A stretch of DNA of 64,000 nucleotides from contig NC_089856.1 in the NCBI RefSeq assembly GCF_036373705.1, forward strand, positions 1,985,501 to 2,049,500, in the 5' to 3' direction. The notes beneath the pieces are model-generated. The model was not told where the DNA came from and did no database searches. It saw only the letters and a list, made by a program, of their open reading frames with translations. The translations under genes and the position numbers were made by a program. Every line of letters begins with the position of its first letter. Position 1 is the first letter of the stretch. This DNA comes from Amia ocellicauda (lineage: Eukaryota; Chordata; Actinopteri; Amiiformes; Amiidae). Below are positions 1 to 64,000 of this stretch, piece after piece.

Positions 1-1440
1 GTTGGGCGTGGGACAGCCTTTGATTTCCAGTTCGTCTACTTGGGGACTCTCATCTAGTTTAACTATATGCAATATGAGACGTGCCTAGTCAAAACACTAC
101 AACAGCTGGGCTGCTGTATAGGAGCCGATGCAACCCATTGACAGCACAAGAGATCCAGTACTGGGGATCTGTTGGGAGACACATTCTCTAACATATCTGC
201 AGGATGGCTTTCCTAAAAAACAACTGAACACTCAAACAAAAAACATCTGGAGCATCTATTAGGCTGCCAGATATTTGCATATGTGGAGACATTGTTACAT
301 TGACCAGGTTCGGGTTTCTATTCGAGATGCAAACAACACTTCAGTGTGAAGTCTTTAATGAACCTAGCCAACAGTCTGACCTGAGTCTTGTTAAAACCTC
401 TCTTGTGATAAACCTTACCACAGTCTTTGCACAGTACACTTACAGTCCTGGCTCGGACATCCTAGACAAAGCTGTGGCAGACGTTGATATATGTGTCAAT
501 CAAAGCCCCATCGTGTGTGGTTAGCCAATGATTCAACACAGTACTGGATGTGAAAGGGGATCCGAGGAGCTACACAACTCATCTTTAGGTCAGTGTAGAT
601 TTATCGACCCTCAGATAACCATCGTCTGCTTCTCCAAGTCAGATCTACCGGTACCATTTTCCCAGAAAGCTCCCGACCCTGGCTTCCTCCCCATTTCTCA
701 ACCCATCACATGAAGTCTCAACATTCCTGGATAAGGGGATTAGAAAGGGTCACGATTACGGTCAGGGAGAGGACACTGAGCCGGGGCAGGTGGGCCAGCC
801 GACCGTGGAAGAGGGGTCTGAGTGCAGGGCAGTGACCCCAGAGGGCAGTAGGAGACACAAACAGGAGCCAGGCACCGCAGAGCAACTGCAGACACAGCAA
901 AAGAGGGGAAAGAATTGCCAGTGGGAATGAGAACGTCAAACAATGCATTGTGTGGAAATAAACAGCAATCAGATTGAGTTCAACTCTCTACGGTGTTGTG
1001 AGCACAGCAGTACAGCTTTGATTACTGATTCACAAAGGTTTAAAACAATGTAGGCTTGCTTTAAAGTCTTTATAGTCCAAAATATACAATATATATATAT
1101 TCACCTTTCTTTAAAAAAAAAAAAAAACTAACAACCTTGGCATTGCACTGTAGAACTTATTTTAGTACAAAAATATTAACATTTGTGCTTCAATATTTTG
1201 CACTGGAGACGCACATAATAACACAATGACATTTCATTTTAAAGGGGTCTTAGCAAATGTACCCTTGGTATTTTTGCCATGGTCTAACATCATTTGAATT
1301 GCATACCTCAATGTTAGACATACCCTAGCGTTTGAGGACTTTGCTGTATTTTGTGTATGTCTAAATGGTCCTCCCCTCGATGATAACATTTGTTTACACA
1401 TTTTCTCTAAAGAAATGTAAACCTGCTATCAATTACACGC
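1..1440. other. Intergenic DNA upstream of PPAN; no gene recognised
   Basis: Short open frames exist on both strands, but none resembles a known protein or has convincing splice sites. There is an AT-rich patch with a short TA run near 1086-1100 and a run of about 15 A near 1112-1127. In human the neighbour on this side is ANGPTL6, but I see no fibrinogen-like coding sequence here. Confidence 0.6.
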
Positions 1441-1479
1441 GTTCTTGCCACACAGACGTAGGAACGTATATTTCACGTA

Positions 1480-1693
1480 TATTTCCAGTCCGGACACAAT
1501 TAGAGCGGCTCCCGTGACGCGCAGCGCATTTCCTGTGACGCACCGGAAGCGCATGGCGCGGCTGCAGCGTGTGAGCGGAGGGAGACGGAGCGCTATGGCG
1601 AGACACAGTTCCTGTACATTCAAAGATTTCTTATTTATTTAACATCACTATCGTTTCGCTTATTTTGTATTAAGACAACAACAACCTTTAGCC
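1480..1693 (+). promoter_or_regulatory. PPAN promoter and 5'UTR region
   Basis: This is a CpG-containing stretch just before the PPAN start codon. It holds an ETS-type site (ACCGGAAGC, about 1542-1550), CRE-like GTGACGC sequences on either side (about 1514 and 1535), and a YY1-like ATGGCG core near 1553. No TATA box is seen. This composition is usual for ribosome-biogenesis housekeeping genes and for snoRNA host genes. The transcription start has not been determined. Confidence 0.55.
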
Positions 1694-4600
1694 ATGGGGA
1701 AAAGTAAGGTAAGCCACGTGTTATTAATTAAGCTGTAAAGCAGCTCTTACTGCAGTTGCACGTGTATCTATATAAATACACGTGCGATTATAAATTCCTC
1801 TCCAACAGACTTCAGTGACAAACAGTTTAATGAGGTTGTGTTTGTGCTTTGGTATATAATGCATCGTTGCAGTGTGTTTTTGCTAGTTTAAATCGTGTAT
1901 TTGTGAGAGGATTGCGATTTGTAATGCAATTTAATTACATACAATACAATTACAACTATAATATTGAGGTTTACGATGGATCCCCGCGGGAGCTGTGATC
2001 AGGGGATGCGGACGACAAGGCCCGTCGTTTCTGAAAACCTGATCACTCAACCGCGCTGATGCATCTGGTATATCGGCGGTCCGACCGGTTATATGGATCG
2101 ATGTACTTCTTTCATGTGATCAACCCTATTCCCCCTCTCAGACAAAGAACCAGAAGAAGTCTCGGCAGAACGCCCTCCATGTGGCCCAGGAGGAGTACAG
2201 CTCGGTCCCGCACTCGTTCGTCTTCCACCGGGGCCACATCGGCAAGAACGTGGAGCAGCTGGTGAAGGACATGCGGCGCGTCATGGAGCCCTACACCGCC
2301 GAGTCGCTCACGGTACATGCTCTCCAGACTGGCATGTTGTATGGGCTCAGTGTTTTGACTAATCAACAGATTGAGATCGGCCATATTAATATGACCGTTT
2401 TAGATGAGCCTACCCGAGTCAGTCATGGCATGAACTAATTGGGAGCTGCTGTTAGAACAGACACTGCGCCCCCCAGGACTCTGTGGCTTTGACTAGTGCT
2501 GGATGCAAGTGATGAAAGCTTAAGACATATTGAGGTTTCTGTGATACTTCAAAGTAAACGCACTGATGCATCTGGAATCGGGCGGGTCTGGCAGCGTGTA
2601 GGTCCTATAGGGCAGAAGTTCAGTGTGTTGCATTTCTTAGTTCAGGTCTCACCTGGGAGGGGGCTCTGAAAGCTGGAGACCCAGGATGCAGATCTAGCGA
2701 TTGTCGATTGGCTGCTTCACGCCTCGGTCCCTGATCCCTGTGCCGTTTCTCCCACGTCCAGGTGCGCAAGAAGAACGTACTGAAAGACTTCGTTGCCGTG
2801 GCGGGACCGCTTGGGGTGACGCACTTCCTAATCTTCGGCAAGTCGCCCTCCAGCATCGGCCTGGTGAGTGCTGCGGCCCTCTCTCTCCTCGGAGGGGAGG
2901 GTCAGAGGGATAGTTCATAGGATCGCTTTGTAAAAACTCCAGGAGAAGCGTCCCGTCCCCATTCTGACCTGACACCTCCGTCCTCTCCCTCTCTCTCCGT
3001 GCAGAGACTTGCCCGTCTGCCCAAAGGCCCGATGCTCCACTTCCGCGTTCTGAAGGTAAGGGTTCTAGATCGAGAACCGCTGCACAGAATCCCGAACCAC
3101 AAGCTTGATAGAAACCTCACGGACAGTTAATGGGCTTTTATTTATGTATTTATTTGCACACGCCCCTATCCAAGGCAACTTAGTTGACACTAGAAGTGCA
3201 GAAATAAGTTACTTATGATGCGTGTAACAGGCCTTGATTTCCGTTATACTGTGAAAAAACCGTTATGCTTCAAATTATAATATGTCCTTGTTGAGTTGAA
3301 GTCTGTTCTCATTTGTTTGAGTTGAGGAATAAATTACTCTTGTGTAACCCGTTGGAACCAAAATTAAAATGCAGTGAGGTGTTACTGGGGGGATTTTAAT
3401 TAAACTTATGGCCTTCAGTGCATTGGAAGCCCAGCCCAGTTCACAGGGAACCTCTCTCCCGGTGTGTGATGTGATTGGTCTTTAAACCCCCCCTCTGCCC
3501 CAGTACGCCCTGATCAAGGATGTGGTGTCGTCCGTGAAGCGCCACCGGATGCACGAGGAGCAGTTCACGCACCACCCCCTCCTGATCCTCAACAACTTCG
3601 GGGTGGAGGGCATGCACGTCAAGCTGATGGCCACCATGTTCCAGAACATGTTCCCCTCCATCAACGTGCACAAGGTGAGCGTCCGTCCAGCACCTGCCCC
3701 CCCTGATTGACAGCACATAAGAGTTTGTTTGCCAATTAAAATTGTAAGATCAATTGGCAAACAATTACATAAATTAGTCGGTTTGTCAGTAATTTTGGAA
3801 TGGTTTAATTCATTTGATTTATACTTTCATTTAGGAATTGATTAATTTAAGAATTAGATTTAAATGTGACAATACAGCTCCATAGAAAGCAGAGAGCATC
3901 TCTACAGTCATGTTCATTGCAGCTTTTGACCACAAGGTGGCAGCAGTGTCTTAGTTTGCTTCAGTGAGGAACCCATCGTATGAAGATCTCCGTGGTGGGC
4001 GTTTTGACCCAGTAGCCTCGTGAGCTGGGACTTCACTCGTCAGCTGCTGTTTCCAGTGATGCATCCGTGTTTGTTTTCATCACACAGGTGAATCTCAACA
4101 GCATCAAGAGGTGCGTCTTGATCAACTACGACCCCAAGACCCAGTCCATTGAGTTCCGACACTAGTAAGTGCCCCGTCGGTGTCGCCCCGGACACAGGCG
4201 TGTTTCCACAGCTGTGGCCGGTGCGGTACTTCAGTAACGTCTCCTCGGGTCACTTCCTGCCGGCCTTGTGTTGACAAAGGACCTGGGTGCAAGTGATGAC
4301 ACGTATACTTGCTGACGGCACAGTGATTTGTTTCAAAGTAAACGCACTGATTCACCCGGTCTCGGAGGCAACGCAGGGTGGGGGTGGAAGTCTGAGGGTG
4401 GTGGGGGTCTTTGGTCTCATTAATTTGGGTCGGGCTCGGCAGCCAGACTTAATCATTGCTCTGATCTCGGAAGTGTTTTAATTGGGGGAAATGCTTTCGC
4501 TCAACATGATAAAATGAGTAAACGCGCTCTGTCTCTCTCCCCTCTGCAGCAGTGTGAAGGTGGTTCCTGTGGGCATGAGCCGGGGGGTGAAGAAGCTCAT

Positions 4601-7600
4601 GCAGGAGAAGCTTCCCAACATGGGCCGATTCGAGGACATCAGCGAGCTGCTCATGAAGTAAGAGCCAGTGACCTTGGGGGGGGGCTACACTGACCCTGGG
4701 GTGGTCTTTCTGAGCGCACGGTCCTCAGTGGTCGTGGTCGGGTACAACGCGCTGTGAGTTCTGTGCTGCGCTGTGACGTTTAAGTAGCGTTTGTAGGTGG
4801 ATTGGGTGCACGTGATGTGATGTAATGTGTTGTTGATGGAACAGTGATCTTTTTCAAAGTAAACGCACTGATGCACCCAGTCCAGATCCATAAACAAATT
4901 TAGAATTCAATTAATCAATTAAGATCTCAGTTAGGACTGAAACCAGCAGGACCAGGTTTGGGAATATAAAGCATCTGAGCAAACCAAGACCACAAATGAA
5001 TCTGTAAGGGTGGTGGAAAGTAAACTAGGGAGAAGAACCCACTTCATAAGGCGTTCCACCGCGCCGTCCCTTCGGTTGTCGTTTAACCTGTGGGTCGTCT
5101 CTCCATCCCAGGGGGGCCAACCTGTCGGAGAGCGAGGCGGAGCAGGACGGGGATCACAACATCACGGAGCTGCCGCAGGTGTACGCCGGCCGCGGTAACA
5201 TGAAGGCCCAGCAGAGCGCCGTGCGGCTCACCGAGGTACGGACGCCCGGGTGGCTGAGCTGAACTGTGTCCGGACACTGAAGCAGGGAAACACAGGGACC
5301 AGCCGCACTTTAATCTCCATGGCTGGGGTCAGATAAATAGGATGTACAGCTGCATTGAACGAGTAGTGGTGGGTGAATGTGCTCCACCTGGTGGAATTCA
5401 ATTAAGTAAGGGCTCAGCTGAAACAAAAACCAGCAGGGCGGGGGCTCCTCCAGGACCTCTAGTCTAGACGAGCAGGGAGAGAGTGGCAGGCGACTGCGTG
5501 TGAGGAAGGAGGGATGGGGTTTGTGTGATGATGGTATAGTCTGCTGACCTCTCCATGACGTCTACAAGAGTAAACGCTTTCTGACAAGCCCCCCCCCTCC
5601 TTTCAAATGTAGGTCTTTCAGTCGTCTGGTCCCCCAGCGTGCAGGAAGTGGGAAACTGCGCTCGCGTGTCTAATGTCACGGCCGAGGCCCACTCAGCTGC
5701 TTTTTATAAATTTTTTCCGTTGCCCACATGATCAGTCTCTCCTCCTTCTTGTCCCCAGATCGGCCCCAGGATGACCCTGCAGCTGATTAAAATTGAGGAA
5801 GGCATGGGCGAAGGCAATGTGATGTACCACGCTGTCGGTAAGTGGTCGGCTGTGTGGGTTTTCAGTTCAGTGAGAGGAACTGATGGAGTACAGTAGCAGT
5901 CCTGCCCCAAACTGGACTGGATGTCAAAATAACGTGAAAGTTATTGAATTTGTTGCAAATTTCCAGGAAGTTTACAGCAGTTTCCCAATTACACAGCTGC
6001 GTTTGTACTGGAGCATTCTGGGCACTGCAGCAGTGTCCCCCACCTGGGTCTGAATCCTCCGCACAGGATGCACGTGATGAAAGCTAGTCTGCTGATTGTG
6101 TTGTGATGTCTCTTTTCAAAAGTAAACGCTTACTGATGCATCCCAGAGCTTTTCACAAGCCTTTCCTGAGCCTTTTCTCCCTGAGAGCCGGCCTGCGGTC
6201 TAGAGGCCCGTGTCTATCAATCGATTTTGATTTGAACCCTTTAACCCCCTTCCAGTGGAGAAGACCAAGGAGGAGCTGCGGGAGATCCAGGCTCGCAAAG
6301 CGAAGAAGCTGCAGCAGAAGGAGGATCGCAGGAAGGCCCAGGAGCAGAACATCGCCCTGAAGAAGGAGAAACAACGGGAGAACAAGTGAGTACCCCGAGG
6401 TGGCCGGCAGAAGAGCATTCTGGGTAGAGTACCTTTGTCAAGAGTACAGCAGTGACCCCACACCCCTCCAGAGCCCTGGCCAGCGCTCCACACTGGATGC
6501 AAGTGATGAAAGCTGTTCTACTGATTGTGCGGTGATTGTTCTCTTCAAAAGTAAACGCTTACTGATGCATCCGAGCGCCTTTCACAAGCACAGTACAGTC
6601 GCCCCCCGTAGTTGCACTGTAATTGATGTTGAAGCCATCATGCAAATGTAGGAGCTAAACTAAACGTAGAAGCCCTTATTCGAGAGCCACATCGGGGCGG
6701 GGAAGAGCTGGAGGTTTGCAGTTGACCGTCCCCATCTGGTCTGCGTGAGGAAGTGACTCATTTTCAGTAACAAGTGACCAGTTTCACTTCCCCCCCGAGC
6801 GTATGGCTGGAAACTGTTTCTCCGTGTGACTGACTCGGCGTGTGACGTGACCCTGACAGGCAGCGGAGTCTGGAGGGAATCCGGAGGAGGAAGGAGGAGC
6901 AGGGCGAGGGCGACGACAGCGAGGTGGAGGATCCCGGCACGCAGGAGGACAAGCCGGCGCTGGACGAGGAGTCTGACGAAGAGGCCAACTACTACAGGGA
7001 GGCCGTGGGGGAGGAGCCGGACGAAGGTGAGGGAGCGCGGCTCGTTTGTGTTCGGGTGGATGTTAGGGATGTGATGACGTCCCATTAGGTGCTTTTTTTT
7101 TTACTAGACAGGTTGTCACAATTTAAAATGCAAAGGCCTTGCTTTCCTTGTGTACGTGTTGAGCGATGTACGATTGCGGTCGTGATCTAAAGCCGTCCCC
7201 TCCTTTCCTCGTTTCCTTTCAGACATGTTCCCAGACGCCTCCAAGCGGAAGCGGAGGAGGGCTGAAGGGAAGCCCCACAATCCCTTCAAGAAAAGGAAGT
7301 TCTCCGCGGAGAGAGGGGACAAGGCGGGCCGAGACCCCGCCCGGGAGGGACCATCCAAGAGGGGCCCGAAATACGGCAAGGGCTCCCCGGGGCAAGGCAG
7401 GGGCAAGGCCGAGCGGGGACGGGCGGGCGACGGGGCACCGGGGAAGCGGCACCAAAGGCAGGGGGAGAGGAAGTTTGGAGAGGAGAAGAGGAACAAGTTT
7501 GGGGGGAAGAAGTTCGGGGGGAAGACGACCCCGGGGGCGGCGAAGGGACTGAAGTTCAAGGGGCAGAAGGGGAAGCCTCGACCGGGGTTGAAGGGAAAGG

Positions 7601-7668
7601 GGCAGAGCAAGGCGAGGCCTGGGGGGAAACCAGGATTCAAGCAGAGAAAGGGTAAAGGCAGGCCGTAG
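1694..7668 (+). CDS. PPAN: PPAN (Peter Pan/SSF1 homologue), pre-60S ribosome assembly factor, 12 coding exons
   Basis: Coding exons: 1694-1708, 2142-2312, 2762-2863, 3005-3055, 3504-3674, 4088-4164, 4550-4657, 5112-5235, 5759-5837, 6256-6385, 6860-7026, 7223-7668. They total 1,641 nt (546 aa plus stop); all junctions are GT-AG and all phases agree. The protein is a Brix-domain nucleolar factor (SSF1/SSF2 in yeast) needed for 27S pre-rRNA processing and 60S assembly. Diagnostic stretches are VAGPLGVTHFLI (exon 3), HGMHVKLMATMFQN-like (exon 5), NLNSIKRCVLINY (exon 6), DGDHNITELPQ (exon 8) and IGPRMTLQLIKIEEG (exon 9). The start MGKSK is the first ATG after the CpG region and splices in frame. 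The tail from exon 10 on is charged coiled-coil, then acidic, then a Lys/Gly/Arg-rich low-complexity region, longer than in human PPAN (473 aa). Introns 2, 6, 7, 8, 9 and 10 each host a snoRNA, so splicing probably supplies both products. Confidence 0.97.
2500..2573 (+). ncRNA. SNORD105: Box C/D snoRNA copy 1 (SNORD105-like, U799 class), PPAN intron 2
   Basis: The terminal stem GGATGCA (2501-2507) faces TGCATC (2567-2572). The C box GTGATGA is at 2509-2515, a C'-like TGTGATA at about 2540, and the D box CTGA at 2563-2566. The antisense element TCAAAGTAAACGCA directly precedes the D box. It pairs with the 18S rRNA segment GCGUUUACUUUGA, and the fifth base from the D box faces the first U of GCGUUU, which is U799 in human numbering. 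Human PPAN introns carry SNORD105 and SNORD105B, so location and target agree. Confidence 0.85.
3140..3200 (+). repeat. SINE-tail-like dispersed motif in PPAN intron 4
   Basis: An AT-rich run of TATT units followed by CACACGCCCCTATCCAAGG and CAACTTAG resembles a motif common in fish SINE tails (GCAGACGCYYTTATCCARRG). A second, better match is at 61056-61092. The family assignment is inferred from memory of the motif only. Confidence 0.4.
3930..3946 (+). promoter_or_regulatory. CTCF-like motif in PPAN intron 5
   Basis: CCACAAGGTGGCAGC matches the vertebrate CTCF core (CCASYAGRKGGCRSY) at 14 of 15 positions by my count. Occupancy is unknown. Confidence 0.45.
4283..4359 (+). ncRNA. SNORD105: Box C/D snoRNA copy 2 (U799 class), PPAN intron 6
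   Basis: The stem GGGTG (from 4285) pairs with CACCC (to 4357). C box GTGATGA 4293-4299, D'-like CTGA 4312-4315, C'-like AGTGATT near 4322, D box CTGA 4347-4350. The antisense element TTTCAAAGTAAACGCA (4331-4346) abuts the D box and gives the same predicted 18S target (U799) as copy 1. Confidence 0.87.
4803..4880 (+). ncRNA. SNORD105: Box C/D snoRNA copy 3 (U799 class), PPAN intron 7
   Basis: The terminal stem TGGGTGCA / TGCACCCA is perfect. The C box is the variant GTGATGT (4812-4818). The D box CTGA is at 4868-4871, preceded by TTTTCAAAGTAAACGCA (4851-4867), the longest match to the 18S segment in this set. Predicted target U799. The variant C box could lower its expression or stability. 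Confidence 0.83.
5381..5466 (+). repeat. Half copy of a dispersed palindromic repeat, PPAN intron 8
   Basis: The segment AATTCAATTAAG, then GGCTCAGCTGAAAC, CCAGCAGGGCGGGGGCTCC and TCCAGGACC, corresponds to the right half of the fuller element at 34101-34386. A similar half copy is at 4899-4965 in intron 7. Confidence 0.5.
5516..5594 (+). ncRNA. Box C/D snoRNA copy 4 (C797 class, divergent), PPAN intron 8
   Basis: This is the most divergent copy. C box GTGATGA 5525-5531, D' CTGA 5544-5547, C'-like CATGACG near 5554, D box CTGA 5581-5584. The terminal stem uses a different sequence (GGGGTTTGT with ACAAGCCCC, one G-U pair). The guide AGAGTAAACGCTTT ends at the D box, so the fifth base faces C797 rather than U799; one G-U wobble lies within the duplex. 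Confidence 0.72.
6065..6144 (+). ncRNA. SNORD105B: Box C/D snoRNA copy 5 (C797 class), PPAN intron 9
   Basis: The stem GGATGCA (6066-6072) pairs with TGCATCC (6137-6143). C box GTGATGA 6074-6080, D' CTGA 6092-6095, C' TGTGATG 6102-6108, D box CTGA 6133-6136. The guide AAAGTAAACGCTT is followed by one A and then the D box, which places C797 opposite the fifth base. The SNORD105B symbol is tentative, because I have not compared it with the human sequence. Confidence 0.83.
6494..6573 (+). ncRNA. SNORD105B: Box C/D snoRNA copy 6 (C797 class), PPAN intron 10
   Basis: The stem TGGATGCA / TGCATCC encloses C box GTGATGA (6503-6509), D' CTGA (6521-6524), C'-like GGTGATT (6531-6537) and D box CTGA (6562-6565). 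The guide AAAAGTAAACGCTTA is nearly the same as in copy 5. The two look like recent duplicates and share the predicted 18S C797 target. Confidence 0.83.
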
Positions 7669-8440
7669 GCCTCGGGTGAGGAAGTCTGTCTAGTGTGGAG
7701 GACCTCTCGACGCTGGTACTGCATTGGCAGGATGTAACAGATTCTTATCGAGGCCGTCTCTTGCACAAATAGTGACGAGCCGGAGCTGCCGGCTGAGTCT
7801 TAGCGGTGCAGTCGGCTGCCATGGTCCTGGAAGCAGCTTGTGTGGGTTTGGGGGTTTTGGTGAGGAGGCGGTATCTCGGTCCAGGTGCGGGTGAAGCATG
7901 TGACGGGGAAGTGACTGACGAAGGTTAGTCTGAGCTTGATGTTCATGATACGAAAGAACCCGTTTTGCAAAGCATAGTTCAGGGAGACCTACAGAGATGT
8001 CTGGAATTAGCCCCCCTCCATACTGCTCAGTCACCGGTGTAAAACCCACTCTGCCGATATAAGAGGTGTACATTGTTTTTTCCTAGAAGACCACGTGCTT
8101 GGAGTGTCCTTTTTCTAAGCGTCTAAAGTTCAGTTTCAGTTCGTCTGCCGTTTCCTTAAACTGCTTGTTTTTATTGCGCAGGGTCAGCTGTGCTCTTTGG
8201 CCCGACTGGGTCTAATTCAAAGCCTGTCTGGTTCTTGTTCAGTTGCCAGGAACAGTGCTGTGGTTTCATGTTCGATATCTGTTTCCTGCACGGTGCTCTC
8301 AGTAAACCCAGAAAGCTGATTGTTCCTCTCCTGTCACTTCTGTATTCCTCCAGTGTTTTTGTGTATACATGCTGTACAGATGCAGATAAAGTTAATGTTA
8401 AAGTTTTGTACAATAAAATGTTGAACCAAAAAAATTTGAA
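7669..8440 (+). other. PPAN 3'UTR with poly(A) signal
   Basis: Non-coding sequence after the TAG stop. AATAAA at 8412-8417 is the first good poly(A) signal and is followed by a GT-rich stretch, so cleavage is expected about 8430-8440. Confidence 0.7.
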
Positions 8441-8870
8441 AGATGTCTGAGTTTTTTGAAATAATGAATGCTTTGTCGCTCAGCACCTGTGAGCCCAGCC
8501 TGGCACATTGTTGCTTTTTAGTTTGTCCCAGTCAGAGGGCACTGACGTACTGTGACCAGGTTCTGCTTCTTCACATCCAGTTGCATCACTGAGAGCAAAG
8601 CCTTTCACCACCCAGTGTTTGTGTACAGGCATGCAAAACATGGCAACATTTTTAAGTTACATGGGCTTGATCTGCCAGCCTCTGGAGGTGGAAACGTGTC
8701 CCCCTCCCCCAGGCGGCGCGGCGGTGAGTGAAGCGCTGCCCACAGAGTGGAAGTAAGTCATGTAGAGTTATCTGAGCTGCCCACGGCTTTGTTTCCTTGC
8801 ACATAATTTGCTGCGGAAGGTGCATCTACACTGATGTGAGATAAGGGAACTGTAAGACCTTGTTTGTGTA
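8441..8870. other. Intergenic stretch with one exon-like segment
   Basis: A pyrimidine tract ending in CCCCCAG at about 8713 and a strong donor GTAAGT at 8753 frame a short CpG-rich segment with one open frame. It could be a non-coding exon of a PPAN/P2RY11 readthrough transcript, or chance. Confidence 0.25.
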
Positions 8871-9099
8871 CAGTGAGGGGAAAAAAGTATTTGAGCCCCT
8901 GCTGATTTTGTACGTTTGCCCACTGACAAAGAAATGATCAGTCTATAATTTTAATGGTAGGTGTATTTTAACAGTGAGAGACAGAGTAACAACAAAAAAA
9001 TCCAGAAAAACGTATTTCAAAAAAGTTAAAAATTGATTTGCATGTTAATGAGGGAAATAAGTATTTGATCCCATATCAGTCAGCAAGATTTCTGGCTCC

Positions 9100-9190
9100 C
9101 AGGTGTCTTTTATACAGGTAACGAGCTGAGACTCTCTTAAAGGGCGTGCTCCTAATCTCAGCTCGTTACCTGTATGAAAGACACCTGTCC
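9100..9190. repeat. Long hairpin inside the Tc1 element, upstream of the transposase
   Basis: The arm AGGTGTCTTTTATACAGG plus TAACGAGCTGAGA is answered by TCTCAGCTCGTTACC plus TGTATGAAAGACACCT. The arms are about 31 nt, with one or two mismatches and a loop of roughly 25 nt. It could be a second internal repeat or a structure affecting transposase expression. Confidence 0.8.
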
Positions 9191-9229
9191 ACAGAAGCAA
9201 TCAATCAATCAGATTCCAAACTCTCCACC

Positions 9230-10290
9230 ATGGCCAAGACCAAAGAGCTGTCCAAGGATGTCAGGGACAAGATTGTAGACCTACACAAGGCTGGAATGGG
9301 CTACAAGACCATCGCCAAGCAGCTTGGTGAGAAGGTGACAAGACTTGGTGCAATTATTCGCAAATGGAAGAAACACAAAATAACTGTCAGTCTCCCTCGG
9401 TCTGGGGCTCCATGCAAGATCTCACCTCGTGGAGTTTCAATGATCATGAGAACGGTGAGGAATCAGCCCAGAACTACACGGGAGAATCTTGTTAATGATC
9501 TCAAGGCAGCTGGGACCATAGTCACCAAGAAAACAATTGGTAACACACTACGCTGTGAAGGACTGAAATCCTGCAGCGCCCGCAAGGTCCCCCTGCTCAA
9601 GAAAGCACATGTACAGGCCTGTCTGAAGTTTGCCAACATCTGAATGATTCAGAGGAGAACTGGGTGAAAGTGTTGTGGTCAGATGAGACCAAAATCGATC
9701 TCTTTGGCATCGACTCAACTCGCCGTGTATGGAGGAGGAGGAATGACCCCAAGAACACCATCCCCACCGTCAAACATGGAGGTGGAAACATTATACTTTG
9801 GGGGTGTTTTTCTGCTAAGGGGACAGGACAACTGCACCGCATCAAAGGGACGATGGACAGGGCCATGTACCGTCAAATCTTGGGTGAGAACCTCCTTCCC
9901 TCAGCCAGGGCATTGAAAATGGGTCGTGGATGGCTATTCCAGCATGACAATGACCCAAAACACACAGCCAAGGCAACAAAGGAGTGGCTCAAGAAGAAGC
10001 ACATTAAGGTCCTGGAGTGGCCTAGCCAGTCTCCAGACCTTAATCCCATAGACAATATGTGGAGGGAGCTGAAGGTTCGAGTTGCCAAACGTCAGCCTCA
10101 AAACCTTAATGACTTGGAGAGGATCTGCAAAGAGGAGTGGGACAAAATCCCTCCTGAGATGTGTGCAAACCTGGTGGCCAACTCCATGAAACGTCTGACC
10201 TCTGATTGCCAACAAGGGTTTTGCCACCAAGTACTAAGTCGAAGGGGTCAAATACTTATTTCACTCATTAACATGCAAATCAATGTATAA
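9230..10290 (+). pseudogene. Tc1 transposase, broken by a frameshift
   Basis: The N-terminal frame starts [19 protein letters not shown] at 9230 and contains the paired-like HTH DNA-binding region ([23 protein letters not shown]). It stops at 9641-9643. The catalytic part continues in another frame from about 9646 to 10290, with all three DDE residues visible: the Asp of LWSDETK, the Asp of QHDNDPKHT, and the Glu of NMWRELK after [10 protein letters not shown] small deletion at about 9634-9640 explains the frame change. Cut-and-paste activity of this copy is therefore lost, although its ends look usable in trans. Confidence 0.93.
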
Positions 10291-10446
10291 CTTTTTTGAA
10301 ATGCGTTTTTCTGGATTTGTTTGTTGTTATTCTGTCTCTCACTGTTAAAATACACCCACCATTAAAATTATAGACTGATCATTTCTTTGTCAGTGGGCAA
10401 ACGTACAAAATCAGCAGGGGATCAAATACTTTTTTCCCTCACTGTA

Positions 10447-11600
10447 GGTTGGAGATGTTTTATTTGACCAAATGTGACTCTGTATACCGATACCTGCATC
10501 TGTTGACTGTGGGGGGCCTTTGTTCGCTCAAGCTGGGGTCAGAGTGATTACAATACAGTGGGTTGTGTGGCCCGCTGGCGGCCCCTGGCCACTCTATTCT
10601 GGGAAGGTGATCTACATAATGCTGAATAGGGTGTGCTGTGGAAACTGTCATGTAAATCGGCCTAGCAGACGGGTTTTTGAATGAATGCATATCCTAATAT
10701 GAGAAGCAGACTGTCCTCTATAAACGTCACCCTCATCCACAGATCAGCGTGTTCATCTCGGAGACCTCTGACGCCATGCTGTAGAGCCTGCTGCAGTAAG
10801 ATCAGGTGAACCACTCCTTGTACTGCTGTATATGCTAGCAATCCACTGCACATGCAATTGTTGCCTTGTAATATCTATCTGCAATCAAACGCATATTAAG
10901 GTTATGTTTATCTGTGATTGTTTTAAAACATGCAAAACTGGCACGACTTCAAAATGTGTATTTATTCACATACACCGCTCTGGAAAAAAGTGAGACCACT
11001 TAACATTGATTTCTGAACTTGGAGTGGTCCAGAGCTGTATGTAAAGGTATTGAGTGTAAATTGTCATTTCTGTGATGTGAGCACAAGCAGGCAGGATTAT
11101 TTAAAGCAGCGAAAAGAGGAAATTAGAGTCGGGTTAGCATGCAGTCGAGTTAGAGGCAGGGCAGCCAAAAACGCAAAGCAGTCGTACTGATGCGGTGCGC
11201 TCGGTCAATAATGTGAAACCAGTTTACTTTCCAATCACCGATTACTGGGGGAGGGCAGTCCTGTGGTTTGTCTTTCACTGGAGCTGGTCTCTGGGCACTC
11301 AGAGCGCAGAGAGGATGTGCTGGTGTTGCTGGTTGTAGTTTGAGTTGATCATACAGAGTGACTGCTTGTGAAGCCCCAGTGTGGTCTGCCTGGGCTGGGG
11401 TCGTGATGCGCAGTTTGCACACGTCCGCAGCCGCAGCCGCTGCTCTCGGGGGCGCAGTCGCTCTTCCTGCCGCTGTTTCCTGTGCTGGAGGTGCTGAAGC
11501 CGGTTTCCACTGACGGGGGGTCGAGCTGAGTCGCCTGTGAGTTGCGCGTTTGCACCCGTTTCTGTCTCTGTCATTTGCTTCATCTATTTTTGTGATCCGA
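10447..11600. other. Intergenic DNA between the Tc1 element and the first P2Y gene
   Basis: It holds a mini palindromic element at 10971-11040. An isolated exon-like segment (acceptor CAG at about 10740, short frame ending in a stop at about 10784, then CAG/GTAAGA-like context) is unsupported. 11400-11560 is CpG-richer and may be the receptor promoter. Confidence 0.45.
10971..11040. mobile_element. Short palindromic Tc1-type MITE remnant
   Basis: Begins TACACCGCTCTGGAAAAAAG and ends GTGGTCCAGAGCTGTATG; the ends are inverted copies of each other. The middle, TTAACATTGATTTCTGAACT, is typical of a small non-autonomous Tc1 family found in fish and frogs. TA dinucleotides flank it. Confidence 0.7.
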
Positions 11601-11662
11601 ACCGACAGAATGAGGAAGTCTTGTAGTAGCATTTGAAAAATTGTACGAGACCTCAATATCAC
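11563..11662 (+). other. Possible 5'UTR exon of the first P2Y11-like gene
   Basis: A strong donor, AC/GTAAGTAT, follows position 11662, and a matching acceptor (CTTTCAG, ending 12257) lies just before the receptor start codon. Human P2RY11 also has an upstream intron. The 5' limit of this exon is a guess. Confidence 0.35.
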
Positions 11663-12314
11663 GTAAGTATTTTTAAAAGAATGCGCTTAAACGATTCACT
11701 GCCTTCACACTTCACGCTTCTTTTGCGTTTCCTATGTTGCACTCAGTTTGCAAAGGTCTTGCAAATGATGCTTGAGCTGCGCAGTGAATATGAGCAGTAT
11801 TGTTAACAATGCAGTGTGCTGTCGGGTTTGAGCTGCATGTTTACTATCAGTCATCTGTTGGGCACTTTTTAAACTATGTTAAAAACAGAAATATGTGAAA
11901 TGCATGGCGATATTGATACTGTTCAACATTTAGGATTGGGGACAGCGCGTTTTTATCTTCAATGTAACGTGAACTGGTGGAGATGTATTGTAGAATATTA
12001 TTTTTGTAAGAAAAGAAAAAGCGCACAAAATGTGTTCTCCAAATCACACGGTAACGTTAAAAACAACGAGAAAAAAGTGTCACATTAACCTCTCAGTACC
12101 AGCTTAAACAAATGACATTTTCTTGGGAACATCGTGTTCTTGCTTCTCGTCTTATAAGAGAGTGGTCCATTTGACATCAACTTTATGAATATGAACTTTT
12201 CCGTGTGACATGACACACCACAGACCTTGACCAGCAGCCTGTGCGCTTGTCTTTCAGAACTCATCAGTGTGGCCACTACACTACTTGTATATCGAAAGAA
12301 GAAACCCTACCAAG

Positions 12315-13223
12315 ATGTCCAACCAGTCACGCAACTTCGAAAGCTTTCAGATACAGTTTCTGCCCCCGGTGTATGGGATTGAGTTCTGCCTGGCGTTTAC
12401 GGGCAACATCCTGGCCATCTGGCTCATGCTGACCAGGGAGCGCAGAAACTGGCACACTGGCGTGGTGTTCGCCTTCAACCTGGCGCTGAGCGACCTGCTG
12501 TACGCGCTCACCCTGCCGCTGCTGGTCCACTACTACCGGCACCAGAAGGACTGGCAATTTGGGATGGCGATGTGCAAGATGGAGCGCTTTCTCTTCACCT
12601 GCAACCTCTACAGCAGCATCTTCTTCGTCACCTGCATCAGCCTGAACCGCTACGTGGGCATCGTGCACCCCTTCTTCATGCACAGCCACGTCCGAGCCAG
12701 GCACGCCAAGCTGGCTAGTGTGGGCGTGTGGCTGGTGGTGACGGTCATCTCCTGCCCCGTCCTGAGTTTCGCCACCGTGACCACAGGATGGAGGAACAAC
12801 ACGGAGTGCGTCTCCTTTAGGAAGGAAGGCTATAGCACGTCTTTCGCCTACAATGTGTTCCTGGCCGTGTTTGGGTGCTTTTTGCCCTTTTTGGCCACCT
12901 TCGCCTCCTACTTCTCCATCCTCTGGGTCGTCTGGAAGAACGAGAACATCACCCGGCTGGAGAAGAGGAAGGTGGCCGTGATGATCGCCACGGTGGTCAT
13001 GATGTACACGGTGTCTTTCATCCCTTACCATGTCCTCAGGAACTACAACATCCACCTAAAGCTTGAGCACTCCATTAGCTCGCACACGACGGTGGTTTAC
13101 TCAGCCTACCAGGTCACCAAAGGACTGGTAACCCTGAACATGTGCATCCACCCCTTGCTGTACATGGCAGTGTTTGACAGTATTCTCAGGACCCTGTGTT
13201 GTAGGGGGGCTACCAAAGAATAA
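12315..13223 (+). CDS. P2RY11: P2Y11-like purinergic GPCR, copy A (302 aa)
   Basis: A single-exon seven-transmembrane receptor of the P2Y nucleotide family, expected at the plasma membrane and coupled to G proteins on extracellular ATP. It starts MSNQSRNFES at 12315, 58 nt downstream of a good 3' splice site; an in-frame GTG upstream at 12267 is not a eukaryotic start. NQS at residue 3 and NNT in extracellular loop 2 are N-glycosylation sequons. Visible marks: the TM3 Cys in AMCKMERF, FFVTCISLNRYVGIVHPFF for the TM3/ICL2 region, FIPYHVLRNYN (the P2Y HxxR motif in TM6), YQVTKGL in TM7, and HPLLYM in place of NPxxY, as in human P2Y11. The C-tail is short and ends CCRGATKE. Candidate AATAAA at 13610. 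Orthology to P2RY11 is inferred from synteny plus the HPLLY and LNRYLGIVHPFF similarity. Confidence 0.88.
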   Translation: MSNQSRNFESFQIQFLPPVYGIEFCLAFTGNILAIWLMLTRERRNWHTGVVFAFNLALSDLLYALTLPLLVHYYRHQKDWQFGMAMCKMERFLFTCNLYSSIFFVTCISLNRYVGIVHPFFMHSHVRARHAKLASVGVWLVVTVISCPVLSFATVTTGWRNNTECVSFRKEGYSTSFAYNVFLAVFGCFLPFLATFASYFSILWVVWKNENITRLEKRKVAVMIATVVMMYTVSFIPYHVLRNYNIHLKLEHSISSHTTVVYSAYQVTKGLVTLNMCIHPLLYMAVFDSILRTLCCRGATKE

Positions 13224-13748
13224 ACTGGGATTTCAAAAGATCAATGCAAGATCATCATTTCTGCATCATGTGGATTGTTGCTTGGTTTATTACTGGACAG
13301 GTATTATTTGTACAGCAGTGTCCATAGTTTGTAATACATGTAGCCTACATGTAGCAGTATAACCTTCTAATTTAGGTTAGACATACATAGCACCAGTAAT
13401 ACAGTAGTATGTAGTAGGGTACTATAGTATAATAGCAGGCATGTTCGTTTACGTGATAGTATGTCAGTTAGTATAAGTGGCCTAAGTGTTAATAATTAGA
13501 TAATAATTAGATTGTATTTTCTTATTAAATGTTTTTCAGTCATAATCACACGAACACAAACAAATAATCAGTTAAAGGCCTTTATTAAAAGTACAGTATT
13601 AAGAAGATCAATAAATAAATTACTTAATTGGAGTTTGTGAATTGCAGACTTGTAGTTGAGTCACCATAGTGTGAGACTCAAATCTGAAGCTGAATTTAAG
13701 TTACTAACAGAGAAATGTTGCACGCTGCATCTCCGGGTCCTCGGGTGT
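13224..13748. other. 3'UTR and spacer after P2Y copy A
   Basis: AT-rich non-coding DNA. AATAAA occurs at about 13610-13615. No gene is seen. Confidence 0.5.
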
Positions 13749-14184
13749 CACTCTCACGCAGTTTTACACTCTCACGCAGTTTTACACTCTCACGCAGTTT
13801 TACTCTCACGCAGTTTTACACTCTCACGCAGTTTTACACTCTCACGCAGTTTTACACTCTCACGCAGTTTTACTCTCACGCAGTTTTACACTCTCACGCA
13901 GTTTTACTCTCATGCAGTTTTACTCTCACGCAGTTTTACACTCTCACGCAGTTTTACTCTCACGCAGTTTTACACTCTCACGCAGTTTTACTCTCACGCA
14001 GTTTTACTCTCACGCAGTTTTACACACTCACGCAGTTTTACTCTCACGCAGTTTTACACTCTCACGCAGTTTTACTCTCACGCAGTTTTACTCTCACGCA
14101 GTTTTACACTCTCACGCAGTTTTACACTCTCACGCAGTTTTACTCTCACGCTGTTTTACTCTCACGCAGTTTTACTCTCACGCA
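13749..14184. repeat. Minisatellite of mixed 16- and 18-bp units, about 25 copies
   Basis: The unit is CTCACGCAGTTTTACT (16 bp) or CTCACGCAGTTTTACACT (18 bp), differing by an extra AC. The two lengths are interleaved along the array. Rare variants are CATGCAG and CACGCTG. Because the units are not multiples of three together, all forward frames read as repetitive peptide, but this is not a gene. Confidence 0.97.
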
Positions 14185-14900
14185 AACTATGCTGCAGATC
14201 TTCATTTAGAAAAACATTTTTTTTTTGTTCAACTAATTCTTGTGTGGGAAAAACACATTATTGTGTTACAAATATACATTGTGTGGTGCTTTTGTGAATT
14301 TTAACAGGAAGATGTGTTGTCCTTGAATGTGTTACATTTAACACATCAGTTCTAAAATTGTGCTGTTGGTAATTACCTATGACTGATTTTTCTTTCTACA
14401 CTGAAAATAAAACTTGCCTATTTTTTCATTCTTGCCATCATTTTGTTTCTTGGCATTTTTTGCTGCTGTATAACATTTGTTTTGCCTATGTTTAGTGCTG
14501 TATGACATTTCTTCTTGTATATAGTATCTTTGTAACAGAAAAAACAGCCATAACATGCATACAGAAACAAACAAACAACAACAACAAATAGGCTATGCTA
14601 AAAGATAATAACAGGTAATAACAGATAAAATAGTCTTCCTTAGCTGCTTTTAAACAGCTCCAGAGGCACACAAAATTTGATCATTATTTAAAAAGTGTAT
14701 TAAAGTTGTGTTGCTTTGCTATATATTTTCCAAATGATAAAATAGATAAGAATATAGAAGTCTGGATTAAAAGCTTCAGTCAGTGCTTTGTTTAATATTT
14801 TTTCAGCTTTTGTGTAAATAACTGTTTAACAAAACTGAAATATTTATAACATTAACATCTGTTTAACCATTCAACCATGAACAAGTAGAAAACAGTGCAA
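14185..14900. other. AT-rich spacer, no gene seen
   Basis: Low-complexity AT-rich sequence with AAC/AAACAAC runs near 14565-14590. Nothing coding is recognised. Confidence 0.5.
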
Positions 14901-14905
14901 TAAAG

Positions 14906-15163
14906 ATGTCTGTGGCCATCCAGGTGCAGGAGCCCATGACTCAAGCATGTGACCTGAACTCCCTGGCCACCAACTTTTGGCCAGTCAAATGTCAGGTAAA
15001 TTTAGTCAGATAAAGAATTGGGTTAAAATGAAATAATTTGGAGATACTTAAAAGTGTGGAGTGAAAATAGACTTTCCTTCTTTTGCAGGTGGTTTACGAG
15101 AGATGTGCACCGAGATTATACAATCACTTCAAGAAAGTGAAGGTGTCAGAGAATTACAATTAA
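14906..15163 (+). other. Unidentified two-exon open frame between the P2Y genes
   Basis: ATG at 14906 opens 30 codons ending CAG/GTAAAT at 14995. An acceptor, TTCTTTTGCAG, ends at 15088, and the next segment stays in frame for 24 codons to TAA at 15161-15163. The joined 54-aa product would begin MSVAIQVQEPM and contain CAPRLYNHFKKVK. I do not recognise a family. It could be a remnant of a larger gene, with AAG/GTGTCAG near 15144 as another donor, or chance. Confidence 0.25.
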
Positions 15164-15400
15164 TACAAAAATAGTGTATTATATAACCTACTAAGAGCTG
15201 GTGTGAGAACTGATATTATTTTATAACACACAGCACACAATAATACCTGTGAAGTTACACATTTTGTTAAATCAAGAGATCTGGATTTAATATCTGGGAG
15301 AGTTTGATGGAGGGGGGAGAGAGTGGAGCAGCTAACAAAAATGTCCAGCTTTGCTCCAGATCTTGGTCCTGGACCAGAACACTTGTAGGGACCACTTTAA

Positions 15401-15940
15401 AACAAGGGCAGTAATGTTCAGACTGTACAATGCACTAGTTAGAGCTCATCTGGATACTGTGGACAGTTCTGGGCTCCACACTTCAAGAAAGATATCGCTG
15501 CTCTAGAGGCAGTTCAGAGGAGAGCAACCAGACTTATTCCAGGTCTGAAGGGAATGTCCTACTGAGAGACTGAGGACCTGAACCTTTTCACCCTGGAACA
15601 GATGAGACTACGTGGGGACTTGATCCAAGTCTTCAAAATCATGAAAGGCATCGACCACATCAAACCAGAGGAGCTTTTCCAGATCAGCAGGGACACACGC
15701 ACCCGGGGACATAAATGGAAATTGGGCTTCAAGGCATTCAAGACAGAAAACAGGAGACACTTCTTCACACAGAGAGGCGTCACAATCTGAACAAACTCCC
15801 CAGCGATGTGGCTGAAGAGACAATTTGGGAACATTCACAAACAGACTGGATAGGATCCTTGATCACTTAGTTATTAATGGACACCAAACGAGCACGATGG
15901 GGCGAATGGCCTCCTCTCGACTGGACACTTTCTTATGTTC
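15401..15940 (+). mobile_element. LINE 3' fragment (CR1/L2-like), copy 1
   Basis: The translation contains LRGDLIQVFKIMKGIDHI, DTRTRGHKWKL and RRHFFTQRGVTI, the C-terminal signature of CR1/L2-type reverse transcriptase polyproteins, followed by AACAAACTCCCCAGCGATG. The reading frame is cut by TGA right after GVTI, where the family has Trp. The end GGGGCGAATGGCCTCCTCTC ... TCTTATGTTC is a typical 3' terminus. A near-identical copy lies at 43770-44308. Confidence 0.85.
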
Positions 15941-16575
15941 TAACTCTACAACTTTAAAATCATGCAAGGTCTGAGATTAGGCAAAGTAGTTAAATTAGGT
16001 TTCAATTATGTCTGGACCACTAGCAACAAAATGCTACAATACCTGGAAACGAGGCTCGACGCTGATGAATAGGCAACTGTATGCTCCTGGAAAGCACTCA
16101 TATTACCAAGAGGATTTGACTATGTCTGTTTATATAAAGAATATAAATTGTGGCCAATGTTTTACATAGCCTATATACGGTTTGTTTGCTGTGTCAGACA
16201 CGGAATAGACAATGTTACTGCCCTTGCTGTTTAGCTCTAGTAGCATTTAGATGCGTCTCCGGATTGGATTTAAAACAAACCATTCATGCATATTCCACTT
16301 GAATTGAACTATGTAAGTGCTTCACAGAGGCTGTCCTCAGGCTATTGTGCCACCAGACAGGTGTGTTGTCTTCTGCTGAGCACGAAGACTTGAGAGAAGT
16401 GAGGGGAAACAGTTGGACATCCTTTTCTGGGATATTGTTGCGATACACCAGAAAACTCATGACATCGGATTCCTGAAGGACAAACCAAAGAGAACCTGTG
16501 CCATCTTATCCAACAGTAGGTCTAATCTAATTACTTTAAAATAAATTAATACATACAAGAATAATTATTTCTGAA
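15941..16575. other. Spacer and probable 5'UTR of P2Y copy B
   Basis: No other gene is recognised. A possible acceptor (TATCCAACAG, ending 16516) or donor (CAG/GTAGGT region) lies 60 nt before the receptor ATG. Confidence 0.4.
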
Positions 16576-17496
16576 ATGACCATCCTGGTGGCTAGAAATG
16601 ACTGTTCTAGTGGTTTTGACGACGTGCAGATAGCGTATCTCCCCCCAGTGTATGGGTTTGAATGTTGCGTGGGGTTTGTATGCAATGTGGGCGCCATTTT
16701 CTTCCTGCTGACCAGAGAGCGGCCGGACTGGCACACCGGGGTCATCTTCTCGCTGAACCTGGCGGTGTGTGACCTCATCTACGCGCTGACCCTGCCACTG
16801 CCGGTGGTCTACTATGCCAGGGGTAAGCACTGGATCTTCGGGGACCCTCTCTGTAAGGTCCTGCGTTTCGTCTTCACCTGCAACCTCTACGGCAGCATCT
16901 TCTTCATCACCTGCATCAGCCTGAACCGTTACGTAGCCATAGTGCACCCTCTCTTCACCAACAGCCACATCAAGACCAAGCATGCCAAGGTGGTCAGTGT
17001 GTGCGTGTGGATTCTCATTCTTGTGATTTGCTCCCCCATCGCAAAGTTCGCATCCACCCCAGTCAGCTCCAACCGCACCCACTGCGAGACCGCTTCTGGG
17101 AAGGACGACGAAGAGAGCTACCTTTCCTATAGTCTGTTTTTGACCGTTTTTGGGTGCGCCGTGCCCTTCCTGGCTACTTGCGCCTCCTATTACTGCATCC
17201 TGCGGGAGGTCGGCAGAAGCCACAGCATTTCAGCGCAGGACAAGCACAAGGTAGCTCTGATGGTGGGAGCCGTCGTGTCCCTGTACTTTGTTTCGTTCAT
17301 CCCTTATCACGTCTTCAGGAATGTGAACCAGTATCTCAAGGTGCACGACGCTACAAGATGCAACATCTCCGTGTATAATGTGTATCAGGTGACCAAAGGT
17401 CTGATCACCCTGAACATGTGTGTGCACCCCCTGCTCTACGCATCACTGATGGAGAGCTGTCGAGCTCGGTGCTGTGGAGGGAACCCAACAGCCTGA
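16576..17496 (+). CDS. P2Y11-like purinergic GPCR, copy B (306 aa)
   Basis: A second single-exon P2Y receptor in the same orientation, 3.4 kb downstream of copy A. It shares with A the N-terminal PPVYG, LTRERxxWHTGV, FTCNLYxSIFF, CISLNRYV, SFIPYHVxRN, YQVTKGLxTLNMC and HPLLY stretches, so the two are tandem duplicates. Differences include the N-terminus MTILVARND, an NDC rare sequon, NRT in extracellular loop 2, NIS in loop 3, and a Cys-rich tail (SCRARCCGGNPTA) that may be palmitoylated. The TM6 HVFR motif expected to bind nucleotide phosphates is present. ATTAAA at about 17917 may be its poly(A) signal. Whether its ligand is ATP or another nucleotide cannot be read from the sequence. Confidence 0.88.
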   Translation: MTILVARNDCSSGFDDVQIAYLPPVYGFECCVGFVCNVGAIFFLLTRERPDWHTGVIFSLNLAVCDLIYALTLPLPVVYYARGKHWIFGDPLCKVLRFVFTCNLYGSIFFITCISLNRYVAIVHPLFTNSHIKTKHAKVVSVCVWILILVICSPIAKFASTPVSSNRTHCETASGKDDEESYLSYSLFLTVFGCAVPFLATCASYYCILREVGRSHSISAQDKHKVALMVGAVVSLYFVSFIPYHVFRNVNQYLKVHDATRCNISVYNVYQVTKGLITLNMCVHPLLYASLMESCRARCCGGNPTA

Positions 17497-18750
17497 AATG
17501 CCCCAGAGCAATGCTATCTGCACACCTATACATGCATCTGTGATGACTAGCCTCTTACATATGCTATTGCTGGACACTTCTTATGCAGCTGCGGGTATTT
17601 AAGAGACAGAGATATACATTGATTCATATTTGCAAAGCCTTTTTGCTTAAACGATTGTCTGACAAATCGACACCAACTCAGAGTCAAGCTTTTAACACTA
17701 CATGGAAACAAGCATGCACACACACACACACACGCACTCTGTTAATGTTAAACTCACCATTACCATTGAAAACCTTTTATAACCCCTTTGCATTGTAAAT
17801 TGATGTTAAACCTGGATGCGCTGATGTTATTAGGGAGTAGAATTTGAATGTAGTATGAAGGTGTCTGTTAATTGCACAGAGACAATGGGAATGTTTATGT
17901 GCGTGTAAAATGTGCTATTAAAGGGACAGAGTGTAATAACTGCCTTAGGGGTTTGTTGTTTCTGCTTCGAGGATTCAATTGAAGAGCTTAAGTTTGAGTG
18001 CAGAGCAATGTTGCTGAGATTACTGCTGAAGCAATGTATGTGATGCAAGAACGTCTGGAATAGGAACTTACAATCACAATTTCAATGGTTTCACTTAGGA
18101 CTTAGCACCACTGAAGTCAATCAAACTGAACAGCTTTGTTACATAGATAAATGAACAAACTATTAGGCTATTTAATAGAATTAAATGATGATATCTAGGA
18201 ATACAGATTTGGCAAAAGTATAATTTAGCTGTAACAGTAACATTAATAGACAATTGTTTACTACCCCCTAAACTGAGAGAACCCAGCATGGGTTAACTTT
18301 TAAATTACACCCCCCCCCCCCCTCTCACACTCACACACACATTAGGAGAAGCTCTGATTCAAAGTAAAATAAAATCAGACATTTGATAATGGACTTTTCC
18401 AAAACAAACTACAATCTATCTGCTATTAAATTGAAAATCACAGTTATGCACCTCGGAAATGAGAAATCAGAAGTTGTGTACAGTATACCAAGTAACTTTT
18501 AAAATAGTATAGCAATGTTTCCCCTTTAGAAAGCAAAAAACAAAAAAACAGGTATTCATACAAAATGAGAGAGTATGATATTATTCTGAAACCAATCAAT
18601 CAATTGATAAGCAGACAACACAAATAAACAAATACACAAACCATAAACAATGCATACAATTCAAATAACCGGTGGGCAAACTAAACAGGTATTTTAAATC
18701 CTCTGCAGTAGTCAGCATGTGCCAAAACATACACGCTCTCCACAGGTAGA
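17497..18750. other. Intergenic DNA between P2Y copy B and EIF3G
   Basis: Contains a CA microsatellite at about 17716-17734 and a C run near 18309-18322 followed by CTCACA repeats. No coding sequence is seen. Confidence 0.6.
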
Positions 18751-18762
18751 AGCTCCTCCGCT

Positions 18763-18898
18763 CCGGTAGAGGGCGCTGCTCCTTTAAACCCGCGGTCTGG
18801 GATCGATTGAGCGCGTCTGCCGTCGCTCGGGCCGGATCGATTAAGCTCGGCTGCCTTCGTGATTCTCGCTCTTTCTGCGCGCTGAGCTACGGGCCGGG
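18763..18898 (+). promoter_or_regulatory. EIF3G promoter region with CTCF-like motif
   Basis: CCGGTAGAGGGCGCT at 18763-18777 matches the CTCF core at 14 of 15 positions by my count. It lies about 120 bp upstream of the EIF3G ATG in a CpG-rich stretch without a TATA box. Two ATCGATT boxes (about 18802 and 18836) flank the likely start region. Confidence 0.5.
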
Positions 18899-21800
18899 AT
18901 GCCGTCTGGTGAATACGAGTAAGTCTCCGATCAGCGCGGTTACTGTTGACGCAAATATAACCCGCCGTGTCCTAACCCGCCGCGCTGCCTGTTCTCGCCC
19001 GCAGCTCCAAGCCCAGCTGGGCCGACCAGGTCGAGGAAGAAGGCGACGACTCGGGTAAGCGCCGGAGCAGCCATTATGGGCAGAGATAGGCCGCAAACAG
19101 CCGCGTCGCACGTGTGGTGCAGCCGAGGCCGGGCAGACGGCCGCCCTGTGCCCGGGGAGCGGCGCTGCGTGTCGGCCACAGCACAGCCAGGCTGGGCCGG
19201 CTCTCGTTAGCGAACTGTCGCTGTGGTCGCAACGCAGGAACGGCCTGGGAAAATGGCGGAGGTTGAAAATAATGTAGTTGCAGCAATAGTGAGTGTTTTG
19301 CGGTTCAGCACTGCAGTGAGTCTGCACTTTATATTACTTTACAAAAATGCCCTATGTCCCCTAACCTCCGTACTTTATCTCTTACCTGTTAGCTATTAAA
19401 ACTAGTATGCAGCAGGATGTTAACTGTATATTTTATATACATTTTTGCACTCTCGTATTGCTCTGGTATCCTGTAACTGACAATAAACTAGTAAATAACA
19501 ATGAACCAGCAGGTTGGTGACGTAGGCCTATATAATGCCGGGCCATACTTCATTGATGCTAAACATCTGTATACAAGACTGCATTACAATGTATACTAAA
19601 GGTAGTTTGCTTCAAGTATTTTAATTGTATTTTACAGCAGTAATGTCAAACCTGGTATAGATGCACAAACAATGAATGTCAGGTTTTTCTTACACTTATT
19701 TTAATGGACAGTATATGTCAAGGCCCCACTTTACAAACAAACCCTGTCTGTGTTCCTCTGAGGTGCCAGGGTTTCTGTAGTTGTTTCTCCTCCGCTGTCT
19801 CTCCATGTCCTGGGGGGGATCTAACCGCTTTGCCACGGTTTCACAGGGACGCTCCCCTCGCCGAAGGAAACGATCAAAGGCAACATCAAAACCATCACAG
19901 AGTACAAGATCGACGAGGATGGCAAGAAATTTAAGGTGAGGTTGGGAATGGGAAAATGTCCAGAGGGTGTCAAATGAACACACATGCCTTTGTGGTTCAT
20001 CCAGCTGCAGTTCATCATAAGCCACCAGAAACTCAGCTTCACAGAATGGAGGGCCAGGATTAGGTGGCGTCTGTTTACCGGTGTAATCGTGACTTTCACA
20101 CACAGGACCGGGACTGTAGATTGCGGTAAATGCATTAAGCAATCCACACAACATCAGTACCACAGAAATAGTGTCTGGAGATCGTGCTGGAAGGATGGTG
20201 GAGAGCATCCGATAATCAAATTCTTGCCGATTTCTTCCAGATTGTCCGCACGTTCAAAATCGAGACCAGGAAGGCCTCTAAAGTTGTTGCCCGGAGAAAG
20301 GTATGACCCTGGATGCGTCAGTATGTGTTTTACGGTTTTATACTGTGCCAGCCATGTTTGTGCATCTTGACCCCAACTTGGTTAATTGACAAGCAGTTCA
20401 GACGCATTTCTGTAGGCTTACATGTAGATTCCCATGTGTTACTAACCTTTCTACAAACCAAGCCCGGTGTTCTTCTCTAGGGTTTTATATTCGCTGTAAT
20501 GAAAGCACGTCACCCACGACGGGTAGGTGTTTTGCTCGGCTCGGCTCACTTGTGTGTTCTGTCTTTGCACTGCCTAGAACTGGAAGAAGTTTGGGAATTC
20601 CGAGTTCGACCCTCCCGGCCCCAACGTGGCCACCACCACGGTCAGCGACGATGTCTTCATGACCTTCATCTCCAGCAAAGAGGTGAGCCGGAATTGCTGG
20701 GTTTTAGGAAGCTCGTTGTGAAGAGAAAAGGCCCTCAAACGTTCATGCAGCATCGGGGGCCTTGAGAGCAGCAGTCAGGAATGTTTTAATGAGCTTAAAG
20801 CAAGGCTGGTGCTAAGAAGCTGGGCATGGGCTGATAGCAGGAAGTGATGTAATGATACCCCCAGGATGACTCGTCTCTTGTCCCCCCTCTTCTCTCAGGA
20901 TCTGAACAGCCAGGACCTGGAGGAAGATCCCATGAACAAGCTGAGGGGCCAGAAGATCGTCTCCTGTAGGATCTGTAAAGGAGACCACTGGACCACCCGC
21001 TGTCCGTACAAGGACACGCTGGGCCCCATGCAGAAGGAGCTGGCCGAGCAGCTGGGTCTTTCCACCGGGGACAAGGAGAAGACCTCTGGTACTTGACCTC
21101 TCCCGTTCATTTGTAGTTGTTTTTGTTTTAGAGCCCCAAGGGCCCAATGTTCATGCATCAGGTGAGGGGGCATTAAAACGGCTGTCACCTTCTGGTTTCA
21201 CAGAGCCTGAGCCGGCACAGCCAGCACAGAGCAAGACCGGGAAGTACGTCCCCCCCAGCCTGCGGGACGGGAGCACTCGCCGAGGGGAGTCCATGCAGCC
21301 CAACCGCAGAGGTGAGTCGACGTGAACGTGGCTGGAGATGTTAGGCTAGAGACGGTGTCGGTCCTGCCTTCTCCCACGTCCCAGATCCAAGCCAAACCTC
21401 TTCTCTTCTCCTCCCCCCAGCGGACGACAATGCCACGATCCGCGTGACCAACCTGTCGGAGGACACCAGGGAGACGGACCTGCAGGAGCTGTTCCGCCCG
21501 TTCGGATCCATCTCCAGGATCTACCTGGCCAAGGACAAGAACACCGGCCAGTCCAAGGTGAGCAGGGCGTTCCCGGAGACGGTCCTTTGAAACCGCTGTG
21601 GGGGTGACTGTGTCTGTCTGCCCGAGCTGTGGGTGGCACAGAAGGCAGAGAGGTTTTAATAAAAAATGATCAGGCGTGGGTGGGGGGTGGGTTTCCTGAC
21701 GGTCCAGGCTGACGTTCTCTTGTCCGAGTGAGGAAAGCCGGAACCTCCAGACAGAGCGATCTGGGGCGGGCCCTGGCTGGGGTGGTTGAGCTGCCGAGCG

Positions 21801-22339
21801 GTCGGGTTGGCACGCTGTTCTGACCGCCTCCCTCTCGTCCCGCAGGGCTTCGCCTTCATCAGTTTCCACCGGCGCGAGGACGCGGCCCGAGCCATCGCCG
21901 GCGTGTCCGGCTTCGGCTACGATCACTTGATCCTGAACGTCGAATGGGCCAAGTAAGTCTCTTTCTTCAGAAATGCATCACTACCTTGTATTAATGGCTA
22001 ATTGTCCAATCAAAACCTGATCCGTTGACAAGGTGCACAGTTATAGATGTGATTAATTTAATTAGTGACGCTTATTGTAATTGATTTAAGCTCATGTGGA
22101 GGAAGTAATAACACTAAATTTGTGAAAAGCACTTTGAGTAAGTTATGGATTCGAGTGTTGTCGGCTTCAAAGGCGTTCATTGTTAAGAATCCGTCCCCTC
22201 AGGTTAGTTACAGTACGTTGCAGCCTATAGGTAGCGCTGACTGGTGTTTCACAGTGATATGCTAACAGATATGGCTACAACAGGTTTGAAGTGTGGATTT
22301 CAATTTTAAAACTCTTCTTCCAGACCTTCCAACAACTGA
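18899..22339 (+). CDS. EIF3G: EIF3G, translation initiation factor 3 subunit G, 10 coding exons
   Basis: Exons: 18899-18918, 19005-19054, 19847-19935, 20241-20300, 20578-20682, 20899-21088, 21204-21311, 21421-21557, 21846-21952, 22324-22339. They total 882 nt (293 aa plus stop), with consistent phases and GT-AG junctions. The product is the RNA-binding subunit of eIF3, which bridges the 40S subunit and mRNA during scanning and is also implicated in termination and reinitiation. In order: the eIF3I-binding N-terminus ([13 protein letters not shown]), [18 protein letters not shown], the zinc knuckle [13 protein letters not shown] at about residues 130-142, the [11 protein letters not shown] linker, then an RRM at about 212-289 with IRVTNL (RNP2) and GFAFISF (RNP1). 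The tail is KPSNN. It is shorter than human EIF3G (320 aa) because the segment after the acidic N-terminus is reduced. AATAAA at 22409. Confidence 0.97.
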
Positions 22340-22640
22340 GACGGAAAGAATTCCTGTGAACCTTTCCCACGTGAAGGAAGAGGAGAATCAGAATTGTAAT
22401 TGTCTGTTAATAAATATGATCTGGTCTTCAATATCTGCTGTGGATTAATGTCTTTCAACAGCCTTACCTGGTCTTATCTAGTTCTGATCATTATTAGGTT
22501 TGATTTTAAAATCAACTCGGCATTTATTTTCAGTGAACAGTGATTTGTATTTCTAGTTTTGCTGTCTGTTTACAAATGGATGTTTTCCTTTTGAAGTAAA
22601 AAGTTCCATCCCTGGAGTCTCCATGGATAATAAACATACT
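22340..22640 (+). other. EIF3G 3'UTR
   Basis: AATAAA at 22409-22414 and again at about 22629. Usage of each is unknown. Confidence 0.65.
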
Positions 22641-23880
22641 GGTGTCAAATTAAGCTTAATGTGCATGACCACCTCACAGTCAACAAATCCCTGTTCTGCA
22701 ACATGACGAAGGGCCCCTATGGTCACTTTCTGAACAGGAGTGGGAAGATAAAATGGGATTTGAAGTATGAAGACACTCCCAGTGCAGCATCTTCACAGAA
22801 TGACTTGCTCACAAGCAAGAGTGCAGTGAGGAGAGAAGGTGAAAGGGCTTTTTCCAGGACCACTGAAGTCCAGACCTGAGTGAAATGTTTGCACAGGACA
22901 CACTGCAGGTCCTCTTGTATTGCTGTAGGCCTTCCACCCATGGCACAGTGTGTTTGGATCAACAGTGGATCTTCCTACTGTAGTTCGACTGCTTGATCTG
23001 CATCAAGGGCAGAACACACACTGAAAGTGGTATGGCATCTTTGATACTAGGTAGACTGGTATGTGATTTCCAGTCACATCTCTTCCTAAAACCAGCATTG
23101 AGAGATTTGGAAAATGAAGGGGTATCTTGGGAAAACATTTGACAAGTGGAACTACACACTAAGAAGTGCATCCCTCTGGGTCAAAAATTTAAATGAGTTT
23201 TTAATGAGAATTGTGTACAAAAATGTATTTATGGCACAAAAACTAAAAACCATTACCCACTGCTCCCTTATAATATCCTACATCACCACCTTTAAAACTG
23301 TAGGGGGGTTAAGTTTTTGTAAAATTAAATTCCTTTTACAATGTTACTATTAAGGAACCAACTTTTTATCCATTACATACAGTTAAAGAGTAAAATTTAA
23401 GCAAATTACTTAGCAGGGCTGGAAACCAGTCATTTGGACTAATGGCATTGGTCTGAATGATCCAATTGAATGTACAGGCAGAGGATCATCCCTGGTACCT
23501 CCAACACCAAAGCCCTGCCCCGGCTCGGTGTCCCAATACACTGTACTGGCACAAGTGGACTATAGGCTCCATACAGCCCATTAGATTTTAAAATTCCAGC
23601 TGGGTAATTGCTGTACAGCTTCAATATATTCAGTTATTTAATAGCCATGGTGTTAATTTGATCCGTGTACACAAGAGCATTCGCCACGGTTTAGAACATT
23701 ATCCAAAAAAAAGTTACAGCCTGTAATTTGTCCACTTGACCCTTTAGGACTAACGAGGGTCAAAACCCCAACCCAGCTCGGACGTTGGGCAGGTAGGCAC
23801 ACAACCCTGCCGTGAACGGAAGTACAGGAGTGTGTAACAATTCTCCCTCCGGCAATCTGACCAAAACACAGCAGTTCCAT
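22641..23880. other. Intergenic DNA between convergent EIF3G and DNMT1
   Basis: The 3' ends of the two genes face each other here. Only short unsupported frames are seen. Confidence 0.55.
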
Positions 23881-25279
23881 TTAATAAGAGCTTTATTTGA
23901 AATATTACAACATATAAAAACTACATACAATTATTTCCCGCTTGCTGGAAGCGGATCGATGTTGCAAATACATGGTTAAAATTACATTAAAAACAGACAA
24001 ATAAAATTACACAATGGCACCACATTGTCATCTTTGTAAAATCATGGGTCGGTCGGCGGGCGATCGCTCGCTGATATGGGAGTGAAATGCAGGGCTTCAG
24101 TGCTTTATAAGAAGCCCCTCGGAGGCGGCGTCTCGAGAGCGGGAACGTGCGAGGATTCAGTCGGCCATGTACACGTTTTCCTGTTTCACATTCTCTGTTG
24201 GAGCACAGAAATAAGTGGTATTGCAGTTGGACAACAGAGCTTTACAGACTGCACAGCGAGGGCACGACGGGCGCCTCCGACACCCGGCTGAAGAGCCTGC
24301 GATGCGTCAATCTTTACAAGACCCCGTCACAACAAGTCTACCAAACTAATTCAAGTTTCATTTATTCCAGCTGGAAGAACTAAACGCATTGCACTGCTAC
24401 TGTATGTACTGCACTGGCATCACAATGGTGGTCGTGGACGACAAGGGTTATGGTTAAAACAGCCTCATTTGTATTTTAATCTTAACCCTCTGCAGTCCAA
24501 TTTTGCAGCCGTCGTGTCCAATTTTGTGAAGAAAACATTTCAGACCAAGTTAAAATAAAATAATTTTGCAAAAAACAATGCACAAAGCAGTATTATTCCA
24601 AAGGACACCCTCATTGTAAAATTGTGCAAAACAACTCAACTAGAAAAAAAGGACCAACAGGCTTTTGACTATTACTCCAGGTGCAAATAAGTGCAAAACT
24701 AAAAAAAAGTTCTGGCAGTACATTATAGTACAGTATAGTTTAGCCTGCGTCCGTCACTTCCTGACTGCCGACTCTCACAGGGGGGCTTCGCCCATAAGTT
24801 TTGAGTTTTCCATCGCGATGTTATCAAAGGCTGCTGAAGGCCGTGCTCGGCTTTTTCTTTGCAAAAGACGCGATCAGAGACGTCAGACCGTGTCCGACAC
24901 AGGACCGCAACTGCATCTTTACAATGTCTGATCCAGTCCGACTCAGGACTGCAGCGGGTTAAAGCACTCCCTCGACCGGACCAGTAATATTCCGTCTTCA
25001 CTGACACTTTTTCCACATACTGGATTAGATAACCTATAGCAACTGCTTAAATTCAACTTCTAAATCTTTTAACTCCAGCGACGTCTCCTTTAGAGAAGTT
25101 AGTTAAGTAGCATCTACTGGACTTCAGTTGTATGGAAATCAGCCTAATTTTTTATACATAAAACTGGTGGTGTCACTAGGATTTGAACACATTGTGCATG
25201 TAAAGAAATGTAAACTCAGTGTGACGGTTTGTTGAAAAATGAAGTTTGAATTCAGAAAGTGCGAGTTCCAGATCATTAC
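23880..25279 (-). other. DNMT1 3' region: likely 3'UTR, possibly holding the last coding exon
   Basis: A minus-strand AATAAA (TTTATT at 23892-23897) marks the likely transcript end. The last few codons of DNMT1 are either read straight through from 25280 to a stop at 25176-25178, or spliced from GCAG/GTAATG at 25280 to an exon in this interval. One in-phase candidate acceptor is CTAAAG near 25093, but it is weak. Confidence 0.5.
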
Positions 25280-41134
<15,855 letters not shown>

Positions 41135-41700
41135 CGCAAGTTTGAACGCGCTGGATTAAAATAAAGGAAAGGCGATTAAAAATGCAGTGCGCGGCTGTGT
41201 GAGATTAAAAGGAAGGGAAAAAAACAAAGAACCCGCAAAAGAGGGTTACAAAAATAAAATATCCTTAAAGACGCGCAGCGCAGGCGGAGTGCAGCGCAGA
41301 GGAGGCGCTTCTTATGGATCCTGTCTGCAGCTGCGGCGCGGCGGGCCGGCTTTTCGCGCGGAAACCGGGGTACACCGGACTCTACCATTCGTCAAGCGCA
41401 GAGGTGAGGCGGCCGTCTGCTGGGTCGTGTTCAACCACGTCCGCTGGCGGCGCTTCAGCCTCACACGGGATGCGCGTTTCCGCCTCCCCCCCAGACGAGA
41501 CCCGTGTTTGTTCTTGCGGTTGATGCATCTTTGGCGGGTTCCTTCCAGTGCAATGTTGGTCCCCACCCCCCCCCCTCCAGAATGGTCGCACCCCCCAGCA
41601 ACCTATCCCGGGTTTTACCACTTCCGGGATGAAAAGGGGGGACGAGCGGCTTCAATTCCCAGCGCGCTGTTTCAATTGCCCCAGCTGTTTGTGATAAAGA
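41135..41700 (-). promoter_or_regulatory. DNMT1 promoter with E2F-like palindrome
   Basis: TTTCGCGCGGAAA at 41352-41364 is a near-palindromic double E2F site about 220 bp upstream of the ATG, in a CpG-rich stretch. An ETS-type CTTCCGGGA follows near 41621. DNMT1 is an established E2F/RB target in mammals, so S-phase control is likely here too. Confidence 0.65.
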
Positions 41701-43769
41701 CGGGGCTTCGGGGGTGGAAATAATAAGTGCACTTGTTATCTGCGCTATTAAAGTACGCCCTGTGCGACAATACGCATTTGACTGTTATTATGCACACCCC
41801 TGTTACTGTGAAATACTATATCTGAAGACGCGCAGCCCAAGTGATACACATTAAGGACAATGGGGGTGTGGCTGTCTACTACGGAGTATAACGCTATTTC
41901 CAGCAGGGACGGCGCCGCGCTTAGAGAGCAGATCATCATGTTGTGTCATTTATAAGGCAGCGATGCGATAATCATTGCGGCGACGTGAGGGGGAAATGAA
42001 TACGGCTCGTATAGGTTATCAGCTCGACCCCCGGGGTGCAGGATTGGACTCGCCCACAAGGACGCCGTGTGCACCGTGTGGTACCAGTAGCGCCGCGGGA
42101 GGGCTCTGCCGCGAAACTTCAACCGTCCGGCGGACGTGCAGCGATGTGTCCGAACAGGCATGGTCTTAGCACCCAGGCGTTTCCTTCCTTCCTTCCTTCC
42201 TTCCTTCTTTCCTTCTTTCTTTAGTAGCATCATTGTTATCTACTCTGTGCCCCGAAGTTCCCGCCACTGTAATACATCTAAGACCATGCAATTAGTTGTT
42301 AATTGTTGGAAATAAGACAATGGAGTGTGATTACAACACTTTGAATAAACACAGACACTTCAGTAATATGCATTTCAGTCAGGGACTGTTATATTTAGGT
42401 AACTTGCATTTAGGGTTTGGAAATCCTGTTTTCCTGCTGGGAATAAACCCCTGGATCCGCTCCCTCCCCCGTTAGCTTTTTGGTTGCAATTTGCTCTAAT
42501 TGTGCAGCCCACTATTTAGTGCACGTTTCTCATTGTCGTTTTTATTTGAGTGATCATATTTCACCGAGTGTCCGTGCAGTACAAAGCAGTTACAGAGGCA
42601 TTTGGGAAACGTGGAGAAAATGCAGATGAGTCCGCAGCGCCTCCTCTCGCCTGCCCTGCACGCTGGCTGTCTATCTGTGTGGGTTTTGTGTATTTTTACC
42701 ATGTTAATAATAGTATCAGTACCTTATTGTTTCCTATGCTTATCGTATCTGCATCATATGTGTAGTACTTTTATGATGCATTTTATGCATAGGGAAAACC
42801 CCAATGCATCTTAAGGCTGCTTATATTATCTGTCCTGGTGTTGCTCTGCTCCATGGTAGGGTTTTCTGGGCTGTGAATTCCCCCTCTTCCACAGGGGGGC
42901 GCCCGAGTACAAAGTAAATAATTCACCAACAGGGGCGAGAGCAAATTGTCATGTTGTTCTGGGTCATGATTACGTAGTGACAGAGTGGAAACGGCTGTCT
43001 GTGCATCGCTCTTGGGAATGTCCTTTGATTCCCACAGATCTGTGCTTTATTACACAGATTGCATGCCATCATCCAACACTTCATAAATAGTTTTTCACCT
43101 CTTTAATGTTCGCATCAATGATAATAATAATGATCAGTTTTCAGTCATTTAAACAAACGTGCATCACGTGTACGCCTCAAGGGCCCGAACTAACAGAATA
43201 CATTTTGTTCCATCGCAAACTCAAACAAACACACTCTTTTAATAAACACGTCCGCATCTGTGTCTGCGATGTGCATGTGGAAGGCCCCTCTTATCATTTT
43301 TCACGCGTTTATAACATCTGTGGTTTCCTGTTTGTTTGGGGGGTTTTCTTCTATTATTTCGGGCCCCTGGCTGTGTAATTTGTTTCTCTGTTGTCTTTTT
43401 TTGGTCCAGGCTCCCAGCGATTGTTCTGTCAATAAGACAAGAAGGACGTGTATAAAAAGGCCTCCGAAACACTTTTCAGAAAAGCGGATGGCAAGTTTTC
43501 AGGGAGGGGAAAGACATTCGGTTGCACACAGCTCCCACCCGCCTTGCTCTTCAGTGGCGGACTTGCATCTATATTGGGCCTCACACCAGATCCTCACCTA
43601 CTGACAGTGAGTGTTGTTTGAGTGCCAGGTAGTGCAGTGGATTAGTTCGACAACTGTGTGCCACTGGAGCCAGGCTTCCCTAATCCACGTTGATCTCATT
43701 GATTTTCTGAAAGGAAGTATAGAGATATGCGGATAGTATTTCAACAAGATTGAAGAGTGTAGAATTGAG
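41701..43769. other. Intergenic DNA upstream of DNMT1
   Basis: Contains a CCTT microsatellite (42181-42223) and a CTCF-like sequence CCACAGGGGGGCGCC (42889-42903). No coding exon is recognised. Confidence 0.55.
42181..42223. repeat. CCTT microsatellite
   Basis: About ten tetranucleotide units, decaying to CTTT at the 3' side. Confidence 0.95.
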
Positions 43770-44308
43770 AACAAGGGCAGTGATGTTCAGACTGTACAAT
43801 GCACTAGTTAGACCTCATCTGGATACTGTGGACAGTTCTGGGCTCCACACTTCAAGAAAGATATCGCTGCTCTAGAGGCAGTTCAGAGGAGAGCAACCAG
43901 ACTTATTCCAGGTCTGAAGGGAATGTCCTACTGAGAGACTGAGGACCTGAACCTTTTCACCCTGGAACAGAGGAGACTACGTGGGGACTTGATCCAAGTC
44001 TTCAAAATCATGAAGGGCATCGACCACATCAAACCAGAGGAGCTTTTCCAGATCAGCAGGGACACACGCACCCGGGGACACAAATGGAAATTGGGCTTCA
44101 AGGCATTCAAAACTGAAAACAGGAGACACTTCTTCACACAGAGAGGCGTCACAATCTGAACAAACTCCCCAGCGATGTGGCTGAAGAGACAATTTGGGAA
44201 CATTCAAAAACAGACTGGATAGGATCCTTGATCACTTAGTTATTAATGGACACCAAACGAGCACGATGGGGCGAATGGCCTCCTCTCGACTGGACACTGT
44301 CTTATGTT
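43770..44308 (+). mobile_element. LINE 3' fragment (CR1/L2-like), copy 2
   Basis: Near-identical to 15401-15940 over its whole length, starting at the same internal point (AACAAGGGCAGT) and carrying the same TGA after RRHFFTQRGVTI. Ends GGGGCGAATGGCCTCC ... CTTATGTTTC. Confidence 0.85.
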
Positions 44309-44804
44309 TCTTAAGTTTCTCATGTACAGGTCAGAGATTAATTAAAACTGAAGAATCTTCAGTCCCAGTTCTTCAGCTCTTTCTTCCAACTATCAACAGG
44401 AAAGAAAAGGTCTTCCATTCATCTTCAGGTCAGACAGACGTCGATTAAACTTACGGAACAGATCCTTGACTCCAAAAGTGAATGAGTATCTCAATCTACT
44501 CTCCGAAAAAATCACCTGTCTTGTTGTGCATAGCAAGAGCTCACCTTTAAAGGCAAGACTCAAAAACCAAACCAAAACCCCCCTAAAAAAGAGTTTTAAT
44601 ATAAAGCCGAACAGCCTGGAGAAGCTGTTAGTGTGGTTTAATGTTTACCCGGAATGAACTTCACTTACTGGAAACACCTGCAGCTGTATGTGACAAACAA
44701 GCACAATCTGCTTCGCTGTAGGGTCTTCACACATGAAAAAGCTCTCTAATGTTTTATTTCTCTGCAGTGGGTTTGTGTACAGATCACAAACAGGAAGTGA
44801 TGTA
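44309..44804. other. Intergenic DNA, no gene seen
   Basis: Only short unsupported frames. Confidence 0.5.
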
Positions 44805-45664
<860 letters not shown>

Positions 45665-48600
45665 TATGTGTCCAATTGTCTCGTACCTTAACCTTTCTGA
45701 GCTATGTGCTGGGTTACAGGCTGTCATTATGGGGAGATGCTTAAGTCCCATTGATAAGGACCCTAACCCTGATCCCAGCCCAGTTCTCCAGCCAGTACTA
45801 GGGTCCTTTGTATGATTTGTGATATTATTCGGCTTAATGATGAAACCTACAATCCTCTGCACTGCTGCTTGAATGCAGAAGAAGGTCTCGGTGTCCTACA
45901 CGGCTCGTGTTATTCACACGTAGGTTGAGAGGTGAAACATGGGTCACGAGGTCAGGTTTTAAGATCTCTGAGTAATAAAGGGAAAGAAAACCCCAGGTTG
46001 ACCCCGATTACCAGCAGCTAAATCCATCTTTCATTTCCCACACTCGATGGCTGAAGTGTGTCTGGTGTTGTGGTGTTTTTGGGTTGGGTTGACCAGAGTT
46101 AATTAATGCGTTGCAGAATGACCCCGTCAGCCTGCAGGAAACAACCAAACAAGAAAAGCAAGTGTGAAGCAGAGCAGAGTTTGGCTTTAATGCGTCGATG
46201 CTTTGTGCTTTGCTTTGTGAAGAAAGCAGAAAAGTAACAGGAAAGTTCACTCAAGTGGCTCCGCTACCACAGACCCCATCTTACGCGCTGCTCGAACTCA
46301 ACGGCCCCCGTCACGAAGTGGTATTCGGTGAGGTTAATACACCGACACTAGATGCACCGCATTTGTTTACTGGAAAACCAAGACTGTGCTGCCTCTTCAG
46401 CCGGTGTCTTTTTTCTTTTCGAGGTTGCGGTGTGAGATGAGACTTTCACACAGCAGGGGGGCCCGTTGGGCTGGTTTCAGAATGTGCTCGACCATGAGAG
46501 TCAGGGCACGGAGGTGTTGCAGATGAAAGTGCGAGTGCAAGCACAAAGAAACCCAGGGGATGTAAATCTGCTGCGTTTCATTCGCTGTGGCCGTGAGCTT
46601 TGAAACGTGTCGTGTTGTTGTTGGTGTGTGTGTGTGTGTGTGTCTACTTCTTCTGTGTCTGTGTGCCATACTGTCCTTCAGGGGTTCATATAAACGTAGC
46701 AATACAGTATTCAATGCCTTTGCTCGCCTGTCAGGAACCCCAACTGACACGGTTGGCCATTTCCCCAAGGTTTGCATCCCACGGGGCAATTTGTAGACAC
46801 ACATTTCAGCAGAGGAACTCTCCCATCACTCTTCCTGCGATTTTCGTATGAAATCTTTTGTGGGATCAGGACAAAGTTAAAAAATTAAAAAGTAATTTCA
46901 TATGAGAACAGGCTGAGATGAACACGAGTCAACAATTCGCACGTACGGCGCCGGCACCACAAAGACACCCTTTCTACATTGTTTCCTTGAGCAGGCCGAG
47001 GCGGGGCGCGCTGGGCCCCGTCTGACAGATCCTATCTCTGGCCGCGGGATGACACCTGGCCGTTGTTGTGAATCGCTGTCATTCATGGCGTCGGCAGGTC
47101 CCCTATCCCCCCGTCCCGTCCTGTGAGATGGAGGTAGGCAGCTGGGCAGGATGTGAGATGCTATCGCGTGCTCAGGCAACACACAGGCAGGCGGTTCAAA
47201 GACACCCGTCCCACCTGGAAGACCGGGGACACGGGATTGAGGCGCTTCAGTTTGAGATTTCTTCAGGAAGACCATCTGAGTCTGCGCACCAGTTCGGCAG
47301 CCCACTGTCTCTGTGTGGTATTTATAACCCGAATGTAACCCCAAGCAGTTCCTTGCAGTAAAGTTTTTTTCAGTTTTACTTTTAGTTTGTCTTTTCGGCC
47401 AATGAATGTACTTCAATATGCAGGTGCTAAAGCGCCGTGGCAGATTAATTGTGATATGTAGCAGAGACCAGATCAATATTTAGAATAATTGAGCTAGTTT
47501 TATAATCTCCTCAGTGTCGTTCACTCTTTTTATGATTATGTTTACGATAGCAGCAGCACTAGTGTAAATGGTGGTTATAATAAGACCAATAGGGGTCAGT
47601 GTGTCACTAACTTTATCCCTGTTGGTTGCAGGCAAAGGGATGTGTACAATTACTGGCTTGAACCACAGTTAGGAATATAAGTGGTTACTGCTTTAAACGT
47701 ACCTATTTGATACATCATTTTGCAAAGGAAACACATAAAGTATGTTTTTAGAGCCTTTAAATAGCACAGTGAAAGATATTAAACTAGTCTTAAACCACTG
47801 TAGTAAGTTATACTTTAAATTCTGCACGGCGCTGCGATTAAATTGGCCTAATGCTGAGCTGATTAAATGCTGCAGACCGAACACTTAATGACTTCCTCCA
47901 AGCCGGCAGATTTAAATCACCAGTTTAAAGTATTCCTCACGTTTCATCACTTTGTGCTCTGATTTAAAATGACCCGGTAGGAGAAATGTACACACTGATT
48001 GTGAAAGTGTAGCTTAAATTATGTGATTTTAGGTCTCTTGAAGGAAATATATTTAAAACCTTCATTAACACACATAATAGCAATTGCATGTGAATGGATA
48101 GCTGATAGCCGTGCAGATTTTGAACGTCTAAACCGCCCGGTTTTCTTTCTTTTACTTATTGATATTTACATGATGTGGAGCTAAGAGGTAAAACTATGGT
48201 TCCATTTGCGTTTTTTACATTATTTTACATTGCATAAATAAAATTACATAAAATTAAATCAAATGTACTGCCAGCCCTGCCCATAATATATAATGACTGC
48301 TGTTGAAGTGAGACCTGTGACTCGTGTGGGCTTGTGGCTTTCTAGGAACAGGGGTGGTTTCAGAGCACTGTGAGGCAGTGATTTCTTTCCCCCTGCCCCA
48401 CACGTTTTCCCCGCCTAAGCCCGTTAAACAGTCTGATCATCTGAGCTCATGATGGATAATTACTATAACGAGGCTCCATGCTCAGAAAGGTCTATATAAT
48501 GGTGGCCTCACGCCCCACACTGTGCATCTGCTAATTCACAACATAAAAAGTGTTCACTCATTCACTGTGAGGGCTTGGACAAGAACCAATGAAAGACAAA

Positions 48601-51600
48601 AGAAACGGCACGGCAGGGCATCACGCACTGCCTGATTCGAGTGATAAAACTGGTATCTCGATATAGTCTGGTGGCTTTTGCTGAAGCTCCAGAGAGCCAC
48701 TTTCTGTGCCCCGGGCCTCCGAGCGCGGCTTTCTCTCTCTGCTCTGGGAATGTAAACAAGTCTGGGAGAACCTGAGGGCTGGGAAGCACGAGCGTCTGTG
48801 TCTCGGTGTTAGGATCAGACACAGGCAGGGTGCAGCTGAGCGATCGCGAGACAGAAGAGGCCATGTTGCTCCTGGACACGGTTTGGGTTTAAAAAGCTGG
48901 CAACCTTCACCCAGTCACACAGAAAAAGCGTGCCCTAGGAGGATGGCCCTACCTAACTGCGAACAACACATCGACAAGGGTTTATACTCTAGGGAAGCAA
49001 ATCTTGCAAATCGGAAAGTGTTCTTTTGTTGTTCTTCTTCTTCTGTGTTTTGTGTGTTTCCAAAATAAAATATGTTTCAGACTATATGTGAGAAATGTAT
49101 AGAAGCACGTAAGTAAAGATTAACCAGCTGTTTCAAATCACCACCTCACCGCCGCACACAGATTGTGGTTTTCATTGGAACCGACAGAGAAGAATGTGCT
49201 TCACTTCACAAGCTGCTCACAAAACAAGTGTTAGACAGTGTGGGTACGGAGCCAAACACGCCGTACCATAACCACACTTCCAAAACATGAAGGCTTTCGT
49301 TGACGTGCTGCTGTTTAAGCACCTGAAGTACATGTTTGCCTGCATTCAACCATAAACTGCACCAGCGGCACACAGTGTGTCTAAAGTACTGAAATGGTTT
49401 TAATAAGGAAAGCAGTCCTGGAAAACCAGATAAGACTCCTCTGGTCCTGCGGTCGTTCTGGCCCAGTTTGAACGACACCAACTGGGCTTGATATTAAAAC
49501 ATGACATCAAGCTTGCATGTCTGCCTATGCAAATATACTCAAAATAAACTCGCAGGCCGGATAACCCCCAATCCATCTGTGGCGTGGTTTTAAAGTCGCT
49601 CGAAATGGTTATAACTGGTCTGACCACAGAGCCGGGAGACTCACACCTGGATGACCGGAGTCACGAAATCAGCCCGGCGGCGAGATGAGGCGCTGGTGTC
49701 ATAGTGTTGGGCTGCCGTGATCCCATCTCCTGTTTTATACGCTCTTTCGATCTGTAGGAAATGGAAAAGTGATCATTATTAAATCATCCTTTTTGGAGGG
49801 GTTTAGGGACGTCAGTGAAAGAGGTGTAAGAATTACTTGTGCAAAACACCTCCTTATTTTTGCCACTTTTTAAAAAATCACGGTGATACTTTTAAACGTT
49901 GAATCACTCACTTATGCTCTTAATTTTGTTTGTTTGTTTGTGTATTTGTTCGTTTTTCTTTAGGGGAGGGGTAAAGTCACGGGATTTGGGATGTCCCGGC
50001 TTCACTTGTTCCCCCACACACACCAGTCGAACATCTCCTGTCAACTAGGCAGCCACTGCGATCTTTGTGTATCTATATATTTAATGTCACAGTGTATATC
50101 CGTTTTTGTAAAACCTTGCCAGGAAACCGTCTTGCATCAAGAGATCTGCTAAATGATGTCAACAAATTATAAAATCTGTTCCTTACAGATCCTCTTTTCT
50201 CTTTTTTTTGTCTCTTTTTTGTATTTGCAGCCCGGCGTACTAACCTTTAGCTTCTGCCAAGTTTATGAATTCCTCGTAAATACTTGAACCGCAAAGTCCT
50301 CGGCATCGTATATTCATATATCCAACGTTGTAGTTATTATTATTGTTGTTCTTTTTATTTGTCTAAGCTTGCCAAGCACTGGATTCTGCTTTCCAGAGAA
50401 ATCTCTGATCTTATGAAACAGGAACAACCATAGTGTTTGCTCAATTAAATATACAGACGATTTCACGATACAATGAGAATCCCACTGTCTTTTCAGTTCC
50501 AATTTCTCAAACCACCATAAAAAAAAGAAATTTCTCCTGATCCTGAAACAGACTTTACAGTGGAAGACATGCCAGGCCCTTCCCATAATGCGCCATCACA
50601 GCCGGCAGCCCGCTGTCCTATAATGAACAACAGTATATGCATTTCCAAATATGTACACACCTGAAAGAGAGACATGCTGCCTGCCGGCTGTTTGTTAATA
50701 TAGTCTGTTTAGGGAACTGGAGGGAGTCTGCAGCGAGAGTAAGTGCCAGTTTTCTTTCTCACTGAGCTCGATGGTTAGGCATGAAATACCTGTGCATCCT
50801 TTTCTGGCCTAGAACTGTGCTTGTCTGGACAGTTACTGGTAAAATGAGGCTTGAAGCTTTCAGGTTTGCAGAGGGGCAGACAGACACTGCATTTCTGAGT
50901 GTCAGCCTTTCTGCGAAGGCGATTATGACTCAATCCTCTGAGCAGCTCACGGGCTGCGTGGGTGAGTGTCACCAGCGCTCTGCAATACTTTTGTAGGCTT
51001 TGACTTCTTTAGAAATGTAGTAAAAGTGTGGTTATAAGTCTCATGAAGAAGAAGAACAATCTGGGGTTGGTGACAAGGATCTATAGATCTGTGCATCTCC
51101 AGATATATCTTAAATATTAAAGAGATGTTTTCTTCCATCCTCATTTTGTTTTTAAAGCGTTTTCCTCCAAAGTCAGCAAAGATGCAGACCTGGTTGTCAC
51201 AAAATATTCAGACTATAAGCAATTTAAGCCCCAGCAGCCCTAGCCAACCCCACAGTGTCAATCTAGGCCCGTGCAAATCCCAGCACGGTTCAGTTAACTG
51301 TATAGAAATGCAACCCTCACCTTTCCAAAGGTCTAGGATTACTGGGGACTCAAACCCTAACCCTGGCCAGACCAGAATGTAACCCTAACAACCCTAACCT
51401 GTAAATATTGCTAAATTACTCAATATAATTCACGCTAAACAACCTAAACATAACCATTTATACCTTCCTCTGTATCCTTAATTAAGGATTAATTAGCTTT
51501 CCCTGATTCAAATGTACCGTTGTCAAATATTCTTGCTTTCTGTGCACGCGGGAAGCATTCAAGAGAAAAATAAACTGTGAAATAAGTATCTCTTACCAGA

Positions 51601-53700
51601 ATGACACAACCTGGTGCGTTGGGACAAGCGCTGGTTTTTCCCCCACAGTCAGTCCTGTTTCAAAGTGTATACTGGGGCGGGTGGGCCGGCAGGGAGGGCT
51701 GGTTCCCCACCCCGCGTTCTGTGTTAAATAGGTGAGATTCAGACTTTGAAAAGGTGTGAAAACACTGCTGTAGAGAACTGAAAGGACTCTGCTCTGGTCC
51801 TGCGCCAGGCTCAAGCCAAGTGGGGGGGTTATAATTCACTACCAGCGGTGACCCCCCCACCCTCTACTTGCCCCTACGCCCTCCCCCCCACACACACACC
51901 CACACCCCTGCCGCAGTCAGTCCTGCGCTCGTTGTCTGACAGTAAACACCACACAGCGGGTCTGCAGAACTGGGAATGGCGCTGATGTTGTGAGATAAAC
52001 TGGATCCGAAACACAGGCTGATGAGTTTGGCATCTTTTGAGATTTGTTTTTATTGGCAAGACGTGTTTGAGAGAGCCAGGCGCCAAACCGCCAAAGTATA
52101 TGGACTGACTGTCTTCTTTTATTATCTTCCTCGTCCTCCTCCACCTCCAGCAGGAAGATTTCATTACAGAGGGTAATTCACAAGGTACAACTGTACACAG
52201 TCCTACCTGAACACTAGATCTGTGGTCTGACTAGGATAGAATTGATATTCACTTGTTTAATTTCACAGTCAAAGTGAGAATGAGAGATGATTTGTATTAA
52301 AAAAAATTGTTAGTACTGCTTTTTTCTCCCTCTCCGGCAAAGCTTTTCGTCTTGATATCTCTGAGTCTCCGTTTCTGTGGTGGGCTTTGAAATCGGCTTC
52401 AGAAGTGAACGTCAACGGAAAACAAAACAAACAAGAACAAACTGTTCCCAGTAAACAGCCTTTCACTTAAATCAATCCCCAATGCTGCCTTGGTATAAAA
52501 ATACACTGGCTTAAAAAGACATAAGCAGGCTGTAAATTCTCCTATGTCCGTGACATATGTACAGCAGCTTCCTCGGCCGGATGAATCACATGCCGCAGCA
52601 GGAAGCGGACACTGCTGTGGACTTGGGTTTGAGTCCCAGACCCAGATTTGGAAGCAGGATTCACCAAACCTTCTGCTTCAGTCCTCCATCATCTGAACTC
52701 TCATTCAACCACAACCTGCACTCGCATGACCGCCAATATGAATACGCCATTACTTTGTCATTCGCACTGATCTGTTACCAGTGTGTGTGTGTGTGTGGGT
52801 GGGTGTATATGTGAAAGGTGATGCTACCTCCGCAGCCACTCCTAAACTGTAAATAATAACATAAAATGCAAAATTCTGCAAAACATCTACAGTTCGGAAT
52901 GAGACAAACCCTCCTAGAGAATGGTAGAAAGTTTTTCACAGTTTGGGATGGCGGTGTGAATCTCTAGCTTAGTGTATTGCAAGTAGGTTCAGTTTCAGAC
53001 TGTATACCATAAAAATAAAAGTGTTGCAAGCACTTTTGGCATTTCCTAACCTGAGCGCAGTGTTTTTACAGAGGCGTCCTGCTCTTCTGATTCTCTGTTT
53101 GTCTGCTTTTGCAGCTGTTTACTCCGTTGTTGTGGAGACCTGGCAGTCGACGGTCTCGGCGGTCATGATGTTTCTGGAGGAAAAAGAAAGCAAAACAAGC
53201 AACAGTATCCACGAGGATGTTTTTATTATTGTTATTATTATTAGCGGGAACAGGCCAGCAATTTCAATCATGCGCTGGCTTCTGAAGGACCACACTGGGG
53301 ATTTGAACTGGGATGAAAAGCCTTTTCCCTCCCTGGGCCTGCGTGCTCTGGGTGAAAAGCGAACGCGAGATGCAGAAGGCGGGGAATCGGACGCTAGGAC
53401 TGGAGGACGGTTAGTCCTGTGCCGTATAAGGGGAAAATGTGCTTCTCTGCCTTGTTCTCGGTGTCTATTGCAGAAGTGAGAGAGAGAAGATATGAGTGAT
53501 TCATGCTAAATGACAACCCCGGTCCCCAGCTGAATTTGCAGAAGTGACACAGCTGGGTTGTTTTTTTTGTCCTTCGACACCTTGAAACGTGTTGGATTAC
53601 GTGTGAGCCTTCATGTGCCGCCATTCCCCCCTGAGAGAGAGAGGGAGGCGCACAGTCAGCTGCAGGAGACCGGTGGCTCAGATGTTTGGTCACTGCAACT
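45665..53700. other. Gene-poor interval, no gene recognised
   Basis: Contains a GT microsatellite at 46623-46643 and scattered AT-rich stretches. 46930-47110 is GC-richer. Isolated frames occur (for example a signal-peptide-like ATG frame at 50781), but no spliced gene can be built. Regulatory DNA for DNMT1 or S1PR2 is possible. Confidence 0.5.
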
Positions 53701-53724
53701 TATTTTTACGCAACGATCACTTGG

Positions 53725-53915
53725 CTGACGATAGAAGCCGGAATGGAACGAAATCGTACAGAGCTGAAAATGGGAGAGGTGCGGTTCTTTACACAAAGAG
53801 TGGTGGAAGCACTGTACACAACCCCCCCACCTCCTGCTGAAGTTGACAGCTGGGTGACATTTCCGAATCCCCAGACCACACGTAAACAGGGTGGGCTGAA
53901 TGGCTTTCGTATGAT
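53725..53915 (+). repeat. Degenerate LINE 3' fragment
   Basis: GTGCGGTTCTTTACACAAA, GAGTGGTGGAAGCACTG and the later GGGCTGAATGGCTTTCG correspond to the terminal LINE region, heavily mutated. Confidence 0.55.
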
Positions 53916-53929
53916 TAAAAAATACAATT

Positions 53930-56775
53930 AAATGATTAAATTAAATTGAATGGATAAAAAATACAATTAATTTCACTGGTTGTCTTGAACACTGTTTGCT
54001 AGTGAACATGTCAGCTGCCAGCTGTCCATGGCCACTTCAGGGTTTAACTATCAGCCTGTAAAACACTGTCACCAGAGTTTCTCAATTGAAAAACATGGTT
54101 GTCCAGTTCTCTTTGCTTTTCTTCTGTACCTTGAATGAATACCCCTTTACTGTCAGAGACATCCAAACCAGCTGACGCGACACCGTGGGCCTAATCGCAA
54201 ACTGCAAACCTGTCCCACTCAGGGGAGGCTCTGTTTTTGTCCTTGAATAGGACCTCAAGCCTTACCAAAGTTATTTTGCTGCAACAACCCCAGAGCATCA
54301 TTTGAATCCTTCACACGAGCTTCTCGATGTCGTCTTTTACGTTTCTCCAACTTGTCTCTGCTCTACGATAGCCGAGTCTGGTCAAGAAACCAGGTGGGTG
54401 GAGAATGCTTTAAAAGGCAGATAAGCAAAGAAAATATGACCCTGGAAAGCTGGAGGCAAAATGATGATACTAATAATAGCTGCCTTCTATTTTGTCTTAT
54501 GATCATGAATTTGCCTTTTTTGTTGTGCAAAACGCCCATATCTATTAACATGATCTCATCGCCACTTCGCCGGGGCATGAAACTCTCAGATAAAAGCCGC
54601 CAACTTTAACAGCAGACCTGACTGGATTTCCATCTTCCATTTTCTTTTTTGCATGTCATTCTTTGTGCTTATGAAAGACTTAAGAGGGAACGCACAGGGT
54701 TCTTTGATTTAATAGAGAAAGGGCTTCAAGCATTAGGATTTGGTAATCTGATTTACCAAACCATGAGTTGGACTGCAAAGCCTGGGAGTTGGCGTTGTTT
54801 GCAAAAAGAAAACGCCACAATATTATTAATTCAAAATTCACTTGGAAGGTGTGCAAGCTTAACTAGGGCACACCCACGCAGCAGTATAACAGGCTGAAAG
54901 TCCAGATAGAAAACAAATCAATCACCCAATCGATCAATACACAATACTTTTGCACAGACTTGGGAAATATAATCCACTGGCTTTTGCTACACACGGCAAA
55001 ATTCACGTTGTTGTTCGGTATCTTTCCAACGTCTACCCGGAGGGTTCAAATTCAGTTATGTATTGTGTGTCCCAGAATAATAAATCCCGGTATAATTTGA
55101 GCAAGATGTCCCCTTTCGACAAGTCTGTATGTTGTCACAGCTTCTTGGGGAAAAACTGCTTAAACGGCACGCGAGGGTTTGTTAATACAAAATGGAAATT
55201 GATGCCCTAAGCTAAAGTGTTACAGAGTGTTTTTGTTGGGAAATCGGTACTTTTTAATGTTGCAGAATTGTTTTTAATGAGTTAATACATTGGATTGTAA
55301 ATACTGCTGCATTTCAACAGACAGTGCCTTGTGTGTGCCTGACTGTTACCCTACTCAGATTTCATTTTGCTCGCTATGATTCACACAGCATGGGAAAGGC
55401 CCACTCTCTCATCGTTGATTAACGTTTCTCACCTTATACGCAATATGGTGCCTTAAAAATTGACGCTGCCGTGACAGTGAAGTAAAACTGCATGGTCTTG
55501 TCACCCAAGCTGAGTATCGATGCCATTTTAGTGTAGGTGTAAACAGAACAAAGAATGAAAGAAGAAGAAAAAACAAAACCCTTGTGACTTAACCTAAATA
55601 TTTATTTAATTAAATAAGTATCCAAATGAAACTTGTCGCGTCATGCACTCTTCACGAACCGTGAATTCATGAGAATGCCCTTAGGTGTTGGAATTTCTCG
55701 TAATTGCAAATCAAAACAAATCATCTGTTGGTGTTTAGTTATCTTCAGTTGCAAAAGATGCACACCCTGTTGCAGAAACTCGCTCCGTCTCCTCGGCCGA
55801 TCAAACGCGTGCTTTATGGCCATGCTTTGTTCACAGTGTGCCAACGCCAGACCTCGGAGAAACAGTCATTCACAGTGGGGTTTTAAGCCGAAGGACATTG
55901 TTTATGCTCTCTTCTACACAGAATGAGAAATGGATGTGCTTCTGTCAAAATCGAATGGTTTTCAGAGTGATGCCAAACCCATGAATCATCGCGTCGGTCC
56001 AGATGTTTCTGGTACACAGCAGGGTTGTGACATGCGGGTCCCCCTCCTTCCCAGAGACCACCACTGCATTCTGAGTTGGCCACAGTTTATTTTAAGAGGA
56101 GAGGAATGCACGGGTCTGGAGTTCGAGGCATCTCCCTTTGCATGGGAAACCGAGCACACAGACACGTGGGCATCTTTTAAAGAAAACAAACACAAAGCCC
56201 CCCACTTTGTCTACCACTAATCTCTGTAAGAGTTAATAGCAAGCTTGTGTGCCTCGGCATCTTCTGACTCGAAGGGAAGAGGACGTCCAGTTGGGACAGC
56301 AGCCTTGACTTTGGTTGTAGGGATGAAAAGACACCGCGCTTCAGCCCCACAGAAGACACAAGATGATAGAAGAGCAAGATGTGTATGTCAAATCAAGATA
56401 AAAATACAAAAGAGAAGTGACCGGACACGGAGAAGCAGAACTGCAGTGTGATATGTAGAAGTGATCCGAGTGCTGCAAAACAAAGAGCTGGAAAAGATCC
56501 AGTCATAGGGGCGATGATACTTAATTCACAGCGACGGTATTGCTGTGTCTCCAACTGCTGTAGCTGCCAGTTAGGGACGCTGTCATCTCTACCAAATGGC
56601 AGAGCGTTGGTGTTGTTGACCGCATGACAACACAACAAAGCCAAAACACACAGAGCACCCCCCGCCCCCGGACCGCACATTGTCCGCAGCACAGCAACCT
56701 CCCAAACCAAAGTGCCCCATCGTTTATTTCAGCCACTGCCCCCCCGCAGGGCTGTGCACTGCACTATGTGATATA
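53930..56775. other. Gene-poor interval, no gene recognised
   Basis: AT-rich DNA with short frames only. Confidence 0.5.
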
Positions 56776-57373
56776 CAGACGGGTGACAAATTAAAGGAAA
56801 CCCTGAATAAATGAGTGGAGGAACATAACGAATGCAGACGACTCCAAACAGGTGTACTGTGTGATACAGTCCGGAGGCTCTGTTATGCTGTGGGGGGCAT
56901 TTTCCTGGCATGGTTTGTGTCCAATTGTCCCTTTAGAGGGAAGGGTCACTGCAAATCATGACAGAGTGATTCTGAGTGATCACCTTAATCCTATGGTGAC
57001 ACATTTCTGTCCTGATGGGAGTGTCTCTGCCAGGATGACAATGCCCATCCACAGGGCACGAGGGTCACTGAATGGTGTGATGAGTATAAAAATGATGTGA
57101 CTCATATGCTCTGGCCTTCAGTCACCAGATCTCAACCCAATTGAACACCTATGGGAGATTCTGGACCGACGTGTTAGACAGCGCTCTCCTCCACCATCAT
57201 CAAAACCCCAGATGAGGGAATATCTTTTGGAAGAATGGTGTCCATCCCTCCAGTAGAGTCCAGAGACTCGTAGAATCTGTGCCAAGAGCAGTGAAGCTGT
57301 TCTGGGGCTCATGATGCCCAACACCTTACTGAGACACTTTATGTGGGTTTTTATTTAATTTGTCACCCGTCTG
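56776..57373 (+). mobile_element. Internally deleted Tc1-like element, second family, copy 2
   Basis: Ends CAGACGGGTGACAAATTAAAGG and AATTTGTCACCCGTCTG, flanked by TA. The + strand keeps GGSVMLWGAFSWHGL, a degraded central part and [17 protein letters not shown] in a shifted frame. It is shorter than the copy at 44805-45664 and inserted in the opposite orientation. Confidence 0.87.
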
Positions 57374-57375
57374 TA

Positions 57376-58050
57376 CATCACTTCCATGCGCTGTGCCTCT
57401 GTCACTGATATACACTTATAGGTACAATAAAATATAAAACGGCTTGGCTCTTCTTTTCCTGGTGTATCCTAATTCTCAGACCACTGTTATTCTATATTTT
57501 TTTAATGTTATTCTTGATTTGCACCTGTGCCAATGAGTTTCAGCTGCACTAGACACCAACACAGTCCTGAGTCCTGATGTTTGTGGTCTGTGTGGGTGTG
57601 TCTGTTGTTGTGTGCCAAGGCTTCCATTTCCTAATGGAATTATTGTAGAGAAAACACAAGATAAAATGAGACTCTCTGCAGCCTTAATCTATCACCTTTT
57701 TTAAGAACTAGGAAAATAAGCTTTTCAGTGCAGGTTGCTCAGGTCAAATACATGACAGATAGTTTAACAGCTTTGTCTGATGTTTAATTTCCGTTATGTT
57801 TCATAGCACTGGTGTGACCAGCAGACCCATCCTGTGCGCTCAGACGTGTAACAGCCTCATTTCCTGTGAAGCGGCTGCCCGGCAGATCTTTCCACTCTTG
57901 TCGTCTCGCGCTGCACTGAGAGTAGGTAGCAGAAGCTGAGATATCAACAGCACTGACGGCATTGACTTCACAGAAAGGCACAGCAATACTCGATGCTCAT
58001 ATCTGCATATTCAGTAGTTTAGTGGTCCAGTCATTCAGAGGTTCAGTACG
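57376..58050. other. Intergenic DNA, no gene seen
   Basis: No coding features recognised. Confidence 0.5.
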
Positions 58051-58052
58051 CG

Positions 58053-58290
58053 AGTGTGTGTGTGTGTGTGTCATTGGGTGTGTGTTTGTGTGAATGTGTC
58101 AGAGGGTGTGTGATTGCGAGTGTGTGTGTGTAAATGTGTCAGTGTGTGTGAATATCTGTGTGAATGTGTGTGAGTGAGTGTGGATGGATTACGTGTGTGT
58201 GTGTGTGTGTCTATGTCCATGTGGGAGTGAGTGTGTATGTGTGTGTGTGTGTGTCTATGTCTGTGTGTGAGTGAGTGAGTGAGGCTGTAC
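58053..58290. repeat. Complex GT/GTGA microsatellite
   Basis: Interrupted TG runs with GAGTGAGTG units over about 240 bp. Open frames here (His/Thr-rich on the minus strand) are artefacts of the repeat. Confidence 0.93.
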
Positions 58291-59850
58291 ATGGGAAGCT
58301 CTCGGCTTCTCTGCAACAACAAGTCACAGATGTAGTCCCCTGAGGGGGGAGCTTGTTTAACATTCCCACCAACAATCCTGGACGTCTGACAAGAACCAGA
58401 GAACCAGACGCTGGAATACCTTCAGGGACCCAATCCTCGATATGGGCTGACGTGGGTAAAAAGGAAAAAAAAAATAAAAAAAATCATCTAATATTCGACA
58501 ACTTGATCGTTAGGGGTATCGCATGAGAAACGGCCGAGGATGCAGAAGAAATCATTAGTGCATCTCAAGGTTATCCAGGCGCAATGGTGGGATATATTTC
58601 CGTGTTCTGGTCTCTGTGTGGGTGTCGTGGTCTGTGCAGCCGCTTTTAGGAAATCTCATGATCAGGGCACTTACATTTATTCAGCCAAAGTACGTGTGCA
58701 GTAAAGGCGGGAAACATCTGTGGGAAGGTCGGTGAGGGACAGAAAAAGCTCAGTTTCACATAGCATGGTGGTACTACAGTATACGGCCACATGCTGAAAA
58801 CTAAGGCTGGCGTTTAGGTTTGGATGTATCTTGAGTTGCTTCCAAACAGGAGACCCCTACTGATGCACAGTACCTAGTATGCCTGTTCGCTACAGTGCAA
58901 ACCCATTACATTTGCATCAAACCTGCGTGTTCAGACTGGTTTTATAAAGCTGCTATTTATACAAGTAGCAGCAGATTAAAACTCCATTATTTTGGGCAGA
59001 GGTGTGGTAGATGTCATTTACTGTAAAGCTCAAAAAATCAGACTTCTTTAGCTAATAAGATAAACCCACAAATCCTATGAGTTACAGGATGTTATATACG
59101 ACCAGTATTATAAACTAGAACTGTCAGACACTTTTGCTCATGACATCCGCTCTAATGCTACATTGAATGACACACACACAAACCCTGAAGAAATACATTT
59201 TAGTTGTGTAGGAATTCACTTTCTCTTCCCCTTTGCCAACACGCATCTCTGGTGCCAAGGCAGAGCTGTGGGTGTTTTGGACTTTTTAAAAAATACACAC
59301 ACAACAAAAACAAAATAAAAACAACTATAAATAGCATTCATAGCAAAGGAAGCAAAACCTGAAACTGAAATGTATAACTGAAAGATACAAGAGACTTCCT
59401 GAAAGCAGCTCGCTTGAGTGTGCAAGATCCAGTGCAAATGTCAGCGGCGCTTCGTGTTCACGGCCCCTGCAGCGCGGACGGGCTTTTGTCAAGTGTCTCT
59501 GTCTGTCTTGGCTCAGTGGATGAGACTGAAACCCCGCCTTTCCCCAAACACTGGCACCTCCAAAGTCACGCCGTTTCCCTCAGTTTGTGAACCTCGCTGT
59601 GTTTCCCGACCCCACATAGTCAACATGCGTCAATGTTACTGGAAAGGATGACAGCAAAATGTTTTTTTTTCGTACCTGGTTTCATTTAATATTTATTTTT
59701 ATTTTGTATTTTTTTAAAAAGTTTGAAATAAAACACAGAAAGCCAAACTTTTCTCTGTACCTATATTAGCGTTATGTTTATGATTGTACCGATTCAACAT
59801 GTATAGCGTGCTAATAAAATACAAAAACTATTGCACACTTAAGACATTCA
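58291..59850. other. Intergenic DNA, no gene seen
   Basis: Only short unsupported frames; A-rich run near 58465-58485. Confidence 0.5.
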
Positions 59851-59853
59851 GTA

Positions 59854-59886
59854 CATATATATATATATATATATATATATGTATAA

Positions 59887-59919
<33 letters not shown>

Positions 59920-59928
59920 TATATACAT
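59854..59928. repeat. TA/CA compound microsatellite
   Basis: Two TA runs separated by GTATAAATA and followed by a CA run. Confidence 0.95.
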
Positions 59929-62900
59929 AGACAAGTTATTATCTTACTTACAATATTCCACAGGGTTAGATCACAAAGAAATGAAAACACAAATGTACTA
60001 AAACGAAATACAAAATCCATCAATGTCAGAACGTAGGCTACGAAGACAGGGTGAGGATTTTCCCACCAAAGTGCTATCTCTGTTTCTAATTGGTTGTCTT
60101 TGCGGTTTGACTGGCAGGGGAAGAAAGCCACCATTTAAACCCCGGTAGTGGCCATTGGGGGAGACTGGCAATGTGGGGCGGAGCTTGCAGGGAAGGCCGT
60201 TGGCTTGGATTGGAGGTAGGCGACGTCCAAGATAGACAGGATGAACAAGGGGTCAGAATGGATTTCAATGTTTTATTTTTTTACTGGGAGACAGTCCACT
60301 GTGTTCTTCGGCCTCGCAGGACTGATTCACGGTCAGCTACACCCAGCCTACCCCCGAACACTCTCTCCTCCTTGGCTGAGCAATGCTCCCATCTGGAAAC
60401 GAAGAGCTTGACGTCGCAGAGGGCCCCGTAACCTCATCCTGTCAACAACAGGAATTCCCCGTAAGAGACAGGACTTCCTCTGGCTGCACTGGGTCTTATT
60501 TTACACCAGGGGGGCGGGAGATCTTTTAAGTCATTGCCTTCCAAACAAAGCAGCGGGAGGGAGTGGGGGGGTAATGAACTTGCCGGTTGACCTTTCTTAG
60601 TGTTAGAAACAAAGAGGTGCGCTGAGCCATATGGGGGCCAGTCAGAGACCGGATCTGGGATGGCTCGACCTCACAAGTCGGCAGGAGACGGAAACGGGCT
60701 CCTTTAAAAAAAGGTCTATTCTGGGAAAAGGCGTTTCTTGCAGGTCCTGTCGGAGCAAGGGTGTTGCTCTTGGGTCCCCGAAGAGGAGAACGATATCTGG
60801 CTGCATCTACACCGTTGCCCAAATTGTTAATCTGTTTCCAAATATTTTAAAAAGCTAAATGTCGCTTTGACACAGTAGGATCCAGATCTAGGTATCATTG
60901 GTAGTTTCTGTATGAACGGTATTGGGTTTATGCTGCATAGGAATATACAAGTTAGAGGAAACAGACACCCATCTGCTTCTACACCTGATCCAACGATCCT
61001 GTGCTTAACTGGGGTCACTGTAAATATACTGTCACTTATTTGTATTATTATCATTATGAATTATTTCTCGGCAGACGCCCTTATCCAGGTGAAAAGTATA
61101 GAGAGTCTGTTTGTGTTTGGTCTATGGTCACTAGATCTTCAGAGTCCTCCAATCTGTGCCTCCTCTCGTTTCTCCAGCGGCTTCAATTTAAAACACGTAT
61201 GGGAGCCACGGTCTGCAAGCCATCAAGTCATCGGGTCTAAACCCCCGAGATGGGACTTGAGATGGGGGGGTAGCGTGGTGCTGCACCAAAGGGTGTCTGG
61301 GGGGTAGTGGGGGGGGTGGGGGTTCCAACCCTTATGTGTGTGGAGGATCCCCTAGCAGGCATCTCTCCACACGAGTTCAGTTTGTTCACCAGTCGACAGA
61401 CAGCGGGTTCAGATTAGCAACGATTAATACTGCTCTGGACAGTGGGCCAGTCTTCCAACACTTCATATCAAAATGAAAATAAAAGCAAAGTTCGATTTTG
61501 AGGTAGGTGCAATCAAAAATTACATTTCTGCATCTTCATCGTCATCATCATTATTATTATTATATTATTAGTTTAAGATCCGTATTGCTTTAAGCTAGAC
61601 CAAGACCTTCCTCCCATTTCTGCTACTCGAATCATAGCCTAGAGTTTGTACGATCAATGTCAGTGATGTGACAGGAAATGTTCTATTTTCATTGCACCGT
61701 CCTCTTCAAAAGTTTAGAGAGAGAGAGAGAGAGGCAACAGACCAATACTTGGCTAACAATACAGCAATTTCCCATTTAACATAGAGAACAATTTAAAGAC
61801 TTGAGTGATCAATCCATGCAATACCTATGAGCTGAATGCATAGACATTTTTGTCGCTTGTGAATTCACCTTTGTTCCTTCTTTCCCAAACACAAGTGTCA
61901 GTCCGACCTACACTAAACCACACTACAACATCGTAGCAGCAGAGTGCAATTACACGCACGTGATTTTTCTAATTATCCTTAATTTTTTTGGTAACTTGGT
62001 ATCTCTCAGGTCCCCCCGGTTTCTCAGACCAAATAACCCCCCCCATGATTTCATGTGCTGACAAACTGAGCTGCTCTTGCTTTGGCACTTGTCGGTCTGA
62101 AGCCTATTTCACATATAAAAAGTATAGCTGTGAAACAGTGCAACTATAAAAAGGCGGTGCAGGGAGTAACGTGGACACTCACATGACACATTCAATAAAA
62201 CTACGTCAGAAGAGGGAACGCGACACCTAAGAGGAAAACAAAAATAAGCCGGACCGGACAGCACGTTCTGTTTCATCACAGGGTTAAGCAGAATAAAAAC
62301 TCTTTCCTGTGAGCCCTGAACCGGCCTAAACCAGGTCCGGTCATCACCGACTTACCGTTGAGGTCTCCTAATTGAACAACCTCGGCTACACAGATGTGTT
62401 ACGGTCGTCCGAAGCTGGAAACCAGAAATCTGCAACCTGTGCCCTCAGATGCTGTAAGGGCTTTATATCAGGGAATTTTCTTGTCGTGCTTGGATTTGTC
62501 CTTTTGTGGCTGTTGATGTATGCCTAGCCTGGTGAAGCCTACTACTCTACAAGACTGTCCCCTTCTTTCCCACACATGTGTCGGCCTGTGGCTCTGCATA
62601 TCAAAAGAGGGGTCGGCTTGTTGAGTCTCGGACTGGGAAGGTCAAACTCTTCACGAAAAAAGTGCATTTGGTTTTAATTTCGAAATATATTTGTTGGCGA
62701 GTTATGTTGACATAATTGATATTCGCTGCTATATCTCAGCAATTTAAATTAAGAGAAGGGTTTTGTGCTCGGTCCAAGGTAGAGGTGGCTTCTAGTGTCC
62801 CTTAACAAGTCAAAACAGGACAATGTAATACTTAGGCTGGGTAAATTGATCGAACACTAAACCTAGCGGACACATTTTCTAAATAATTTTCCCTGTCTAG

Positions 62901-63820
62901 CAGTTAGCCATTTTCTGGGATCTCTGGGACAACAGCTCTTTCTTTGACAACCATTTTGTGGGAACGTATCGGTTAGCTACGCTGGGGATTAACGGATCAG
63001 TTCAGGTGTCCGGGAGTCAAACCCCTGAATTTGAAGGGTCCTTTGTTTCTTGGGTTTTTGTCCTTGTCAGTCTACCTGCCTTTAAAGATGGAGATCAGTC
63101 ATCACCCAGTATGTATTTCTCCAGATTTAGCAACATCTATTTATATAGCAACACAAACGAACGGTGGTTTGTAAGTGGTTTTCTTTGAATGTCACTATAA
63201 ATACTTGAAGACAACACATCACATTTAGCTGTGCGGCATTAATTCAGTGGACAAAGTCTACTTAGCCATGCATTTGTTACCGGTTTTGAGAACAGAGCTG
63301 CACAATACCTTACACGCAACATACATAATCATATAGAAAGCATGCAATTCATAACACTGTTATTTTATTAGGTCAGTCCCACTGAAAATGAAACCTCATT
63401 AGTGGATAAAACTAGTGGTAAGTTTCTAATTGAAACCCATTGTCCCATTGGCTCCAAGTATATCCAATGCGAATCAAGCTTACTCAAGGGTTGAGTGACC
63501 ATGATTGCTGATTACACTAAGAACCCATCCTTGTGGGTGCTGAATATCATGGGGCACGGCGGCATGGATGGCCTGGGTCCTTTCCAGGAGTGAAGACACT
63601 TGTCCCCTCTACAACAACCTTGCATCAGCTAAGCTTGATCTCATCCGTGCTGGAGGTATTAAGAGCCTATGTGTTTCCCCAAACGTCTCCTTTACCTCCC
63701 ACTAGTCTCCAGGAAGGTCCTCCTAGTGGCATTACCCTTGCCTCAACCCCCACCCCCTTCCCTCCCTTCCCTCCCCTGAAGACATGGAAGTGAATTGGTG
63801 AATCTATCAAGTTGCTGGGC
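59929..63820 (-). other. Region downstream of S1PR2; probable long 3'UTR plus intergenic DNA
   Basis: Minus-strand AATAAA signals (TTTATT on +) occur at about 63364 and 60272, so the S1PR2 transcript could end at either. A SINE-tail-like motif is at 61056-61092, an ATT microsatellite near 61550-61570, and a GA run at 61717-61733. No other gene is recognised. Confidence 0.45.
61056..61092 (+). repeat. SINE-tail-like motif
   Basis: TTATTTCTCGGCAGACGCCC followed by TTATCCAGG matches the common fish SINE/3'-tail motif, also seen weakly at 3140-3200. Confidence 0.5.
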
Positions 63821-64000
63821 TCAGACGCATGTGGTGCAGTCCTGCATGATGGGGGTGGTCTGCTGTTCGTGTTTGTGTGTGCAGTGTTCCAAGGAGCTGG
63901 AGCTCTTCAGGGGCATCAGGCAGCGCTCGACAGAGCGGGTGCTCTGCAGGATGCCCCAGCAGCACAGCACCCGGAGGAACTCCTTGCGCATGTCCTTGCT
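63821..64000 (-). CDS. S1PR2: S1PR2-like sphingosine-1-phosphate receptor, C-terminal 59 codons (cut by window edge)
   Basis: The stop TGA is at 63821-63823 on the minus strand. The frame reads SKDMRKEFLRVLCCWGILQ directly after TM7, with a CC palmitoylation site, then LKSSSSLEHC and a C-terminal TTCV. The LxSSSSLE string matches human S1PR2 (LRSSSSLERG), and the position next to DNMT1 matches human S1PR2. S1P receptors are plasma-membrane GPCRs; S1PR2 couples mainly to G12/13 and is required in zebrafish for heart-tube fusion. The seven transmembrane segments and the start lie beyond 64000. S1PR1/3/4/5 are less likely given synteny and tail. Confidence 0.85.
   Translation of the reverse strand, partial: SKDMRKEFLRVLCCWGILQSTRSVERCLMPLKSSSSLEHCTHKHEQQTTPIMQDCTTCV

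Follow-up and report, generated by a model that had tools for sequence, protein, structure and literature searches.

Two D-box registers among six box C/D snoRNA-like elements in the PPAN introns of Amia ocellicauda, with predicted targets U799 and C797 of 18S rRNA

Two kinds of described box C/D snoRNAs serve as a reference for the locus reported here. According to a table in PMC6466398, SNORD105B is hosted by PPAN and targets U799 of 18S rRNA. The second kind is associated with C797 of the same rRNA, a position that was found to be incompletely methylated in human fibroblasts, at a level varying with the growth state (PMC10911272), and that is also methylated in mouse muscle (PMC11426995). 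In chicken, the RNA of GGgCD20, located in intron 1 of COX7C, was detected and predicted to be the guide of C757 (C797 in human), a site previously without a guide (PMC2653536). In mouse, e307 from the second intron of Cox7c is 92% identical to human ZL107, contains the mir-3607 sequence, was confirmed by Northern blot, and is a predicted guide of "18S C798" (PMC4238357), which is taken here as human C797 under other numbering; ZL107 is also named in PMC5597630 and PMC4053766. The COX7C snoRNA (GGgCD20/e307/ZL107) presumably corresponds to the Rfam family snoZ39, an assignment made through the mir-3607 sequence. The snoZ39 primer printed in PMC3384982 is consistent with this assignment, as is the Rfam consensus. 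For zebrafish, 35 18S sites are given in a review (PMC8393311), and in a frog map (PMC8797249) and a human 40S structure (PMC10164566) the number 797 appears in the reference lists only. Among the open-licence papers listed by literature searches, none was recognised as a description of C797 guides in PPAN introns. A preliminary description of the present locus had held both positions to be methylated in human; this stands for C797, while U799 was met only as the listed target of SNORD105B. It had also proposed the emergence of a new target specificity, which is not borne out in that form: predicted C797 guides have already been described in chicken and mouse COX7C introns, and, because these guides as well as C797 methylation are known, a specificity for C797 did not first appear in this fish.

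The stretch of DNA analysed (64 kb, hereafter the window) originates from the 988-Mb genome of Amia ocellicauda, and the PPAN gene lies within its first 8 kb. Hand-placed splice sites gave one open frame across the PPAN exons, with GT...AG borders at introns 1–10. When the first 398 aa of the protein were used as a query, a Brix domain was detected (E-value, 1.2e-46), and the chain 8fkp_NN, named "Suppressor of SWI4 1 homolog", was matched with an E-value of 7e-154; we take this name to denote PPAN. Introns 2, 6, 7, 8, 9, and 10 each carry one C/D snoRNA-like element (n = 6). The gene and its elements, the latter divided into two classes by their predicted targets, are as follows:

1694..7668, + strand: PPAN host gene, 12 coding exons, 546 aa, Brix domain
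2499..2574, + strand: copy 1, class A (predicted U799 type), intron 2; C box 2509-2515, D box 2563-2566
4283..4359, + strand: copy 2, class A, intron 6; C box 4293-4299, D box 4347-4350
4802..4879, + strand: copy 3, class A, intron 7; C box 4812-4818 (variant GTGATGT), D box 4868-4871
5516..5590, + strand: copy 4, class B (predicted C797 type), intron 8, the most divergent copy; C box 5525-5531, D box 5581-5584
6066..6143, + strand: copy 5, class B, intron 9; C box 6074-6080, D box 6133-6136
6493..6573, + strand: copy 6, class B, intron 10; C box 6503-6509, D box 6562-6565

All six copies display the anatomy of box C/D snoRNAs, i.e., a C box (RUGAUGA), a D box (CUGA), a terminal stem, and an intronic location. 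The D box reads CTGA in 6/6 copies and the C box GTGATGA in 5/6, with canonical forms of both boxes retained in copies 4, 5, and 6. With its C box, GTGATGT, copy 3 is possibly an atypical C/D RNA or a weaker one. The non-standard C box of this copy (4812-4818) is nevertheless accompanied by the longest rRNA pairing of the six (17 bp). Copies 4 and 5 (5516-5590 and 6066-6143) have TAGTCTGCTGA in common at the D' box. The snoRNAs had initially been placed in the interval 4803-6573, which contains copies 3–6, with copies 1 (~2499-2574) and 2 (~4283-4359) lying outside it. A covariance model (R1) built from the six copies, and thus finding them by construction, recovered them at E-values of 1.7e-17 or lower in a search of the window, and no further R1 match better than E = 0.46 was present there (20 matches listed up to E = 10). 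A candidate seventh copy in intron 1 (2049-2071), seen as a BLAST match to the 3' end of copy 1 (E-value, 0.005), was rejected: its fold is no better than those of shuffles (z = 0.06), and it is absent from the R1 matches.

The 8-bp terminal stem is paired in 46 of the 48 cells across the six copies, and five of its eight pairs are changed on both sides. The stem covariation amounted to 0.558, as compared with 0.271 in shuffled alignments, and none of the 500 shuffles was as high in paired cells, both-side changes, or covariation. Sliding the partner by 1–3 columns reduced stem pairing to 25–44%. The number of further pair types in the stem (8 vs 6.8 in shuffles) was not significant, with 133/500 shuffles as high, and was counted against the stem. 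The stem structure was derived from the same six, related sequences that were used in the covariation test, and, six related rows being few, the covariation is regarded as support and not as proof. In copy 4, several stem pairs differ from those of the other copies on both sides, and the stem still closes. When the copies were folded singly, copy 1 gave the best z-score (−2.57) and copy 5 the poorest (+1.15), with 176/200 shuffles as good as copy 5. The z-scores of copies 2 and 3 were unremarkable (−1.10 and −1.25), and for copy 4 (−0.62) as many as 50 out of 200 shuffles were as good. Such modest values would be expected of C/D snoRNAs, whose middle is single-stranded.

In class A (copies 1–3), the D box is found directly after AAACGCA, one base (A) past AAACGC, whereas in class B (copies 4–6) it follows AAACGCTTA/TTT and lies three bases past AAACGC (TTT, TTA, TTA). 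The two-nucleotide D-box shift noticed in the preliminary description is thus borne out, and so is the order of the classes along PPAN, A, A, A, B, B, B. The antisense core is common to the six copies; in each of them a single CTGA comes right after this guide core, with the terminal stem closing beside it. The pattern AAACGC-N(0-5)-CTGA was found six times in the 64-kb window (both strands), every time on the + strand within PPAN, at positions 2556, 4340, 4861 (AAACGCACTGA), 5572 (AAACGCTTTCTGA), 6124, and 6553 (both AAACGCTTACTGA). For AGTAAACGC-N(1-3)-CTGA, 6 occurrences were observed vs 0.01 expected per window (200 first-order Markov simulations); the bare AAACGC is unremarkable, with 34 occurrences in the window vs 24.1 expected. 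When copies 5 and 6 are aligned to U105B by Rfam, two nucleotides are found inserted immediately before the D box (CUGA); the spacing in the snoZ39 consensus, GUAAACGCUuUCUGA, is that of class B.

The D+5 rule, by which the modified base is read from the D box, is well established. With an assumed 18S target piece (CCCGAAGCGUUUACUUUGAAAA...), which is not this species' own sequence, the fifth base from the D box lies opposite U799 in 3/3 class A copies and opposite C797 in 3/3 class B copies. The letters at the target are presumably AAGCGTTTACTTTGAAAA. These counts on the assumed rRNA support the D+5 assignment originally proposed (U799 for class A, C797 for class B) as one of predicted targets, and the anatomy of the copies makes it well supported at the sequence level. 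On the assumed rRNA, the class A guides form duplexes of 14, 15, and 17 contiguous pairs, each running up to GCG. For copies 5 and 6 the uninterrupted pairing comprises 13 bases, with the inserted TT against AA, and their register upstream is lost via an extra A; copy 4 forms 11 pairs, followed by a G-U. The shift thus appears to come with a matching change at both guide ends, as expected of a slid duplex, and, since both ends changed in class B, the duplex probably slid as a whole. Given that SNORD105B is assigned to U799 (table in PMC6466398), the two-base spacing of the predicted targets agrees independently of the assumed rRNA letters.

Comparison of the copies revealed that copies 5 and 6 match at 85.6% over 104 nt including flanks, and copies 2 and 3 at 80% over 80 nt. 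Across the classes, an 80-nt match of 77.5% links copy 1 to copy 6 (E-value, 5.7e-9), and the two share an identical 22-nt stretch, CTGGATGCAAGTGATGAAAGCT, outside the guide, while the matches of copy 1 to the class A copies 2 and 3 are weaker (E-values, 8.5e-7 and 2.4e-7). Copy 4 is distant from the other copies. The pattern supports a probable local duplication with kinship across the classes. The earlier suggestion that one block diverged from the other can be retained only in part: the close pairs 5/6 and 2/3 speak for it, but copy 1 is nearer to copy 6 than to copies 2 and 3, copy 4 stands apart, and the likeness of copy 1 to class B argues against a clean two-block split. As the class A kind is also listed for PPAN in human (SNORD105B), class A is favoured as the older one in PPAN, and the change may have run from A to B.

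None of the six copies tested reached any Rfam gathering score, which was counted against them. With snoU105B, copies 2, 3, and 1 scored 39.8, 35.7, and 30.5 bits (RF01173 gathering score, 49), and with snoZ39, copies 5, 6, and 4 scored 27.2, 23.6, and 19.9 bits (RF00341 gathering score, 39). The snoU105B family also scored on class B (26.1 bits for copy 6 and 20.4 bits for copy 5). Similarly low scores were obtained with other C/D families (SNORD41, 28 on copy 2; snoZ196, 23.8 on copy 6; SNORD101, 19.5 on copy 4), so the sub-threshold scores are weak evidence that would not alone place the copies. Since scores on class B were obtained with snoU105B as well as with snoZ39, its descent from either is possible. 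Class A resembles SNORD105/SNORD105B (U105, U105B; RF01173) in its PPAN host, C/D anatomy, and predicted U799 register, and the SNORD105B guide, CAAAGTAAACGC with one base before CTGA, is the same in class A. Because the RF01173 gathering score was missed, the class is called SNORD105-like and not SNORD105. In contrast to SNORD105B, three class A copies are present here, all below the gathering score (best, 39.8 of 49), next to class B copies with two more bases before the D box. Class B has the same predicted target, C797, as the COX7C guide/snoZ39 (RF00341), and the snoZ39 consensus and copy 4 have the same GUAAACGCUUUCUGA guide-to-box spacing. Unlike the COX7C guide, class B is hosted by PPAN, shares its body sequence with the U799 guides, and falls below the snoZ39 cut-off, and no guide of the bird and mammal type was seen at COX7C of Amia ocellicauda.

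The full C797-type gene pattern (TGATGA-N35-65-GTAAACGCTTNCTGA) gave three matches in the genome, namely copies 4–6, and none in the reversed control. The class A gene pattern gave two, copies 1 and 2; copy 3 is absent because of its variant C box. At the stringency of these patterns, which guides with other sequences or boxes would escape, both guide kinds sit in PPAN in this genome. With GTAAACGCTTNCTGA alone, 606 genome matches were obtained (reversed control, 3). Among the first 30 of them, inspected by eye, 29 belong to a single interspersed repeat, in which CTGA is preceded by C, and the remaining one is a different sequence; none of these 30 loci looked snoRNA-like. The repeat (L167-L195), containing ...CCTTCCAAGTGTAAACGCTTCCTGATCCCGGGACTTCCTG..., represents a trap for guide-word searches. 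Limiting GTAAACGCTTNCTGA to A/T at the variable place left four matches (reversed control, 2), i.e., copies 4–6 and C24:20832593. The latter was rejected as a C797 guide: no C box was found on reading, no Rfam snoRNA matched at E ≤ 5, and the match to R1 is one of the guide core only (14.3 bits; E-value, 0.0086), taken as chance. A genome search with the snoZ39 family yielded one match (E-value, 5.5) without the guide core, among the best 70 of 216142 candidates scored.

One COX7C exon lies above the family cut-off in the genome (7 matches listed at E ≤ 10), and the 9.9 kb around it (L020) were searched. A COX7C-hosted guide was rejected, the two AAACGC on the gene strand of L020 being located far upstream of the gene and without a D box after them. 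No RTGATG(A/G/T)...CTGA pair 30–110 apart was found in these 9.9 kb. Rfam gave 13 weak matches in L020, none to snoZ39 or U105B, and R1 gave nine, the best with an E-value of 2.5. No guide was therefore recognised in the COX7C stretch, where one of quite different sequence could still lie.

The reading we prefer, at a probability of roughly three in four, is that the six elements are PPAN paralogs produced by local duplication, with class A directed at U799 and class B, whose D box was slid by TT, directed at C797. It is based on the anatomy, the stem covariation, the register on the assumed rRNA, and the absence of a recognisable COX7C copy. Local duplication would have generated six paralogous intronic box C/D snoRNAs in PPAN, all of them presumably expressed, of which class A (copies 1–3) would guide 2'-O-methylation of 18S U799, like SNORD105B in PPAN. 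In class B (copies 4–6), the D box stands two nucleotides (TT) further from the shared guide core, so that guide base five, counted from the box, would be G and not A, and methylation would be moved to C797, which lies two bases on the 5' side of U799. The two A's that precede GCG would pair with the inserted TT and the other guide end would lose pairing, the whole pairing region having slid. Class B most likely takes the role of the COX7C-intron snoRNA (GGgCD20/e307/ZL107) of birds and mammals, with which it may share descent. The C797 site itself is old; the apparent novelty lies in the PPAN host and in the visible kinship of U799 and C797 guides in one gene.

Class B might instead have arisen from a COX7C-type (snoZ39-like) snoRNA inserted into PPAN, or from gene conversion that mixed both kinds, with no slide in PPAN. 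The identity of GTAAACGCTTTCTGA in copy 4 and in the snoZ39 consensus would fit such an origin, as would the scores of class B with snoZ39, which class A does not match at E ≤ 10. However, the identical 22-nt stretch of copies 1 and 6 lies outside the guide, snoU105B likewise gives scores on copies 5 and 6, and the COX7C stretch of this genome yielded no recognisable guide; this origin is considered unlikely. The chances are slimmer for class B being composed of decaying class A duplicates with a neutral 2-nt insertion, poorly made or guiding nothing. Canonical C and D boxes have been kept in copies 4, 5, and 6, as have 13 contiguous pairs in copies 5 and 6; the insert of the three class B copies is complementary to the (assumed) rRNA, the stem of copy 4 closes despite both-side differences at several pairs, and the Rfam snoZ39 consensus is spaced in the same way. 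Decay would nonetheless account for the divergence and short pairing of copy 4, the loss, from copies 5 and 6, of the 5' guide portion seen in class A, the unremarkable folds of copies 4 and 5, and the position of every copy below the Rfam cut-off.

It is highly improbable that both classes methylate the same base, with the box position being read flexibly and the shift being silent. The antisense core common to the six copies agrees with such flexibility, but the D+5 rule is opposed to it, and so is the single CTGA per copy, placed directly after the guide core with the terminal stem closing beside it. In addition, the chicken and mouse COX7C RNAs have been published as C797 guides (PMC2653536 and PMC4238357).

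Beyond the preferred reading of PPAN paralogs with a slid D box, a more tentative scenario, to which we give less than even odds, is that the C797 guide was born in PPAN from a duplicated U799 guide by the two-base D-box slide and was later rehosted to COX7C toward amniotes, the fish retaining the original layout, in which three guides of either kind lie side by side. If this birth in PPAN is true, SNORD105 and snoZ39, which are separate in Rfam, with snoZ39 assigned to no clan, would be one family. Under the preferred reading, the locus would be a readable case of snoRNA target change, comprising duplication, a 2-nt D-box shift, loss of pairing at the far guide end, and retention of the paralogs in one gene. 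It suggests descent and a host change for the guide of C797, a position whose methylation varies between human growth states (PMC10911272), and it would involve no new modified site and no new mechanism.

Searches with the class A guide complement and the 5.8S family did not find an intact 18S in this assembly. The class A guide complement, GCGTTTACTTTGAA, occurs at 10 places in the genome (reversed control, 1); three of these are copies 1–3, and the other seven gave no Rfam gathering match. The 17-nt complement of the copy 3 guide was scanned in at least 120 genome-contig and 12 viral-contig stretches, and the expected 18S word followed none of the 133 matches listed. GAAGCG stood in front in two of these 133 listed matches, but both are bacterial records with other flanks. 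The 5.8S family had one match, on contig C23 (best 39 of 18329 candidates scored). The stretch before it was recognised as what we presume to be the 5' end of 18S, starting 264 bases before the 5.8S match, and the locus (C23:29414400-29424300, L166) is a broken rDNA remnant. In addition, U2 snRNA gene arrays were observed on contigs C144, C166, and C18 (46 scored matches, part of them in loci L001-L008), with several of the matches on C144 and C166 lying ~0.95 kb or ~7 kb apart.
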